The position numbers were made by a program, and so were the translations under genes. Shown piece by piece: positions 1-64,000 of a stretch of 64,000 nt of DNA; positions within the stretch are counted from its first letter, which is position 1, and each line of letters starts with the position of its first letter. Under the pieces are notes generated by a model, which worked only from the letters and a program-made list of their open reading frames with translations, had not been told where the DNA came from and searched no databases. Origin of the DNA: Terriglobia bacterium (lineage in GTDB: Bacteria; Acidobacteriota; Terriglobia; Terriglobales; Acidobacteriaceae); the NCBI GenBank assembly GCA_020072815.1, contig JAIQGE010000013.1:1-64000 (forward strand), written 5' to 3'.

Positions 1-1
1 C

Positions 2-166
2 TACCACCCCGACTTCGCCGCTTTCCGGCAGCGTTTGCGCGCTGCGGGAAAACCCAAAAAGGTCATCCGCATCGCTCTGGCCCATAAGCTTCTGGTCCGC
101 CTCAACGCCAAAGCCCGTGAAGTACGCAATCAGTTCCCGAGGTGGCTCCCTGCGTTCTCGCTCTGA
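2..166 (+). CDS. IS110-family transposase, C-terminal fragment (cut by window edge)
   Basis: Reading from base 2, 54 codons run to a TGA at 164-166. They begin YHPDFAAFRQRL, continue with GKPKKVIRIALAHKLLV, and end in an RLNAKARE segment. This is the usual C-terminal tail of IS110/IS116/IS902 transposases, where a G-K-x-x-K block follows the transposase_20 domain. The 5' part lies outside the window, so it is unknown whether the full gene is intact. A dispersed palindromic repeat begins about 140 bp downstream. The family call rests on this short conserved tail only. Confidence 0.7.
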   Translation, partial: YHPDFAAFRQRLRAAGKPKKVIRIALAHKLLVRLNAKAREVRNQFPRWLPAFSL

Positions 167-302
167 GTTAAATATCGCCAGCCGTAGTTGGGATGGTGGG
201 GAAAGTGGGAAACGCGCCAGCGTTTTCCAAGGCGGCCTTGCCGCCGTCTTTTCCACCATCCGCTTTCCCTTGGCCCTTGACAAACCAGACAGTCGCTCCC
301 CC

Positions 303-541
303 TTCATCCCAATATCTAAATGACTTACGCGATTCATCCCAATAGAAACTCTTTTTCGAGCGCAGGCGCCCCCGCCTGCGATGTCCAAGTCTAAATTCCA
401 TATAAACATAAGCAAACAAACAGCTTACATTACCACAACCACAAGCGAAAGTCAAGCGAATTCGGCTCCTGTTCGGGCCAAACAGCCCGCAATCCAACAT
501 CTTGGGATGGCTCACCTTAGATCAATCCAACATCTTGTGGT
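303..541 (+). repeat. Dispersed palindromic repeat, copy A
   Basis: One of three related copies (others near 50145 and 52478). Shared blocks are CATCCCAA-ATCTAA, then GACTTACGCGA, then CATCCCA, then a perfect 8-bp hairpin CGCAGGCG-CCCC-CGCCTGCG at 361-380. The copy ends with CACCTTAGATCA and CATCTTGTGG. An ATCTTGGGATGG near 499-510 is inverted relative to the CATCCCAA-AT start, giving the unit a partly palindromic, MITE-like layout. No ORF inside looks coding. Confidence 0.65.
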
Positions 542-595
542 TTTGCTGGAAGAGCCTTCCAGGGCCGCGTGGAGGACTCTAAAAAGAGAGTCCCC

Positions 596-641
596 GATGA
601 AACCCGATGACCCCGATGACCCCGATGTCCCGATGTCCCGA
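596..641 (+). repeat. Short tandem repeat of CCGATGACC / CCGATGTC units
   Basis: About five consecutive 8-9 bp units vary around CCCGATGAC and CCCGATGTC. They sit immediately downstream of the methyltransferase/MTHFR gene stop, which is on the minus strand. No coding or terminator signal is apparent. Confidence 0.6.
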
Positions 642-642
642 T

Positions 643-2523
643 CTACCCCACCCTCACCGCCGCTCCTTCATCCTTCAGCACTTCCGTCGCCGATGTGTAC
701 CGTCCCAGCGGCGCGGCCACCTGCGCTCCCTGGACCAGGCCGCGGACTTGTCGCAGCATCTCACGGGCGATCTGGATGCCCTCCGCACGGGCGGCGTCCG
801 CGTTGGGCGCGCGGGCCATGCGATCAATGATGGCGTCCGGCACGGAGACCCGCAGTTCGTTCTTCATAAACTCAGCGTTGCGGACGCTGGTCAGCGGCCA
901 TATGCCGGCCAGAACGGGGATGCGGCAGTGCTCGATGCGTCGCAGGAATTGCTCCAGCAGGGTGATGTCGAATACCGGCTGGGTTACGGCGAAGTCGGCG
1001 CCGGCTTCCACTTTGTATTCGAAGCGGCGGACCTCCTCGTCAATGTTGCCGATGCCGGGATTGGCGCCCACGCCGATCACGAATTTCGTCCCGCTGCCGA
1101 TGGGGTTGCCGCCAATGTCCAGCCCGAAATTCAGGTTGTGCACAATGTTGACCAGCCCAATGGCGTCCACATCGAACACCGCAGTGGCGTCAGGGTAATT
1201 GCCCAGCTTGGGCGGATCACCGGTAATGCAGATCAGGTTGTGGATGCCCATGGTGTCGCAACCCAGCAGCTCTGATTGCATGCTGAGCACGTTGCGGTCG
1301 CGGCAAGTGAAATGAAGAACGGTTTCTATCTCCGCCTGCTGCTGGACCAGCGTGCATAAGGCCAGGTTGCTCATACGGGCTGAGGCCCGCGGGCTGTCCG
1401 GGATATTGATGGCGTCAATGCCTGCGGCTTTCAGGTACTTGGCGCCTTCCACTTCCTTGCGGAAGTCAACGCCTTTGGGCGGTACGATCTCGACCAGGGT
1501 GACGAACTCTCCACCGGCCAGTTTGCGACCGAGGCTGGAACGCTGGCCCAGGGGCGGAGGTTCAATGCTGGATTCGCGCTTGCGCTCGGTGACCACGGCG
1601 AACGCTCCGCCGCTTTTGCCTTTGGCGTCACTCATGCGCAGGGCGGACTTCATGGCCTTGATATGCTCCGGCGTGGTCCCGCAGCAGCCGCCCACCAGAC
1701 CCACGCCGGCGTTGACGAACTTGCGGGCGTAGCTGGCCATGTATTCCGGCGAACAGAGATAGATGTTGCGTCCTTCAATGCTGCGCGGGATGCCGGCGTT
1801 GGGCTGGGCTGACAGGGGTTTGTCCGTCTGGCGGCGTATGCGTTCCACCGCCTCCAGCATGGCCACCGGGCCTACGCTGCAATTGCAGCCGATCACGTCC
1901 GCGCCCCACTCATCCAGCTTGGCGACAAAGGTTTCCGGGCTGGCGCCGTCCAGACAGTTGCCGTCTTCGTCAATGGTGACCTGGGCGACAACCTGCGTTT
2001 GTGGCGAGACGTCGCGCGCGGCCAGCAGGGCCTGATGCAGCTCTTCCAGATAGCCGAAGGTCTCCAGCATGATTACGTCCACGCCACCTTCAATCAACGC
2101 TCTTATCTGCTGACGAAAAGATTCGCGGGCTTCTTCGCGGGACGTTTTGCCCAGCGGTTCGATCCTCACGCCCAGCGGGCCTACCGATCCGGCCACCAAC
2201 ACGGCGACCGCCTTCTTCAGATTGAAGGCGTCAGCAGCTTCGCGGGCCAACTGTGCGCCGCGCAGGTTGATTTCGCGTACTTTGTCGGCCAGTCCATGGT
2301 GGGCCAGGCGAAACGAGTTGCCGCCAAAGGTATTGGTCTCAATCACTTCAGCGCCGGCGTTGAGGTATTCCTGATGCACTCCGCGAATCAGGTCGGGCTG
2401 CGTGAGGTTCAGCTCGTCGTAACACTTATTAATGAAGACGCCTTTTGCGTAGAGCAGCATGCCCATGGCTCCGTCACAAAGTACGGGGCCTTGCTTCAAA
2501 CGGCTTACAAGGTCTTGTGGCAT
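643..2523 (-). CDS. Bifunctional homocysteine S-methyltransferase / methylenetetrahydrofolate reductase
   Basis: This 626-residue protein joins two cytoplasmic one-carbon enzymes. Residues 1-290 form a homocysteine S-methyltransferase barrel: GPVLCDGAMGMLL near residue 12, ETNTFGGNS at 62-70, and the zinc-thiolate ligands in GCNCS (about 213) and GGCCGT (280-281). Residues 335-610 form a MetF-type FAD-dependent 5,10-methylene-THF reductase, starting VTLVEIVPPKGVD. The fusion matches the Bacillus YitJ architecture, which supplies methyl-THF and remethylates homocysteine to methionine. The gene is monocistronic. The leader, around 2581-2600, holds a small TTGCCG/CGGCAA hairpin followed by T residues on the minus strand. 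I found no recognisable SAM riboswitch. Confidence 0.93.
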   Translation of the reverse strand: MPQDLVSRLKQGPVLCDGAMGMLLYAKGVFINKCYDELNLTQPDLIRGVHQEYLNAGAEVIETNTFGGNSFRLAHHGLADKVREINLRGAQLAREAADAFNLKKAVAVLVAGSVGPLGVRIEPLGKTSREEARESFRQQIRALIEGGVDVIMLETFGYLEELHQALLAARDVSPQTQVVAQVTIDEDGNCLDGASPETFVAKLDEWGADVIGCNCSVGPVAMLEAVERIRRQTDKPLSAQPNAGIPRSIEGRNIYLCSPEYMASYARKFVNAGVGLVGGCCGTTPEHIKAMKSALRMSDAKGKSGGAFAVVTERKRESSIEPPPLGQRSSLGRKLAGGEFVTLVEIVPPKGVDFRKEVEGAKYLKAAGIDAINIPDSPRASARMSNLALCTLVQQQAEIETVLHFTCRDRNVLSMQSELLGCDTMGIHNLICITGDPPKLGNYPDATAVFDVDAIGLVNIVHNLNFGLDIGGNPIGSGTKFVIGVGANPGIGNIDEEVRRFEYKVEAGADFAVTQPVFDITLLEQFLRRIEHCRIPVLAGIWPLTSVRNAEFMKNELRVSVPDAIIDRMARAPNADAARAEGIQIAREMLRQVRGLVQGAQVAAPLGRYTSATEVLKDEGAAVRVG

Positions 2524-2764
2524 GGTGCAGTGACTTCAGAATACCCCAGCCCAGCCGTTCTGGCCATGCCGGGCAAAAATTTGCCGCAAAAAGACGGCAA
2601 TAGACGCGTTCTAGTTCCACGGCGAGGTGTGCCGGTCCCATAGGCCTGGGAGCGAGGACTTCTAGCGCCGGCGGGGGTTCGCGGGTGCGCAGAGCGTCGC
2701 CGCGAAATTTGCTCTGCTATAATTTCGGATTCATTCCAAAAGGGATAAGGGTCATCAATCAAGA

Positions 2765-4000
2765 ATGGACGGAAAGAAGTATGTCCGGGAAGCACTCATC
2801 ATTCTGCTGGCGTGCACGCTGGCAGGTTGTGGTTCAAACTCGTCCACTAACAACACGCCTCCGCCCACCGGAATCACCAAGCGCGTGCTGATTTCCAACA
2901 CGTCAACCAACACGGTGAACATGCTTGACGCCCAAAAAGACAAGCCGGCCACCAAGACTTTCGGGGCATCCGCCCCCACCAAGATGGTGACCGCGGGCGG
3001 CAAGACCATTGTCCTAAACAGCAATGCGGCTGAGATCTCGATCATTGACAACGCCACGGAAGCTGTAACTTTTACTCCTCTCCTGGCCGACCTTCCCTTT
3101 GATATTGCCATTACGCCGGACGGAAAGACGGCGTGGGTCGCAGTGCGAAATCCGGGGTTTGTGCAGGCCGTGGACACCGCCACCGGAGCCGTCACGCACA
3201 GCGTGATCGTGCCCAGTGTGAGCCGGCTGGCAATGAGTCCCAGCGGCAGCAAGCTGCTGGCCTTCAGCGATGACCCCCAAAATCTTCCCACCAACGCCAA
3301 TTCTTTCTTTGCGATTGATACCGCCAATCCTCCCGCCAACGGGACGCCATTCGCAATGACCGCTGGCGACCAGCCGATTACAGGCGTCTTTGGCAGCAGT
3401 GAGACGCAGGTTTTTGTTTTGAACTGTGGCGCCGAGTGCGGCGGAACCAAGGCGCCCAGCGTGGTGCGCGTGGACCTGACCGGCGCCACTCCGAACGCCG
3501 CGGTTACCGGGACCATCAAAGGCGCCACCGTGGGACTCCTGAACACCGGGAAGCTGTTTATTGCAGGGACCCCCGTCGGCAGCCCCACGGGAACTTTGCA
3601 GGTGATTGACACAGCGTCGTTGACCGCCGGACCCGACATCGCCATTACCGACGGGCGCCACACCATCATGTCTCTGGCCAGCAACAATCACCTTTACATC
3701 GGAGCATCCGGATGCACCCCGGGGCCAATCAACGCGCAAAACCTGGTGCAAGGATGCCTGAGTATCTTTAATACAGGCGCGGCGGCTGGCCCGGGCAATC
3801 CGGTTCTTCCGCTGGAGTCAGCTTTCCGCCAGAACTTTGACGTCACGGCCTTCCAGCCCATCTCCGGGCGCAACGTCCTGTACGTCTGCCAAGGCGCGGA
3901 ACTGGACATCTTCGACATCACTGCAGACGCGCCCGCCGCCAGCATCCAGCAGATTGACATTGTGGGCAAAGCGTATGGCGTTGTGCAGATCGATCCCTAG
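2765..4000 (+). CDS. Predicted lipoprotein with YncE-like beta-propeller repeats
   Basis: The 411-residue product has a lipoprotein signal: a hydrophobic stretch ending in the lipobox TLAGC, with the lipidated Cys at 22, then a Ser/Asn/Pro linker. The body has repeated segments such as RVLISNTSTNTVNMLDA, FDIAITPDGKTAWVA and LAMSPSGSKLLAF. These are typical of YncE/NHL-type beta-propellers (surface or periplasmic binding proteins of unknown ligand). ATG 2765 fits the signal peptide. The gene is convergent with nadB, with only 36 bp between the stops. The exact function is unknown. Confidence 0.8.
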   Translation: MDGKKYVREALIILLACTLAGCGSNSSTNNTPPPTGITKRVLISNTSTNTVNMLDAQKDKPATKTFGASAPTKMVTAGGKTIVLNSNAAEISIIDNATEAVTFTPLLADLPFDIAITPDGKTAWVAVRNPGFVQAVDTATGAVTHSVIVPSVSRLAMSPSGSKLLAFSDDPQNLPTNANSFFAIDTANPPANGTPFAMTAGDQPITGVFGSSETQVFVLNCGAECGGTKAPSVVRVDLTGATPNAAVTGTIKGATVGLLNTGKLFIAGTPVGSPTGTLQVIDTASLTAGPDIAITDGRHTIMSLASNNHLYIGASGCTPGPINAQNLVQGCLSIFNTGAAAGPGNPVLPLESAFRQNFDVTAFQPISGRNVLYVCQGAELDIFDITADAPAASIQQIDIVGKAYGVVQIDP

Positions 4001-4036
4001 GGCTTTTTCAAATTCCCTCTCATTGATCCAGTCTCG

Positions 4037-5605
4037 TTAAGCGAAGCGCACTGCGCTTGCGGTGATGATGGAATGCTTTTTGAATTTCACATCATCGTGG
4101 GCGGGATAGTCCGTGCGGTAGTGGGCCCCGCGGCTTTCCAGGCGGGCCAGCGCCGAGCGGGTGATGAGGGTCGCCGCAGTGTGGATGTTTCCGGCTTCGC
4201 AATGGCGGCGTGAGACCGGAGGCGGCACTCGCTGGGACGCAGCTTGCAACTGCTCCAAAGCTTCCGTCATGCCCTTGCGCGTTCGCACAATGCCTACTTT
4301 GTTCCACATCAACTGCTGGACTTCGCTGATCAAGGCTTCCGCGTCCGCAGTCGGGTTGCCGGCAGAAGCAGAGGCTGTCGTTCCGTTGGAAGCCGTGCTG
4401 GTTTCGCCGGTGTCCCTCCGCATCGCGGTTGCTGCCCGCGCGCCGAACACCAAGCCCTCCAAAAGGGAATTGCTGGCCAGACGATTCGCGCCGTGGACGC
4501 CGGTGCACGCGGTTTCTCCCGCGGCGTAGAGTCCGGGCAGGCTGCTGCGTCCGTAAAGGTCCGTGCGCACGCCGCCCATCAGATAGTGGGCTGCCGGACG
4601 GATGGGGATCAGGTCCACGGTGATGTCCACGTTGTACTGCAGGCAAGTCTGGTAAATGCGCGGGAAACGGGCCTTGATGTGGTCTTCTTTCAAATGGGTC
4701 AGGTCCAGGTAGACCACAGGTTCTTTCAGGGGGCTGACTTCCAGTTCGTGAGCGATGGCGCGGGCCACCACGTCCCGCGGGGCCAGTTCGCCCATTTCAT
4801 GATATTTCGGCAGAAAGCGGTGCAGCTCAGCGTTGCGCAGCACCGCGCCTTCACCGCGCAGGGCTTCAGACAGCAGGAAGCGCGGCGCCTTCTTGACGTA
4901 AAGCGCCGTGGGATGGAACTGCACGAACTCCATGTCACTGATTTCCGCTCCGGCCCGGTAGGCCATGGCCACGCCGTCGGCCGTGGCCACCGCCGGGTTG
5001 GTGGTGTTGCTGTAGACGTTGCCGGCCCCGCCGGTGGCCAGCAGAATTGCGGCGCAGCGCACCAAGTGTTGCGGCCCCTTGGTGGAAATCAGGCTGACCC
5101 CGCAAACCCGGCCGTCTTCCATGTGCAGGCCGGAGGAGAACTCATACTCGCAAAAAGAAATGTTTTTGAGAGTGGAGGCCTTGGCATGCAGGGCGCGGCC
5201 GATCTCACGGCCCGTGGAGTCGCCGTGCGCATGCAGGATGCGGTCACGGCTGTGGGCCGCTTCGCGGGTAAACGTCAGCTTGGTCCCTTTGCGGTCAAAC
5301 TCCGTGCCCCAGTCAATCAGTTCCTGGATCCGGTGCGGACCTTCTTCCACCAGGGTATGGGCCGCGTCGGTGTTCACAATTCCGTCGCCAGCGCTCACGG
5401 TGTCCTGAAAGTGCAGGCTGATTTCATCTTCGTCGCTCAGCGCCACGGCGATGCCGCCTTGCGCGTACTGGGTGGCAGACTCGGTCAACTCCTGCTTGGC
5501 CAGGACCAGTACTTTGCCCCCTTCCGCCAGCGTAATGGCCGCACGCAGGCCGGCCACGCCCGACCCGACCACGATGAAATCCACGTGCTGTGGAAGTTTA
5601 TTCAT
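4037..5605 (-). CDS. nadB: L-aspartate oxidase
   Basis: This 522-residue flavoprotein oxidises L-aspartate to iminoaspartate, the first step of de novo NAD synthesis in the cytoplasm. The N-terminal FAD-binding motif VVGSGVAGLRAA follows the start. TQYAQGGIAVAL, HPTALYV and the active-site region RPAAHYLMGGVRTD are all present, as is the helical C-terminal domain. The frame extends 33 codons upstream of ATG 5605, but that part has no homology and the FAD fold begins right after MNKLPQHVDFI, so 5605 was chosen. No nadA or nadC lies in the window. Confidence 0.93.
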   Translation of the reverse strand: MNKLPQHVDFIVVGSGVAGLRAAITLAEGGKVLVLAKQELTESATQYAQGGIAVALSDEDEISLHFQDTVSAGDGIVNTDAAHTLVEEGPHRIQELIDWGTEFDRKGTKLTFTREAAHSRDRILHAHGDSTGREIGRALHAKASTLKNISFCEYEFSSGLHMEDGRVCGVSLISTKGPQHLVRCAAILLATGGAGNVYSNTTNPAVATADGVAMAYRAGAEISDMEFVQFHPTALYVKKAPRFLLSEALRGEGAVLRNAELHRFLPKYHEMGELAPRDVVARAIAHELEVSPLKEPVVYLDLTHLKEDHIKARFPRIYQTCLQYNVDITVDLIPIRPAAHYLMGGVRTDLYGRSSLPGLYAAGETACTGVHGANRLASNSLLEGLVFGARAATAMRRDTGETSTASNGTTASASAGNPTADAEALISEVQQLMWNKVGIVRTRKGMTEALEQLQAASQRVPPPVSRRHCEAGNIHTAATLITRSALARLESRGAHYRTDYPAHDDVKFKKHSIITASAVRFA

Positions 5606-5843
5606 GAATCGGCAATGGTAACAAAGGGAGGGAACGATTGAGAAATTGCCCAGCCTAAAAGACAGTTCCTTGGGACCGCAGAACAACACAGATTTCAATT
5701 GCATTTGGTCCTGCCGTCTATTAATTTCGTGAAAATTGCCGGAGTTTTCTGCTCTGGCAAGAAAGCAACTTGAGTGAAGATGCCTGCCAGGTCCTACGAC
5801 TGCTCATGGCATCCTCAACCTTGAATCCCTTCCGGGAGGCGAC

Positions 5844-6779
5844 ATGACCGCACGACAACTGCATCTCGGGCTCTGTTTGATTTGCTTTTCCTTGTTAAGT
5901 TCCAGTTTGGTTTTCGCTCAGGCCCCAGCCTCCCTGGGCGAGTACGTGTACGCCTTACCGCCAGGATGGAATGCCACGCAGTATTCAGACGGAATTGTGC
6001 TCATGTCGCCTCCCTCGGTGACCAACGAGCGGTGTGTGGTCACCCTCTGGCCCATGCGACCGGCTGGCGCCAACCTGCTAAGCGATGCTTACAACCTCTT
6101 TAGCGACATATACAAAACTTATGAGCTGCGAAACCAAACCAACCGCGGCTCTCCCATGCCGTCATCCGTCGTGCGTGGCACTTCAGGGCAGGGGTGGGAC
6201 TATGTGGTCGTAAGGAAGGGCGTTGCTCCTCCGGGCTCGCCTGAGTCCCGCCTGGCTTTTGTTTTCGTCGCGAAGCTCAATAATCGCCTGGCGGTTATCT
6301 CAGGGGTTTCCAAAGATCCCCTGGTGAGCACTTGTTTTGGGGAACTCGCCTACAACGCGTGGCCCCGGTTCTTCTATAGCTTGAGGTTCAAGACCTGGAC
6401 CCCGGTTGATCAGGCTCCCGCGCTGCGCAAGAAACTGGCGGGAGTTTGGACCATTGCGACGGGGAGCGTCGCCGACCAATTCACCTTTGCCGCCAACGGC
6501 CGCTATGCTGGCGCGTCCGCCCGCCAGACTTACGGCAGGATCTCCAATTCAGAAGTGGTGACGACCACGCAAGGGTTCTTCGGCAACGGAGCGTACACGC
6601 TCAAAGAGGACACCATCACGCTTACGCCGGACGACCACAGCCGCCGGCCGGAAAGCGGGCTCATCCGCGTGGAGGAAGAAAGCAAAGACGACGGGAGAAG
6701 CTGGGTTGAAATTCTCTACCTGTTGAGGACGAGTTCGGTTGACGGCAAGGACTACGAGGTTCGCTATCAAAAGAAATAA
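5844..6779 (+). CDS. Secreted protein of unknown function, paralogue of the 31701 gene
   Basis: The 311-residue protein has a Sec signal peptide (hydrophobic residues about 8-24, then FAQA). Its N-terminal half starts LGEYVYALPPGWNATQ, and its C-terminal half begins LAGVWTIATGSVADQFTFAANGRYAG, resembling the first strands of lipocalin-like stability domains. The gene at 31701 has the same order: signal peptide, (V/L)PxGW segment, then an L(A/V)GxW...GRY domain. The two are divergent paralogues. A gGAGG-like sequence precedes the ATG. Periplasmic or outer-surface location is inferred; no function is assigned. Confidence 0.72.
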   Translation: MTARQLHLGLCLICFSLLSSSLVFAQAPASLGEYVYALPPGWNATQYSDGIVLMSPPSVTNERCVVTLWPMRPAGANLLSDAYNLFSDIYKTYELRNQTNRGSPMPSSVVRGTSGQGWDYVVVRKGVAPPGSPESRLAFVFVAKLNNRLAVISGVSKDPLVSTCFGELAYNAWPRFFYSLRFKTWTPVDQAPALRKKLAGVWTIATGSVADQFTFAANGRYAGASARQTYGRISNSEVVTTTQGFFGNGAYTLKEDTITLTPDDHSRRPESGLIRVEEESKDDGRSWVEILYLLRTSSVDGKDYEVRYQKK

Positions 6780-6821
6780 TCCCGCATCTGGTTAGGGAAG
6801 CCTGGCCGGTCTGCCAGTTCG

Positions 6822-7964
6822 ATGGAATTGTCTTCTCCCCTGGCTGCTTCATTTATCATCAGAAGCAGCGTGAAGAGAATCAAAGTCAGGCTGAAATCCC
6901 AAAGTTACGACGTGCTGATCGCCTCCGGATTGCTGCGGCATGCCGGACGCGAGGTGCGCCGCTTGCTGCCGTCGCGGGAGAGCCGCGTGTTTGTGGTCAC
7001 GTCGCCGAACGTGCGGCGGCGCTGGGGAGGTCCGCTGGAGAAATCTTTGCAGCAGGCCAAGTTGCACTATCTGGTCCTGGAGATGAATGACGGCGAGCCG
7101 TCTAAGCATCTGGCCACCGTGGAGCAACTGGCCGAACAGATGGTGCGCGCCGGCGCGGACCGCAAATCGCTGGTGGTGGCTTTTGGCGGAGGCGTGGTGG
7201 GCGACAGCGCCGGATTTCTCGCCGCCATCTTCCTGCGCGGCGTTCCTGTGGTGCAAATTCCCACCACGCTTCTGGCGCAAGTGGACGCCAGCATCGGCGG
7301 CAAAACCGGCGTGAATTTGCGCGCGGGCAAAAACCTGATTGGCGCGTTTCATCAGCCGCGGGCCGTGCTGGTGGACCCGGAAGTGCTGAGCACGCTGAGC
7401 GACCGCGAATTTCGCGCGGGGCTGTTTGAGTCGCTCAAGTGCGGCGTGATCCGCGATAAGAAGCTCTTTGATTTCATGGTCAGCCGAGCGCCGCAGATAT
7501 TGAAGCGCGATAGCACGGCGCTGCGGCGGATCATCACGGATTCTATTCAGGTGAAGGCTCAGGTGGTTGCTGCCGATGAAAAAGAATCCGATCTTCGCCG
7601 TATCTTGAATTTTGGACATACCGTTGGCCACGCGCTGGAGGCCGCGACCGGGTACTCGCATCTTCTCCACGGCGAAGCGGTGGCCTGGGGCATGATTGCG
7701 GCGGCGATTATCGCCAGTGACGCCGGTGTTTGTTCGGAAGAAACTGCAAAGCAGATCAAGTCCGCCGTGCTGGCTTACGGACCGTTGCCGCCGGTCACCT
7801 GCGCGACGGACGAAGTGCTGGACCGCATGGCCGCGGACAAGAAGACCGTGGCGGGTTCGGTGCACTTTGTGCTGCCGCAGAAGATTGGCAAAGTGAAGAT
7901 TAGCAGTGACATTCCTGCCGAAATCGTCAGGCACGCCGTGGAGCAAATCACAAGTCATGCCTGA
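6822..7964 (+). CDS. aroB: 3-dehydroquinate synthase
   Basis: The product converts DAHP to 3-dehydroquinate, the second step of the shikimate pathway, using NAD and a divalent metal. The 380-residue protein has the NAD-binding GGGVVGDSAGFLA, the PTTLLAQVDASIGGKTG signature, and metal-ligand regions FESLKCG, FGHTVGHALE and HGEAVAWG. The first 15 or so residues lie outside the usual family length, so translation could start somewhat later. The stop overlaps the downstream methyltransferase ATG by 8 bp, so the two are probably translationally coupled. Confidence 0.93.
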   Translation: MELSSPLAASFIIRSSVKRIKVRLKSQSYDVLIASGLLRHAGREVRRLLPSRESRVFVVTSPNVRRRWGGPLEKSLQQAKLHYLVLEMNDGEPSKHLATVEQLAEQMVRAGADRKSLVVAFGGGVVGDSAGFLAAIFLRGVPVVQIPTTLLAQVDASIGGKTGVNLRAGKNLIGAFHQPRAVLVDPEVLSTLSDREFRAGLFESLKCGVIRDKKLFDFMVSRAPQILKRDSTALRRIITDSIQVKAQVVAADEKESDLRRILNFGHTVGHALEAATGYSHLLHGEAVAWGMIAAAIIASDAGVCSEETAKQIKSAVLAYGPLPPVTCATDEVLDRMAADKKTVAGSVHFVLPQKIGKVKISSDIPAEIVRHAVEQITSHA

Positions 7965-8814
7965 GGCCAAGACATCCATGGAAGAAACGGGAACGGTCCG
8001 CCCAGGCGGAGCCGCAGGCGAAACGCAAACCGGAGTGGGCGGAACGCAGTCTGCAACGGGCACAACGCCTGTTGGAACCGCAGGCGCAAAGCCTGCTGGA
8101 ATTGAAGACGAGCGCGCCGCGGCGCAGGCCGTGCGCCAGATGTTTGACGAAATCGCTCCCCGCTACGACTTTGCCAACCACACGCTCTCCCTGAACGTGG
8201 ACCGTCTATGGTGGCGGCGCACCGCGCGGACTTTTTCGCATATCCTCAAGCGCGATGACGCGCGGGTGCTGGATCTTTGTGCCGGCACCGGAGACATGGC
8301 CGTGGCTTTGCGCTCGGCCGCGAGTCGCGAAAAGAGTTCTACCGCCATCTGCGCGCTGGATTTCTCCCACCAGATGCTGCAGCACGGCCTGGACAAATAC
8401 GCCAGGAACCAGATTCAGCCGGTGGAAGCCGACGCGCTCCGGCTTCCGTTGAGCGATGCCAGCGTGGACCTGGTGGTTTCAGCGTTCGGGTTCCGTAATC
8501 TCGCCAACTACGACGCTGGTTTGCGCGAGATCTTTCGCGTGCTCAAGCCCGGCGGGGAAGTAGGCATCCTGGACTTCGGCGAGCCGGGCGGCTTGCTCGG
8601 CAAACTCTATGGTTTCTATTTCCGCAAAATCCTGCCGCGCATCGGCACGTTCATCTCCGGTGTGCGCGGGCCGTACGAATACCTGCCTGCATCGGTCAAG
8701 AAATTTCCCGCTCCCCAGCAGATGCTCGGCCGCATGGAGTCCGCGGGCTTCCAAGACGTGAGTTGGACGCCCTACACATTTGGGATTGCCGGTCTCTATC
8801 GCGGGAAAAGATGA
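7957..8814 (+). CDS. menG: Demethylmenaquinone / ubiquinone methyltransferase, UbiE/MenG family
   Basis: This SAM-dependent methyltransferase catalyses the C-methylation step of menaquinone synthesis. MFDEIAPRYDFANHTLS is the family signature, VLDLCAGTGDMAVAL is SAM motif I, and VVSAFGFRNLANY is the family post-I region. ATG 7957 overlaps the aroB stop (ATGCCTGA). The 285-residue product carries about 45 extra N-terminal residues rich in Gly, Thr and Ala before the enzyme domain begins, so a later start is possible. Menaquinone rather than ubiquinone is assumed from the inferred phylum. Confidence 0.9.
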   Translation: MPEAKTSMEETGTVRPGGAAGETQTGVGGTQSATGTTPVGTAGAKPAGIEDERAAAQAVRQMFDEIAPRYDFANHTLSLNVDRLWWRRTARTFSHILKRDDARVLDLCAGTGDMAVALRSAASREKSSTAICALDFSHQMLQHGLDKYARNQIQPVEADALRLPLSDASVDLVVSAFGFRNLANYDAGLREIFRVLKPGGEVGILDFGEPGGLLGKLYGFYFRKILPRIGTFISGVRGPYEYLPASVKKFPAPQQMLGRMESAGFQDVSWTPYTFGIAGLYRGKR

Positions 8815-8817
8815 TTC

Positions 8818-8846
8818 TCACCGCGGAGGCGCGGAGACGCTGAGAA
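8818..8846 (+). repeat. CCGCGGAGG-CGCRGAG type dispersed repeat
   Basis: Sequence TCACCGCGGAGGCGCGGAGA, followed by CGCTGAGAAG, lies just after menG. Related copies are at 25641-25669 (reverse orientation) and 30968-31006 (reverse orientation). All are intergenic. Confidence 0.45.
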
Positions 8847-8866
8847 GAGCGAAACTCTGCGGACGG

Positions 8867-9541
8867 CTAGGCACCCAGTGCGCCAGTGTAAATCGCCATT
8901 CCGACCACGGCGTCCGCGCCGATTTTATCCAGCGCATTGATTTCCTCCATGGAGCGAATCCCGCCGGCGACAATCAGTTGGCGGGTTGTGCTTGCACGAA
9001 GCCTGCGCGCAACGTCCATGGGAAAGCCGCTCATGGTGCCTTCCGTATCAATGTGTGTGTAGAGAAACGCGTTGCAATAATCCTCCAGCGCGCGCATCAC
9101 GTCCAGCGGAGCAATGCGGGTGCTTTCCTTCCAGCCTTGAATCGCCACTTTGCCTCCGCGGGAATCAATCGCAAACGTCAGGTGCTCCGCGCCTAGCGCC
9201 TGCGAGCACTCTTCAGCAAGAGCGGTATTGATGGCGCCGTCCTTGATCAGCGCAGACCCGAAGATCACGCGGCGCGCGCCGAGCACCAGCAGCTCGCGAG
9301 CGCGGTCCACGGTGCGAACGCCGCCGCCAACCTGACAGCCGAGCCGCTTGCAGATCATGGCGATCAGGTCGTGGTTGCTGCCATTGTTCATGGCCGCGTC
9401 GAGGTCTATCAGTTGGACCAGCGGGTATTTTGCGAAGCGCTCAATCCAGTAATTGAAGTCGTCAAACTCCAGGGCCTTCTTCTCGCCCTGGACCAACTGC
9501 ACGATCTTGCCGCCCATGAGGTCAATGGATGGGATCAGCAT
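8867..9541 (-). CDS. hisA: ProFAR isomerase
   Basis: HisA opens the ring of the ProFAR aminoaldose to the ketose PRFAR in histidine biosynthesis. The 224-residue barrel starts [19 protein letters not shown], which includes the first catalytic Asp. IDTEGTMSG carries the second, and [11 protein letters not shown] and VVGMAIYTG form phosphate loops. A GTG lies two codons upstream at 9547, but the GAGGTGG ribosome site sits 5 nt before ATG 9541, so that start was chosen. The start overlaps the hisF stop by 7 bp. It is the last gene of the his operon. Confidence 0.92.
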
Positions 9542-10362
9542 GGCCACCTCATGGGAATGCCTGCGGCCAGCAACGCTTTCTTGAGTTCGGCAATGGGATT
9601 CGCGCCGGACTGCTGCTTTGACGAGGGAAGATTTGGAAAATGAAAGATGGAAGCAGCCAGCGCAGCGTCAGCCTTGCCGGCGGTGAAGACTTCAATGAAA
9701 TGCTCTGCGTTGCCCGCGCCTCCGGAAGCGATCACCGGAATGGAAACCGTCCGGGCGACCGCAGCAGTGAGTTCGCAGTCAAAGCCCAGCCCAGTGCCGT
9801 CGCGGTCCATGGAGGTAAGAAGGATTTCGCCGGCCCCGTGCTCTTCGGCTTCCCGCGCCCACTGCAAGGCCTTGCGTCCTGTCGGTTTGCGTCCGCCGGC
9901 GACGAAGACTTCGGCCGCGTCCGGCGGGCCCGCGCCGCGCTTGGCGTCAATCGCTACGATCACCGCCTGCGAACCAAAGCGTCCGGCGATTTGCGTGATC
10001 AAGGCGGGATCGGCCACGGCGGCTGAGTTAACGCTGACTTTGTCAGCGCCGGCGTCAAAGACCTTGGCCGCGTCGTCCAGTGTGCGTATGCCGCCGCCCA
10101 CCGTGAACGGAATAAAGAGTTGCCGGGCGGCGCGGCTCACGGTGTCAAGGAGAGTTTTGCGGCCGCCGGAAGTCGCCGTGATATCGAGCATCACGATCTC
10201 GTCGGCGCCGGCGTCGGCGTGCATGCGGGCGAGCGCCGCGGGATCTCCGACATCGCGCAGTTGCTGAAACTGAATGCCTTTCACCACGCGTCCGGCATCC
10301 ACGTCCAGGCAGGCGATGATCCGCTTGGTGAGCCGGCCGTTTCTCGACGAATCAGAGGGCAC
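9535..10362 (-). CDS. hisF: Imidazole glycerol phosphate synthase, cyclase subunit
   Basis: HisF uses ammonia from HisH to turn PRFAR into imidazole glycerol phosphate and AICAR. The 275-residue product shows [16 protein letters not shown] with the catalytic Asp, [12 protein letters not shown], the second-Asp region [14 protein letters not shown], and [13 protein letters not shown]. It is somewhat longer than usual because of about 10 N-terminal residues and a C-terminal insert around [12 protein letters not shown]. It overlaps hisH by 11 bp upstream and hisA by 7 bp downstream. Confidence 0.94.
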
Positions 10363-10939
10363 AGAAGTTCTCCAGGACCTTCAAGCCGGCGGCGCCTGAT
10401 TTTTCCGGATGAAACTGCACCCCGAATACGTTGTCGTGTTCCACAGCAGCAGAAAACTCGCCACCGTATTCGCTGGTGGCGACGGTGCCCTCCGTGACTG
10501 GCGCGCGATAGGAATGGGTGTAATAGACGAACGACCCGCTGGCGACTCCGCGCAGCAGGCGCGAGCCGTTGCGGACGTCAATCTGGTTCCAGCCCACGTG
10601 CGGCGACTTCACCGAAGCAGGGAAGCGTTCGCACTCGCCGGGGAATAGCTTGGCGCCGGGAGTCTCCGGCGATTCCGTGCTGCCGGCAAACAGCCACTGC
10701 ATGCCAACGCATATGCCCAGGAACGGCTTGCCTTGGGCGATGGCGTCCAGCACGGGCCGGCGCAGGTTCTGGTTCAGCAGCTTGCAACGGGAGAAATGCC
10801 CGACGCCGGGGACAATGATCTTTTCCGCCGCAGCGATGACCGCGGGATCGGCGGTGACTTGTGATTCCACGCCCAGATGCGTCAGGGCCTTTTTTACGGA
10901 GCTGATGTTGCCCGCGCCGTAGTCAACAATGGCGATCAT
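10352..10939 (-). CDS. hisH: Imidazole glycerol phosphate synthase, glutaminase subunit
   Basis: This is the class I glutamine amidotransferase partner of HisF. The 195-residue protein has [10 protein letters not shown], the nucleophile elbow [12 protein letters not shown] with the active Cys, and the His-Glu part of the triad in [11 protein letters not shown]. It overlaps hisB by 4 bp at its start and hisF by 11 bp at its end, fitting a translationally coupled HisH-HisF pair. Confidence 0.94.
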
Positions 10940-11523
10940 AGCAATCCCTTGGTGCTGGGAAGCATTTTGGCCAGTTGACGGTCGCGCGAGCAGGCCACGC
11001 GCACGGCGCGCGCGAAGGCTTTGAACAGGGCTTCGACTTTGTGGTGGTTGGAGCGGCCATACATGGTCTTGAGATGAACGTTGGCATGGGCGCCGCGGGC
11101 AAAACCTTCAAAGAAGTCGTGGACCAGTTCAGATTGCAGGTCGCCAACCTTGGTGGAACGGACCCCGGTCTGGATGACCCAGGCGGCGCGTCCGCTGAAG
11201 TCCACGGCGGCGATTCCCAGAGTTTCGTCCATGGGCATCAGGAAATATCCGGCGCGCATGATCCCCCGTTTGTTGCCTAATGCCGAATGAAAAGCTTCGC
11301 CCAGGGCGATGCCCACGTCTTCCACGGTGTGGTGCTGGTCCACGTCCAGGTCGCCCTTGGCGCGCAGCTTCAGGTCGAAGGCGCCGTGGCGGGCAAAAAG
11401 CTCCAGCATGTGGTCGAGAAAGCGGATGCCGGTGGCAACGTCATAGCGTCCCTGGCCTTCAATGGTGAGCGCCAATTCGATGTCCGTCTCCGTGGTGGAG
11501 CGGTGAAGCTTGGCCTTTCTCAC
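10936..11523 (-). CDS. hisB: Imidazoleglycerol-phosphate dehydratase
   Basis: The product dehydrates IGP to imidazole acetol phosphate. The 195-residue monofunctional enzyme has the metal-binding motifs [32 protein letters not shown] and [15 protein letters not shown]. No histidinol-phosphatase domain is fused, unlike E. coli HisB, so that activity must come from another gene outside this window. It overlaps hisC and hisH by 4 bp each. Confidence 0.94.
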
Positions 11524-12683
11524 GGCTCAGCCTCAGGCGCGGCTTCAGGCCCAGGGGTAGCCTGCGGCTCGGTCGTGGATTCGGAGGCGGGTGTGGACTC
11601 GGTCTCGGGAGCGGCCTGCAATTCGGGATGCTCAACGGCGGTGATGCGCGAAGTAATTTCCTTGAGCAGGTAGAGCACGTGCTCCATTTCCTTCTGCGTG
11701 CCAATGGAGATGCGGACGCAGCCTTCGCAGTCCGGGCGGTCGCGCAGGGAGACGCCGCATTCCAGCATGGTCTCCAGAATGGCGGCTTTGTGTTCGCCCA
11801 AGCGGCAGAGAACAAAGTTGCCCTGGCTGGGCCAGCACTTGAAGCCGAGTTCCTCCAGTTGTTTCTGCGTCCACTCGCGGGTTTCGCGCACCTGCTTGAC
11901 GTAGTCGGCGACAAACTGCCGGTCAGTGACGGCTTCCCGCAGGCACTCCAGTGCGCAGGCGTTCACGTTGAAGGGCGGGCACATCCGCCGCAGCACGCCG
12001 ATGTGTTCATGCGCGCCGGCCAGGACCCCCAGCCGCATTCCCGCCATGCCGAACGCCTTGGAAAACGTCCGCAGGACAAAAATATTCTTGATCTTGCCCA
12101 CCTGGTCGAGCACGCTCTGGCCGCAAAATTCGAAATAGGCTTCATCCACCAGGATGGCGGCGTCGGGCGCAGACGTAGCGATTCGAACAATGGCGAATTT
12201 GTTCACCGTGACGCCGGTGGGATTGTTCGGGTTGGTGATAAAGATGATGCGGGTCTTGGGCGTGACTGCCTGGATTACTTCTTCCACAGGAAAAGCGAAG
12301 TCCTCTCCGGCGGGTATGCGGACTACGTTGGCGCCCGCAGCCCGGGCGAGGACTTCATACATGGCGAATGTGGGCGGAACGATGATGACGTCATCGCCGG
12401 TTTCCAGATAGCCGCGGCACACCAGATCAATGCCTTCGTCGGCGCCATTGGTGAGGATGACCTGGGACGCGCCCACGCCAAGAAACGCGGCGACAAGTTT
12501 TTCTCCGGGCTCACGCGGAGGATAAAGCGCCAGCTTCTTGGCGTCCATGGATTGCAGCCTGGCGAGCACCCGCGGAGAACAGCCGGTGGTGCTCTCATTC
12601 ATGTCCAAACGCAATTTGACCTCAGAGCCCAGCGGGGAATGATATTCGCGGATTTCCAGGAGACATTTTCGGGGCTTAAGCAA
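11520..12683 (-). CDS. hisC: Histidinol-phosphate aminotransferase
   Basis: This fold-type I PLP enzyme transaminates imidazole acetol phosphate. Of its 387 residues, the first 350 are the enzyme: [28 protein letters not shown], and the PLP-lysine motif [13 protein letters not shown]. The last 35 or so residues are a low-complexity tail of Pro, Glu, Ala, Thr and Ser beyond the usual family end. The gene overlaps hisD by 8 bp and hisB by 4 bp. Confidence 0.93.
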
Positions 12684-13929
12684 TCGGGCACCTCACTCGG
12701 ATGGATTCGGCATGGGCGGCGAGCCCTTCGGCTCCGGCAAGCGTGATCACGGCGGGAGCAATGCGCTCCAGGCCGTCACGCGAAAGCTGCTGTACAGAGA
12801 TGATTTTCACAAAGTCCAGGACGCTGAGCCCGCCGCGCGAGCGGGCCATGGCCCCGGTGGGCAGAACATGGTTGGGCCCGGAAGCATAGTCGCCGGCAGC
12901 CTGCGGGGAATAGTCGCCGATGAAAATTGACCCGGCATTGCGGATGGCGGGCAGGTCCTCTTCATTCACCGTGATGTGCTCCGCTGCGATGCGGTTGGCG
13001 AAGTCCACAGCCTGGGTGTGCGAGGCGGCCAGAAGGACAGCGCCGTTCTCCTTTAAAGATGTTCGCGCAATGGCGTTGCCGGCTGCGGCGGAAACAACTT
13101 CGCGCGCGACGGCAGCAGCAAGCTCGGAAGACGACGTCACAAATACCGCCAGCGCGTCAGGATCATGTTCCGCCTGAGCCACCAGATCAGCGGCGATGAA
13201 GCGGGCTTCGCCGTGATCGGCGAGAACGACCACTTCGGTCGGGCCGGCAAGAAAATCAATGCTGCAATCGAAAGCCACCATCTTCTTGGCAGCGGTGACA
13301 AAGAGATTGCCGGGGCCGACGATTTTGTCCACGCGCGGGACGGATTTGGTCCCGTAAGCGAGCGCGGCAACGGCTTGCGCGCCGCCGATGCGATAGAACT
13401 CGTCGATTCCCAGAAAATGCGCGCAGGCCAGAGTCTCAGGCGCGGGTCGCGGAGATACCACGCGGATGCTTTGCACGCCGGCCACCTGCGCGGGAATCAC
13501 GGTCATGAGAACAGTGGAGGGAAGCGGGTAGCGTCCGCCGGGCACATAACATCCGGCTGACTCCAGCGGCCGCACCACTTGCCCGACCCGGATGCCTTCC
13601 AGCGGAGTCTGCCGCCATTCATGGGGTTTCTGCCACTCGCAATAGCGGCGAATGTTTTCCGCGGCAACCTTCAAGGCTTGCTTGAAGTCCTGGGAAACCG
13701 CATTCCATGCCTGTTCAAGTTCTACTTGAGGTACGCGCAGCGGCTGCCGCGGACGAAGGCCGTCCCATTTTTCGGCGTAGCGGCGCAAGGCGCGGTCGCC
13801 ATTCTTGCGAACATCGGTGACGATGCGGCGCACGGCCTTTTCCACGCGCGCCAGGTCACTGGCTCCGCGCTGCTCCAGCTTGCGGACGAAGGCTTCCGCG
13901 CCGCGGCCTTGCAGAACGCGGAAGCGCAT
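12676..13929 (-). CDS. hisD: Histidinol dehydrogenase
   Basis: HisD performs the last two oxidations, histidinol to histidine, with NAD and zinc. The 417-residue product contains [49 protein letters not shown] and the catalytic [19 protein letters not shown]. Length is normal. The start shares one base with the hisG stop. Confidence 0.95.
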
Positions 13930-14798
13930 TACACAACCACCTTGTTTAACGGGTACTCCACGATTCCTTCCGCCCGCGCGGCCTTGAGCTGCGGCATGAT
14001 CCTCCAGGCTGTGGTCTCTTCAATGATTGTATTCACGGCGACCCAATTTTCGTCACTGAGTTGGGAGATGGTGGGTTTCTGCAACGCCGGCAATACCGCC
14101 AGCACCGCGGGCAGGTCGGCCTTGCGGACGTTGAGCATCAGGCCGACGCGGCCCTGGGCGTAGATGGCGCCGCGGAGCATGAGGCTGAGATTTTCAATCT
14201 TGTTGCGCTTTTCTTTGTTGTCCCACGCCTGCTTGTTGGCGATGAGCTGCGTCCATGATTCCATGACGGTTTCCATAATGCGCAGTCGGTTGGCGCGGAG
14301 AGAACTGCCGGTTTCGGTGATTTCCACGATGGCGTCGGCCATCATCGGCGGCTTGACTTCCGTGGCGCCCCAGGAGAAATCCACTTGCACGGGGACCTTG
14401 CGGGCGGCAAAGTAATTGCGGGTCACGTTGACCAGTTCGGTGGCGACAATCTTTCCTGCCAGGTCTTCGGCTTTCTGAAACGGAGAATCTTCGGGCACAG
14501 CGAGCACCCAGCGGACTTTGCCCAGGCTCTGCTTGGCATACACCAGATCAGCAGCGGCAACCACATCCAGGCCGCTTTCCACCACCCAATCCTTGCCGGT
14601 GAGGCCGCAATCGAGCACCCCGTGCTCCACGTAGCGCGCCATTTCCTGCGCGCGGATCAGCATGCATTCGATCTCAGGATCGTCGGTGCCGGCGAAGTAC
14701 GAGCGGCTGCTGGTGTAAACGGTAAGCCCGGCGCGCTTGAGCAAGGCGATGGTGGAATCCTGCAGGCTGCCCTTGGGAACGCCAACGCGCAGCTTCAT
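13929..14798 (-). CDS. hisG: ATP phosphoribosyltransferase, long form
   Basis: HisG catalyses the first committed step, ATP plus PRPP to PR-ATP. From ATG 14798 the protein has 289 residues and begins [15 protein letters not shown]. Length and the C-terminal segment ([17 protein letters not shown]) match the long, HisZ-independent form with its own histidine-binding regulatory domain. The frame stays open 15 codons upstream, but ATG 14798 forms a typical ATGA overlap with the hisI stop. Feedback inhibition by histidine is expected from the family, not visible here. Confidence 0.94.
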
Positions 14799-15136
14799 TG
14801 CCGCACCTCCGGCGTCTTCACCGCCAGCGGCTCGGTGAAGCACGATTTTGTGCCGGTGTGGCAGACCAGGCCATCGCCTTCCACAAACACGCGGAAGAGG
14901 AGCGTGTCGCGGTCACAATCGGTCATGGCGGAGAGCACGCGCAGGCGATTGCCGGACGTCTCGCCTTTCATCCACAGCTTCTGCCGGGTGCGGGAATAAA
15001 AGGTGACATAGCCGGTTTCGGCGGTCTTGCTCCAGGCCTCGGCGTTCATGAAGCCGACCATCAGCACTTCGCCGGTCGAGTCTTCCTGAACGATGGCCGG
15101 AGCCAAGCCGTCCATTTTGTCAAAGTCAATCTGCAT
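14795..15136 (-). CDS. hisI: Phosphoribosyl-AMP cyclohydrolase
   Basis: This is the first structural gene of the his operon. The 113-residue zinc enzyme hydrolyses [38 protein letters not shown], the DCDRDTLLF metal region and CHTGTKSCF are all conserved. ATG 15136 is preceded by GAGAGGGAC at good spacing and starts at the family N-terminus, although the frame extends 32 codons further up through the attenuator. HisE is not fused and no hisE is present in the window. Confidence 0.93.
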
Positions 15137-15184
15137 AAGTCCCTCTCGCAGGCCATTCAAGTTTAGGGCAAAAACCGCGCACAA

Positions 15185-15229
15185 CAAAAAAGAGCCCGCC
15201 GATTTTTGTGTTTCGCGCCGGCGGGCTCT
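15185..15229 (-). terminator. Rho-independent terminator / probable his attenuator
   Basis: A perfect 11-bp stem pairs AGAGCCCGCCG (15191-15201) with CGGCGGGCTCT (15219-15229) around a 17-nt loop. On the minus strand it is followed by a run of six or seven T residues. It lies between the histidine-rich leader ORF and hisI, about 50 nt before the hisI start, where a transcription attenuator belongs. I did not resolve the competing antiterminator. Confidence 0.85.
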
Positions 15230-15251
15230 CAATTTCTTATGATTGCTTGAG

Positions 15252-15338
15252 TTAGCTGCTGCAGGCCGCTGCTGACACGTTCGCCGCGTGATGATGATGG
15301 TGGCGGTGATGCGTCCGGCAGGGCATTTCGTTGTTCAT
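15252..15338 (-). CDS. hisL: his operon leader peptide
   Basis: A 28-codon ORF from ATG 15338 to TAA 15252 encodes MNNEMPCRT, then HHRHHHHH, then [11 protein letters not shown]. Seven of eight consecutive codons specify histidine. An alternative internal ATG at 15326 gives 24 residues. It is followed at once by a Rho-independent terminator and then hisI, the classic attenuation layout: ribosome stalling at His codons under histidine shortage would favour read-through. The function is inferred; composition, order and promoter are directly visible. Confidence 0.82.
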
Positions 15339-15365
15339 CGTAGCCAACGGGCCTTTGTCTGTCAA
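15337..15365 (-). promoter_or_regulatory. Sigma70-like promoter of the his operon
   Basis: On the minus strand TTGACA (15365-15360) is followed after exactly 17 bp by TACGAT (15342-15337). The expected start of transcription is near 15330. The -10 box overlaps the first leader ATG (15338-15336). If this promoter is used, the leader peptide would therefore start at ATG 15326, almost at the mRNA 5' end. Confidence 0.7.
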
Positions 15366-15386
15366 ATGAAAACCTGAGCTGCCGAT

Positions 15387-15680
15387 CTAAGAAGCCAGCG
15401 CGCGATTCGCCATCGGTTCCGCTTCCGGGACGACGATACAGACCGAAGGATTGGATTCACGGAGGAGGCTGATGAAGCTCCGGCCGTAGAGGGTGGTCAT
15501 GCTGGCGGCCACGACAATGATAGAAGGCTGGTACTTCTTGGCCATCTCCAGCGCTCCGGTCTGCGATCGCGCGACCAGGATCTGGGTTGGCTGGCTGCCA
15601 ACCAGACGAAGGGCAAAGTCGAACAACGCAGGGCTGTGATCGTGCACGATAAGCAGGCGTTTTTGCGGAAGCAGCAGCAT
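15387..15680 (-). CDS. Small receiver-like protein, degenerate
   Basis: The 97-residue product from ATG 15680 starts MLLLPQKRLLIVHDHSPALF and continues QILVARSQTGALEMAKKYQPSIIVVAASMT. This has the alternating hydrophobic pattern of a CheY-like receiver. The acidic pair after strand 1 is reduced to HDH and the phospho-acceptor Asp is replaced in IIVVAAS, so phosphorylation is unlikely. A GTG at 15731 would extend it by 17 residues. It is divergent from the MATE gene. Assignment is tentative. Confidence 0.5.
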   Translation of the reverse strand: MLLLPQKRLLIVHDHSPALFDFALRLVGSQPTQILVARSQTGALEMAKKYQPSIIVVAASMTTLYGRSFISLLRESNPSVCIVVPEAEPMANRALAS

Positions 15681-15798
15681 ATCTAGCCAATGTATTTCCC
15701 AGTCGCCGGCCTGGTCTGTGAGATTTGTCACAGGTCTTTACCGGGGAGGCAGCGGCCCCAACCCTTGATCGGCCGCGCGGGTGTGCTTAAATCAATAG

Positions 15799-17190
15799 AT
15801 GCTGCACGTTCGCGAAATTCGCCAGGAGTTCGGTCCCATGCTGCGTCTGGCGGCGCCCATGGCGCTGACTGAACTGGGCTGGCTGACCATGGCGTTCATT
15901 GACACCGTGATGGTGGGGCGGCTGCCGGACAGCGCGACGGCCATCGGTGCGGTCAGCCTGGGCAGCACGCTGTTTTACACCATTGGCATCTTCGGCAGCG
16001 GCATCATGCTGGGCCTGGACACGCTGGTGGCCCAGGCTTACGGCGCAGGCAATCTGGAAGAATGCCATCACACCCTGTGGAACGCGCTCTACCTGGCGGG
16101 CATGATTTCCCCGCTGGTGATGGGCGCGGCGCTGCTGTGTGTGCCGTTTTTTCCTTATTTCGGACTGGCGCCGGCGCTGGTGGCGCAGACCGTCCCGTTC
16201 CTGAAAGCGCTGGTGTGGAGCACGTTTCCACTGGCGCTGTACTTTGTGTTTCGCCGCTATTTGCAGGCCATGGGAATCGTGAAGCCGGTGGTCTTCACGC
16301 TGATCTCGGCGAACCTGGTTAACCTGGCGGGAAACTGGGCGCTGGTCTACGGCCACTTGGGACTCCCGCGCATGGGCGTGGTGGGCGCAGGCTGGGCGAC
16401 GTGCGCTTCGCGCGCGTACATGGCCGCGGCGCTGGCTGTGGCCGTGGTGTACTACGACCGCAAGCGCAACAGCGGATTCTGGCTGGCATCGCGACGGCTG
16501 GAGCTGAGACGGCTTCGCCTGATTCTGCACCTGGGATTCCCGGCGGCGCTGCAGCTCCTGATGGAGATTGGCGCATTCATGTTTGCCACCTTCCTGATCG
16601 GCCAACTCGGGCCGATACAGCTCGCCGGGCACCAGATCGCGCTGAATGTCGCCAGTTTCACCTACATGGTGCCTCTGGGGATCGGTGGCGCGGCCGCGAT
16701 CCGCGTGGGATACGCCATTGGCGCGCGCGACGTTGCCGGCGCAGCCCGCGCAGGGTGGACTGCGTTGTTCTTGGGCGTTTGTTTTATGTCTTGCGCCGGC
16801 TTAGGGTTGCTGCTTTTTTCCCATCCGATTGCGCGAATTTATTCGCCGCAAATCCAGGTCGTGAACGCCGGCGCGACTCTGCTGCTGGTGGCGGCGGTGT
16901 TCCAGTTGTTCGATGGTCTGCAAGTGGTGGCCACGGGCGCTCTCCGCGGCGCCGGTAACACGCGCACGCCTTTTCTGGCGAACCTGGTGGGCTACTGGGC
17001 CATCGGGCTGCCGCTGGGCGGCTGGCTGTGTTTCAAGATGAAGCTGGGCGCATTGGGGATGTGGATCGGGCTGTGCCTGGCGTTGGTCCTGATTGGCAGC
17101 GTGCTGGCGTTGGTCTGGCAGTTGACCATCAAGAACATGTCTGCTCCTGACGGTCCTGCGGCGGAGCTGGATCCAAGTCCGGAGCAATAA
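15799..17190 (+). CDS. MATE-family multidrug/cation efflux transporter
   Basis: This 463-residue inner-membrane protein has about 12 hydrophobic segments in two homologous halves. It has the N-terminal signature of the family (PMALTELGWLTMAFIDTVMV, then SLGSTLFYTIGIFGSG and LDTLVAQAYGAG) and the second-half counterpart (GGAAAIRVGYAIGARD). NorM-like proteins export drugs or metabolites against Na+ or H+; the substrate cannot be predicted. A bidirectional terminator follows and separates it from the convergent TonB receptor. Confidence 0.9.
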   Translation: MLHVREIRQEFGPMLRLAAPMALTELGWLTMAFIDTVMVGRLPDSATAIGAVSLGSTLFYTIGIFGSGIMLGLDTLVAQAYGAGNLEECHHTLWNALYLAGMISPLVMGAALLCVPFFPYFGLAPALVAQTVPFLKALVWSTFPLALYFVFRRYLQAMGIVKPVVFTLISANLVNLAGNWALVYGHLGLPRMGVVGAGWATCASRAYMAAALAVAVVYYDRKRNSGFWLASRRLELRRLRLILHLGFPAALQLLMEIGAFMFATFLIGQLGPIQLAGHQIALNVASFTYMVPLGIGGAAAIRVGYAIGARDVAGAARAGWTALFLGVCFMSCAGLGLLLFSHPIARIYSPQIQVVNAGATLLLVAAVFQLFDGLQVVATGALRGAGNTRTPFLANLVGYWAIGLPLGGWLCFKMKLGALGMWIGLCLALVLIGSVLALVWQLTIKNMSAPDGPAAELDPSPEQ

Positions 17191-17192
17191 GG

Positions 17193-17216
17193 AAGGCGGG
17201 TCCGGAGACCCGCCTT
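17193..17216. terminator. Bidirectional Rho-independent terminator
   Basis: AAGGCGGGTC-CGGA-GACCCGCCTT forms a perfect 10-bp stem with a 4-nt loop between the convergent stops of the MATE gene and the TonB receptor. Confidence 0.8.
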
Positions 17217-17236
17217 TCAGGTTAAACGCGCGTTGC

Positions 17237-20200
17237 TTAGAAGCGCGCGTGGAATGAGAGTTGCAGTTTCCTCGGACCGATGCTGCCATCCACCGACGCC
17301 GGATCGCCGAGCAGCCCGAACTTCGGATTAGTAAAGTCCGAACTGACTTTGCCGCTCCGCAGGTCCTGGATCTTCAGGATCTGGCCGCTGTTGCCGGCGA
17401 AGGTGCCATTGGTTCGCTGGCAGTTGGTGCAATTCGGATCGAGCGATAACGGCAGGAGCGTGAGCACGTCATTGCTGTTGAAGGACGCCCAGTTGCTATG
17501 GTTGAAAACGTTGAAGGCGTCAAACCGCAACTCCAGCTTCACGTTTTCGTACCTGGGCATGGTGAATGATTTGTGTACCGAGGAGTCAAACCTGACGAAG
17601 GCCGATCCCCGTCCTGCATTCCGTTCCAGGCTGCCGTTGGCCAGCTTGAAGTCAACAACATCAGACGGGTTGAGAGCATCCACGGGACCAAATGGCGAGG
17701 CTGAGGCCGGCGCCAGGAACGTGTTCTGCAGTGAATTGCAGAACGCTGCTGGATTGCCGCCGGCGATGCAGGCTGCAACTCCACCAGGACCAATGTTCCC
17801 GATGCTGCCGAAAGCGGAACCGATGCCGGCCACTGAGATGGTGCCGTCAGACAGCACGTTAGGCCGTTGTTGGGTTTCGCTACCGGCGCCGAAGAAACGG
17901 CTGCCGTTGGCGAAGGACGAGTCGCCGGTGGATAGCGGATAAGGCCGCCCGGACTGGAGCTGGCCAACCCAGCTCAGACCCAGGTTGTTGCCCACCCATC
18001 CCATGAACTGATTGGTGAACATCTTGCCGGAATCCAGCACCACTCCCATATTCACGGCGTGGCGAACGTCGTTATAGGCCGGCCCCATCTCCGCGCCGAT
18101 ATTGCGGAAATCGCCGGGCTCAGAGATGCCAAAGAAGTCCTCTGAAGAAGCGAGGGCGTGGGACCAAGTGTAGCTGGCGTTGAACTGAATATGGTTGGAC
18201 AGCATCTTGTTGGCGCTGACCACCAGGCCGTTGTAATGCGAGGTGCGGGAGTTCTCGTTGGTGCGGATAGCTCCGAACCGGGGGTTCGGCCGATCACCAT
18301 AGAAGAAGAATCCCGGGTGTGCAGGATCAGGAAGGACCGGAGGAGCATTGGTATCGCGCTCGCCGAATAGGCCGAAACCCCATTGACCGATGTACTGGAT
18401 TTCGCCCTTAAAGGTTTTGGTGAACTGGTGCTCGATGCCAAAGTTGGCCATGCGGACTTCTGGATTCCGCAGATGGTCAGAAATGGGACGGATGCGCCCA
18501 AAGTTTGTGGGGTTGGCAGGAGCAAAGGCGGCCAACGCTCCGGCCGGTGGTGTGCCGGGGAAAGCTGCAAAGATTGCTGCCCTTTGTGCCGCCAATGGAT
18601 CCGGCCCCACAACGGTCCTGGGAATGGTCACCGTAAACAGCGTAGTGCCGTCAAAGTTGAGCGAGTCGAGGACCACGTTGTTAAAAGCCAGCATGGTAGT
18701 CTCGGCGAACCCTGCGTGGATCAAGGTCTTGTCCCCAACAGCATAGGTGAAGCCCAGGCGGGGTTGCCAGTTGTTCTTATCAGAACTGCAGGCAGGGATC
18801 AGACCGTTGCCCATCAGGCAGGTGCCGTTGGGGCCGGGGATTTTTCCGCCCTTGAACGCGCCTGCTTCGTAGTCGTAACGCACGCCGTAGTTCACGGTCA
18901 GCTTCTTGCCGAGCTTCCAGGTATCCTGAAAATAGAAGCCATAAATATTGTCCTTGGACGTGACCTCGCCCGGACCAAAAGCGATGGTAAAGCTTTCAGG
19001 CGTGTCGGGACCGTTGGTGTTGCTGTTCTGGAACTGCCCGAAGTGGAATTGCGGAAAGAGCGAGTTCCAGGGGTAGTAGCTGATGTTGAACCCGGTCTTC
19101 CAGGTGTGCTTGCCGCGGGTCCAAGTGACGTTGTCAATGTATTGATACCGCTTCTGCAATCCGCCCTGGGGGCAACAGAAGTCGGCGCCTGTTTGCGTGC
19201 CGTCCGCGTGTATGACTCCCGGCTGGTCGGTGGCGTCCGAGGTGGTCGTCACAAAACGGTAGAACACGAACCGTGCTTCGTTCACCAGGGTTGGCGTCAA
19301 GGAAGAAACCAGGCCCAGGTTGAGGCTGGCGTTGTTGATCGTGCTGCTGGTGAGGTCATCGGGAGTGACGTTGAGTCCGGTCTGCACGATGACGTTGCTG
19401 GTCCGGAAGCGGTCTACGGCGTAGCGCGCCGTGAAGTCATGGTTTTGTGAGATTTTGTATTCAACTTTGCCGGAATAGAGCAGGTTGTTATTGGGCGACT
19501 GTACGGTCACGGCGGGCTGGCCCAGGGAGGCAAACGGGGTCAGCGTCAGGGGAACGCCCTGGCCGCTCTTTTCAAAGCTGGTGAACCAGAACAGCTTGTT
19601 CTTCTGGAAAGGACCACCAACCGTGAAACCGTATTCCTTGCGATGGAAGGGAGCGCGGTCGCAACCTTCCAGGCTGGTCAGGGTCGCGCCGGTAAAATCC
19701 CCGTCTGGGCAGTGTGGCTGAGTGCTTGAGGGGACCGATCGAGGAAGCGCATTTGCAAACAAGCTATCTTTGTAAAACGGATCAGAAGCCGACAAATTGC
19801 GTCCGCGGAAGTACATATGGCCTTCACCGTGCACCTGGTTCGTGCCTGACTTGGTGACCACGTTCATGACCAGGCCGCTGGCTTGCCCGTACTCGGCGTT
19901 GTAATTGTTGGTGATGACCTGGAATTCCTGGACTTCATCAATGGATGCGCCGGTGCTGTCACGTCCGGAAACCAACTGGTCCGTGATGTTGGCGCCGTCA
20001 ACGTTGTAAAGATTGCCGCGGTTATTAATCGAGCCGGGAGCAATCAGGTCCGTGGTCAGGCCGCTGGTATCCGCCTTTACGCCGGGTGCGGTCAATGCCA
20101 ACTGGGCATAATCATTCACCACCCCACCGGCGCCGCCCAGCGTTGGCAACCGCTCCATATCCATGCTGGTTACGGAGCTGGATACGTCGGTCTTGGTGGT

Positions 20201-20590
20201 CTCAATCAGGGGAGCGGTCGTGGTCACTTCCACGCTTTCCGCGGAGCCGGCAATGTTCAGCTTGAAACCGAGGTCTCGCTGGTCTCCCACATTCAGTGTG
20301 ATGTCTTTCACTTCGCCGGCTTTGAAGCTCTTGGCCTCAACTTTCACGTTGTAGGTCCCCGGGGCAAGATTGGGGATGGTGTAATTACCGCTGGAAGTGG
20401 TCTTTACGGAACGGGATGTCCCGGTACCTGTATTGGTAGCCGTGACTTTTGCATCGGGAACCACGGCGCCCTGGGGATCAACGACCGTTCCAACGATCGT
20501 TGCGCTGGAAGCACTCTGCGCGGCTGCAATCGTCGCAAGACAGCAGCAACACAGGAGTGTTAAAAGACAAAGCATAGCCAACCGCTTCAT
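17237..20590 (-). CDS. Oar-type TonB-dependent outer-membrane receptor
   Basis: The 1117-residue product has a Sec signal peptide ending near AAAQS. A carboxypeptidase-regulatory-like beta-sandwich follows (about 27-115; GTVVDPQGAVVPDAKVTATN, SGNYTIPNLAPGTYNVKVEA). Next come a plug domain (LYNVDGANITDQ, EVQEFQVITNNYNAEYGQ, VVTKSGTNQVHGEG) and a long beta-barrel. It ends in an aromatic residue (SFHARF) suited to BAM insertion. Such Oar-like receptors are highly expanded in Acidobacteriota and are thought to import large substrates or peptides; the ligand is unknown. The ribosome site GGAGG sits in a small palindrome, GGAGGATCCTCC, just before the ATG. Confidence 0.92.
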   Translation of the reverse strand: MKRLAMLCLLTLLCCCCLATIAAAQSASSATIVGTVVDPQGAVVPDAKVTATNTGTGTSRSVKTTSSGNYTIPNLAPGTYNVKVEAKSFKAGEVKDITLNVGDQRDLGFKLNIAGSAESVEVTTTAPLIETTKTDVSSSVTSMDMERLPTLGGAGGVVNDYAQLALTAPGVKADTSGLTTDLIAPGSINNRGNLYNVDGANITDQLVSGRDSTGASIDEVQEFQVITNNYNAEYGQASGLVMNVVTKSGTNQVHGEGHMYFRGRNLSASDPFYKDSLFANALPRSVPSSTQPHCPDGDFTGATLTSLEGCDRAPFHRKEYGFTVGGPFQKNKLFWFTSFEKSGQGVPLTLTPFASLGQPAVTVQSPNNNLLYSGKVEYKISQNHDFTARYAVDRFRTSNVIVQTGLNVTPDDLTSSTINNASLNLGLVSSLTPTLVNEARFVFYRFVTTTSDATDQPGVIHADGTQTGADFCCPQGGLQKRYQYIDNVTWTRGKHTWKTGFNISYYPWNSLFPQFHFGQFQNSNTNGPDTPESFTIAFGPGEVTSKDNIYGFYFQDTWKLGKKLTVNYGVRYDYEAGAFKGGKIPGPNGTCLMGNGLIPACSSDKNNWQPRLGFTYAVGDKTLIHAGFAETTMLAFNNVVLDSLNFDGTTLFTVTIPRTVVGPDPLAAQRAAIFAAFPGTPPAGALAAFAPANPTNFGRIRPISDHLRNPEVRMANFGIEHQFTKTFKGEIQYIGQWGFGLFGERDTNAPPVLPDPAHPGFFFYGDRPNPRFGAIRTNENSRTSHYNGLVVSANKMLSNHIQFNASYTWSHALASSEDFFGISEPGDFRNIGAEMGPAYNDVRHAVNMGVVLDSGKMFTNQFMGWVGNNLGLSWVGQLQSGRPYPLSTGDSSFANGSRFFGAGSETQQRPNVLSDGTISVAGIGSAFGSIGNIGPGGVAACIAGGNPAAFCNSLQNTFLAPASASPFGPVDALNPSDVVDFKLANGSLERNAGRGSAFVRFDSSVHKSFTMPRYENVKLELRFDAFNVFNHSNWASFNSNDVLTLLPLSLDPNCTNCQRTNGTFAGNSGQILKIQDLRSGKVSSDFTNPKFGLLGDPASVDGSIGPRKLQLSFHARF

Positions 20591-21128
20591 AGGGGAGGAT
20601 CCTCCATTTCAGTTCAACGTCCGACTTTCAGCCAGTTAAGTAGCACTGGAAGGGCCAGATCGCAAGCGGCAAGAAGTTTAGCCTCATACAGTTGAAGCAG
20701 TAAACAATAATCGCTGTTTTGCCCAAAATGGGAAGGAAACCGCTCCCGGGAAAACCAAATCCACAAGCGAATTGAAGAGATTTGATTCCAATCTTCATAT
20801 TCGACCGCCCCAATGATCCAGAGAATGGAAGCGTCGCACGAGGTGACAATCACAACGCAAATCCCGTTTGTTCGCGTTCCAGGGAGGCCAAGATTGGAAT
20901 CCATTCATGCGCCGGTCTGCGGATAATATCCAGAATTTGCAGGATATCTCCGGCTTTTGATGGTGTTTCCTGGCGAGAGCCAGCGACCGCAGAGCATTCC
21001 GGTCAGAAGTGCATGGACCATTGGTACATCCGCTTAGGGTAAAGAGCTGAACTTACGTACCTGCCATCTCGATGACAATAGACCAGTTGTGGACCGCATT
21101 CGAGTTTCCGGGGAGGCGTTAGAAAACA
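20591..21128. other. Intergenic region without a recognisable gene
   Basis: About 540 bp separate the divergent TonB receptor and the small coiled-coil ORF. The stretch 20640-20830 is noticeably more A+T rich than its surroundings. Short frames here lack ribosome sites and protein-like composition. It presumably holds both promoters and a long receptor leader. I saw no riboswitch or repeat. Confidence 0.5.
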
Positions 21129-21359
21129 ATGACCAATATCTATGACGCGATCAAAGAGAAAGAAAATCAAATCGCGATCTTTCAGGCGCAGATCTCAGGG
21201 TTGCAAGCTGAGATCGAAGCGCTCCGTGTAGCTGCCCGCATTCTGGAGGGTGGAGCCGGCAGTACCAACGTAGCATCGCCGGAGACAGCACGTCCGGTAG
21301 CGGTCCAGTCAGCGCCAGTAGGCGTAGTCGCCGACAAGAGCAAGCGAGTCTGGCCGTAA
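21129..21359 (+). CDS. Small coiled-coil protein of unknown function
   Basis: The 76-residue product begins MTNIYDAIKEKENQIAIFQA and keeps a heptad-like pattern through about residue 38 (ISGLQAEIEALRVAARILE). An Ala/Val/Pro-rich tail follows. A strong GGGGAGG ribosome site lies about 10 nt upstream of the ATG. It is 224 bp before the GAF-TonB gene, on the same strand. No family is recognised; an oligomerising helix is the only supported statement. Confidence 0.6.
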   Translation: MTNIYDAIKEKENQIAIFQAQISGLQAEIEALRVAARILEGGAGSTNVASPETARPVAVQSAPVGVVADKSKRVWP

Positions 21360-21583
21360 GAGCAACCCGCCGCGTCGCCCGAGTCCCCCGCAGCGCGAGG
21401 CGTGTAGTCGAGCATTTGCAAGACAACTTGTTCGCCGATCCACAACGCTGAAGTTGCCGCTAGCCCAGGCCGGAACGAAAGCGATCTACGGGGGCAAACC
21501 AGCGCCGTTCGGCGCAACAGGTTTTGTGCCAGCGTACTTCTCCCAGGGAGTGCGCGGATCATAAGGGAGAGAAGAGGCATTTC

Positions 21584-23185
21584 ATGGACGGCGTCACCAT
21601 GGCAACACAATCAACCGAATCAGGAAAGCAACCAAGGACGCGCGCGGCGGCAGGCGACGATCTGGCCATCATCGCCCAGCGTGCACAGGCATTTACCAAC
21701 GCTTCCGGTGTGGCAATTGCCCTGGCTGAGGGCGACAGCACTGACGAAATCGTTTGCCGGGCGCGCAGCGGCGCCAGCGCCCCGGACGTGGGGGCAGCCC
21801 TGCGCGTGCAAGGCACCTTCACCGGACTGTGCATCCAGACCGGCAAAGAGCTGCGCTGCGATGACGCGGAGACTGACACTCGCGTGGACATGACCGCCAT
21901 CCGCGCGCTGGGAATCCGCTCCATGGTGGTGACCCCGATCCGCGAAGACAACAAAGTGATTGGCGTGTTGGCCGTGTTTGCGCCTTCCGCCCACGCGTTC
22001 ACCATTACCCACGTTGCGGTGTTGAAGACCATGGCGGACCAAATCTCCGCCGCGGTGCTGAGGGAGCGGCGCGCCAGGGAAGATGGGGCTTCCGCCGAAC
22101 CAGCGCCACAATATGCGCCCGTGGCCATGGCCAAACCGGCGGTTTCCGTCCCGGCTGCTCCCGCGCCGGTGTTAATCAAACCGGCAGCTTCAGCGAACTC
22201 TGCCCCTGCGGTGCGTACGCCAGTTCCGCCGGCGGCAAAAGTCGAGCCCATCAAGGTCAGACCGGCGGCTTCCGATAGCGTGTCTCCCGTTCCGTTTCCG
22301 AAGCGGGAAGAGCGGCCGGAGGTGCGGGCGAGCTTTGGGACTTTCGACGCTGTCGCTGGCGAAGAGAAGCAGTCCGGTGGAAGCCGGATGATCGTTGGCG
22401 CCGCGGTGGTCCTGGTGATTGCGGCTGTTTCCGTCTTTGGCGTGATGAAAATGCGCAAGCCTTCGCAGGGCGCGACTCAGCAGACGCCGGTGGTCAACCC
22501 CGCGCCGCAAGGCCAGCCGGGTGACTCTGCGCCGCTCGCTGGAACCTCAGTTCCAGTCATCCAGCCCTCAGCCGGCAATTCAACCGGCAATGCAAATACA
22601 GTTGCCGCTGTTCCATCGCGTTCGGCTGCGGATTCCGTGGCAGTCGCGGCCAAGAAAAACGACAACGGCGCCGCTAAGCCCGGCGACAAACCGAATGCCA
22701 TTGACAAGACGGTGGCCCCGGACAAGACGGAGAAAGTTGCCCCGAAGACCGTAGCGCTGGCCTCCGGTCCTTCACACATTGCGGGCGCAACCAGCGGCGC
22801 GCAGGGGAGCGCAGAGGTTTCGACTACGCTTTCCGTGGGCGGAAACTCCAGCGCAGGAACTCTGAGCGCGCTGGCCCAACCCGCCAGTGAATCGCGACCG
22901 ACCGCGGTGATGGCGCAATCCACTCTTGAACCGCTGGTGGTGGTGAGAAGCGTGCCGCCGGTGTATCCGGCCATCGCCAAAGCGCGGAGCCTGACCACCA
23001 CGGTGGTGGTGGAAGTGAAAGTGGGCAAGGACGGCAAAGTATCCAATCCCAAGCTGATCAGCGGCCTGCCCATTTTCCGGGATGCGGCCTTTGACGCGGT
23101 GAAACAGTGGGTCTTCAAACCGGCAAAGCTCAACGGCCAGCCCATTGAACAGACCACGCAAATCAGCTTGAAGTTCAATCCGTAA
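21584..23185 (+). CDS. GAF domain - transmembrane - TonB C-terminal fusion protein
   Basis: The 533-residue product has three parts. A GAF-like domain comes first (about 20-165; ALRVQGTFTGLCIQTGKELR, MVVTPIREDNKVIGVLAVF). After an Ala/Pro linker, a transmembrane helix near 268-290 (IVGAAVVLVIAAVSVFGVM) leads into a second long low-complexity region. Last is a TonB C-terminal domain (about 455-530; PPVYPAIAKARSLTTTVVVE, DAVKQWVFKPAKLNG). The topology implies a cytoplasmic sensor and a periplasmic TonB domain that could touch outer-membrane receptors such as the nearby Oar-like one. ATG 21584 has AAGAGGC at 7 nt; the frame continues 20 codons upstream. A terminator follows. Confidence 0.85.
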   Translation: MDGVTMATQSTESGKQPRTRAAAGDDLAIIAQRAQAFTNASGVAIALAEGDSTDEIVCRARSGASAPDVGAALRVQGTFTGLCIQTGKELRCDDAETDTRVDMTAIRALGIRSMVVTPIREDNKVIGVLAVFAPSAHAFTITHVAVLKTMADQISAAVLRERRAREDGASAEPAPQYAPVAMAKPAVSVPAAPAPVLIKPAASANSAPAVRTPVPPAAKVEPIKVRPAASDSVSPVPFPKREERPEVRASFGTFDAVAGEEKQSGGSRMIVGAAVVLVIAAVSVFGVMKMRKPSQGATQQTPVVNPAPQGQPGDSAPLAGTSVPVIQPSAGNSTGNANTVAAVPSRSAADSVAVAAKKNDNGAAKPGDKPNAIDKTVAPDKTEKVAPKTVALASGPSHIAGATSGAQGSAEVSTTLSVGGNSSAGTLSALAQPASESRPTAVMAQSTLEPLVVVRSVPPVYPAIAKARSLTTTVVVEVKVGKDGKVSNPKLISGLPIFRDAAFDAVKQWVFKPAKLNGQPIEQTTQISLKFNP

Positions 23186-23204
23186 GATTCACAGTTCGCA
23201 ACAG

Positions 23205-23238
23205 GGCGCGTCGCGCAGGATCGCGATGCGCCTTTTTT
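23205..23238 (+). terminator. Rho-independent terminator
   Basis: GGCGCGTCGCG (23205-23215) pairs with CGCGATGCGCC (23222-23232), with one G-U pair and a 6-nt loop, followed by six T residues. It lies 19 bp after the GAF-TonB stop. Confidence 0.85.
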
Positions 23239-23298
23239 CTTGTCCGGTGAACGTGCGCGCCAAGCGGCGAGAGCTTCGCTCAGGGAGTTGGCTGCGCG

Positions 23299-23943
23299 TC
23301 AGGCGCTGCCGGTCACGGCGACGGGAGTCTGCGTCCGCGACTTGGCACGCGCCATCAGCCAGGCGACTGCGCGGTAAGCCAGCAGCGCTGCCAGAATCGC
23401 TCCGTAGGTAAGCGGGCGGCGAAGATCGGCTTTTACCAGCCAGATGAAATGCACTACGCCGGCGGCCGCGCTGAAGTAGATCAAGCGGTGCAGCTTCTGC
23501 CAGCGCTTGCCGCCCATGCGGCGTATCCAGCCCGTGGTTGAGGTCAGCGCCAGGGGCAGCATCAGCGACCACGCCGTCATCCCGGCGGTGATGAATCTGC
23601 GCTTGTAGATATCGTGCAGCATGGCGTGCACGTCAAAGAATTTGTCCAGCCAAATGTACGTCGTCAGGTGCAGGCAGCCGTAGAAAAAAGCAAACAGCCC
23701 CAGCATGCGGCGAAAACGGATCAGCCACGCCAGCCGGGCGAGCTTGCGCAACGGGGTAACGCTCAGCGTGATCAGCAAAAAAGTGAGCGTCCATTTGCCG
23801 GTGGAGCGAGTGATTACGTCCACCTGATTTGGGCCGAGGTCCTGGTGGAACCCCTTCCACGCGAGAACACCGAGCGGTGCCAGGCAGGCGACGAACGCCA
23901 GTAGCTTGAGCCCGCGCACGAATTTTTCAGGAAGCGGCTTCAT
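23299..23943 (-). CDS. msrQ: Heme-binding membrane subunit of protein-methionine-sulfoxide reductase
   Basis: MsrQ is a b-heme membrane protein that passes electrons from the respiratory chain to periplasmic MsrP. The 214-residue product has about six hydrophobic helices. Conserved histidines are in GCLHLTTYIWLDKF, KRWQKLHRLIYFSAAAGVVH and FIWLVKADLRRPL, as in the ferric-reductase-like transmembrane family. It follows msrP on the same strand with a 108-bp gap. Confidence 0.92.
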   Translation of the reverse strand: MKPLPEKFVRGLKLLAFVACLAPLGVLAWKGFHQDLGPNQVDVITRSTGKWTLTFLLITLSVTPLRKLARLAWLIRFRRMLGLFAFFYGCLHLTTYIWLDKFFDVHAMLHDIYKRRFITAGMTAWSLMLPLALTSTTGWIRRMGGKRWQKLHRLIYFSAAAGVVHFIWLVKADLRRPLTYGAILAALLAYRAVAWLMARAKSRTQTPVAVTGSA

Positions 23944-24000
23944 GGTTGCTAAGGATTCAAATAGTCCATCGACGAAGTACTGTGCTTAAAATCTTCTCCT

Positions 24001-24046
24001 ATCAGTGTTATCAGCGTTCATCAGCGGTGAGATTTTTGCTTTTTGC
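24001..24046. repeat. Short imperfect ATCAG(T/C)GTT repeat between msrP and msrQ
   Basis: ATCAGTGTT, ATCAGCGTTC and ATCAGCGGTG follow each other, then a T-rich stretch. It is a roughly 10-bp tandem motif between the msrP stop and the msrQ start. Confidence 0.4.
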
Positions 24047-24051
24047 CGATG

Positions 24052-25038
24052 CTAGTAATCCTTCTGCAGGTCCATGCCCGAATACAAGCCGGCCACCTGG
24101 TCGCCATAGCCGTTGAACATCTGTGTGGGAATTTTTGCGGCAAACAGACTTCCGCCAATGCGGCGTTCCGTTTTCTGGCTCCAGCGCGGATGGTCCTTGT
24201 TGGGGTTCACGTTGGAATAGAAACCGTACTCGTCGGACGCCATGATGTTCCAGGTGGTGGGCGGCATCTTGTCAGTGAAACTGATTTTCACGATGGCCTT
24301 TGCGCCTTTGAACCCGTACTTCCAGGGGACCACCAGACGCAGCGGAGCGCCGTCCACGTTGGGCAGGACTTCGTCGTACAAGCCGACGGCAAGAATCGTC
24401 AGCGGATGCAAGGCTTCATCCATGCGCAAGCCTTCCACGTAAGGCCATTGCAGCACGGAGCGCTTCTGGTTGGGCATCTGGTCCGGCGCGGTCACCGTCT
24501 CAAACGCCACAAACTTGGCGCTGGGCAGCGGATCAGCCTGCTTGATCAACGCGCTCAAGGGAATTCCCACCCAGGGAATCACCATGGACCAGCCTTCCAC
24601 GCAGCGATGGCGATAAATGCGTTCTTCCAGGGCTGACAGCTTCAGAACGGCGTCAATGTCCATGCGCTTGGGCTTTTTGACCAGCCCCTCAATGGCCACC
24701 GTCCAGGGACGCGTGCGGAAGTTCGCCGACAACCCGTTGGGCTCGTACTTGTCCGTGCTGAACTCGTAGTAGTTGTTGTAGGTGGTGATGTCCTTGAAGG
24801 AGTTTGGTTTCTCGGTGGTGCTGAACGGACTCTTGACGATGCCCGTTAGCTTTGCCCCGGCGGCTTGCACGGTTGAGGGAAGGTCCACTGACGCGCCGCT
24901 GTTGCGCAGATAGAGGCCTCCAGCCAGGGCCGCTCCAGCCGCGGCCACCGCGCCGGTAAGGAACGTCCGGCGATTGACGTAGGAAGACTTAGGAGTAATT
25001 TCAGAAGAAGGAATATCGTTCGGTTTCTTGATCAGCAT
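24052..25038 (-). CDS. msrP: Periplasmic protein-methionine-sulfoxide reductase, molybdopterin subunit
   Basis: MsrP repairs oxidised methionine in periplasmic proteins using a Mo-molybdopterin cofactor. The 328-residue precursor has a Tat signal: twin-arginine NRRTFLTG at about 22-29, then a hydrophobic Ala/Gly stretch. The sulfite-oxidase-fold core includes YRHRCVEGWSMVIPWVG with the molybdenum-ligating Cys, YVEGLRMDEALHPLT, and GAPLRLVVPWKYGFKGAKAI. It is the first gene of msrPQ. Length is normal. Confidence 0.94.
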   Translation of the reverse strand: MLIKKPNDIPSSEITPKSSYVNRRTFLTGAVAAAGAALAGGLYLRNSGASVDLPSTVQAAGAKLTGIVKSPFSTTEKPNSFKDITTYNNYYEFSTDKYEPNGLSANFRTRPWTVAIEGLVKKPKRMDIDAVLKLSALEERIYRHRCVEGWSMVIPWVGIPLSALIKQADPLPSAKFVAFETVTAPDQMPNQKRSVLQWPYVEGLRMDEALHPLTILAVGLYDEVLPNVDGAPLRLVVPWKYGFKGAKAIVKISFTDKMPPTTWNIMASDEYGFYSNVNPNKDHPRWSQKTERRIGGSLFAAKIPTQMFNGYGDQVAGLYSGMDLQKDY

Positions 25039-25246
25039 TTTTGCTCCGGGGGCAGCTTCCCTGATTCTTTACTATTTTAGCCGCCAGGGGAATTTCAGGA
25101 ACGGCTTTCCCTGCTTCCTTAAGATGTACAAACCCTGAAAAGGCTACATCTGTTGTACGAAAAAGCCGGCCGGGTGGATTTAGGGGCGTAAACCATGTGG
25201 AGACAAGGCCGTACACTGAACCCCACTCTTGTAGGAAAATAGTGCA

Positions 25247-25627
25247 ATGGCCTCCGTGCGCATGGACAAATGGCTTTGGGCAGCCCGGTTCTTCAAAACG
25301 CGGTCCCTGGCCGGACGCGCGTGCGAGCTGGGCAGGGTTCAATCCAACGGGCAGCCTGCCAAGCCGGCACGCGAAGTGAAGATCGGCGACATGCTGCGCG
25401 TAACCAACGAAGGCGGCGAGTTTCACGTGGAAGTCCTGCTGTTGAGCGAAGTGCGCGGCCCTGCGTCGGTGGCGCAAACCTTGTACCGCGAGACGGAAGA
25501 GAGCCGGGAGCTGCGTCTCAAAGTCGCGGCCGAACGCAAGGCGACGATGCAGTTTGAAACCTTGCCGTCAGGGAGACCATCGAAACGCGATCGCCGCAGG
25601 ATCATCCAGTTCCGGGGTAGAGGGTGA
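25247..25627 (+). CDS. S4-domain RNA-binding protein, Hsp15 (HslR) family
   Basis: The 126-residue basic protein starts MASVRMDKWLWAARFFKTRS, the Hsp15-type S4 signature. It continues with VQSNGQPAKPAREVKIGDML and ends in a positively charged tail, RPSKRDRRRIIQFRGRG. Hsp15 binds 50S subunits carrying stalled nascent chains and helps recycle them. Length and both ends fit the family. The gene is convergent with murB. Confidence 0.88.
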   Translation: MASVRMDKWLWAARFFKTRSLAGRACELGRVQSNGQPAKPAREVKIGDMLRVTNEGGEFHVEVLLLSEVRGPASVAQTLYRETEESRELRLKVAAERKATMQFETLPSGRPSKRDRRRIIQFRGRG

Positions 25628-25640
25628 AGTGATGGCGAGC

Positions 25641-25669
25641 ATTTCCTCTGCGTCCTCCGCGGTGAATCA
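25641..25669 (-). repeat. CCGCGGAGG-CGCRGAG type dispersed repeat
   Basis: Reverse-orientation relative of the 8818 copy: + strand ATTTCCTCTGCGTCCTCCGC, then GGTGAATCA. It overlaps the last codon of murB. Confidence 0.45.
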
Positions 25670-26734
25670 TTCCGTCGGAAATCCCACAAAGACCGGCTCA
25701 GGCTGCAGTCGCACTCCCCAAACGTCGAAGACTTTCTTCTGGATTTCCTCTTTAAGCGCAAGAATATCTCGTGCCAAAGCCCCGCCGCGATTCACAATGG
25801 CCAAAGCATGTTTGCGCGAGATGCCCACCGGCCCGCGCGTGTAGCCTTTGTGAAAACCTGCGTGCTCGACGAGCCAGGCCGCCGAGAGCTTGACCAGCCC
25901 GTCCTCTTGAGGATAACGCGGCAGCTTGGCGTCCGGCACGCGTTGCAGCGCGAGGGCCTCCACGCGCTTCGCTTCTGCTTGGCTGACCAGCGGGTTCTTG
26001 AAGAACGACCCGGCGCTGCGGCAGTCTTCGTCGCCGCGGACAAGCAGCATGGCTTTGCTCTGGCGGATGCTACGGACGGCGTCGCGCACCTGCTGCAGCG
26101 TGGGTGACTGGCCGCCGGGTTTGTCCGCAAAGAAAGTTTTCAAATCGGCATATTCGACGTGCGGCTTGCCGCCCTGCCGCAACCGGTAGCCGACTTCCAG
26201 CACAATATATTTGCCGCGCTGGCTGGTGTTGAAGATGCTGGTGCGGTAAGCAAAGCCGCACGCGGCGTTGCTAAGTTCGCTCACCTGGCCGGTAGAAATT
26301 TCCAGCACGCGCACGCGGGTGATGGTCTGCGAGACTTCCTGTCCGTAAGCTCCGACGTTCTGCACCGGCGTGCCACCCGCGGTGCCGGGAATCCCGCTCA
26401 GGCATTCCAGACCAGCGCACTTCTGGTTGACGGTGCGGGCGACAAGGTCGTCCCAATTCTCGCCGGAGCCAGCGTAGAACAGCGTGTTGCCGCCTTCGCT
26501 TTCAAACTCCACGCCGGGCAAGGCGATCTTGAGGACGAGGCCGGGCCAGCCCTCGTCGGCGACCAGCAGGTTGCTGCCGCCGCCCAGGACGAACAGCGGC
26601 CAGCGGCGCTCCGCGGCCAGGCTGACGGCGTCGCGCACCTCGGCTTCCGAGCGTGCTTCAAGGAAGTAGCGCGCAGGTCCGCCCACTTGAAACGTGGTCA
26701 GCGGCGCCAGTGAAATGTTTTCCTGGATAGTCAA
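25667..26734 (-). CDS. murB: UDP-N-acetylenolpyruvoylglucosamine reductase
   Basis: MurB reduces UDP-GlcNAc-enolpyruvate to UDP-MurNAc in peptidoglycan precursor synthesis. The 355-residue FAD enzyme shows LTTFQVGGPARYFLEA, LGGGSNLLVADEGWPGLV, GIPGTAGGTPVQNVGAYGQE, FAYRTSIFN, and the Ser/Asn region CRSAGSFFKNPLVS. The C-terminal AAWLVEHAGFHKGYTRG marks the type I form. Here it is isolated from other mur genes. Confidence 0.94.
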   Translation of the reverse strand: MTIQENISLAPLTTFQVGGPARYFLEARSEAEVRDAVSLAAERRWPLFVLGGGSNLLVADEGWPGLVLKIALPGVEFESEGGNTLFYAGSGENWDDLVARTVNQKCAGLECLSGIPGTAGGTPVQNVGAYGQEVSQTITRVRVLEISTGQVSELSNAACGFAYRTSIFNTSQRGKYIVLEVGYRLRQGGKPHVEYADLKTFFADKPGGQSPTLQQVRDAVRSIRQSKAMLLVRGDEDCRSAGSFFKNPLVSQAEAKRVEALALQRVPDAKLPRYPQEDGLVKLSAAWLVEHAGFHKGYTRGPVGISRKHALAIVNRGGALARDILALKEEIQKKVFDVWGVRLQPEPVFVGFPTE

Positions 26735-26765
26735 GCGTGGAAGTAAGAGTACAAGAGTTTATGGG

Positions 26766-26960
26766 ATTGCCAAAATTGTCAGAATTGCAAAATATCGCCG
26801 AAATTGCCGGAAGCAAGATTTGTCGTAAAAGATGATAGACAATCCACGGGTAACCTTCTTGCTTTAGTCCAATTCTTCGCCAGATTGTGCACGGTGTCGG
26901 AAGTCGCCACAATTTTGGCAATTCCGGCGATTTTGGCAATCTTGGCAATCTTGGCAATCT
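26766..26960. repeat. Inverted pair of TTGGCAAT-type repeats
   Basis: At 26909-26960 the + strand carries ACAATTTTGGCAATTCC followed by three more GGCGAT/GGCAAT units. At 26766-26810 the same motif lies in the opposite orientation (ATTGCCAAAATTGTCAG, then GCCGAAATTGCCGG). The arms could pair into a long imperfect hairpin around a roughly 100-nt centre upstream of the bacilliredoxin gene. Further copies are at 30897 and 50095. Confidence 0.6.
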
Positions 26961-27032
26961 ACCTCCTGTCCGCATGCCGTTTGTCGCGTGATAAAATACG
27001 GCCTTACAAACAAACTTGGAGGGAACCCCAGA

Positions 27033-27461
27033 ATGTATCCGGAAATGATGATTGCGCCCATGCGCCAGGAACTCACCTCAGCCGGCATTGCCGAAACGCG
27101 CACCGCCGCGGAAGTGGAAGATGCGGTGAAGCAGAAAGGCACGCTGATGGTGGTGGTGAACTCGGTGTGCGGGTGCGCCGCGGGCAGGATGCGTCCTGGA
27201 GTGCGGGCCGCGGTGCGGCAGAGCGTGCGCCCGGAGCGCATGATCACCGTTTTCGCCGGACAGGACAAAGAAGCCACCGACGCCGCGCGCAGCCACTTTA
27301 CCGGATATCCGCCCACTTCGCCCTCCATCGGCATTCTGCGCGACGGCCAACTGGTGTACATGATGCAGCGCAGTGACATCGAAACCGCCAGCCCGGAAAT
27401 GATCGCCACCGCCCTGGCGCGGGCGTTTGAAAAGTACTGCGGCGAAACCGTCAGCAAATAG
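27033..27461 (+). CDS. BrxA/BrxB-family bacilliredoxin
   Basis: The 142-residue thioredoxin-fold protein begins MYPEMMIAPMRQELTSAG and has the family CGC active site in NSVCGCAAGRMRPG. YPPTSPSIG carries the cis-Pro region and is followed by LVYMMQRSDIE. YphP/YqiW relatives remove bacillithiol from mixed disulfides, so the host may use bacillithiol; no bsh gene is in the window. ATG 27033 has GGAGGGAACCCCAGA immediately upstream. The frame opens 15 codons earlier without a ribosome site. Confidence 0.9.
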   Translation: MYPEMMIAPMRQELTSAGIAETRTAAEVEDAVKQKGTLMVVVNSVCGCAAGRMRPGVRAAVRQSVRPERMITVFAGQDKEATDAARSHFTGYPPTSPSIGILRDGQLVYMMQRSDIETASPEMIATALARAFEKYCGETVSK

Positions 27462-27630
27462 CTATCCAGCAGCTAGCAATTGCCAACTGGCAATTATCCC
27501 AGGCATTCAAGAGGAGGCGCGGACGTCGCGCCTCCTAAGTCATGCCCTGACATTTGTCTCGTTTGCTCCAAGCATCCACCATCGTTCGGATACCAGTTCC
27601 AGGCAAATTGCTATGTTGACAGTGGAGCAA

Positions 27631-27720
27631 ATGCCAGTCGCTAGATTCCAAATGCCAGATGCTAGATGCTAGATGCTAGTTGCTAGATGCTAGTTGCCAT
27701 TTGCTATTTGCTATTTGCTT
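27631..27720. repeat. Degenerate 7-bp tandem repeat (GCTAGAT / GCTAGTT / GCTATTT)
   Basis: Units GATGCTA, GTTGCTA and TTTGCTA are repeated about ten times from ATGCCAGATGCTAGATGCTA through TTGCTATTTGCT. The array reaches into the last codons of the M16 gene on the minus strand and encodes part of its terminal residues. Confidence 0.65.
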
Positions 27721-29290
27721 CCTTCGCCTGCGGGATCGCGAGATCAATCACCGTCACTTTGCCAAAGGTCGCCAGGTCGCGATCAAAGTCCTTAACGTGT
27801 CCCACCACCAGCACCGCCAGCTTTTCCGGATGGATGTATTTACGCGCGACGCGGTCCACGTCCGCGGCGGTGACTTTTTCAATGGCCGCGCGGTAACGTC
27901 TCAGCCAGTCCGTGGGGTAGCCATAGAACTCATAGCGCATGCGCTCCGCCATGACTTTATCTTTGGAATCAAACTCAAAGATAAATGAATTGAGGATGGC
28001 GTCCTTGGCCTTCTTCAATTCGGTTTGCGTGACGCGTCCTTTGATCAGCCGGTTGATCTCATGATTGAGGGCGTCAATCGCTTTGGCGGTGGCCCCGCTG
28101 CGCGTGCCCACGGAAATGTGGACGGCGCCGGGATGATCAAACGCCGTGCCCACGCCTCCGCCCACAGCGTACGCCAGCCCCTGTTTGCTGCGGATGCTGG
28201 AAAACAAGCGTGACGAGAAGCCGCCTCCGAACAACTCATTCATCACTTCAATGGCGTAGTAGTCAGGATTGTGGCGGTCGGTTCCCAGCGCAACCATGCT
28301 GATGTCACTCTGGTTGACGTCGCTTTTCTCGATCAGGTAGATGCCGGGCCGCGGTTCGTGAAAGTCAACCTTGGCGATGACGAACGGCTCGCCCCGCGGC
28401 AAGCCGCCGAAGGTCTCGAGCAACTTGCGCTCCATCACGGCGGAATCAAAGTCGCCGAAAACTCCCACGATCATGTTGCTGGCGGCCACCGTCCGCGCGT
28501 GCCAGGCGAGCAGGTCTTCGCGGGAGACAGCAGCAATGGTCGAGTATTCCGGCGTGCGAGCGTAAGGGCTGTCCGCGCCGTATACCAGCTTATTGGATTC
28601 GCGATGGGCAATTTCGTCCACATCATCATTGCGGCGGGAGATCAGGCTGGCGACTTCTTTTTTGGCCAGTTCAATTTTGTCGGCGCGAAACTCCGGGTCC
28701 TCCAGCAAGTCCACAATCACGGGGAAAACGGAATCAAAATCCTTGCGGAGCGACGACCAGCTCAGAAAAGTTGAATCAAGGCTGCTGCCGGTTTCCACCA
28801 GGGCGGCGCGCGACTCCAGAAAATCGTCGAGCAGGTCGCCGGACTTGCTCCTGGTTCCTCCGGTGCGCCAGACTTCGCCGTAGATTTCCGTCAAGCCGGT
28901 CTTGGCGCCGGGTTCATCGCGCGAGCCGCCGCGTACGCGCACCACGCCGTTGATCAGCGGCAGCTCGTGGTCCTCCTGCAGAAAAATCACCAGGCCGTTG
29001 GGCAGTTGCAGGCGGCGCGGCTCCTGCGGCTGGAACGGACGCAGCGGCGGAATCGGGACCTGCTTCCAACTGGAAGGAATCCCTTGCCTTGTATGCCCAG
29101 CCGCCTGGGTCTGCGGCGACGCCGGCGGTGCTTCAGGCTTGGGGCTTAGTGAAGCACCATTGACGTCTTGCGCAGCCGCCTTAACGCCCGGCGACGCAGG
29201 ATCTGTGCCCTGCGACAGAGCGAGCATTGGCGCCGCGGCAAAAGCGGCGGCAAGAATAAAGAGTGCAACGTAACGCTGCCAACGACTCAT
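27704..29290 (-). CDS. M16-family metallopeptidase, non-catalytic partner
   Basis: The 528-residue protein has a Sec signal peptide and the two-lobed M16 fold: NGLVIFLQEDHELPLINGVV, FGDFDSAVMERKLLETFGGL, then a second half with LFGGGFSSRLFSSIRSKQGL. The zinc motif HxxEH expected in the first lobe is replaced by GLTEIYGEVW, so this subunit is predicted inactive. It follows an HxxEH-bearing M16 gene with an ATGA overlap. Such active/inactive pairs form heterodimeric processing peptidases. Substrates are unknown. Confidence 0.9.
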   Translation of the reverse strand: MSRWQRYVALFILAAAFAAAPMLALSQGTDPASPGVKAAAQDVNGASLSPKPEAPPASPQTQAAGHTRQGIPSSWKQVPIPPLRPFQPQEPRRLQLPNGLVIFLQEDHELPLINGVVRVRGGSRDEPGAKTGLTEIYGEVWRTGGTRSKSGDLLDDFLESRAALVETGSSLDSTFLSWSSLRKDFDSVFPVIVDLLEDPEFRADKIELAKKEVASLISRRNDDVDEIAHRESNKLVYGADSPYARTPEYSTIAAVSREDLLAWHARTVAASNMIVGVFGDFDSAVMERKLLETFGGLPRGEPFVIAKVDFHEPRPGIYLIEKSDVNQSDISMVALGTDRHNPDYYAIEVMNELFGGGFSSRLFSSIRSKQGLAYAVGGGVGTAFDHPGAVHISVGTRSGATAKAIDALNHEINRLIKGRVTQTELKKAKDAILNSFIFEFDSKDKVMAERMRYEFYGYPTDWLRRYRAAIEKVTAADVDRVARKYIHPEKLAVLVVGHVKDFDRDLATFGKVTVIDLAIPQAKEANSK

Positions 29291-30819
29291 TGCGGCACTC
29301 CTTTCTCCTGCGGCTTGCTGTCGTCAGGCGGCGCAGTTTCCATGATGCCCGCCGTGCGATTGTCTTCCCGGAAAGTCTTGATGGCCACGCGGCGTATGTC
29401 CGCCTTGTTCACGGCCTCAATGCGCGCGATCTGGTGAAACAGTTCACGCCAGTCGCCATAGAAGGCCTGATACTCGCCCAGTTGCTGGGCCAGACCGGAA
29501 TTGTCACCCAGGCTGCGGATCAGGTCGGCCATGGCGCGGGTCTTTACCGACTGCAATTCTTCGTCGCTCACGTCTTCCTTCTTCAGGCGTTCAATTTCTT
29601 CGTGGATGGGCGCGGCCATCTCGCGCGCGGTGTGGCCCTGGCTGGGCGTGACGAAGAAACAAAACAGTGACGGATACTTGTTGCCGGGAAACGTGCCGCC
29701 CTGGGCGGAAATCGCAATTTGTTTATCGCGCACCAGCGTGCGGTACAGCCGCGACGTCCGTCCTTTGGAAAGCAAGTCTGACAGCACGTCAAACACGGCG
29801 TCATCAGGATCGCGGAAATTTCCCCGATGGTAGCCTTCCACGTATATCGGCTGGCTTTGGTCATGCATCAGGATCTCGCGCCGGCCCATCTGCGGAGGTT
29901 CCTTGGTGCGCAGAGGATCGGACGCGGGCGCGGCCGGGATGCGTCCAAAATATTTTTCCAGGATAGGCATGGCCCGCGCGGCCTTCACGTCGCCCACCAC
30001 GGACACCACGATGTTGGCGGGGACGTAAAACTTGCGGAAGAACTCGGCCGCGTCCGTGGCGGAAAACCCCTGCAAGTCTGAAGCCCAACCCACCACCGGA
30101 TGCCCGTACGGATGCGCCACGTACGCGGCCGCCAGAAACTGCTCCATCAAACGGCCCTGGGCTGAACTGTCGGTGCGCATGCGGCGCTCTTCCATCACCA
30201 CGTCGCGCTCTTTGTAAAACTCGCGCATCACCGGATGCAGGAAGCGCTCTGATTCCAGGTAGGCCCACAGTTCCAGGCGGTTTTCCGGGAAGGAATAGAA
30301 GTACGTGGTGTCGTCCAGGTCAGTGTTGGCGTTCATGCCGGCGCCGCCGTGGCTCTCCACGATCTCGCCAAACTCGTTGGGCTTGACGAACTCATTGGCC
30401 TTTTCCACCGCATCTTTCCAGGCTTTCTCCACTTGCTCGACCTTCGCCGGATCGCGGCCACCTTCCTTGAGGTTCTCCCGCTGGTAGGCGGCGAAAGCGG
30501 ACTCCACTTTGGCCAGCGCCAGCTTTTCCGCCGCATAGTTTGTGGTGCCGATCTCGTTGGTGCCTTTGAACGCCATGTGCTCAAACATGTGCGCCAACCC
30601 GGTGATGCCCGGCCCTTCTTGCGCGGATCCCGCGTCCACGTGGGTGAAGAACGAGACCACCGGGGCCTCCGGGCGCTCCATGATGAGCACGGTGAGGCCG
30701 TTGGGCAGCTTTTTTACAGTGATGGCCTTCTCAAACGACGCAACGTCCTGCGCGCCGGCGGCGACAGCGATAAAGAAAAGCAGCGGAAAGAGCAGGGAAC
30801 GGGGGATAAGAGTGCGCAT
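29287..30819 (-). CDS. M16-family metallopeptidase, catalytic subunit
   Basis: The 510-residue protein has an N-terminal signal peptide ending near AAGAQD. The inverted zinc motif HMFEH is in GLAHMFEHMAFKGT, with a downstream Glu ligand in the SHGGAGMNANTDLDDT region. Both M16 lobes are present (FGRIPAAP, RTSRLYRTLVRDKQIAISA). It is the upstream partner of the HxxEH-less subunit, whose start overlaps its stop by 4 bp. Periplasmic peptide processing is inferred. Confidence 0.92.
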   Translation of the reverse strand: MRTLIPRSLLFPLLFFIAVAAGAQDVASFEKAITVKKLPNGLTVLIMERPEAPVVSFFTHVDAGSAQEGPGITGLAHMFEHMAFKGTNEIGTTNYAAEKLALAKVESAFAAYQRENLKEGGRDPAKVEQVEKAWKDAVEKANEFVKPNEFGEIVESHGGAGMNANTDLDDTTYFYSFPENRLELWAYLESERFLHPVMREFYKERDVVMEERRMRTDSSAQGRLMEQFLAAAYVAHPYGHPVVGWASDLQGFSATDAAEFFRKFYVPANIVVSVVGDVKAARAMPILEKYFGRIPAAPASDPLRTKEPPQMGRREILMHDQSQPIYVEGYHRGNFRDPDDAVFDVLSDLLSKGRTSRLYRTLVRDKQIAISAQGGTFPGNKYPSLFCFFVTPSQGHTAREMAAPIHEEIERLKKEDVSDEELQSVKTRAMADLIRSLGDNSGLAQQLGEYQAFYGDWRELFHQIARIEAVNKADIRRVAIKTFREDNRTAGIMETAPPDDSKPQEKGVPQ

Positions 30820-30896
30820 AGCAGTCTGGTTTAGGGTAGCGCAGGGGCGAAGTGGTTTACAAACGGGGGCGAACTGCGTGGAGCCGGCTGGCTCTC

Positions 30897-30935
30897 AATT
30901 ATCAATTTTGGCAATTCCGGCAATTTTGGCAATCT
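30897..30935 (+). repeat. TTGGCAAT-type dispersed repeat
   Basis: ATCAATTTTGGCAATTCCGG continues CAATTTTGGCAATCTC. It is the same family as the arms at 26766-26960 and 50095-50123. Confidence 0.6.
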
Positions 30936-30967
30936 CTTGTTTCTGATTCAGTCGCTCCGGTGCGTAC

Positions 30968-31006
30968 TTTCCTTTGTGCCCTCTGCGTCCTCTGCGGTTA
31001 AGATTT
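30968..31006 (-). repeat. CTCTGCGTCCTCTGCGG dispersed repeat
   Basis: + strand CTTTCCTTTGTGCCCTCTGC continues GTCCTCTGCGGTTAAGA. Its reverse complement (AACCGCAGAGGACGCAGAGG) relates to the copies at 8818 and 25641. Confidence 0.5.
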
Positions 31007-31049
31007 TCCTCGCGCCCCATGCACTCAACTCTTGAAGCCGCACCAAACT

Positions 31050-31565
31050 ATGCCCTTTGACCTCCAACCCACGTTGACCGGCGAACTGCTCACGCTCCGA
31101 CCGCTTCGTCCGGACGACTTTCAAGATCTCTACGCGGTCGCCTCCGACCCGCTCATATGGGAGCAGCATCCGGCCAGAGATCGCTACAAGGAAGAGGTCT
31201 TCAAGGAACTGTTTCGCGAGTCGCTGGCATCCGGCGGAGCGTTGGTCGCCACAGAGATAAAAGATGGCCACATCATCGGCTCGTCGCGCTTTCACGGATA
31301 CGATCCGGCGAAGAGCGAGATCGAAATCGGCTGGTCGTTTCTGGCCCGGTCCTATTGGGGCGGTGTTTACAACCGGGAAATGAAGCGTTTGATGTTGCGG
31401 CACGCGTTTCAGTTCGTCAACAGCGTGGTCTTTCTTGTTGGTCCGCAGAATCTCCGTTCACAGCGGGCCATGGAGAAGATCGGCGGAGTTCGCGCGGGAT
31501 CACGGACTGACGCCAATGCCCGCGACAGTCTTGTCTATGAAATCACGCGGGAGAATTGGTCGTAG
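31050..31565 (+). CDS. GNAT-family N-acetyltransferase
   Basis: The 171-residue protein starts MPFDLQPTLTGELLTLRPLR, the usual first strand of RimJ/RimL-like GNATs. IEIGWSFLARSYWGGVYNRE and NLRSQRAMEKIGGV are the acetyl-CoA-binding and C-terminal motifs. A TTG at 31032 would add six residues, but ATG 31050 matches the family. The substrate is unknown. Its stop touches a 16-bp tandem repeat. Confidence 0.85.
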   Translation: MPFDLQPTLTGELLTLRPLRPDDFQDLYAVASDPLIWEQHPARDRYKEEVFKELFRESLASGGALVATEIKDGHIIGSSRFHGYDPAKSEIEIGWSFLARSYWGGVYNREMKRLMLRHAFQFVNSVVFLVGPQNLRSQRAMEKIGGVRAGSRTDANARDSLVYEITRENWS

Positions 31566-31612
31566 ATCGTGTAGAACCTGGATCGTGTAGAACCTGGATC
31601 GTGCAAACCCTG
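31565..31612 (+). repeat. 16-bp tandem repeat, three units
   Basis: GATCGTGTAGAACCTG occurs twice head to tail (31565-31580, 31581-31596), followed by a third diverged unit GATCGTGCAAACCCTG. It starts at the last base of the GNAT stop. Confidence 0.8.
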
Positions 31613-31700
31613 GCCGTGACGTATACTCCAATCACCGCTTGGCGCGGACGGAACGACGCGACGGCGCATGAATCGCGCCACGGCCGTTGAGGGGTACTGA

Positions 31701-32621
31701 ATGTTTTATCCGATTCGTCGTGCCGCGTCCGCGCTGGTGTTTCTGCTGGCTCTGGCCGCTTCCGCCCAGGTGCAAAAGCTCGACAACCTTTCTTTCGCCG
31801 TCCCCGCAGGCTGGACATACGAACTCGCCGGCGGCGGCAATGCCGATATGGTCTGGACCAACGCCAACAAAGCGTACTGCATCATCGTCCTCAGCAAGCC
31901 GGTCCCGTCCAGCGGCAACGTGGACCAGGACTTTGCCGTGGCCTGGCGCTCCGGAGTGGAACACAATCCTCAGGCTACGCTGCCCACGCCTCTCTATGAC
32001 ATCCGCGGCTACATGGGATATCCCGGCAAATGGTCCGGCTCAGAGATTGACCATCGCACCAAGTACGCTTTTCTCTACGTGCTGGAAACCGGCAAGAGTT
32101 TTGTGCCGGTGGTGGTGCTTGCTCCCAATCGTAGTGTTCTTGACGCGCTGCAGGAGACGTTGCGCGCGGTGATCGGCAGCATTCGTGTGGCCCCGCTGAT
32201 GGCCGCGCCCATCAAGGCGACGGTGAGCGTCGCTGACCTGGTTGGCGATTGGAAGTACGGCGACGCCAGCGTGGTGTCCTACGTGAACAGCACCACCGGT
32301 AGCTACGCGGGAACGTCCACCACTTTTTCCGGCGAGTTCTACACCATCACAGCCGACGGCCGCTACACCTACAACTTTCAGGGCATGACCGGCGGCCACA
32401 TCGTCCGGGAGAAATCCGCGGGCATGCTGGAGTTCAGCGGAGAGTTTATTGTCTTTCACGAGAAACCCAGCAACAAGCTCAAACGCTACCGCTTTATCTC
32501 CTACGAGCAGGGACTCGGCGGCGGAACGCTGCTGACGCTGCTGCCGGAATCCTATGAGGTGAGTTCATCGAATATCGCCATGTACGCGGCGAGGTTTGCG
32601 CGGGAGCCGGCGAAGAAGTGA
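31701..32621 (+). CDS. Secreted protein of unknown function, paralogue of the 5844 gene
   Basis: The 306-residue product has a Sec signal peptide (hydrophobic about 10-20, then AAS-AQ). It has an N-terminal domain with LDNLSFAVPAGWTYEL and a C-terminal domain opening LVGDWKYGDASVVSYVN and ITADGRYTYNFQ. Domain order, spacing and key words (P(A/P)GW; L-G-x-W; A-x-GRY) match the 311-residue product at 5844, although identity is modest. The lipocalin-like C-terminal domain suggests ligand binding in the periplasm; this is inference. It is monocistronic. Confidence 0.75.
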   Translation: MFYPIRRAASALVFLLALAASAQVQKLDNLSFAVPAGWTYELAGGGNADMVWTNANKAYCIIVLSKPVPSSGNVDQDFAVAWRSGVEHNPQATLPTPLYDIRGYMGYPGKWSGSEIDHRTKYAFLYVLETGKSFVPVVVLAPNRSVLDALQETLRAVIGSIRVAPLMAAPIKATVSVADLVGDWKYGDASVVSYVNSTTGSYAGTSTTFSGEFYTITADGRYTYNFQGMTGGHIVREKSAGMLEFSGEFIVFHEKPSNKLKRYRFISYEQGLGGGTLLTLLPESYEVSSSNIAMYAARFAREPAKK

Positions 32622-32957
32622 TGGTCAAAGAAGCCCCCTATCCGCCCCCGTGGTTCATATCGCCAATGAAAAGAGTCTTCTAGCGCGCTAGCGGGCTTTC
32701 CCAGACGCGAATCAGCAGGGCTGGCTGCCCCAGGCATTGTCTTTTCTCCGATGAACGTGAAGGATCGGGTTTCCGTGCTTTTCACAGTCCCTGAGCACAA
32801 GGGTGGGAGACGATGAACACCGCACCCTATTCTGCCGGCTATTTTACTAGCCCACCCTTTTTCGACAACCGCTCACTCGCACAAAAAGCAGCGCAAGATC
32901 GAGTCGAAAAACGATGGGGTACCCGGCGTTCAATTTTCACGGCAATGCGCCGGTTTT

Positions 32958-33230
32958 TCAGCGAGCAAACCAATGCGGGACCTGCATATTCTTTCCCTCG
33001 CGCAGATTGTGGAGCATGTAGCCGCAGAATTCGTTTGCAGCTTGAAACGCGGTCCTGTCGTGCGGGATACGGTCGCTGGCGCGGATTGCCTCGTCTGCCA
33101 AGATCAAAACACCGGACGCTGAATAATCCGTGCGATATTTCTCTGCGAGTGGCGGTTGTGTTGCCAAATTGATTCCGTTGGCCAAAATGGTGGTCTGTAC
33201 GATCCAAAGAAACTGCTCTTGCTTTGTCAT
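32958..33230 (-). CDS. Small conserved-looking protein of unknown function
   Basis: The 90-residue frame starts MTKQEQFLWIVQTTILANGI. It has balanced composition with predicted helices (YSASGVLILADEAIRASDRI, FQAANEFCGYMLHNLREG), unlike the shadow frames around it. An upstream ATG at 33248 would add six residues. It lies alone in an otherwise empty stretch between the secreted-protein gene and the MFS gene. No family is assigned; codon-level plausibility is the only evidence. Confidence 0.5.
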   Translation of the reverse strand: MTKQEQFLWIVQTTILANGINLATQPPLAEKYRTDYSASGVLILADEAIRASDRIPHDRTAFQAANEFCGYMLHNLREGKNMQVPHWFAR

Positions 33231-33340
33231 GATCCGAGCATGCCACATTTTCGCGAAACCTGTAAATCCGACCCGAGGGCGGGTGGCCCACGCTTTCGCC
33301 CGGTGTTGGCGAAGCGTGGGACAAAGGAATCCTCAAGAAC

Positions 33341-34627
33341 TCAACTTGCTCTCTCCCGCGCCACCAGCCCGCTCATCGCCCAGATACCCAGCAATGGTCC
33401 GACGGTCATGCTGGCCAGGGCCAGTGGCCATCCGAAGTGTCCGGCGATTGCCGCCATGGAGCGAATGGCAAACGCGGTGAGCATGAAGCCCAGCGCGGTT
33501 TGCAGAGTGAGCGCCGTGCCCACGTAACTCTTGTCAGAAACTTCACTGATGATGGTGGAAAATTGTGCGGAGTCGGCGATGACGGCTATGCCCCAGACCA
33601 GCGAGAGGCCAACAAGAACCAGCGGATGGCGAAAGACCAGAGCAGCCACCACGCAACATGCCGCGCTCGCCGCCATGGCGATGATGGTGACCCAGGCGCG
33701 CTGGCTGACGCGCTGAGATTCAGACTGGTCTTGCAGCCGGTCACTGGCCGCGCCGGCCCATATGCAGCCAACGGCGCCAATGGCGATCGCCAGCGCCGCG
33801 CCCACTTCATATTGCGCGCGCGTCCAGCCCGCGGACGCGATGCCGGAGGCCGCAGCGATGGAGGATGCAGAGAAGATCACGGCAATCCATCCCCAGAAGC
33901 TATACAGCTCCCACATGTGGCCGAGGTAGCCAAGATTCGCCAGGCGCAGACGCCGGTTGCGGACGATCTCAAAAACCTGCGACACGTCGAGTCGCGATTG
34001 CGGCATGGCAAACGGGCCTTCATGTACCCAGAACGACACAATCACGACCGCCACCACGGCTTGGACGCTGCCCAGCAGCATCACGCTGCGCCAGGGAATG
34101 CCGCCGAAGGAGTTCACCGCATGCGGCACCGCCGAGCCGACGGTCAATGCGCCGATCATGATGCCCAGTGCCAGTCCGCGTCCGCGCTGGAACCAGCCGG
34201 CGATGATCTTCATACCGACTGGATAAACGCCGGCCAGAAAGAAACCGGTCGCGCCGCGAAGAAGAATCGCCGTCAGGGGATCTTGTGCCGCGAAAGCAAA
34301 CGCCGCGTTCGCCGCCGCGGCCAGCAATCCGGAAAGAACAAAAACCTTGATCGGGCTGAAGACGTCAGAAATGTTGAACAGAGCAAAAGTAATTGCGCCC
34401 AGAGAAAAACCAATCTGCACGGCGATGGTGAGCCACGACCCCAGCGCAATGCCCGAGTGCCACATCGCTGTGACTTGCGGCAGCACGGCCGTCCCGGTGA
34501 ACCACAGCGTCATGGCCAGCAGTTCGGCGGCAGATAACAAAAGAAGAACCCGCCACGAAGATGGTTCGCGGCGGGTCGCAATGTCGGAGGTAGTGTTGCT
34601 CAGTTCTTCAGTTTGCGGCGCTCGCAT
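33341..34627 (-). CDS. MFS transporter
   Basis: The 428-residue inner-membrane protein has about 12 hydrophobic helices. MFS features include GATGFFLAGVYPVGMKIIAGW, WFQRGRGLALGIMIGALTVG in the first half and ASDRLQDQSESQR between helices in the second half. The substrate is not predictable. ATG 34627 lies 28 bp inside the 3' end of the peroxiredoxin gene on the same strand, so the two are probably co-transcribed and coupled. Confidence 0.88.
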   Translation of the reverse strand: MRAPQTEELSNTTSDIATRREPSSWRVLLLLSAAELLAMTLWFTGTAVLPQVTAMWHSGIALGSWLTIAVQIGFSLGAITFALFNISDVFSPIKVFVLSGLLAAAANAAFAFAAQDPLTAILLRGATGFFLAGVYPVGMKIIAGWFQRGRGLALGIMIGALTVGSAVPHAVNSFGGIPWRSVMLLGSVQAVVAVVIVSFWVHEGPFAMPQSRLDVSQVFEIVRNRRLRLANLGYLGHMWELYSFWGWIAVIFSASSIAAASGIASAGWTRAQYEVGAALAIAIGAVGCIWAGAASDRLQDQSESQRVSQRAWVTIIAMAASAACCVVAALVFRHPLVLVGLSLVWGIAVIADSAQFSTIISEVSDKSYVGTALTLQTALGFMLTAFAIRSMAAIAGHFGWPLALASMTVGPLLGIWAMSGLVARERAS

Positions 34628-35163
34628 GCGTCCACGATCTTAGTCGGGTCAATGGCTTCGCTGTCAAGCTGCACTTCAGCGATCTTGCCTTCTTTGTCGA
34701 TCAGGTAGTTGATGCGGCGGCCTATCTTGATCTTGGGATTGTAGAGGCCGTACTCTTTGGTGGTGTCGCCACCCCAGTCACTCAACAGCGGGAAGGTGAC
34801 GTTGATTTTTTCGGCCCACGCTTTGTTGCTGAACGGGCTGTCCATGCTGATACCCAGAACCTGGGTGTCTGCAGCCTCCAGTTTCGCTAACTGCGCCTGG
34901 AAGGCCTGCATTTGCTTGGTTCAACCACCGGTGAAAGCAAAAATATAAAACGCCAGTGCGACGTTCTTTTTGCCGCGAAAACTGCTTAGCTTGACTTGGT
35001 TCCCGTTCTGGTCCCGCAGGGTGAAGTCCGGGGCCACGTCGCCGACCTTGAACTTCGGTTCGGGCGGGGCTTCTTTCTTGTCGCCCTGGGCGGCCAGCCG
35101 CATCGCGGGCTGGATCGCCAGAGTTAAGATCCATAACAGCATGACAGCGGTTCTTCTGCGCAT
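34600..35163 (-). CDS. Putative selenocysteine-containing peroxiredoxin (AhpC/TSA family)
   Basis: The frame 35163-34600 encodes 187 residues if the single in-frame TGA at 34923-34921 is read as selenocysteine (residue 81). Upstream are a signal peptide (about 1-26) and KFKVGDVAPDFTLRDQNGN. The TGA falls in AFTGG-U-TKQMQAF, precisely the peroxidatic Cys of the T-x-x-C motif. Downstream the domain continues intact: VLGISMDSPFSNKAWAEKIN, FPLLSDWGG, and the conserved Arg region GRRINYLIDKEGK. A strong hairpin starts 10 nt after the TGA. Selenoprotein peroxiredoxins are known as a class. Alternatives are a Cys-to-stop mutation or a sequencing error. No sel genes are in the window. A periplasmic peroxidase role is expected. 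Confidence 0.8.
34870..34910 (-). promoter_or_regulatory. SECIS-like hairpin after the in-frame UGA
   Basis: Starting 10 nt after the TGA, TGCAG pairs with CTGCA, then CC-T-CCAG with CTGGAGG (two single-base bulges). An upper CGC/GCG stem closes an AGTTA loop at 34892-34888. The loop is 28 nt from the UGA and has G as its second base, within the rules usually given for bacterial SECIS elements. SelB binding is inferred. Confidence 0.6.
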
Positions 35164-35351
35164 TGCTTGCGTTCCTCCGCAGTTTTGAGTGACTGCTGCC
35201 AGCTATTCTACGCGCTACAGGCGCTTCCGAAAAGGGCTCCCAAGCGCAGGTATGGGATACAGCGGAGCAAGCCAGGCCGGGATGCATGAGTTTCCACTTT
35301 GCCCGGTGTTACTATGCAAAAAGGAAGTTTCGTGAAAGCGAAGGGCAGATT

Positions 35352-36092
35352 ATGAAGCAGATCGTAAGAACAATTTTCCTCGCGTTGTTGCCGGCGCTGA
35401 CCGTTCCGGCGTTGTTGCTGCATCCCGCGGCGGCCCAGACCCCAACTGCGGTGCAACTCAACACCGTCTACGCCGGAGCGGACGGCAAGTTTGAAGCCGC
35501 ACCGGACACCGCGGTGCTCAGCCTGAACGTTTCTTCGCAGCAGAACACGGCGCGCGAAGCCAACGACAAGATTGCCGCGGCCGCCGAGCGCGTTCGTACC
35601 GTTCTGCGCAACAACGGCCTTGACCCCAAGGCAGCCCAGGTCGGTTATTACGCTGTCCAGCCGGTGTATGACTGGAAGAACCCCAAGCACAAAGTGATCG
35701 CTTTCGTTGTCAATACGTCCATCACGCTCAAGCTGCGCGACTTCACCAAGATCGGCCCCATCACTGACCAGCTCGCGGACATCGAAGAGGCGCAAAACCA
35801 GTCGCTCAGTTACGTCCTTGACGATATGGAGCAGGCCAAAGCCAAGGCCGCCGAAGACGCGATCAAGAAAGCCCGCCACCAAGCCAGCGCCGTGGCCGTG
35901 GCCGGCGGCCGCACCCTGGGCGATCTGCTCTACGCCTCCGTGGACTTAAGCCAGCAGTCCATCATTCCTGTACCGGTGCAGCGCATGTCGGCGATGGCCA
36001 CCGCAGGCGCCACGCCCGCGCCGACGGCCGAATTTTCGCCGCAAAGCGTCATCGTCAACGCCCACGTAAACGCGCTGTTCGCGCTCAAGTAA
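35352..36092 (+). CDS. SIMPL-domain (DUF541) periplasmic protein
   Basis: The 246-residue product starts MKQIVRTIFLALLPALTVPA, a Sec signal peptide ending AAAQT. A SIMPL domain follows: FEAAPDTAVLSLNVSSQQ, VRTVLRNNGLDPKAAQVGYY, VNTSITLKLRDFTKIG and SYVLDDMEQAKAKAAEDAIK. Family members (BP26/Omp28-like) assemble in the periplasm; the role here is unknown. ATG 35352 has AAGGGC upstream; the frame extends 22 codons before it. Confidence 0.88.
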   Translation: MKQIVRTIFLALLPALTVPALLLHPAAAQTPTAVQLNTVYAGADGKFEAAPDTAVLSLNVSSQQNTAREANDKIAAAAERVRTVLRNNGLDPKAAQVGYYAVQPVYDWKNPKHKVIAFVVNTSITLKLRDFTKIGPITDQLADIEEAQNQSLSYVLDDMEQAKAKAAEDAIKKARHQASAVAVAGGRTLGDLLYASVDLSQQSIIPVPVQRMSAMATAGATPAPTAEFSPQSVIVNAHVNALFALK

Positions 36093-36148
36093 CCGCGCGC
36101 AGATCTGTCTTCGCCGAAAGCGTACGCATTGCTGCTTTCGCGAATCGC

Positions 36149-36988
36149 TTATTGCGACAACACCAGCGGTAGCCCGTTCTTGGTGTTGCCGATGATAATG
36201 ATCTTGCTGTTGGGGCTCTTGGCCAGCGTCTCGGTGGCCTCAATGCCTTTCCACTGCAACAACTGCGGGCTGATGCCCTGGGCCACAATCTGCTGGAAGT
36301 CGTGTATGCCCTGGGCTTCAATGCGCTTGCGGTCGGCTTCCTGCCGCTCTTTCTGCAGCCGGAAATTCATGGCCAGCGACTCCTGCTCGGCCTGCTGTTT
36401 GGTTTCAATCGAGGCCTTGAGAGCGTGGGGAAGCTGAATGTCGCGCAGCAGCACGTTTTCAACCACGATTCCTCGCGGCTCCAACTCGGCCTTCAACCCC
36501 GTTTTGATTTCGTCTTCCACCTGTTTGCGCTGGCTTGAATACATGGTGTTGGCGGAATGCCCGGCTGTAGTGTCGCGAATAATGGACCGCAGGTTGGGCT
36601 CAATGATGGTGTGGGCGTACTCCGGACCCAGCGTGCTGTAAACATCGGCCGCGCGATTGTGGTCCAGATGATAGATGAGTGAGGTGTCAATCTCCAGGTT
36701 CAGGCCTTCCATGGAAGGCGTGGACGTGTGTTCTTCCTGTGCTTGCGTGCGTATGGAGAAGACATGATTGACCTTGAAAGGGGAAACAAAATGGGTTCCT
36801 GCATCCAACGTATCGGGCAGCACCTTGCCGAACCACGTAAGCACGCCAACGTATCCGGGAGGAACGTAAGCCAGCGAAGCCCACATCAAAATGACTATTA
36901 CGCCGGCGACAAATGCGATCAGGATGAGCCGGGAAACTGTACCTGGGTTTGCGTCAACGACGCGGATCGGACCGCCAAAATGCGACAT
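36149..36988 (-). CDS. Prohibitin-type SPFH/Band 7 membrane protein
   Basis: The 279-residue protein has one N-terminal transmembrane helix (about 20-42, LILIAFVAGVIVILMWASLA). An SPFH domain follows (VPPGYVGVLTWFGKVLPDTL, EIDTSLIYHLDHNRAADVYS). Next is a charged coiled coil with EPRGIVVENVLLRDIQLP and TKQQAEQESLAMNFRLQKER, then a hydrophobic tail IIIIGNTKNGLPLVLS. Prohibitin-like proteins form large membrane rings that scaffold proteases or lipid domains. No FtsH or NfeD partner gene is adjacent. Confidence 0.9.
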   Translation of the reverse strand: MSHFGGPIRVVDANPGTVSRLILIAFVAGVIVILMWASLAYVPPGYVGVLTWFGKVLPDTLDAGTHFVSPFKVNHVFSIRTQAQEEHTSTPSMEGLNLEIDTSLIYHLDHNRAADVYSTLGPEYAHTIIEPNLRSIIRDTTAGHSANTMYSSQRKQVEDEIKTGLKAELEPRGIVVENVLLRDIQLPHALKASIETKQQAEQESLAMNFRLQKERQEADRKRIEAQGIHDFQQIVAQGISPQLLQWKGIEATETLAKSPNSKIIIIGNTKNGLPLVLSQ

Positions 36989-37474
36989 GGTGAACTCTCC
37001 TTGGTTGTTTCTTTATGAGTGCATATGAAATTGCGGCGTCAAGAGTGCAGTCTGGCACACGTGGCGGTTATTTGGCGATTCGCGCGCCTCGGCACTGACA
37101 GTCGTTTTCTTTGTCAAAGTTATTGCTAGCCAGCAGTTTTCGCACAAGAACTGGTGCAAGACCTTGGCCTTTACCCGCCCCCATCCCCAGGGACGAACCG
37201 TGCCTGCCAGAGTTCCAGAGTTTACATGGAAAATTTTTCAGTGTCAGGGAATAACTACCAAGCCCAACTCCGAATCGCCCTTTATAAGTCTTTTATTATC
37301 AACGGCTGGAGATTGGCATCGGGGATGCACTAACACATGCCAGACGAAGTGGCGCGCATCGGGGCGCTTTCGAGGATCTAACGGCCAGAGATCCTTCGAA
37401 AGTGCCTCGTTGCCTTTTGGGGTGAATATACCGCGTGAATCGGCCGGACAAAGTCATCCTTGCCGCATCCTTTC
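36989..37474. other. Intergenic region without a recognisable gene
   Basis: About 485 bp upstream of the SPFH gene. Short frames on either strand lack ribosome sites or protein-like composition. I identified no repeat, RNA gene or hairpin terminator. Confidence 0.5.
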
Positions 37475-37702
37475 CTATACCAGTTGCACTTTTCCCTGCA
37501 GGTCCATCCCCGCGCGGCGCAGGATGCCGGCGATCTCGCCATCGTTCAAGCGGCTGGCGTCATACTCCACCCGGATGGTGTGTTCTTTTTCGTCAAATTT
37601 GATCTTACGAACGCCATAAACTTCCCAGGCGTTGTTCAGCGCCTGCATCTGTTTTTCGCCCGGCGGCATGCCGTATTTGAAAACCACGTCCAGCAGGGTC
37701 AT
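37475..37702 (-). CDS. Small HMA-like (ferredoxin-fold) protein lacking the metal-binding CxxC
   Basis: The 75-residue product from ATG 37702 (AAAGGA 8 nt upstream) begins MTLLDVVFKYGMPPGEKQMQ. It has the beta-alpha-beta pattern of heavy-metal-associated domains: ALNNAWEVYGVRKIKFDEKE, HTIRVEYDASRLNDGEIAGI and LRRAGMDLQG. The loop that carries CxxC in metallochaperones is GMPPGEKQM here, with no Cys. It lies beside csoR-copA, divergent, about 400 bp away. A copper link is inferred from context only. Confidence 0.68.
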   Translation of the reverse strand: MTLLDVVFKYGMPPGEKQMQALNNAWEVYGVRKIKFDEKEHTIRVEYDASRLNDGEIAGILRRAGMDLQGKVQLV

Positions 37703-37842
37703 GTTGGGTCCTTTGGAAAACATTCTAATGATAGAACAAACGCGGCCCAATAGGGACGGAGCGGGCATCGCTTGCGACAGAAATCTTGAACATAGATCGC
37801 TGACTTTATTAGCTCTCCGGGATTCACGACGCCCTTTTGGAT

Positions 37843-37966
37843 TTGTCATCCTGAGGAGTCCGAATCCCGGTTGCGGGATGAGGGCGAGTCGAAGTTGAGC
37901 CGATATGCGGGCGTCTGAGCCCGCAGGCGAAATCCCGAGCGAAGTCGAGGGAGCCCTGAAGGACCC
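37843..37966 (+). repeat. Palindrome-rich intergenic element (GTCATCCTGAGGAG type)
   Basis: The stretch starts GTCATCCTGAGGAGTCCGAA and contains CCCGGTTGCGGG and GGGCGTCTGAGCCC hairpins. It ends with CGAGCGAAGTCGAGGGAGCC, then CTGAAGGACC. It resembles mosaic repeats I associate with acidobacterial intergenic regions. Only one copy is seen here, so its repeat nature is from recall. Confidence 0.4.
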
Positions 37967-38059
37967 CGAAGGTCTGTACCTCGCCATGCAGCTTCAGTGA
38001 GTTCTCACCAAGCACCCCTGCCTACACCCAAGGGCAGTGCTCAGCAATTTGAAAAAACA

Positions 38060-38090
38060 TTGACATCCACACACCCCATAGGGGTATAGT
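38060..38090 (+). promoter_or_regulatory. csoR promoter with CsoR-type operator
   Basis: TTGACA (38060-38065) and TATAGT (38085-38090) are separated by 19 bp. The palindrome ACCCC-ATA-GGGGT (38073-38085) fills the space up to the -10 box, matching the C-tract/G-tract operators of Cu(I)-sensing CsoR. Apo-CsoR would block the promoter. Transcription should start near 38097-38099, at the csoR ATG itself. Confidence 0.7.
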
Positions 38091-38098
38091 GTATATGT

Positions 38099-38419
38099 AT
38101 GCAGAAGCCAGCCAAAAAGAAGCCAGTTCGCCACGCCGTCCACGTGGACAGCGCCGCCAAGCAGGACGTGCTCCTGCGCTTGCGGCGGGTAGAAGGCCAG
38201 GTGCGCGGCGTACAGAAGATGGTCGAAGACGAGCGCTATTGTCCCGACGTGCTCACCCAGATGTCGGCCATCCATGAATCCCTGCGCGCGGTGGAGCGCA
38301 TTCTGATGAAGAACCACCTGGAGCACTGCGCCACCGAAGCCCTGCGCTCCGGCGACGACAAGAAAGCCCAGCGCACCTACCACGAATTGACGGAACTGTT
38401 TTATAAGCACGCTCGTTGA
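38099..38419 (+). CDS. csoR: CsoR-family copper-sensing repressor
   Basis: The 106-residue all-helical repressor has [18 protein letters not shown], then the Cu(I) ligand set: Cys in [11 protein letters not shown] and His and Cys in [11 protein letters not shown], which is the Cys-His-Cys site of CsoR rather than the RcnR pattern. It is directly followed by the copper ATPase, 13 bp downstream. An ACCCC-GGGGT operator sits in its promoter, so autoregulation with de-repression by copper is expected. Confidence 0.93.
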
Positions 38420-38432
38420 GCGCGAGGGGACC

Positions 38433-41003
38433 ATGGAAACCGGAAAGACGCTCGTCCGCGACGTTGTCTGCAATATGCAGGTAGACCCGGCAACAGCACG
38501 CGGCAAAGCCGAATACAAAGGCCAAACGTATTACTTCTGCTGTGCCGGCTGCGAAGCCAAATTCAAGGCCCAGCCGGAAAAATATCTGTCGCCACAATCG
38601 CCGCAATCGTCGGTATCGGGTTTGGTCCAGCTTGGCAAACCATCGTCCGCGACGCCAGCTTCGGGTCTGGTCCAACTCGGCGGGATTGCGCCCGCCCAAT
38701 CACAACACCAGCACCATCATCACGCAACCTTGACCCAGACCGCGCCGGCCGCCACGTCTGCTCCTCAATCCGCCAACGCAACCTACATCTGCCCCATGGA
38801 CCCCGAAGTCCGTGAGCCGAAACCCGGCGCGTGTCCCAAGTGCGGCATGGCGCTTGAGCTGGAGACGCCGCTGGTGCAGAGCAAGGTGCAATACACCTGC
38901 CCCATGCATCCGGAGATTGTCCGCGACGCGCCGGGCAACTGCCCGATTTGCGGTATGGCTTTGGAACCGCGCGTGGTAGCGGGCGCGCATCAAGAAGATG
39001 ATTCTGAGTTGCGCAGTATGTCGCTTCGCTTCGAGGTCAGTGCGGCGCTGAGCGCGCCCTTGCTGGTCCTGTCCATGGCCGGCATGTTCGACCCCAATCT
39101 GAAGCACGCGCTTCCCGCCGGCTGGCTTGACTGGCTCCAGTTCGCGCTCGCCACCCCGGTTGTTCTGTGGGGAGGATGGCCTTTTTTTCAACGCGGTTGG
39201 GCATCTCTAGTCAACCGCCACTTGAACATGTTTACGCTCATCGCCATTGGCACCGGCACAGCGTACCTGTACAGCGTTGCCGCCGTGGCTTTCCCTGGAA
39301 TTTTTCCCGACACGTTTCGCATGCACGGCCGGGTTGAAGGCTACTTTGAGACTAGCGCCATTATCGTCACGCTGGTGCTGATGGGCCAGGTGCTGGAGCT
39401 GCGCGCGCGCCGTCATACCAGTTCAGCGATTCGCGCTTTGCTCGATTTGAGCCCCAAGACCGCGCGGCGCGTCCGTCTGAATGACGCCGCCGCCGACGAA
39501 GAAATTCCTCTCGAGCAAATCCATGCCGGCGACCACCTGCGCGTCCGTCCCGGAGAACGCGTTCCTGCCGACGGCACGATTGAACATGGCAGCAGCAGCG
39601 TGGACGAATCCATGATCACCGGCGAATCCATTCCGGTGGAGAAAACCGCCGGCGCCAAAGTAATCGGCGGGACCGTTAACCAGACCGGAGCCTTCGTCAT
39701 GAAAGCCGAGCGGCTGGGATCGGAGACGCTGCTGGCGCAGATCGTCCGCATGGTGGCCGAGGCGCAGCGCAGCCGCGCGCCCATCCAATCGCTGGCGGAC
39801 AAAGTCTCTGGCTATTTTGTGCCGGCCGTAGTGATCGTCGCTGCGTTGGCTTTTGTGGTCTGGGCAGTTTGGGGACCCGACCCACGCCTGGCTCACGCTC
39901 TGGTCAATGCCGTGGCGGTGCTGATCATCGCCTGCCCCTGCGCTCTGGGTCTGGCCACGCCCATGGCCATCATGGTCGGCACCGGACGCGGAGCCGCCGC
40001 CGGCGTCCTGGTCAAGAACGCCGCAGCCCTGGAGACCATGGAAAAAGTGGACACGCTGGTGGTGGACAAGACCGGCACGCTCACCGAAGGCCGGCCGCGC
40101 GTGACCCATGTGATCAGCGCCGGTGGCTTCGATGAAAACGAATTGCTGCGGCTCGCGGCGTCGCTGGAGCGCTCCAGTGAACATCCTCTGGCCGCCGCCA
40201 TGGTCAAAGGCGCTGAAGAACGAAGCCTGCAGCTGACCGTCGCAACCGGATTCGAGTACGTGACCGGGAAGGGCGTGATCGGCCAGGTTGACGGTCATGC
40301 CGTGGTCGCCGGGAACTCGGCGTTGCTGGATTCGCGCAACATCAAAGCTGGCGACCTCGCCGACCCAGCGGAAGCTCTGCGCCGCCAGGGCCAGACGGTG
40401 ATGCTGGTCGCGGTGGATGGCAAGGCCGCCGGCATAATCGCCGTTGCCGATCCAGTCAAAGTCAGCACGCGCGAAGCGCTGAGCGCATTGCGTGAAAGCG
40501 GACTCAAACTCGTGATGCTCACCGGCGACAACCGCGCGACGGCCGCGGCCATCGCCAGCGAACTTGGCATTGAAGAATTTGAAGCCGAGGTCCTACCCGA
40601 CAAAAAGGCTGACGTCATCAAGCGGATGCAAGCGCAAGGCCGCATCGTGGCCATGGCGGGAGACGGCGTGAACGACGCCCCGGCGCTGGCCCAAGCCAAC
40701 GTAGGCATCGCCATGGGGACGGGGACGGACATCGCTATCGAGAGCGCCGACATCGCCCTGGTGAAAGGCGACCTGCGGGCCATCGTCCGCGCACGCAACC
40801 TCAGCCGGGCCACCATGCGCAACATCCGCCAGAACCTGTTCTTTGCCTTTATCTACAACCTGCTGGGCGTGCCCGTAGCCGCCGGGATTCTGTATCCTTT
40901 TTTCGGACTGCTCTTGCAACCCGTCTTCGCCGCCGCCGCGATGAGCTTCAGCTCAGTCTCGGTGATCGGCAATGCGCTGCGCTTGCGGCGTGTGAAGCTG
41001 TAA
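38433..41003 (+). CDS. copA: Copper-translocating P1B-type ATPase with YHS and heavy-metal-binding domains
   Basis: This 856-residue inner-membrane pump exports Cu(I). The N-terminus has a YHS domain (11-50; [20 protein letters not shown]) and a linker with two SGLVQLG repeats and QHQHHHH. Two CPM(D/H)PE...CPxCGMALE domains follow at 118-141 and 154-177. The core has eight predicted helices, the TGES actuator ([12 protein letters not shown]), the CPC metal site near 501, DKTGTLTEG near 545 and [11 protein letters not shown] near 744. A classical CxxC HMA domain is absent. It is co-transcribed with csoR. Confidence 0.94.
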
Positions 41004-41011
41004 GTGCAACC

Positions 41012-41677
41012 CTACTTCCCCACGTACAACTCCGGCAACATCTCCTTCAGGTGCTCGACCTTGGGCAAATCATTGATGGCGATGTAAGGCTCGTTGGGAT
41101 GATGCTCGGCGTAATCCTGGTGGTAGTCTTCCGCCGGATAAAACGCCGACAACGCTGAAAGCTGCGTCACAATGCGCGACGAAAAGATCTTCGCGCGATC
41201 AAGCTGCTCGATGTACGCCTGCGCAATGCGTTTTTGTTCGTCGTTGGAATAGAAAATCACTGAGCGATATTGCGTCCCGGTGTCCGGTCCCTGGCGGTTC
41301 AACTCTGTTGGATTGTGGGCCACGGAGAAGAAGACTTTGAGCAACTGCCCAAACGAAACTTTTGACGGATCGTACGTGATGCGCACCGATTCGGCGTGGC
41401 CCGTCGCGCCGCTGCTGACGATCTCATAGTGCGCCGTGGCGGCGCTGCCTCCGGCGTATCCCGCCGTCGCCGACGTTACCCCTTTCACGTGCTCAAACAC
41501 GGCCTGAATGCCCCAGAAGCATCCGCCGGCCACCACCACAGTCGCCGACCCGCTGGTCTTGGCCAACGGAATGTCCTGCGCTGGGTCGGGTATTTTCACA
41601 GCCGCGCTGGAACTACTGCAGGCCACAGTGAACATCAGCGTAAATGCGGCCAGGCCGCGGAGCAGGGAACTAAACAT
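41012..41677 (-). CDS. msrA: Peptide-methionine (S)-S-oxide reductase, predicted lipoprotein
   Basis: MsrA reduces the S epimer of methionine sulfoxide. From ATG 41677 (GAGGAAAGATTCC upstream) the 221-residue product has a lipoprotein signal ending FTVAC (Cys 20). The active site GGCFWG has its catalytic Cys at 53, followed by VTSATAGYAGG, GHAESVRITYDP, FFSVAHNPTELNRQGPDTGT and QYRSVIFY. It lies 11 bp after msrB on the same strand. Lipidation implies a periplasmic location. The frame extends 41 codons upstream into msrB. Confidence 0.93.
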   Translation of the reverse strand: MFSSLLRGLAAFTLMFTVACSSSSAAVKIPDPAQDIPLAKTSGSATVVVAGGCFWGIQAVFEHVKGVTSATAGYAGGSAATAHYEIVSSGATGHAESVRITYDPSKVSFGQLLKVFFSVAHNPTELNRQGPDTGTQYRSVIFYSNDEQKRIAQAYIEQLDRAKIFSSRIVTQLSALSAFYPAEDYHQDYAEHHPNEPYIAINDLPKVEHLKEMLPELYVGK

Positions 41678-41688
41678 GGAATCTTTCC

Positions 41689-42303
41689 TCAAACTGATTT
41701 CACCAGACGCAATGAAGCCGAGTTGATGCAGTAACGCAAGCCGGTGGGTTTGGGACCGTCTTCGAAAACGTGGCCCAGGTGCGCGTCGCAGCGATGACAA
41801 GCCACGGCGACTCGCCGCATGCCAAAGGTGCGGTCTTCAATGCTCTCGACATTTTCCTGCGCAACGGGCTGCCAGAAACTGGGCCATCCCGTACCGGATT
41901 CAAACTTGGTGTCAGAGCTGAACAGGGCGGTGTCACAGCAGATGCAGCGATAGAGTCCTTTCGCATGCTCGTTCCAATATTTCCCGCTGAAGGCCATCTC
42001 GGTGTCGTCATGGCGCGTGATGGCGAAGGCGTTGGGCGCCAGTTGCTGCCGCCATTCGCTTTCTGCCTTCACGTTCTTCGGCACGTGCACGGTCTGCTTG
42101 CGCTCGCCTGAGTCAGTAAATTCCACAATGGTGACTTCCTGCGGCTGTTGTGCAGCGTGCCCCGCAGGACCGGCTTCGGCGGATGGTGATTTCTTCATAG
42201 ACCAAAAGTATAAACCTGCGCCGATCAGCGCTGCTGAAGACAGGAACGCTCTGCGGGTGGTTTTGCGGGAGGCGGGATCGTTATTGACGTTGGGAGAAAA
42301 CAT
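41689..42303 (-). CDS. msrB: Peptide-methionine (R)-S-oxide reductase, Tat-exported
   Basis: MsrB reduces the R epimer. The 204-residue precursor has a Tat-type signal (RKTTRRAFLSSAALIGAGL). The MsrB domain follows, with FAITRHDDTEMAFSG, zinc ligands in YRCICCDTALF and VACHRCDAHLGH, ESGTGWPSFWQPV, and the catalytic Cys in GLRYCINSASL. It is the first gene of an exported msrB-msrA pair. With msrPQ, the window encodes two independent extracytoplasmic methionine-sulfoxide repair routes. Confidence 0.93.
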   Translation of the reverse strand: MFSPNVNNDPASRKTTRRAFLSSAALIGAGLYFWSMKKSPSAEAGPAGHAAQQPQEVTIVEFTDSGERKQTVHVPKNVKAESEWRQQLAPNAFAITRHDDTEMAFSGKYWNEHAKGLYRCICCDTALFSSDTKFESGTGWPSFWQPVAQENVESIEDRTFGMRRVAVACHRCDAHLGHVFEDGPKPTGLRYCINSASLRLVKSV

Positions 42304-42453
42304 GGGCCATGCCGATGCAGACGATACAGCGCGCCACGCAACTCAAAGCCGCCGTTTCGGGTACATAGTTTGCCAACTGTCCTTTGCTGGGCAAAAGGAG
42401 ATAATACAACGCATCGGGCCCAATGGATTATGCCAATGGACGGAGCTGCGGCC

Positions 42454-43146
42454 ATGATGAACGTACAGTCTCCCAACCGGAACGACTCCGCCACAACCAT
42501 GCGTGAGATCCAAGCGAGTTTGGCGCGCTTGGAGCGGCGGGATTGGTGGCGATGGGGCACCGCCCTGGCGATCATGCTGTTGCTCACCCTGGGCCTGTTC
42601 TCGCTTTCTCTTGCCGGCATAAGAAAAGAGACCTTCGACCTGCTTCAACTGGACGTGGCGGTGCGCGGACTGCTGGCCCTGGTCCTGGTGTTTGATGTCT
42701 TCGTGATCTACCAGCAGATGATGATTTCCCGCTTGCGGCGGCAACTGTCCAGTCAAATCGGCATGATGGCCGCCCTGGAGGTCTTGAAGCCGGCTTCAGA
42801 GGAAGAACAGGCTACACGCAAGGAGCGGCGCCGCACGGAGCGCTGTCCTTTTGACCGCCGCCTCGAGGTCAAAACCATTGTGGACGGAAAATGGACGGTC
42901 TGCTTTGGACGCGTCATTGATCTCAGCGAGCTGGGATTGGGAGCCGTGGTTTCCGGGTCGCTGGCGCGCGGCGATAAAGTATCACTCGAATTCAACGCCG
43001 GCCCCGGCGACTTGAAGCTGACGCTCCCGGCAACTGTGCGTTACGTCCACGGCTTTCGCCACGGATTCGAATTCGCCGGCGTGCGCGCGGAACAAGTGGA
43101 CGTTCTGCGGCGAGCGTGCCGTCCAGGGCCTTCCAAAACGGCGTAG
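42454..43146 (+). CDS. Membrane-anchored PilZ-domain protein
   Basis: The 230-residue product from ATG 42454 (GGAG 8 nt upstream) has two transmembrane segments (about 30-52 TALAIMLLLTLGLFSLSLAG; about 63-85 LLALVLVFDVFVIYQQM). A C-terminal PilZ-like domain follows (RRRTERCPFDRRLEVKTIVD, RVIDLSELGLGAVVSG, ATVRYVHGFRHGFEFAGV). The RxxxR and (D/N)xSxxG motifs are present as RRRTER and DLSELG, so c-di-GMP binding is plausible. Upstream in-frame ATGs are at 42430 and 42436. The target process is unknown. Confidence 0.82.
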   Translation: MMNVQSPNRNDSATTMREIQASLARLERRDWWRWGTALAIMLLLTLGLFSLSLAGIRKETFDLLQLDVAVRGLLALVLVFDVFVIYQQMMISRLRRQLSSQIGMMAALEVLKPASEEEQATRKERRRTERCPFDRRLEVKTIVDGKWTVCFGRVIDLSELGLGAVVSGSLARGDKVSLEFNAGPGDLKLTLPATVRYVHGFRHGFEFAGVRAEQVDVLRRACRPGPSKTA

Positions 43147-43279
43147 ATCGCTTTGCCACGAATGAGGATTTCATCGATCCGTTCCTGTGCGCTCGCATGG
43201 CGCTGATGGTCAGCGAGCCAAGCCACGATCAAGCCAAAGATCACCGCTGTTCTATAATCCTGCGCGAGGATTCCCACCG

Positions 43280-44308
43280 ATGAAAACTGCTGTCGCCGTA
43301 TTTACGTTGTTCGTTGCCGCGCTCGCGCCAAGTGCTTCCTTCGCGCAAACTTCAAGCGAAGAAGGCAAAGTGGTGCGCTATGAGCTGAAGCCCAGCGAGC
43401 TGAAGTACACGTTTGCTTCGTCGTACGCGCCGGTGGCGCGGCTCAAGTCCGGCAACATTCTGGAAACCAACACCGTGGACTGCTTCGGCAACGCCGTCAA
43501 GAAGCCGGGTGACACGCTCAGCCTGGCCCCCGGCGACAACCCGCTGAGCGGGCCGTTTTACGTTGAAGGCGCCGAGCCGGGCGACACGCTGGCGGTGAAG
43601 ATCCTGGAGATCAACATTGACGGCAACCAGGGCATCGGCGCGCTGGCGCCGGGGTTTGGCGCGCTCAACTCCACCAACTACACGCCCATGCTCAATCCGG
43701 CCATTAAAGAGAAGATATGGTTTTATCCTATAGATCACGCCACCAACACGGCAACTTTCCAGGCGCTCGATTCGAAGTACTCGGTGAAGATTCCGCTGCA
43801 TCCTTTCTTCGGCTGCATCGGTGTGGCGCCGGCCGGTGGCGAAGCCCGCAGTTCGGTGGTGCCGGAAGCGTTTGGCGGCAACATGGATTCTCCCGAAGCC
43901 AGCGTGGGCAACACAGTTTATTTTCCCGTGAACACGCCGGGCGCAATGCTCTTCCTGGGCGACGGCCACGCCGCCATGGGTGACGGTGAAATCGCCGGCA
44001 CTGCCATTGAAGTCCCCTTGCGGAGCCGCGTGCAAGTGCGGGTGATCAAGGGCAAGAAAATCAACTGGCCGCGCTTTGAAAATGACGAATACATCATGGC
44101 CGTGGGCGCGTACCGTCCGCTGGACGACGCGCTGCGCATTGCCTTCACCGAGCTGGTCGGCTGGATCCATGACGACTACGGGCTATCGGAGATGGACGCC
44201 TACCAGTTGCTGTCACAGGTCGGCGAAATTCATTTGAATGAAATGGTGGATCCCAATTACGTGATTGTCGCGAAGGTGAAGAAGAAGTTCTTGCCGAAGG
44301 GGAAGTAG
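43280..44308 (+). CDS. Secreted acetamidase/formamidase-family protein
   Basis: The 342-residue product from ATG 43280 begins MKTAVAVFTLFVAALAPSAS, a Sec signal peptide ending FAQ. The FmdA/AmdA domain has GPFYVEGAEPGDTLAVKILE, KIPLHPFFGCIGVAPAGGEA, GGNMDSPEASVGNTVYFPV and LFLGDGHAAMGDGEIAGTAI. Cytoplasmic members hydrolyse formamide or acetamide. The export signal is unusual for a nitrogen-scavenging amidase, so the substrate is uncertain. It is convergent with the MBL-fold gene, 9 bp between stops. Confidence 0.88.
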   Translation: MKTAVAVFTLFVAALAPSASFAQTSSEEGKVVRYELKPSELKYTFASSYAPVARLKSGNILETNTVDCFGNAVKKPGDTLSLAPGDNPLSGPFYVEGAEPGDTLAVKILEINIDGNQGIGALAPGFGALNSTNYTPMLNPAIKEKIWFYPIDHATNTATFQALDSKYSVKIPLHPFFGCIGVAPAGGEARSSVVPEAFGGNMDSPEASVGNTVYFPVNTPGAMLFLGDGHAAMGDGEIAGTAIEVPLRSRVQVRVIKGKKINWPRFENDEYIMAVGAYRPLDDALRIAFTELVGWIHDDYGLSEMDAYQLLSQVGEIHLNEMVDPNYVIVAKVKKKFLPKGK

Positions 44309-44317
44309 TCGCCTGCG

Positions 44318-44947
44318 TCACTTCTGCAAAAACGGATTGCTCTCCCGCTCCTCGCCAATCGTGGTCATCGGCCCATGTCCGGGTACCACGATCGTATCGT
44401 CAGGTAGCGCCAACACCTGGCCGTGGATTGATTTCATGATCTTCTCAAACGATCCGCCGGGCAGGTCGGTGCGTCCGATGCTCCCGGCAAACAGCGTGTC
44501 GCCGGCGATCAGCGTCTTTTCCTGCGGCAGGTAGAGGCAGATGCTGCCTTCGGTGTGTCCCGGCGTGTGGATCACGCTGCCGGAAATGTTTCCAATCTTG
44601 AGAACGCTGCCTTCGCCGACGGTTTCATCCACCTTCACCGCGCCCGGCGGACGCATGCCCACCCAACTGGCCTGCACGTCCAGCATCTTGAGCAGGGCCT
44701 GATCATTCTGGTTCATCAGGATGGGTGCGCCGGTGGCGGCTTTGAGTTTCATGGCTCCGCCCACGTGATCAATGTGCGCGTGGGTGATGACGATTTGCTT
44801 CAGCGTGAGGTTTTCCTGGCGCAGGATGTCCAGGATGTCGTCAATCTGGTCGCCCGGATCGATCACCATGGCTTCGCGGGTTTGTTCGTCGCCGATGACC
44901 GAGCAGTTGCACTGCAATGGGCCGACAGGGAAGACTTTGTGGATCAT
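44318..44947 (-). CDS. MBL-fold hydrolase, glyoxalase II-like (YcbL type)
   Basis: The 209-residue cytoplasmic protein begins MIHKVFPVGPLQCNCSVIGD. It carries the metal motif HAHIDHVGG, then the third His in HTPGHTEGSICLYLP, GDTLFAGSIGRTDLPGG and the final VVPGHGPMTTIGEE. It lacks the C-terminal helical domain of true glyoxalase II, as in YcbL-type hydrolases. A thioester substrate is likely but not proven. Confidence 0.88.
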   Translation of the reverse strand: MIHKVFPVGPLQCNCSVIGDEQTREAMVIDPGDQIDDILDILRQENLTLKQIVITHAHIDHVGGAMKLKAATGAPILMNQNDQALLKMLDVQASWVGMRPPGAVKVDETVGEGSVLKIGNISGSVIHTPGHTEGSICLYLPQEKTLIAGDTLFAGSIGRTDLPGGSFEKIMKSIHGQVLALPDDTIVVPGHGPMTTIGEERESNPFLQK

Positions 44948-44962
44948 AAAAAACCAGCCATG

Positions 44963-44987
44963 AGCACTTAGCCGCTAGCACTTAGCC
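44963..44987. repeat. Direct repeat AGCACTTAGCC x2
   Basis: Two perfect 11-bp copies are separated by GCT just upstream of the MBL gene. Confidence 0.6.
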
Positions 44988-45137
44988 TTTGTTTCGTGGG
45001 CAAGATGGTTTTGCAAAGCGCCCGACGGAAAAAGCATCAAAAGAGAAAACAGAATCGGGGAAAAACCTTGTCCGGGTTTGTACCTCGTCGGTGACGAGAT
45101 GATTGCGTAGTCTTCGAAAATCCTGGTTCAGCCAAAG

Positions 45138-45156
45138 GCTAATGGCTAATGGCTAG
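45138..45156. repeat. GGCTAAT tandem repeat
   Basis: GGCTAAT-GGCTAAT-GGCTAG lies immediately after the secG stop. It is similar in style to the CTAG-rich heptamer array at 27631. Confidence 0.55.
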
Positions 45157-45160
45157 CTCG

Positions 45161-45520
45161 CTATTTTGGCGACTGCGCCGGAGCCGGCTGTACTGGTGCT
45201 GACTGCTGAGCAGGCGCTGCCGGGGACGGACTCGCCGGCGCTGTCTGGCTGGCGGGCACTTTGTCCAACACTGACGTTGAGGCGCCCCTCCGGCTGCCAA
45301 AGTAGGTCAGCGCGATGGAACTCACCATAAAGATGATGGCGCACCAGGTCGTGAGCCGGGAGAGCACGGTCGCCGTGCCGCGCGGACCAAAAGCCGTCTG
45401 GCTGCCCATGCCGCCGAAGGTGGCGGCGATGTCCGCGCTCTTGCCGTGCTGCAGCAGCACAACAATGATCAGTACAGCGCTCACAAACAAGTGGACCACG
45501 GTAATCAGACCGGTAATCAT
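45161..45520 (-). CDS. secG: Preprotein translocase subunit SecG
   Basis: The 119-residue product from ATG 45520 starts MITGLITVVHLFVSAVLIIV. It has two transmembrane helices (about 3-22 and 53-73) linked by VLLQHGKSADIAATFGGMGS, the hallmark SecG loop. A Pro/Ala/Gln/Ser-rich tail extends beyond the family core. SecG assists SecYE-SecA export. It follows tRNA-Leu on the same strand, with 28 bp from the tRNA 3' end to the ATG. Confidence 0.93.
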   Translation of the reverse strand: MITGLITVVHLFVSAVLIIVVLLQHGKSADIAATFGGMGSQTAFGPRGTATVLSRLTTWCAIIFMVSSIALTYFGSRRGASTSVLDKVPASQTAPASPSPAAPAQQSAPVQPAPAQSPK

Positions 45521-45548
45521 TCGTTTCTCAGCAATCCTTTCAAACTTA

Positions 45549-45633
45549 TGGTGCGGAAGGGGGGATTTGAACCCCCACGCCTTTCGGCGCCACCCCCTCA
45601 AGATGGTGTGTCTGCCAGTTCCACCACTTCCGC
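45549..45633 (-). tRNA. tRNA-Leu (anticodon GAG)
   Basis: On the minus strand GCGGAAG pairs with CTTCCGC as the acceptor stem, followed by discriminator A and an encoded CCA. The anticodon loop TTGAGGG gives GAG, closed by CCATC/GGTGG. The long variable arm GTGGCGCCGAAAGGCG and the GGGGGTTCAAATCCCCC T-arm are typical of class II tRNA-Leu. It reads CUC and CUU. A TATAAT at 45712-45707 may belong to its promoter. Confidence 0.95.
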
Positions 45634-45797
45634 ACTGGCTTTCCTGTACTCCCTGTTTCTTGGCTGCAGGTAAGCGGGAACTTCCCAGATGACGAGAGGG
45701 AAACTTATTATAACAAACACCTTCCGTTTTCCGCGTTGCAGTGGCTTTCCCGGGCCGTTGAAGGCGCCTCGGTAACAACTCGCCAATTTGCGTGGAA

Positions 45798-48495
45798 TTA
45801 CTCCCGCAGCGCCCTGATGGGATCGGTCCGCGAGGCCCGCCGGGCAGGCAAAAAGCACGCCACCAGAGAGGCGATCATCATCACCATGAATGCCAAGCCG
45901 AACGCCAGCGGATCGCGCGGGTTCACCTGGTAAAGCAGGTTTTCTATCAGCCGAGTCAGGGCCAGCGCCGCTAATGCGCCAAGAGCAACGCCGCCGGCGG
46001 TCAGCGCGAGACCATGGGACATCACCAGCTGCTGCACGTCGAAGCGCGCGCGCGCCGAGCGCCATGCGCAGCGCCATTTCGCGCCTGCCCTGCGAGACCG
46101 CGTAAGACATCACTCCGTACAGCCCGATTGCGGCAAGCAGCAGCGCCACGCTGCCGAAGATAGTCAACAGTGTCACGGCGATCTGTTGCGCAGATAACGC
46201 GGTCCGCAAAATGTGTTCTCGAATCGTGATCGACGGGGCGGGGACCAGGTTCGCATCCAGCGCGTGGACTTCGCTCGCCAACGCCGCCATGAACGTCCCG
46301 CGCTCTTGCGATGTCCGCACAATCAGGCTCGGTCCTCGGGAAAAATCCTGGCGCTGGGGTACATAGAAGAAAGGTTTGGGCGCTTCGCCCAACGTCTGAT
46401 ATTTCGCAAGTCTGGCCACGCCCACAACCCGCATCGTTTGCCCTTTGACTTGAAGGCGTTTGCCCACGGGGTCCTGGCCGTGCCAGTACTGAGCGACCAT
46501 TTTTTCGTTCACGATCGCCACCCGTGAAGACGTTTCGTTATCAGCATTGGTGAACTCGCGGCCCGCCACGATCGGTATGCCCATGGTGGCGAAATATCCA
46601 GGCCCTACCTGGTTGTAATCAGCTTCCGGTTGCTCATCCGGCGCGGGATTGTAACCGTCAACCGAGATGGGTGCCGAGAAATACGGCAGGTAGCTGAACG
46701 GCAGGATGCGCACAAAAGCCGCCGATTCCACGCCGTTAAGCGCTCGCACTCGTTCGATCAGGGCATCCTGAAAAGCCTTGGCGCGCTCCATGCTGTAGCC
46801 GGCATTCACCAGGTCCACGCCTGTTGCCAGCACATTGTCGGTGGAGAATCCCGGATCAGCCGTTTGAATCCGCCGCAAACTCTTCAGAAGCAGGACGGCC
46901 CCAACCACCAAAACAAAGCTTAGCGAGACCTGGACTAAGACCAAACTCGAGCGGACCCGAGATTTTCCCCGGCCGCCTACAGCCGCCGACGATTCCGCCT
47001 TGAGGGCTCCGTAGGGTTGGACTCTGCTGGTCTGCAAGGCTGGCACCAGCCCGAACAGCAAGGTCGAAACCAGGCATACTGAGGCGCTGAACAGGAACAC
47101 GCGCCAATCCAGAGAGCCTTTCAAGTTGACGGCGAGGGTCGCGCCCGGCTTGAAGATGGGGGCCAGCGCGTTACGGCACCAGTACGCGACCAATAGTCCA
47201 CCGGTCGCGCCTAGCGTTGACAGGATCAAGCCTTCCGTCAGAAGCTGTTTCACCAGCCGGGCGCGCCTGGCGCCTACTGCCAGACGCACGGCCATTTCGT
47301 GGCGGCGGGCCAAGGACCGCACCAGCAGTAGGCTGCTCACGTTGGCACAGGCAATCAACAGCACAAGAAACACCACGGCCTGCGTGATCTCCAGAGTTGG
47401 GCGCAGATTACCGGCCTGGCTGAACGGAGTTTCCTGCAGAGGAAACAGCTTCACCCCGCGACCGCGGTTGGTCGAGAGATGTTCGGATTCCAGCCGTTTC
47501 GTGACCGCTGAAATCTCCTGCTGCGCCTGCGCAATCGTCACGCCCGGTTTGAGCCAGGCGTAGCCTTCAATCCACAGCGCGCCCCGGTCCTCGAGCTGGT
47601 ATCCACCGGGGACAAAGGTTTCCTGCATTGACGTCGGGACCCAGAACCCGACCGGGTACCCGACAAAGGTGCCGTAGAAGCCTTCCGGCGCTACTCCGAT
47701 AATGGTGTGCGGCACGGCATTGAGCAGTTGAGTTTTCCCGACTATGTCCGGATCGCCGCGATAGCGTTCTTTCCACGTCCAATAACTGATCACGGTCACT
47801 GGATGGGCGTTGCGTCCGTAGTCTTCGTCCGGCTGGAACCCGCGTCCAAGAACGGGACGAACCCCCAGCGCTTCAAAATAATTCGACGAGACCACGCTTC
47901 CCGTCACATGCTCCGCGCGCTCTCCAATGCTGAGCGTGGTGCCCATGATGCGCGACACGATGAAAGCGTCAATTAGCTTGCAATTGCGCTCAAAGTCATG
48001 CCAGTCAGGTGAGGAGAGATCGTCGTATCCGGACTCGGCCGTGGTCCGATTGCCCGCCGGTTTCGTGGCTGCCACCGCCACTAATCGTTCCTGGTGGGCC
48101 ACCGCCGGGAATGGTCGCAACAGGATCCCTTCAATCCAGCTGAACACAGCTGCGTTGGCGCCAATCCCCAGCGTCAGGCACAGGACTGCCAGGATGGAAA
48201 AGCCCGGACTGCGCCGCAATTGCCGAAGGCCATACCGCATGTCGTGCGAAAAGTCTTCAAGATAGCTGCCCCAGCGTTTTTCGCGGCACGCCTCTTCAAT
48301 CTGGGCCACGTTGCCCAACGCGCGCAAGGCCGCATAGCGGGCCTCTTCGGGCGACATGCCTGCGGCCATGTTTTCATTGATTTGCTGCTCCAGATGGCCT
48401 TGAATCTCGTCTTGCAGGTCCTGGTCCATTTGAGCGCGGCGGAATAGCAACCGCACCCGCAACGGCAGCGCATGAAACCAGCGTTCAAATTGCAT
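45798..48495 (-). CDS. ADOP-type ABC transporter permease (MacB/FtsX-like), frameshifted near the 3' end
   Basis: From ATG 48495 the product has the acidobacterial N-terminal extension (DQDLQDEIQGHLEQQINENM, SPEEARYAALRALGNVAQIE). FtsX/MacB-type transmembrane and periplasmic domains follow (SPGFSILAVLCLTLGIGANA). Near 46040-46060, after REMALRMALGA, the frame breaks in a GCGCGCGCGC tract. The expected continuation RFDVQQLVMSHGLALTAGGV lies in another minus frame and ends normally at 45798 with RRASRTDPIRALRE. The unshifted frame instead runs through low-quality residues into tRNA-Leu. Slippage, sequencing error and real inactivation are all possible. PadR lies 2 bp upstream. Confidence 0.85.
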
Positions 48496-48497
48496 GT

Positions 48498-48833
48498 TCA
48501 GGCTTCCTTGAGCTTTACGATGCTGGAGATGGCCACAGACAGACGGTCCCAGTTGGCCGCCTCTTTTTCGAGTTGTCTGCGTCCCGCCCGCGTGAGGGAG
48601 TAAAACTTCGCCCGGCGGTTGTTCTCGCTCGGCTTCCACTCGGCCGTGATCCAGCCTTCCTGTTCCAGCTTGTGCAGTGCGGGATAAAGTGATCCATCGC
48701 TCACCTGTAAAACATCGCTGGAAATCTGTTTCAAACGCTGGCTGATGGCCCAGCCATTGAGCGGCTGCAATGCCAGAATCTTCAGGACCAGCAAATCAAG
48801 CGTCCCTTGTACAAGGTCTGACGGCTTACTCAC
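48498..48833 (-). CDS. PadR-family transcriptional regulator
   Basis: The 111-residue winged-helix protein starts MSKPSDLVQGTLDLLVLKIL. It continues LNGWAISQRLKQISSDVLQV, SDGSLYPALHKLEQEGWITA and REFY-like RRAKFYSLTRAGRRQLE. The GTG start is set by a strong GAGGAGG 4 nt upstream. It is 2 bp before the ADOP permease, so both form one operon. Control through the CTCTCGGTWA sites just upstream is expected. Confidence 0.94.
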   Translation of the reverse strand: MSKPSDLVQGTLDLLVLKILALQPLNGWAISQRLKQISSDVLQVSDGSLYPALHKLEQEGWITAEWKPSENNRRAKFYSLTRAGRRQLEKEAANWDRLSVAISSIVKLKEA

Positions 48834-48841
48834 GCAGCCTC

Positions 48842-48884
48842 CTCTCGGTTACCGAGTTTGACGAGGCTAGCACCTCTCGGTAAG
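48842..48884 (-). promoter_or_regulatory. Likely PadR operator upstream of padR
   Basis: CTCGGT-T-ACCGAG (48844-48856) is a perfect palindrome. The word CTCTCGGTTA (48842-48851 region) recurs as CTCTCGGTAA at about 48874-48883, 32 bp away or about three helical turns. It lies immediately upstream of the padR ribosome site. Autorepression is inferred. Confidence 0.6.
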
Positions 48885-49030
48885 CAAGGGGAAGCAAAAA
48901 AATCCTAGAAAATCGAGGCCAACTTGGAACTCACCACCGCCAAAATTTGGTCTTGCTTCTATGGCCCCAAGGGTTGAAAATCCAGGCACGTTTTTGCACG
49001 CCACTTGATTCAACCAAATACATTTTGTTG

Positions 49031-50032
49031 ATGAGGACACTGGTGTCCGACCCCAAACCAAGTCTCGACCAGTTGACCGACCAGCTCCAGCAAGCGGAGT
49101 CCGCTGGCGACCCCAGCCGGCAAGGGGTCGCGCTCAACAACCTGGGCAGCTATTACAAAGACCGCCGCGAAACCGCGCGGGCCCTGGAATGCTTCCAGAA
49201 GGCGCTGCAATATTTCGTCGCCCTGGACGACAAGGAAAAGAAGGCCACCGTCCTCAACAATTTGGGCGGCACGCTGCTTGACGCCCGGCAATACCCGGCT
49301 GCTCTGGAACACTTTGCCATGGCGCTGGGCACTTATGGCGGGCTCAACCAGGCTTTTGGCCAGGGCATGGCGCTCAACAACATGGGCGGAGTGCACCTGC
49401 TGCTGCGCCGCTATGAGGACGCGCGCAAGCAATTCAACATGGCGGCGTCGTTCTTCCGCTCCGCCCAGGCGCCGGCCTGGGAAGGTCAAGCGCTGGAAAA
49501 CCTGGCCGCCGCGGAAGCCGGGCTGGGCAGTCCCAAGTCCGCCATTGAAACCTACGGCCGCGCGCTGGAGATATGGCAGCGGCTTGACCAGGCGGACCGC
49601 CAAGCCATGATCTTCAACCGCATTGCCGGCATGCATTCCACCGCCGGCGACCACCAGCGCGCCATTGATCTGCACAACCGCGCCGTCACCCTGGCCGGCA
49701 AGGCCCGCAACAGCGCACTGGAAGCAACCACCCATGCCAGCCTGGGCCGCATCCTCACGGAGACCGGCAACGCCAATGCGGCCCGCGCGGAATTTCAGGC
49801 CGCCTTGTTGCTCTTTGAACAACTGGGCGACAAGCGCGGCCAGGCGCACGCGCTGCTCAACTTGGGCAAGCTGGAGATCGGCTTTGGCCGGGACCTGGTC
49901 CGCTCCGCCGCGGTTTTGTTCCACGAGATCGGCGACAAAACAGGAGAACAGGCGGCCAACGATCTGCTGCCTTCCATGGAAGAAGAACAACCCGCCGACG
50001 ATCAGCCAATGGCGAAGAGCAAGCCGGCGTAG
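49031..50032 (+). CDS. Tetratricopeptide-repeat protein
   Basis: The 333-residue product from ATG 49031 consists of about seven TPR-like helical pairs. Repeated cores are ALNNLGSYYKDRRETARALE, VLNNLGGTLLDARQYPAALE, ALNNMGGVHLLLRRYEDARK and TTHASLGRILTETGNANAAR. There is no signal peptide or enzymatic domain, so it is probably a cytoplasmic scaffold. The ribosome site is weak. The frame extends 28 codons upstream from a TTG without support. It is divergent from padR. Confidence 0.82.
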   Translation: MRTLVSDPKPSLDQLTDQLQQAESAGDPSRQGVALNNLGSYYKDRRETARALECFQKALQYFVALDDKEKKATVLNNLGGTLLDARQYPAALEHFAMALGTYGGLNQAFGQGMALNNMGGVHLLLRRYEDARKQFNMAASFFRSAQAPAWEGQALENLAAAEAGLGSPKSAIETYGRALEIWQRLDQADRQAMIFNRIAGMHSTAGDHQRAIDLHNRAVTLAGKARNSALEATTHASLGRILTETGNANAARAEFQAALLLFEQLGDKRGQAHALLNLGKLEIGFGRDLVRSAAVLFHEIGDKTGEQAANDLLPSMEEEQPADDQPMAKSKPA

Positions 50033-50094
50033 GCTCGTCTTTTCCCGATGTCGGCGATGGTGTGCAATCACTCCGGTCACTCCGTTTCTCACTC

Positions 50095-50123
50095 TTGGCA
50101 ATTTTGGCAATTCTGGCAATCGT
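50095..50123 (+). repeat. TTGGCAAT-type dispersed repeat
   Basis: TTGGCAATTTTGGCAATTCT continues GGCAATCGT. It is the same family as 26766-26960 and 30897-30935. Confidence 0.6.
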
Positions 50124-50144
50124 GTACTGCCTGCCCCCTCCCTG

Positions 50145-50240
50145 TCCATCCCAAGATCTAAAAGACTTACACAACACATCCCAATTTGGCGTGGGTTTGC
50201 CGATACTCGTGGACCGCAGGCGCCCCCCGCATGCGCTTTA
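50145..50240 (+). repeat. Dispersed palindromic repeat, copy B (partial)
   Basis: CCATCCCAAGATCTAAAAGA and CTTACACAACACATCCCA align with copies A and C. The hairpin arm CGCAGGCG (50215-50222) faces CGCATGCG with one mismatch. The second half of the unit is missing. It lies about 67 bp outside the left target duplication of the IS1595 element. Confidence 0.6.
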
Positions 50241-50314
50241 CGATTCCTGTCACCCGATGAACCGATCACCGGATCACCCGATTCTTCATGGCCCGCCTAC
50301 CCCGGCTATCTTCA

Positions 50315-50337
50315 GACGATTATATACTTGACGAAGG
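50315..50337 (+). repeat. Left terminal inverted repeat of the IS1595 element
   Basis: The 23-bp end GAY-GATTATWTACTTGACGAAGG (Y is C and W is A here) lies directly after the target duplication TATCTTCA at 50307-50314. Confidence 0.9.
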
Positions 50338-50355
50338 AAGCCTTGGGGGTGAACA

Positions 50356-51345
50356 ATGAACCCTAAGCCGCTCGTTAAGTCTAAACCCCGGCGGCTTCCA
50401 GAGAGGAAATACGTGACCCTCATTGTTAGCTTGCGTATGAATTATGGAGCTTTGATACTTGCGGACTCTCAGGAGACGGCAAAGGATAGGGATGAAAATG
50501 AATTTAAGTATGGCGTATTAAAAAGCGAGCCGGAGGTCATAAGGGGCTTCCAATACGTAATTGCTGGTGGCGGAGATGGAGATTACATTGATAGTCTGTG
50601 CGAAGAATTCAAGCGTGCTCTCGTTAAGTCGAAATGCCATACACTAAAAGATTTCAGGAATTTGCTTCAGCGTCGTATGAAAATCCTTAGCAAGCAAGCT
50701 CCCGTCTCAGAGATAGGGCTAATCGTCGCTGCCTCGAAAGATAACACTTGGGATGTGTGGAGAAGTACACAGCACAATACTCTAATTCCAACAATAAACA
50801 ATCAGCCCACTCTAGTCGGTTTTGCCACGCAGCTCTACCAACATATTGCGAACACACTATTTGCTCACGCAAATAGCACTGCGCAGGCTGTACTTGTTGG
50901 CCTGAGAATATTGGAGCTGGCTCGCCAAACTTCCACATGCGTGGACGCGCCATTTTCGGGTGTAATAGTAAATGCCGATTATGTAGCGAAGGTGAATAAT
51001 GGCACATTGTCAGAATTGACCGATAGTCTGACGACGTTTGGGGCCAATATGGACAAGTTGCTGCTGTCATCGGCTGACACTTCAATCCCGCCAGAAGAAT
51101 TTGTACAACAGCTTGATACGTTTAAGGAACACGCATTACACATGCGTAAGGAATATCTAGAGGCACTTGCAGAAGCAGAGGACATGGAAGGAATAGCGCT
51201 GATTCCTCTTTTCCCGGCTGGAACGACGGTAACTAAATTTGTTGATTCCTCTGGCAAGATTATGACAAGCGTTAAAGATGACCCAGAGTATAGAGAGACG
51301 TTGAAGACATTATTCGAAGAGGCAAGAAAGAAAAGAGGCCTTTAA
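50356..51345 (+). CDS. Proteasome/HslV-fold Ntn-hydrolase-like protein, IS passenger gene
   Basis: The 329-residue product has a ribosome site GGGGGTG before ATG 50356. Residues 19-41 read YVTLIVSLRMNYGALILADS, then QET, which matches the first two strands of proteasome beta/HslV subunits. Counting Thr21 as T1 puts Asp37 at the D17 position, and Lys residues follow near K33. FQYVIAGGGDGDYIDSLCEE resembles the family's following strand-helix. If active, it would need removal of 20 residues to free Thr21. The C-terminal third is helical and unassigned. Base composition is far lower in G+C than its neighbours. It lies inside the IS1595 termini, 12 bp from the convergent transposase stop. Function unknown. 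Confidence 0.7.
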   Translation: MNPKPLVKSKPRRLPERKYVTLIVSLRMNYGALILADSQETAKDRDENEFKYGVLKSEPEVIRGFQYVIAGGGDGDYIDSLCEEFKRALVKSKCHTLKDFRNLLQRRMKILSKQAPVSEIGLIVAASKDNTWDVWRSTQHNTLIPTINNQPTLVGFATQLYQHIANTLFAHANSTAQAVLVGLRILELARQTSTCVDAPFSGVIVNADYVAKVNNGTLSELTDSLTTFGANMDKLLLSSADTSIPPEEFVQQLDTFKEHALHMRKEYLEALAEAEDMEGIALIPLFPAGTTVTKFVDSSGKIMTSVKDDPEYRETLKTLFEEARKKRGL

Positions 51346-51357
51346 ATGTCACAGTTC

Positions 51358-52254
51358 CTATTCCGCTGTCAGGTTTTCAAAAGTGAGAGGATCAGCCGTA
51401 ATCATATGGCGAAGAGTATCAACCCAAAGCGTAGGCGATTTGCGGCGATTAAACCGGAACTCCATTTCCTCAAGGTAAGCGGACAGATGTTTCGCGCTGA
51501 TCCTGTGCCATGTTCCCATGATGCCGCGCTTGAGCAAGGAGAATGCGGACTCAACCGTGTTTGTGTAAACGTCCCCCTGCACGTAAACCTTTTTGGAATG
51601 ATTGATGGTCTTGTGCTTTGCCGCGTCCTGTCCGGCCCTCTTGAATGCGTTGGGGTATGCGCCAAAGTCATCGGTCATAATCACGTCAACATCAGTGCTC
51701 ACGTTCTCCTGAATATACTTCGCCAGGGTGCCGGACTTCACATCTTCCGCGTGGAAGAAACGAAGATCACCGCCGCGCTGACGGATGCCGATAACGATTT
51801 CTTTGTTGCCCTTAGCGCGTCCACCGTAACCGCCGCGCTGCTTTCCGCCGACATAGGTTTCGTCCATTTCAATCGTTCCGTCCAGCATCGGTTTGTGCGC
51901 TCCGGCCATTGCCTTACGGATGCGGTGACAGAGATACCATGCGGTCTTGTAACTGATTCCAAGAGTCCGCTTTATCTGATTTGCGCTCATGCCCTTACGC
52001 GCTTCTACCAAAAGCAGGACAGCAAGGAACCAAGTTTCCAGCGGAAGATGAGTGTCATTGAAGATCGTTTGCGTCAGAGCGGAAAACTGATAGTTGCATT
52101 CTCCGCATTCAAACTTCTTTTGCGTTGGCAGTTCGTAAACTTTCTTACTCTTACAGCGCAAGCACTCGACACCCAATGGCCAGCGGAGTTTTACCAGCAG
52201 TTCGCGGCAACGTTCGTCCGTGGAATACATGTGATTAATTTCAAGGAGTGTCAT
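51358..52254 (-). CDS. IS1595-family (ISXO2-like) transposase
   Basis: The 298-residue DDE transposase has an N-terminal zinc ribbon (CLRCKSKK, FECGECNYQF) and a helix-turn-helix region (SANQIKRTLGISYKTAWYLC). The ISXO2 catalytic domain follows with MDETYVGGKQRG, VIMTDDFGAYPNAFK and NTVESAFSLLKRGIMG supplying the acidic residues. HRISAKHLSAYLEEMEFRFN is the family C-terminal block. No frameshift or truncation is seen, so it is probably functional. It is transcribed towards the passenger gene. Confidence 0.95.
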   Translation of the reverse strand: MTLLEINHMYSTDERCRELLVKLRWPLGVECLRCKSKKVYELPTQKKFECGECNYQFSALTQTIFNDTHLPLETWFLAVLLLVEARKGMSANQIKRTLGISYKTAWYLCHRIRKAMAGAHKPMLDGTIEMDETYVGGKQRGGYGGRAKGNKEIVIGIRQRGGDLRFFHAEDVKSGTLAKYIQENVSTDVDVIMTDDFGAYPNAFKRAGQDAAKHKTINHSKKVYVQGDVYTNTVESAFSLLKRGIMGTWHRISAKHLSAYLEEMEFRFNRRKSPTLWVDTLRHMITADPLTFENLTAE

Positions 52255-52399
52255 GGCTAAAAGGCCCCCGAAACGCGCAAAGAGTCCATTGCAGAGAGTC
52301 CCGATGCGAAAACTGGCATCCGGACTGAGAAAAGAACTTTTGCAGAAATTGAGGGAGAGAAATGCTCCACTGGATTCTGATAAACCGAAGAATCTATAG
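52253..52399 (+). CDS. Possible small basic protein inside the IS1595 element
   Basis: A 48-codon frame starts MAKRPPKRAKSPLQRVPMRK, continues with GLRKELLQKLRERNAPL and ends at TAG 52399, before the right terminal repeat. AAGGAG lies 4 nt before its ATG, which overlaps the transposase ATG on the other strand. The peptide is very basic with an amphipathic helix. The ribosome site also encodes the transposase N-terminus, so it may be coincidental. Confidence 0.35.
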   Translation: MAKRPPKRAKSPLQRVPMRKLASGLRKELLQKLRERNAPLDSDKPKNL

Positions 52400-52440
52400 G
52401 CTTTAACTCTACCATGACTAAAGGATAGCAGAATGAGTTA

Positions 52441-52463
52441 CCTTCGTCAAGTAAATAATCATC
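52441..52463 (-). repeat. Right terminal inverted repeat of the IS1595 element
   Basis: Inverted counterpart of 50315-50337 (21 of 23 identical), followed by target duplication TATCTTCA at 52464-52471. Confidence 0.9.
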
Positions 52464-52477
52464 TATCTTCAACTAAG

Positions 52478-52735
52478 ATTCCAAAAGGCTTACGCGACTC
52501 ATCCCAGTTTGGCGCGGGTTCCAGAAGGGATGTGGACCGCAGGCGCCCTCGCCTGCGCTTCTGCCTTTTGACCATTCTGTAAATCCATATAAGCTATTGC
52601 AATAAAACGACTTAGAGTATCACAGGCGCCCCGAAAACGCAAGCAAAATCTGCCTGTCATGAGGAGAAAAAAGTACGAATACAAGATATTGGGTTGATGC
52701 ACCTTAGATCATCCCAAAATATTGTGGTGTTGGTT
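52478..52735 (+). repeat. Dispersed palindromic repeat, copy C
   Basis: Shares AAAAGGCTTACGCGACTCAT, TTTGGCG and GGACCGCAGGCG with copy B. It carries the perfect hairpin CGCAGGCG-CCCT-CGCCTGCG at 52538-52557. Like copy A, it ends with CACCTTAGATCA and ATTGTGG. It begins 6 bp after the right IS1595 target duplication. The 52400-52836 stretch holds no other recognisable gene. Confidence 0.65.
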
Positions 52736-52836
52736 ATTTCGGGCCCGGTCGACCGTGAGCGAGGCCGAACCCGCCACCAAGGCCGCGCGATTATCAGCGT
52801 AAAATAGTTCTTGTTCCTTGTATCGGCGGAGCGACC

Positions 52837-53433
52837 ATGACCAATCCAATTTCTTCAGCAGCCAAGCTCGTTGCGTTTTCTTGCTTCGCCCTGGGCGCCC
52901 TCACGCAGGCAACGTCGCAGCAATCTTCGCCACCAGCATCGCAATCCCCGTCGCCGGCCGACGCCAAAACAGCAACCCCCTCTGCCACAGAATCGCCACT
53001 GCTCCGCCTCAAGACTGCCCGCACCGTGTGGGTCACACGCGCGCACGGCAGCAACATCCCGTTTGACACCATTAAGTCCACGCTGGAAGGCTGGATACGG
53101 TTCGCCGTGGTGGACTCGCCGGACAAAGCCGACATTGTGGTCAGCGTGGAGTCCTCCGGCGACAGCGACGTGCAGATTTCCACTTCCGCTGCGCCGAACG
53201 AAAAGACCGGCCACATGGACCAGTCCTCCAAGACCAGCAAGGACCTCTCCGCCACGGACATCAAGATGACGGTGCTGGACGCCAAGAGCAAGCGCGTGCT
53301 ATGGACGTCGACGGAAAAGGTCAAGTTTGCGGTGAAGAAGACCTCCCGCGAAAACAACTTGGTGGAGGCCGCCGAGCGCTTGGCGACGCGCTTCCATGAC
53401 CGGCTGGAGCCTCCGCCCCCGCCTCCGCGCTAA
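52837..53433 (+). CDS. Secreted protein of unknown function
   Basis: The 198-residue protein has a signal peptide (about 8-26, LVAFSCFALGALTQATSQ) and a Ser/Pro/Ala linker. A compact domain follows from about 58 (RLKTARTVWVTRAHGSNIPF, GWIRFAVVDSPDKADIVVSV, TDIKMTVLDAKSKRVLWTST) and a poly-Pro end. The strand-helix order with ADIVVSV and a late VLWT strand resembles LpoB/CsgG-like periplasmic domains found in many acidobacterial secreted proteins, but no family is assigned. Confidence 0.75.
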   Translation: MTNPISSAAKLVAFSCFALGALTQATSQQSSPPASQSPSPADAKTATPSATESPLLRLKTARTVWVTRAHGSNIPFDTIKSTLEGWIRFAVVDSPDKADIVVSVESSGDSDVQISTSAAPNEKTGHMDQSSKTSKDLSATDIKMTVLDAKSKRVLWTSTEKVKFAVKKTSRENNLVEAAERLATRFHDRLEPPPPPPR

Positions 53434-53623
53434 GCCTGCTCGCTCTTGCTACGCGCCGCTGCTCATCGCGCCCACCTGCCGCTAAAATTACCCGCGGCCC
53501 GGCAGGCGGTCCGCTAGCGTGCTCATGCTGGCTCAGACCTCGCGTAAATTGCTCCCAGCCGCTCCCCAAACGCCCTCCGACACGCGCCATGCGCATTCGC
53601 CGCCCCTCCCCCGGCTTGTCTGG

Positions 53624-53639
53624 TGTGATTAAGATCACA
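53624..53639. promoter_or_regulatory. Perfect CRP-type site TGTGA-N6-TCACA
   Basis: TGTGATTAAGATCACA at 53624-53639 is a full CRP consensus palindrome. With a TACAGT -10 at 53661-53666 the transcription start would be near 53673, putting the site at -41.5 (class II activator position) for the ORF starting at 53674. The crp-like gene at 54403-55116 encodes the matching recognition helix. Confidence 0.75.
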
Positions 53640-53673
53640 GCGCAATCTCTCATACCGCATTACAGTTACGCCT

Positions 53674-54132
53674 GTGAGTTCAGTGGATTCTGTGGCGAAA
53701 TCGGAGCATCCCGTGATCGCAACCTCTCACCGCGCGGCGACTCTGCAAGACCTGCAAACCCTGGCTGGTTTTCACGACCCGGCCGGCAATGCAGTCTCTT
53801 TCTATTTCAAGCCGGGACAAGGCGAGGCAGCTGAACGCGACGCCATGATCGCTCAACTGCGCGCGCGCAGCATCATCAGTGACAGCTTTGGCCAGGAAAA
53901 GCCCCACAGCGGCCTGCTCCGCGACCTGGACGCGGTGATGAAGATTTCCGAAGAGACTGAAGCCGGTGCCCCTATGAAAGTGGTCTTTGCCTGCCATGAT
54001 CAGGGCGTTTGGGAAGAGTTTGATCTGCCTTCAGGCCAGCGGATCGTCCGCATTGAAGCGGGCAAACAGTTTGATCTGGCGCCGTTGCAGCGGTTGCTGC
54101 AGCAAGGCGCGCCGGGCGGTCCCGTACATTAG
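53674..54132 (+). CDS. Protein resembling the N-terminal part of bacterial eRF1-like (baeRF) proteins
   Basis: The 152-residue product from GTG 53674 contains DLQTLAGFHDPAGNAVSFYF followed by ERDAMIAQLRARSIIS and LRDLDAVMKISEETEAGAPM. This recalls the opening domain of baeRF-family proteins, in which a V-S-x-Y-x strand precedes a helix and a charged segment. The catalytic and C-terminal domains are absent; the gene stops at 54132 before a terminator. A perfect CRP-type site lies 35 bp upstream. Other GTG starts (53683, 53692) are possible. Family assignment is weak. Confidence 0.6.
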   Translation: MSSVDSVAKSEHPVIATSHRAATLQDLQTLAGFHDPAGNAVSFYFKPGQGEAAERDAMIAQLRARSIISDSFGQEKPHSGLLRDLDAVMKISEETEAGAPMKVVFACHDQGVWEEFDLPSGQRIVRIEAGKQFDLAPLQRLLQQGAPGGPVH

Positions 54133-54191
54133 TCCGCCGGCAGTCGCCGCCCTGAGGCGGCGTGCAAGCACAAGTTGCGCCGTAGTCGAAG

Positions 54192-54244
54192 AAACTCTCT
54201 TTTCTCTGTACGGATCTTCCGGGAGGAAAGAGAGTTTTCTTTTG
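54192..54244 (+). terminator. Rho-independent terminator
   Basis: AAACTCTCTTT (54192-54202) pairs perfectly with AAAGAGAGTTT (54227-54237), followed by TCTTTTG. It serves the 53674 gene. Confidence 0.75.
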
Positions 54245-54330
54245 TGTGGACTTGAGACGCGACCCGGCACGCGCGGAGTTGAACATCTTCTCGCCGAAAA
54301 CAACCAGCCTGAAGAAACAGCTTTGCCGCA

Positions 54331-54378
54331 AAATAAAAGCAGCTCTTCATGTGGCTTGTGGCCTAGAAGAGCTGCTGC
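54331..54378 (-). terminator. Rho-independent terminator of the crp-like gene
   Basis: GCAGCTCTTC (54339-54348) pairs with GAAGAGCTGC (54366-54375). On the minus strand it is followed by TTTTATTTT. It lies 28 bp after the regulator stop. Confidence 0.8.
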
Positions 54379-54402
54379 CCGATTAAAACGCCCGCAAACT
54401 TT

Positions 54403-55116
54403 TTAAACTGCCAGTTGCTCAAGAGCCGCTGGCTGAAGCACGGTGAGTGATACACCTTTAATGGAGATGAGTTTGTCGCGTTGGAACTGCTGCAGGACGC
54501 GGCTTACCGTTTCGCGTGACGTCGCGGTCATGCCGGCGATTTCTTCCTGCGTGAGGGTCATGGTGACGCGGGACGTCTGTCCCGGCTGCGGGCGTGTGTG
54601 TACCCAGTCCAGCAGCAGGTTCGCTAGCCGGCCGGCCACCGTCGTGGGCAAGCCCAGGCGGCACACGTCTTTGAACATCATTTTGTATTCACGCAAGATG
54701 CATTGCGTGGCGATCATGGCGGCATCAGGGTACTTCTTCAGGAACTCGATAAAGTCTTGCGCGCGGACGGCCTTGATGCGGCAGAATTCGAATGCCTGGG
54801 CGCTGACTTCATAATCAGCGGCATTCATGGCCGCGCTCAATCCCAGCACGTCGCCGGCTTCGGCGATGCGGACAATCATCGTCTTGCCGTCGCGTGAGGT
54901 GACCGACAGTTTCACTCGCCCGCTGAGCACGATATATACGCACTGTGAGGGTTGGCCTTCTACGAACAGCGCGTCACCGCGGGAGAAGTCAACTTCGGTT
55001 CCCAGTGCGTTGTAGCGCAAGCGCGCTTCGGGGCTGAGATTGGAAAAAGCGTTGGTGCGATTCATGGTGTTTGCTGCTGCAGTGTCGTTATAAGTTCCAG
55101 CGTTTGATAAATGCAT
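54403..55116 (-). CDS. Crp/Fnr-family transcriptional regulator
   Basis: The 237-residue protein has a cyclic-nucleotide-binding beta-roll (about 20-140; FSRGDALFVEGQPSQCVYIV, LSGRVKLSV, IAEAGDVLGLSAAM), a dimer helix and a winged helix (about 165-232). The recognition helix is SRETVSRVLQQF, nearly identical to the SRETVGR of E. coli CRP that reads TGTGA. No N-terminal Cys cluster is present, so it is not an Fe-S FNR. ATG 55116 has AGGAG at 7 nt; ATG 55122 would be only 1 nt from it. The cAMP-contacting residues are not conserved clearly enough to call a ligand. A sigma54 promoter and a CRP-like site lie upstream. Confidence 0.92.
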   Translation of the reverse strand: MHLSNAGTYNDTAAANTMNRTNAFSNLSPEARLRYNALGTEVDFSRGDALFVEGQPSQCVYIVLSGRVKLSVTSRDGKTMIVRIAEAGDVLGLSAAMNAADYEVSAQAFEFCRIKAVRAQDFIEFLKKYPDAAMIATQCILREYKMMFKDVCRLGLPTTVAGRLANLLLDWVHTRPQPGQTSRVTMTLTQEEIAGMTATSRETVSRVLQQFQRDKLISIKGVSLTVLQPAALEQLAV

Positions 55117-55167
55117 TTCCATGCTCCTGATTCTTTTCGTCCTTCAGTTATCGTCGTCCTTGGTTAA

Positions 55168-55184
55168 AGCAAGCCCCGTGCCAA
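55168..55184 (-). promoter_or_regulatory. Sigma54 (-24/-12) promoter of the crp-like gene
   Basis: On the minus strand TTGGCACGGGGCTTGCT matches the consensus YTGGCACG-N4-TTGCW at every fixed position, with the GG and GC doublets 10 bp apart. Predicted start is near 55157, giving a 5' leader of about 40 nt. The adjacent divergent gene encodes a sigma54 activator. Confidence 0.8.
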
Positions 55185-55204
55185 ATGTGAAATCCTTTGT
55201 TTTC

Positions 55205-55220
55205 AGTGACGAATATCACA
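55205..55220. promoter_or_regulatory. CRP-type site in the crp / sigma54-activator intergenic region
   Basis: AGTGACGAATATCACA keeps GTGA-N6-TCAC, with one deviation from TGTGA-N6-TCACA. It is centred about 56 bp upstream of the predicted sigma54 start, so autoregulation or control of the divergent gene is possible. Confidence 0.55.
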
Positions 55221-55416
55221 CTGCGCCGGTGACTTGCGGCCCTTGGCGCAGCCGGCTGCGCGCGATTGCGCGATATGACGCACAGGGCCCAACTATCTGC
55301 TTTATAATGAATGTTTTAGAGTGGCAATCCAGATGCAACGGAAACAGAAGCCCGAAAAGTCACTTGGGGGCAGCGTCCGGCCCAACGAAAGGCACGCTGG
55401 CCAGCGCAAGGACCCG

Positions 55417-56823
55417 ATGAGTCAGACAAACAGCTCCGTTTCACTGGTCATTATTGACGACAACCCGCGCAGCCTGGAGTTTGTCTCCACCGCCCTGGCG
55501 CGCGATGGCGTGGAGATTTTTTCCGCCTCCGATCCCGAAGAAGGCCTGGATCTGGTCTACAGCCACCACCCGCAAATCGTGATGACCGACCTGGTCATGC
55601 CTAACATGACGGGACTGGACGTGCTGGACCGCATCATGGAATTTGACCCGGCCATTGACGTCATCCTGATGACCGCGCACTACACCACGGAGACCGCGGT
55701 GGAAGCCATCCGCAAAGGCGCGGCGGACTATCTCAACAAACCAATTTCGCTCGCCCTGTTGCGCGAGCGCGTGGGCCGCTTGCTGGATAACGCCCTGCAG
55801 CGCCAGCGCATCGTGAAAGTTGACGACGACCTGGCCCAGGCGGCGCAGTTTGAGGGCATTGTCGGACGCAGCCCGCAGATGTGGGAAGTGTTCTCCCGCT
55901 TGCGGCGCATCGCTCCCCACTACCGCGCGGCGCTCATCACCGGCGAAACTGGCACAGGCAAAGACCTGGCCGCCCAGGCGTTGCACAAGCTAAGCAAAGT
56001 GCAAGGCAAATATGTTGTGCTGAACTGTTCCGCCGTGGTGGAGACCTTGTTTGAAAGCGAACTGTTCGGGCACGTCCGCGGCGCCTTTACTGGAGCGGAC
56101 CGCGACAAGCCCGGCCTTTTTGAATACGCCAACGGCGGCACGCTGTTTCTGGACGAGATCGGCGACATGCCGCTGGCCACCCAGGCCAAGCTGCTGCGCG
56201 TCCTGCAGAACCAGGAGGTCCAGCGCGTGGGATCACTCACCGCCCAGAAAATTGACGTGCGCGTGGTGGCCGCCACCAACAAAGACCTGCGCAAGGCCAT
56301 CGCCCACCAGCAATTTCGCGAAGACCTGTTCTACCGGCTGTCCATGGTGGAGATTAACGTTCCGCCGCTGCGTGAGCGCATGGAGGACCTGCCGCTGCTC
56401 ACCCGGCATTTTGTGGAGAAGTTTGCGCGCCAGTACGCCAAACCCGTGCGCGGGCTCACGCAAAGAGCGCAAATCCTGTTGAACCGTTACCATTGGCCGG
56501 GCAACGTCCGCGAACTGGAGAACGTGATTGGCCACGCCTGCATGATGGCCATGGGAGACGTGATTGACGTTGCTGACCTGCCGCCCGCGGTGCAGTACGC
56601 CGCGGATGGATTCCGCCAGCCGGCTGCGGTTGCCGGCGGAGTTGCATCCGGCCTGCCCGCACCAAATGGCGTCGGCAACGGCTTGTCCCTGGAGGAGCAT
56701 GAAAAACAGCTCCTGGACCAGGCCCTGACGCAAGCGGGCGGCAACCAATCTAAAGCGGCACGCCAGCTCCGCATCGGCCGCGACGCCCTGCGTTACAAAA
56801 TGAAGAAGTATGGGCTTCTGTAA
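55417..56823 (+). CDS. NtrC-type sigma54-dependent response regulator
   Basis: The 468-residue protein has a receiver (about 6-122; VIIDDN, phospho-acceptor Asp in [12 protein letters not shown]). The AAA+ domain has Walker [13 protein letters not shown] near 175, the sigma54-contacting GAFTGA near 222, Walker [12 protein letters not shown] and the R-finger [15 protein letters not shown]. The C-terminal Fis-type helix-turn-helix is [20 protein letters not shown]. It should activate sigma54 promoters such as that of the divergent crp-like gene. ATG 55417 has AAGGAC upstream; a GTG at 55321 would add 32 residues. No cognate kinase is fused or adjacent on this strand. Confidence 0.94.
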
Positions 56824-56831
56824 TGTTCCAG

Positions 56832-57200
56832 CTATTTCGCACGCAATAATCGGCTTACTTCGTCGCGCAACTGGGTCAGGGCAACCGGCTTGGAGATGTA
56901 TCCTGTAAAGCCCGCGGCCATGACCTTTTCGCGGTCTCCCGGCATGGCGTTGGCGGTCACGGCCACCACGGGAATTGCCGCCAGCTTGGGATTGCTGCGG
57001 ATTTCCTGCAACACGTCATAGCCATTGCGCTGCGGAAGCTGCAGGTCCATCAGGACCAGGTCCAGCGACTGCCCGCGAATCAGCGCCAGCGCTTGTTCGC
57101 CGTCATTGGCTTCCACCACCTCGTAACCCTGTTGCTCCAGGACGGTCCGCAGCAGTTCGCGGCTGCTGGCTTTGTCTTCGACGATGAGGATTCGCGGCAT
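56832..57200 (-). CDS. Single-domain response regulator (CheY/DivK type)
   Basis: The 122-residue receiver begins MPRILIVEDKASSRELLRTV. It has the phospho-acceptor Asp in LVLMDLQLPQRNGYDVL, Thr in VAVTANAMPGDREKV and Lys in GYISKPVALTQLRDEV. There is no output domain. It is 47 bp downstream of a PAS histidine kinase on the same strand, which is its likely partner. It is convergent with the sigma54 activator. Confidence 0.93.
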   Translation of the reverse strand: MPRILIVEDKASSRELLRTVLEQQGYEVVEANDGEQALALIRGQSLDLVLMDLQLPQRNGYDVLQEIRSNPKLAAIPVVAVTANAMPGDREKVMAAGFTGYISKPVALTQLRDEVSRLLRAK

Positions 57201-57247
57201 GGCAACCTGCCTGTCGCAGGGTAAAGAATTCTATCGTAAAAATGAGT

Positions 57248-58447
57248 TTAGAGGCTGGGCGGGCCGGTCAGGGGCAGGGCAATGGTAAAGCGGCTTCCTT
57301 GTCCCGGCTCGCTGGTAAGCCGGATGTTGCCACCGTGCAGTTCCACCAGCTTTTTGGTGATGGGCAGGCCCAATCCCGTGCCTTCGCGTGTGCCTTTGGT
57401 TGTGCTGCCTGCCTGATAGAACTTTTCGAAAATGCTTTCGTGTTCATCCGCTGGGATGCCAACCCCGGTATCGCACACGCTGATCTCCAGCCATTGCCCA
57501 TCGGCGGTGAGCGCCTCCACCCAGACAGCGCCGCCGTTCGGAGTGAACTTTACCGCGTTGCTCAGCAGGTTGTAGAGGATCTCTTTCAGGCGCAGGCGGT
57601 CGGCGAAGACCAGATCGTGGAAAGTGTTCTTGTTCTCCAAATGGATGTCTTTGGCTGCGGCCTGCTGATGAATGCCGGCCAGAACCTCGTCTAGGCAGGC
57701 GGCAAAATCAAAGGCGCCCAGCTGGAGTTCCAGACGTCCCGCCTCAATCCTGCTGATGTCCAGGATTTCGTTGATCAATTGCAGCAGGTGGCGCGAATCC
57801 TGCAGTACGTGGCCGAGGAACCGTTTTTGTTTGGGGTTGAGCGTCCCTTCCACTTCTTCCGTTAGCAGCTCGGAAAATCCGATGATGGTATGCAGCGGCG
57901 TTCGCAACTCGTGGCTCATGCTGGCTAGGAACTCGCTCTTCAGCCGGTTGGCTTTTTCCACGTCGCGGTTGCGGGCTTCCAGTTGTTCGTTTTTGGCCGC
58001 CAGTTCCGCATTGTATTGGTCCTGGACGGCGCGCAGCCGCTGCTCAGCCTCTTTGCGCGCGCTGATGTCGCGTACCACGGCAATCACGCGCAGGCCGTCT
58101 TCCACCCAATTCGGACTCAGACTGATCTCCACCGCAACCTGCGAGCCGTCTTTGCGTTGGGCCATCAGGTCCAACCCGCCTCCCATGGGGCGCACTTGCG
58201 GGTGAGCGGTATAAGAATCTCTTAGTTGTCCGTGCCCGGCCCGCATGGCCGATGGCACCAGTTGGTCCACGTTGATGCCGTGCAACTCCTCGCGCGTGTA
58301 GCCGAACATTTTTTCCGCGGTTTCGTTGGCCAGCACGATGCGGCCTTTGCCATCCACTTCCAGAATGGCGTCCGGCGCTGCTTCCAGCAGTTTGCGAAAA
58401 CGCTTTTCCGCGAAGACTTCCGCCGCCGTGTCCGGCTTCTTACCCAC
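57248..58447 (-). CDS. PAS-domain sensor histidine kinase
   Basis: The 399-residue soluble kinase has an N-terminal PAS domain (about 13-130; LEAAPDAILEVDGKGRIVLA, FGYTREELHGINVDQLVP), a coiled-coil linker and a HisKA domain with the phospho-His in FLASMSHELRTPLHTIIGFS. The HATPase has LLSNAVKFTPNGGAVWVEAL, VCDTGVGIPADEHESIFEKF and GTGLGLPITKKLVELHGG. No transmembrane helix is seen, so it senses a cytoplasmic signal. The start is GTG 58447 with GGAGGA upstream. It is paired with the downstream receiver. Confidence 0.93.
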   Translation of the reverse strand: MGKKPDTAAEVFAEKRFRKLLEAAPDAILEVDGKGRIVLANETAEKMFGYTREELHGINVDQLVPSAMRAGHGQLRDSYTAHPQVRPMGGGLDLMAQRKDGSQVAVEISLSPNWVEDGLRVIAVVRDISARKEAEQRLRAVQDQYNAELAAKNEQLEARNRDVEKANRLKSEFLASMSHELRTPLHTIIGFSELLTEEVEGTLNPKQKRFLGHVLQDSRHLLQLINEILDISRIEAGRLELQLGAFDFAACLDEVLAGIHQQAAAKDIHLENKNTFHDLVFADRLRLKEILYNLLSNAVKFTPNGGAVWVEALTADGQWLEISVCDTGVGIPADEHESIFEKFYQAGSTTKGTREGTGLGLPITKKLVELHGGNIRLTSEPGQGSRFTIALPLTGPPSL

Positions 58448-58912
58448 GGTGGATGGGTCCTCCGGCTGCGAGGCGTCTTTCGTTATGGGCCGTTCTGGAT
58501 CAAACTTGGTCGTAAATTCTCTTCCTTTCGATGAAACCGCAAGCGCAGCACAAGGCGGGATTAAGTGGCGAGCACAGCAATGGTATTCTAATTCTCTAAT
58601 TCTGTGCTCTTCGAGCGATGTGCCGCTTCAATACGATGGGCCTCCTGATCAATGCAAGAAAGACAGGAGGTAACGGCCAACCTCGCCATGGTAAGCTGCG
58701 GCGTTGTGAGTGAGATTCATCGCGAATGAGAGTTAAGAAGAATCTTATCTCCATGCCCCTCCATAATACTTGTTGCTGAGATGTGACCTAAATCATTTTT
58801 TCGTTTCGAGTGCCACCTTCATAATCTAAAATGCCGCGTTCTCCAGGGTGTGCGTTAGTACGACCCGAGAATGAACTAAACCGGAATTCTGTTTGGGAGA
58901 AGGTGTAGCGCA
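58448..58912. other. Divergent intergenic region between kinase and OmpR-type regulator
   Basis: 465 bp with no convincing gene. An A+T-richer patch with a TTCTAATTCTCTAATTCTG near-repeat lies at about 58586-58605. Promoters of both flanking genes should lie here, but no clear box could be singled out. Confidence 0.45.
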
Positions 58913-59623
58913 ATGCGGATTCTGATAGCGGAGGATGACGCTCCGCTGGCATCTTTTGTCGCCAAGGCCCTGACCGAGGAAGAACACCAGACGGAGATCG
59001 CTGCCGATGGCGAAGCGGCGTTGGCAAAACTGGTGGCGAAACCGTTTGATCTGTTGATCCTGGACCTGAACCTGCCCGTGCTCGACGGCAATGAAGTGCT
59101 CAAGCGGCTGCGCGGCCGCGGTTCGGAAATCCCGATTCTGATTCTTACGGCTACGGACAACGTGGCAGAACGCGTAGCGTGCCTGGACGCGGGCGCGGAT
59201 GATTACCTCACCAAACCTTTTTCCTATTCTGAGCTGGCGGCCCGGCTGCGCGCGCTTTACCGTCGCAAAGGACCTCCGGTGCAAACCGTGCTGCGCGTGC
59301 AAGACCTGGAGTTGGACTGCGTCCAGCGCACGGTGGTCCGGGCGGGCGTTCCGGTTGATCTCACTCCCAAGGAATTTAGCCTGCTGGAATACTTCATGCG
59401 CAACCTGGGCCGGCAGATCACCCGCAACATGATCATCCAGTACGTGTGGAAGCTGGCGCCGGACACCATGACCAACGTGGTGGACGTGTATGTCAACTAC
59501 TTGCGCAAAAAGATTGATGAAAACGCCAAAGTGAAACTGATTCGCACCGTCCGCGGTGTTGGCTACGAGTTCGGTCCATCCGCGCATCCGGACGATGCCG
59601 ACCAGGCCGAAGACCCCGAATAA
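58913..59623 (+). CDS. OmpR/PhoB-family response regulator
   Basis: The 236-residue protein has a receiver (1-118; ILIAEDDAPLASFVAKAL, Asp51 in LLILDLNLPVLDGNEV, Lys in DDYLTKPFSYSELAAR). The winged-helix output domain includes LTPKEFSLLEYFMRNLGRQI, VVDVYVNYLRKKIDE and IRTVRGVGYEF. No kinase lies adjacent on this strand; the divergent PAS kinase 465 bp away is a possible partner. GGGAGAAGG precedes the ATG. Confidence 0.93.
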   Translation: MRILIAEDDAPLASFVAKALTEEEHQTEIAADGEAALAKLVAKPFDLLILDLNLPVLDGNEVLKRLRGRGSEIPILILTATDNVAERVACLDAGADDYLTKPFSYSELAARLRALYRRKGPPVQTVLRVQDLELDCVQRTVVRAGVPVDLTPKEFSLLEYFMRNLGRQITRNMIIQYVWKLAPDTMTNVVDVYVNYLRKKIDENAKVKLIRTVRGVGYEFGPSAHPDDADQAEDPE

Positions 59624-59737
59624 CTTCCCCCGAAGCGATGTTGCACTGGGTCCCGCCGAACCTGACGGGTCAGAAGCCAGCGTTTGACTTTTATTCCAAC
59701 TCAGGCCCATTATTTCCGCCCGGGAGAAACTGAATCA

Positions 59738-62068
59738 ATGCTTGTCGCCACCAGCAAAAGTCAGCGCTGTGTTGTCTCTGCATTACTGGTTTGTCTCACC
59801 CTTGCCTCGGCAGGGCTTTTCGCACAACAACAGCAGCCTGCGGCCGAAGCCGCGCGTCTGGAGCGGCTGGTCGCGCTGTGCAAATTGTGGGGCGCGATCA
59901 AATATTTCCATCCCTATCTCGCCTACCGCGAGGATATTGACTGGGACAAAGCCGCGGTGGAGGCCATTGCCAAGGTCAACGCGGCCAAGAGTTCCGCTGA
60001 CTATGCCGATGCGGTTGATCAGATGCTAAAGGCTCTCGGCGATCCCGCTACCCGAGTCCTGCCCAAGGAAACAGATCAAAAGCCATTGCCCGGAGAAACC
60101 GGTGATCCCAGTTTTCGTACTCTCGCTGACGGTGTTCTGCTGGTCAGCGTTCGCAACTTCGGGGAGCAACCGGGCTTCAGCTTCATGCTTGAGCAGGCCT
60201 CGGCTCTTACCAAGGAGATTCCCAAAGCCAAGACCGTGATCTTTGACCTGCGGCCTCCCGGCCGGCTGACGGAAAACCAGCAGGGAGTTGTCGCCAATGT
60301 GTTCGAATTCGGAAACCTGGCCAGCATGCTTTCTTCATCGCCTCTGGTCTTTCCCGGCGAACGCCGCCGAATGCACGTCGGATTTATTCCTCAGCAAGGG
60401 GCCACTTCAGGAGGCTATGAATCGGCGTTCTTCATTTCCCAGCGCACCAAGGTCTTGCCCGGTAAATCTGCCAAGGATGTCCCTGTTATTTTTCTTGTCA
60501 ACCAGAATTCAGAGATTCCGGCAGCGGCGCTGGCGCTGCAAGCAGCAGGCAAGGCAGCCATCGTCGCAGAGGGCCGGATCGAAGATTACTCGGCGGTTTC
60601 TACGCAGAAATTCAAGCTCGCGGACGGTATAGAGGCGGAGATTCGCCTGGGCGAACTCCTCTACCCTGACGGTTCTACCAGTGTGGTTGCGGATGAAACC
60701 GTGCCCGCATCGTCTCAGGTGGGAGAGCAGAACACGGCATTTCAAAGAGCCCTGGCGTTGGCAAAAGACTTCAGAACGTCTCCGACGAATCGCCGCCATG
60801 TAGCCGTCAGCGCCGCAATTCCCGTTGAAAAACCATACTCGGACATGAGCTACCCTGCCCGCGAGTATCGCGTGCTTGCAGCTTTCAGGATCTGGACGGT
60901 CATCAACTACTTCTTCCCCTACCAAGATCTCATGGGAGAAGACTGGGATGGCGTGTTGCGCGAGTCCATCCCCAAGCTGGAACGGGCGAGTAACGCGCTG
61001 GAATACAGCCTGAGCGTGGCGGAGATGGTGACCCGGTTTCATGATGGCCATGGTTTTGTGCGCAGTCAGTTATTGCGGGACTATCTTGGCGCTGCTCCGG
61101 CGCCGGTGCGGGTGCGGATGATTGAAGGCTTACCCGTGGTCACCGCCTTTTGGAATGATCAATCCGTGAAAGATGCCGCCGCGGCCGGCATCGCGGTTGG
61201 CGACGTGATCATGAAAGTGGATGGTGAAGACGCTAAAGACCGCCTGGCGCGCTTGTCCAGATATATCTCAGCGTCAACACCGCAGTGGCAGCAATATCGC
61301 GCGGCAGGTACATTGTTGAGCGGTCCGGAAGGCTCCACCGTCAAAGTCACAGTGCGTGACGCCAAGAATCAAGTCAAAGAACTAAACCTGCTTCGCAAGG
61401 CCGCTTACTACCAAGGTGAACTCATCGAACGCCGTGGAGCACCCTTCAGGCTGCTTTCGGAGACGATTGGCTACGCCGATTTGGACCAACTGGAGGTCTC
61501 CATGGTGGACGACATGTTTGAGAAGTTCAAAAACACCAAGGCCATCATCTTTGACGATCGCACCTATCCCCGCGGGACAGCCTGGGCGATAGCGCCGCGG
61601 CTCACCGAAAAAGACCAGGTCGTTGCCGCAACATTCACACGGCGCGTTCCCATGTTCCCCGATTCGCCGATGGGAGAGATCGTGGGATCTTCCACCACGC
61701 AGGCTTTTCAGCAAAAAATTCCCCACAGCGACAAATGGAAATACAAGGGGAAGACCGTAATGCTGATTGATGAACGCGCCATCAGCCAGGCGGAACACAC
61801 GGGTTTGTTTCTGCAGGCGGCGAACGGAACCAAGTTCATCGGCAGCCCCACGGCCGGGGCCAACGGTGACGTAACCTCATTCTGTGTTCCCGGCGGAATC
61901 TGGATCAGTTTTACCGGACAAGCGGTGCGTCACGCTGACGGCCGCCAGTTGCAGCGCGTCGGCCTGAAGCCGGACATCGAAGTCCGCCCCACCATCAAGG
62001 GTATCCGCGCCGGAAAAGACGAAGTTCTGGACCGGGCGGTGAAGTACTTGAGGAAAGAGCTGAAATAG
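59738..62068 (+). CDS. Secreted S41-family (tail-specific / C-terminal processing) peptidase
   Basis: The 776-residue product starts MLVATSKSQRCVVSALLVCL, a Sec signal peptide ending LFAQQ. An N-terminal region (LCKLWGAIKYFHPYLAYRED) recurs in similar form near the middle (FRIWTVINYFFPYQDLMGED). A PDZ-like segment follows (IEGLPVVTAFWNDQSVKDAA, GDVIMKVDGEDAKDRLARLS). The S41 domain has AIIFDDRTYPRGTA, LIDERAISQAEHTGLFLQAA with the candidate Ser, and KFIGSPTAGANGDVTSFCVP. The duplicated front end is larger than in typical Ctp proteases. A TTG at 59684 would add 18 residues ahead of the signal peptide. Confidence 0.88.
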   Translation: MLVATSKSQRCVVSALLVCLTLASAGLFAQQQQPAAEAARLERLVALCKLWGAIKYFHPYLAYREDIDWDKAAVEAIAKVNAAKSSADYADAVDQMLKALGDPATRVLPKETDQKPLPGETGDPSFRTLADGVLLVSVRNFGEQPGFSFMLEQASALTKEIPKAKTVIFDLRPPGRLTENQQGVVANVFEFGNLASMLSSSPLVFPGERRRMHVGFIPQQGATSGGYESAFFISQRTKVLPGKSAKDVPVIFLVNQNSEIPAAALALQAAGKAAIVAEGRIEDYSAVSTQKFKLADGIEAEIRLGELLYPDGSTSVVADETVPASSQVGEQNTAFQRALALAKDFRTSPTNRRHVAVSAAIPVEKPYSDMSYPAREYRVLAAFRIWTVINYFFPYQDLMGEDWDGVLRESIPKLERASNALEYSLSVAEMVTRFHDGHGFVRSQLLRDYLGAAPAPVRVRMIEGLPVVTAFWNDQSVKDAAAAGIAVGDVIMKVDGEDAKDRLARLSRYISASTPQWQQYRAAGTLLSGPEGSTVKVTVRDAKNQVKELNLLRKAAYYQGELIERRGAPFRLLSETIGYADLDQLEVSMVDDMFEKFKNTKAIIFDDRTYPRGTAWAIAPRLTEKDQVVAATFTRRVPMFPDSPMGEIVGSSTTQAFQQKIPHSDKWKYKGKTVMLIDERAISQAEHTGLFLQAANGTKFIGSPTAGANGDVTSFCVPGGIWISFTGQAVRHADGRQLQRVGLKPDIEVRPTIKGIRAGKDEVLDRAVKYLRKELK

Positions 62069-62085
62069 TTGACGCAGAGGCAGCC

Positions 62086-62682
62086 TTACTTCAAATGCTC
62101 CAGCATCGCCTTGAACACGCTTGTCCCTGATTTGCCCATCAACTCGTAGATCATCATCTCCGTGGATGACAGCACGGCCCCGGCGGCGCGCATGCGTTCC
62201 AGGCCGAGCTTCCAGTTCAATTCGGTCCGGGAGCTGACCGCGTCGGCGGCCACGTGGATGTTCATTCCCTGGTTCAGCGCGCCCAGCGCCGTCTGCATCA
62301 CGCAGATGTGGGTCTCCATGCCGCACAGCAGCAGCGTGTTGCGCTCGGCCAGCGTGCCGATAGCCGAACAGAACTCGCCGTTGCCGAAGCAGCCGAACTC
62401 CAGCTTGTCCACCGGCTTGGTGTTGGGTGGCAACAGCGCCATGATTTCCGGGACGGTCACGCCCAGACCCTTGGCGTACTGCGTGGAAACCACCACGGGC
62501 AGTGACAAGAGGCCGGCCAGCCGGACCAGCAATTGCGCGTTGCGTACCAGCCGGTCTTTTTCGTGGATGGGCGGCAGGAGTTTCTCTTGAATATCAATGA
62601 CTGCCAGTACGCAATCTTCCACGCGCAGGGGCCGGCGCGCGACTTCAGAGTAGGGAAGCGTCTCAACCGGTGTGCTGACCAT
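62086..62682 (-). CDS. Isochorismatase-fold cysteine hydrolase
   Basis: The 198-residue protein shows the family triad: Asp in VLAVIDIQEKLLPP (about 30), Lys in PVDKLEFGCFG and the nucleophile Cys in LLCGMETHICVMQTALGALN. These enzymes hydrolyse nicotinamide-like or carbamate substrates; the specificity here is unknown, and the closest general type is the YcaC/hydrolase group. It is convergent with the S41 gene, 17 bp between stops. Confidence 0.88.
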   Translation of the reverse strand: MVSTPVETLPYSEVARRPLRVEDCVLAVIDIQEKLLPPIHEKDRLVRNAQLLVRLAGLLSLPVVVSTQYAKGLGVTVPEIMALLPPNTKPVDKLEFGCFGNGEFCSAIGTLAERNTLLLCGMETHICVMQTALGALNQGMNIHVAADAVSSRTELNWKLGLERMRAAGAVLSSTEMMIYELMGKSGTSVFKAMLEHLK

Positions 62683-62727
62683 AATAGGAAATTGTAGCGC
62701 GTGGGCTCGATGTAATCATCCGCGCAC

Positions 62728-62763
62728 AAAAAAGCCCGGAGTCCTTGCGGAACTCCAGGCTTC
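62728..62763 (-). terminator. Rho-independent terminator
   Basis: On the minus strand AAGCCTGGAGTT pairs with the ACTCCGGGCTT arm (one mismatch), followed by six T residues. It is 18 bp after the stop of the 62781 gene. Confidence 0.75.
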
Positions 62764-62780
62764 TCATATCGTCCCCGGGA

Positions 62781-63323
62781 TTATCTTCCCAGGAAAGTCA
62801 CGTGCACGTACGTTCCCAGGCGCGCATTGAACGCCAAGTACCAGCCAACGTGGTCGGGGTCGTTATAGATCACAACCCGGTCGCGGTCCCAGTACCAGTC
62901 ATTGCAATAGGCGTAATCGGGTTCAGCCACGCGGAAGTAGTAACCGTTGAACCAGAACCGTTCCGGCCGCCCGCCGCCGAGCACCCAGATGTGACTGCGG
63001 CCAACAAAGCGGAACCGCCCGTGTTCCCAGGGATGCTCGAGGTGAAAGCGCCGGTCATTGCGGTCCCAATCATGTCCCACCCACCGGTCGCGGCGGTTGT
63101 CGTGGTCCACGTGCGGCCTGTCAGGATGGCCTTCGCGGTCGCGAAAGCCGCGGTCATGGTCTTCACGGCGCTCGCCCTTGTCGTGTCGCGGACCATGAGA
63201 AGGAATGTGTTCGCGCTTGTCGCGGTCCCGGCCGCGATCGTGGTCCCGATCTCGGTCTTGCGCCGTCACATAGACCGGTATGAGAAACAACGTCAGAAAA
63301 AGTCCGAGAAGCTTGTGTTTCAT
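62781..63323 (-). CDS. Secreted Asp/Arg/His-rich protein of unknown function
   Basis: The 180-residue product from ATG 63323 starts MKHKLLGLFLTLFLIPVYVT, a signal peptide ending AQD. Residues 22-95 are dominated by Asp, Arg and His (RDRDHDRGRDRDKREH). A Trp/Tyr-rich segment follows (GRSHIWVLGGGRPERFWFNG, DYAYCNDWYWDRDRVVIYND), similar to the C-terminal halves of many small acidobacterial exported proteins. Metal or surface binding is possible but unproven. The frame extends 17 codons upstream. Confidence 0.75.
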   Translation of the reverse strand: MKHKLLGLFLTLFLIPVYVTAQDRDRDHDRGRDRDKREHIPSHGPRHDKGERREDHDRGFRDREGHPDRPHVDHDNRRDRWVGHDWDRNDRRFHLEHPWEHGRFRFVGRSHIWVLGGGRPERFWFNGYYFRVAEPDYAYCNDWYWDRDRVVIYNDPDHVGWYLAFNARLGTYVHVTFLGR

Positions 63324-63516
63324 CCGCACCTCCAGAGTTGGGTCATGCTGTGTGCAAATAGGTTGTTGCCTCACTCTAACAACCCGTCCCAGCGATAATC
63401 CACTCGGTGCGGCTTACCAAAGTTCAGGAACCCAAGTCCCAAATCCTAAGCCTCAAAGACCCACGACCAAAAAGAACTAAGAGCACGAATTGGGCCATAA
63501 GTTTAGCTGGTCTTCC

Positions 63517-64000
63517 TCAGTGGTCATGGTCATCATGCATCGCCACCACGCGTGGCCGGACCTGGTCGTGTTGCCATGCGCTGGTCTGCCAGTTGTCTTT
63601 CACAGCCTCGCGTTTGATCCAGGGCGGCAACTCCAGGCGCAGATGGCGCGCCAGGGCCATGGCGTACGGTTCGTAGAGACCACGCAGGCGGAGCAGTTCG
63701 GCGTCCGCCGCATCGCCGACGGTAAGCTTCATCCCGGCGCCCTGCAGTTGCCTGCGGATGGCCTCCAGGTCTTCCGCTTGCAAGCGGGACGAAGCGCCAT
63801 CGCGGTCCGGCGGCGCTGCAAACACCTGGCTCAGGTCCACCAGAGCATGGCGTGCGATGGCAAACGTCATTCGCGCCTGGTACTGGCACATGCCTTCCAG
63901 TCCGACCATGGCCAGCGAGCACACGTCCAGGACGGCGGTGAGCGACCCGATCCAGGATTGGTTATCGTGCTGCGACCGGAAGTAAGCCAGCACGGGATAA
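63517..64000 (-). CDS. Potassium-channel-family protein, C-terminal part (cut by window edge)
   Basis: The frame is open to the window edge and ends at 63517. It reads YPVLAYFRSQHDNQSWIGSL, TAVLDVCSLAMVGLEG, CQYQARMTFAIARHALVDLS, then a soluble helical part ending in MHDDHDH. I associate this cytoplasmic segment, with its QARxTFAxARHAxVDL motif, with acidobacterial two-pore-type potassium channels whose membrane part precedes it. That part would lie beyond base 64000 and was not seen, so the call is provisional. Confidence 0.6.
   Translation of the reverse strand, partial: YPVLAYFRSQHDNQSWIGSLTAVLDVCSLAMVGLEGMCQYQARMTFAIARHALVDLSQVFAAPPDRDGASSRLQAEDLEAIRRQLQGAGMKLTVGDAADAELLRLRGLYEPYAMALARHLRLELPPWIKREAVKDNWQTSAWQHDQVRPRVVAMHDDHDH

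Follow-up and report, generated by a model that had tools for sequence, protein, structure and literature searches.

Insertion sequences of the IS1595 family can carry passenger genes, and HslV, among the homologues of the proteasome, has a Met-Thr start. As is also generally held, HslV is a compact subunit without a C-terminal extension, partnered with HslU (PMC8665760). The survey by Fuchs et al. 2021 has 22 groups of proteasome homologues, PPH, AAH, WPH and PMI being among its groups; PPH (about 140 residues) and AAH are borne by phages, and many uncharacterised homologues have neither a known function nor a telling genomic context (PMC8665760). Insertion sequences with passengers, proteasome homologues and phage-borne proteasome homologues are all known kinds; in the literature searched, outside which lay most subscription journals, no transposon-borne proteasome homologue was recognised. 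The gene described here is like PPH and AAH in being a proteasome homologue on mobile DNA, whereas their carriers are phages, and the strings "transpos" and "acidobact" are absent from the main text of the survey (PMC8665760).

The gene lies in an element of 2149 bp (50315-52463) within the window, that is the whole 64-kb stretch of DNA that was analysed (Table 1). The element belongs to the IS1595 family because of its transposase type, its ends and its 8-bp duplication; with other IS1595 insertion sequences it has in common a zinc-ribbon transposase of the DDE_Tnp_IS1595 type, short repeats at its ends and the 8-bp duplication, and it differs from them by an exchangeable slot that carries a gene for a predicted proteasome-like hydrolase and by a third small conserved ORF. 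The original prediction had given it 23-bp ends agreeing at 21 positions, an 8-bp target duplication and limits readable to the base, all of which were borne out: 21/23 positions agree, TATCTTCA is found at both flanks, and the core GATTATNTACTTGACGAAGG, with up to three mismatches allowed, occurs twice in the window, at the two element ends, with no match over 100 shuffles of the sequence. The right flank opens with a dispersed repeat, whose other copies in the source genome lack such an insertion at the corresponding point; a different genome of the same genus has a related element, L101, at the equivalent position of a further repeat copy, where the duplication, read by eye, is TGCCGTCA. 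The comparison is one between paralogous copies of the target repeat; the right-flank search in nine genomes of the genus recognised no orthologous site across the insertion. The clearly lower G+C content ascribed to the passenger was also found (0.456, against 0.509 for the transposase and 0.598 and 0.589 for the 5-kb flanks), and a promoter scan gave a null result (three sites vs 2.5 expected).

Table 1. Coordinates of the features of the IS1595-type element and its flanks in the window
Feature	Position	Strand	Basis
Left target-duplication copy TATCTTCA, 8 bp	50307..50314		read from letters; target-repeat copies compared
Left terminal inverted repeat GACGATTATATACTTGACGAAGG	50315..50337	+	sequence comparison of ends
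Shine-Dalgarno-like GGGGGTG before upstream ATG	50345..50351	+	by eye
In-frame Pro/Lys-rich leader MNPKPLVKSKPRRLPERKY	50356..50412	+	ORF translation; open-frame counts
Shine-Dalgarno-like GAGAGG before internal start	50401..50406	+	by eye; set-wide duplex energies
Passenger, predicted proteasome-like Thr hydrolase, probable start GTG	50413..51345	+	alignment, profiles, models, start-codon survey
IS1595-family transposase, 298 aa, ORF intact	51358..52254	-	Pfam, NCBIfam matches
Small basic ORF, 48 aa, core LQRVPxRKL	52253..52399	+	read from letters
Right terminal inverted repeat, complement of GATGATTATTTACTTGACGAAGG	52441..52463	-	sequence comparison of ends
Right target-duplication copy TATCTTCA, 8 bp	52464..52471		read from letters; target-repeat copies compared

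As for the transposase, the intact ISXO2-type protein foreseen in the original prediction is matched by the Pfam families DDE_Tnp_IS1595 (2.9e-33) and zinc ribbon (1.8e-11) and by the IS1595 model of NCBIfam (4.2e-57, 193.5 bits, with a cut-off of 75).

Regarding the passenger, the window protein alone had no above-chance match in Pfam, NCBIfam, PADLOC (best 0.018), PHROG or the PDB sequences, and a first scan against genome contigs gave no confirmed relative. Its search in 298 genomes of the order returned matches at E <=0.01 in at least 13 other genomes, one of these 13 matches looking spurious (L014/L027; L027 was left out); searches with the window protein found no relatives in plasmids, phages or viral contigs, nor did one with A3 in viral contigs. 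The identity between the window passenger and its relatives is only 14-23%; an alignment of 11 rows (the window protein and 10 relatives) has T21, D37 and K51 invariant in the numbering of the long form, i.e. the Thr1/Asp17/Lys33 pattern, with 63 of the 76 ORF pieces holding the triad. The joint profile of this alignment matches 20S proteasome beta subunits of the PDB at 5.6e-10, placing the conserved Thr (codon 50416-50418 in the window passenger) on the mature Thr1 of 20S beta; eight of the 11 rows, the window protein not being among them, match PF00227 at E <=1, the best at 4.4e-8.

The predicted structural model of the relative L142 (pLDDT 84.8) has Anbu as its best structural match (5nyg, 1e-11; TM 0.75 on the target) and resembles it in two long C-terminal helices, unlike Anbu in being only 11-14% identical over the aligned part and in that genes of the window type are mobile. 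The window protein's own model is of moderate pLDDT (73.0); its matches include proteasome subunits (1.8e-9) and Anbu. The passenger is accordingly best described as a predicted threonine hydrolase of the proteasome fold, and the proteasome-like Ntn-hydrolase fold named in the original prediction agrees with the profile of its relatives and with the model of the protein itself. With HslV and 20S beta, the passenger group shares the Thr1/Asp17/Lys33-type triad and the profile match; in contrast to the compact, HslU-partnered HslV, the passengers have a longer C-terminus, 47 relatives measuring 240-353 residues when counted from their Thr start, and the ORF list of the element holds no further ORF of the size of HslU or another AAA+ unfoldase, nor one for a second subunit. 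A housekeeping HslV was set aside as an explanation; the source genome contains a weak, separate match (C8, 4.1e-5).

The codon that precedes the catalytic Thr/Ser is informative on how such proteins may start. In all 66 usable pieces of 76 (the other 10 were fragments, a misaligned piece or pieces in which the motif was not located) it is a start codon: ATG in 42, GTG in 23 and TTG in one. Val before the catalytic Thr is always GTG, which makes up 25% of the Val codons of the same genes; 23/23 would have a probability of 1.7e-14 if these were ordinary independent Val codons, a value that is merely a guide because the rows are related. A start codon also precedes Thr in 11/11 members of a second set, with Thr chosen by eye. 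The Shine-Dalgarno energy is -6.25, vs -2.50 for random and -2.52 for internal in-frame ATG/GTG controls, and pairing with the anti-Shine-Dalgarno at or below -4 kcal/mol within the 18 bases before the start occurs in 77%, vs 23-25% of the controls. Judged from these signals, translation can begin so that removal of the initiator methionine would leave the catalytic threonine as N-terminus of the predicted hydrolase, and no self-cleaved propeptide would then be needed.

Since a start codon stands before Thr across the set, the window product is likely the one of 310 residues from GTG 50413; the active form probably starts there, with the in-frame leader upstream. The convergent gene of 329 codons of the original prediction is present as an ORF (329 aa from ATG 50356), its start probably being the part to be revised. 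Upstream of the internal start, frame 0 is open for at least 20 codons in 57/65 pieces, compared with 20 and 36 for the two other frames, and often encodes a Pro/Lys-rich peptide, in many relatives with a start of its own, so that a longer, leader-bearing form is probably also made. Taken further, these same leaders would suit a long form that is the real product, its Thr1 being freed by propeptide self-cleavage as in 20S beta; this is improbable, however, given that a start codon, and never another Val codon, specifies the residue preceding Thr throughout, that the Shine-Dalgarno signal lies at the internal start over the set, and that in six relatives (L020, L077, L080, L097, L103, L129) the frame is closed by a stop no more than five codons upstream, which makes the far start impossible in them. 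A leader RNA hairpin (AAGCCGC/GCGGCTT, by eye) was dropped as a candidate, with a mean z of -0.49 and 5/65 pieces below -2 against mononucleotide shuffles.

Seen from the passenger, the association with transposons extends over the order. The first passenger profile has matches in at least 64 of its 397 genomes, and in at least 16 of 396 genomes across the phylum, eight of these 16 being weak (E >1e-7) and possibly other proteasome homologues; such genome counts are lower bounds, as few candidates (e.g. 5) were scored per genome. A scan with two short patterns in a collection of 84,980 species yielded 12 loci, each from an acidobacterial record. An IS1595 or an IS1-like transposase is present in the fetched stretch of 43/73 loci, the window included, and is tail-to-tail with the passenger in 35. 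In nine of the 22 tail-to-tail IS1595 loci, the passenger is enclosed by matching ends and an exact 8-bp duplication; reading by eye adds L101 as a tenth, and the duplication of L085 is 7 bp long. Among the 13 tail-to-tail IS1-like loci, eight have ends (GGTAGTGGGTCAGTTT or near variants) and an exact 8-bp duplication, by eye. The two genes travel together more widely than the original prediction had proposed, with relatives inside IS1595 and IS1-like ends rather than always outside IS1595 ends; against this, the fetched stretch lacks both transposases in 30/73 loci. In seven of these 30 the gene runs into the contig end, and two more, L016 and L119, are passenger-only elements, with ends and passenger, no transposase, and duplications matching at 7/8 bases.

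Seen from the transposases, the search with the window protein gave at least 75 places in at least 55/397 genomes at E <=1e-85. Among the 36 best by E-value, 30 have a tail-to-tail proteasome-like gene: 16 the first-profile passenger, and 14 of the other 20, all fetched, a more divergent gene, 13 of A6 type and one matching profile A2 (3.2e-17). The view that close elements lacking the first-profile passenger are plain insertion sequences was consequently wrong. A6 is a second, more divergent proteasome-like group, whose profile matches 20S beta at 3.4e-17 and is related to the A2 profile with an hhalign probability of 97.2; exact duplications flank elements of this type in L163 and L164 (10 bp) and in L174 (8 bp). 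Six of the 36 places have neither gene; in one of them, L172, the slot is taken by a ClpP-like SDH protease gene (PF01972, 1.9e-14), its ends not being found. Beyond the best 36 lie 39 places, 20 of them fetched (three with a proteasome-like gene) and two more known from the first-profile search; the gene is present in 5/10 places looked at in ranks 37-47 and in 0/12 in ranks 48-75 (49-56% identity). Some of the places without a proteasome-like gene are incomplete on the slot side: a contig end cuts it in L195, L200 (one of the last group), L242 and L244, and it is short in L176, 0.9 kb from the contig start.

The IS1-like transposase has IS1 as its best NCBIfam match, at 54-55 bits and below the cut-off of 100; here, ranks 1-33 of the search with a 110-residue query were looked at. 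A proteasome-like gene adjoins in 14 of the 16 best places and is tail-to-tail in 13; 13 places have the first-profile passenger (head-to-head and outside the slot in G394:C87), one, L230, has an A6-type gene, one has neither, and in L231 the ends, with the duplication AATCATTG, enclose an SDH-protease ORF that is broken. In ranks 17-33 the first-profile passenger is found in 2/17 places (G394:C391, head-to-head, and G035:C125), and the profile found no passenger in the remaining 15, two of which are cut. In both families, passenger linkage weakens with transposase distance; the cut-offs of 36 (IS1595) and 16 (IS1-like) were chosen after the lists were seen. In two elements, L172 and L231, a ClpP-like protease replaces the passenger, in one of them within shown ends.

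The tail-to-tail arrangement in 30/36 of the best places and the small conserved basic ORF, a possible partner, would fit a hydrolase that serves the element and tunes transposition by processing or degrading either its transposase or its small basic protein. Such a role is rather unlikely: the transposase persists through replacement of the passenger, the same passenger group is also found with a different transposase family, six of the 36 places are without a proteasome-like gene (L176 among them, with its short slot side), and passenger-only elements exist. A defence or inter-element exclusion effector, that is a protease triggered by a phage or a rival element and of fast-changing specificity, is likewise rather unlikely. 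It would account for strong divergence around a constant active site, for repeated replacement and for the substitution by a ClpP-like protease gene; the absence of a convincing PADLOC match argues against it, and no sensor domain or partner gene was seen.

Finally, the passengers are exchanged among elements, the backbone being left in place. In 16 IS1595 elements, the transposases are 55-90% identical (median 67) and the passengers 28% in the median (18-53) over the locally aligned part. The window element and L101 have transposases 86% identical and passengers 26% identical over only 57 residues, and for L071 and L100 these values are 90% and 30%; conversely, the passengers of L071 (IS1595) and L024 (IS1-like) are 57% identical. 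At the DNA level, homology between the window element and L101 extends on the left over the end and about 17 leader bases; it begins again about 30 bases beyond the passenger stop, within the 3' end of the transposase gene, and continues to the right end. In the passenger tree (47 rows), starred branches force at least five changes of the IS1 label and nine of the IS1595 label; the latter clusters no better than when shuffled (295/500 as low), which fits exchange, and the IS1 label is clustered (0/500 shuffles as low).

The passenger is also under purifying selection: of nine pairs, four gave usable dN/dS values (0.094, 0.143, 0.089 and 0.157) and five were saturated and gave no dS; three of the four values have dS >1 and the fourth stems from 85 codons. 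An alternative without exchange, in which passengers just change far more quickly than transposases in every lineage of elements, would agree with the many very long passenger branches and with close transposases that keep related passengers (L091/L104, and the IS1-like L104/L112, with transposases 85% and passengers 46% identical). It is nonetheless highly improbable in view of dN/dS values of about 0.1, of the pairs with transposases 86-90% and passengers 26-30% identical, of the similar passengers found with transposases of different families, and of the DNA homology that breaks off in the leader and returns at the transposase end. A functionless hitch-hiker or decaying gene is hardly credible; fragmentary-looking copies do occur (L023, L073, L115, L120), but the catalytic triad is conserved and dN/dS stays at 0.09-0.16.

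Overall, the likely reading is that of an intact IS1595 element in the window whose cargo is an exchangeable, predicted proteasome-like peptidase, in a slot that two transposase families fill. The cargo gene occupies a fixed slot, from the left end to the 3' end of the transposase gene, and elements of both families carry and swap such genes on a backbone that stays. The replacement of passengers and their sharing by two transposase families argue against a fixed role in transposition, and the passenger is most likely retained cargo that would favour element persistence or host survival, rather than transposition machinery. The predicted hydrolase would probably assemble as a ring or helix, like Anbu and HslV, and may cut a specific protein, with a target that varies between passengers. 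A further-reaching version is put forward tentatively: two transposase families would share a mobile "peptidase slot" for interchangeable genes of self-compartmentalising peptidases, mostly proteasome-like and sometimes ClpP-like. The two in-frame starts that the proteasome-like ones often have could let one gene yield blocked, leader-bearing alpha-like and free-threonine beta-like subunits, which would make it a one-gene proteasome with varying targets.

A large, divergent group of proteasome homologues is in this way tied to a well-defined setting, as cargo in one slot of small transposons; this setting offers testable partners (transposase and small basic protein) and natural swapped variants on similar backbones, as well as an example of a predicted transposon-borne protease gene that is under purifying selection. 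For annotation, the codon before the catalytic Thr should be considered as the start of such proteins.

The small basic ORF, divergent from the transposase, is the third of the element and was missing from the gene list of the original prediction. It matches no Pfam family above cut-off; a motif of the LQRVPxRKL type was flagged in 23/38 elements, two of these (L084, L179) looking spurious. As for the source genome, it has 11 IS1595 transposases, two of which belong to the window subgroup (100% and 73% identical), and both of these have a passenger.

Proteasome-like genes were not the only predicted protease genes found at or near the slot, the place between the left end of the element and the 3' end of its transposase gene: ClpP-like SDH-type protease genes (PF01972) occurred at three of the related loci (Table). 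The element ends were shown only for L231 among them, and there the protease ORF is broken.

Table. Features in the window and at related loci (L-numbers; coordinates local to each fetched stretch)
Feature	Location	Strand	Remarks
SDH-type protease gene, PF01972	L172:4855-6015	-	adjoins IS1595 transposase, usual proteasome-like gene position
SDH-type protease ORF, PF01972, broken	L231:4470-5439	-	adjoins IS1-like transposase, usual proteasome-like gene position
SDH-type protease gene, PF01972	L122:1-519	-	close to one proteasome-like gene
Proteasome-like ORF	L240:4492-5385	+	PF00227 0.0053, below cut-off; adjoins lower-ranked IS1-like transposase
Small basic ORF, core LQRVPxRKL	window 52253-52399		ATG overlaps transposase start codon, head to head
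Dispersed repeats in element flanks	window 52472-53450 and 50153-50238

As for other slot contents, seven IS1595 elements (L178, L179, L180, L191-L194) had ORFs resembling membrane proteins by eye, with no peptidase. The proteasome-like ORF of L240 had a hydrophobic N-terminus. At L105, L108, L111 and L118 the passenger relative was co-directional with a more distant IS1595 or IS1-like transposase, and L108 had a perfect 22-bp inverted repeat.

Of 38 elements, 23 were flagged as carrying the core motif of the window element's small ORF; two of those flags are doubtful. The IS1-like elements L074, L104, L231, L239 and L247 also contained, on the transposase's far side, another small ORF whose motifs resemble GRKGGQIGGKRR or GGAKGGKARA.

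The window element lies among dispersed repeats, one of which (ACTARGATTCCAAAAGGCTTACGCG...) is located at its insertion point, and parts of its 979-bp right flank had 42 matches in the same genome. Elsewhere, L071, L082, L100, L162, L166, L168 and L169 were inserted at a palindromic target like GGCACGACTTCAGTCGTGCC, which makes their target duplications hard to delimit.
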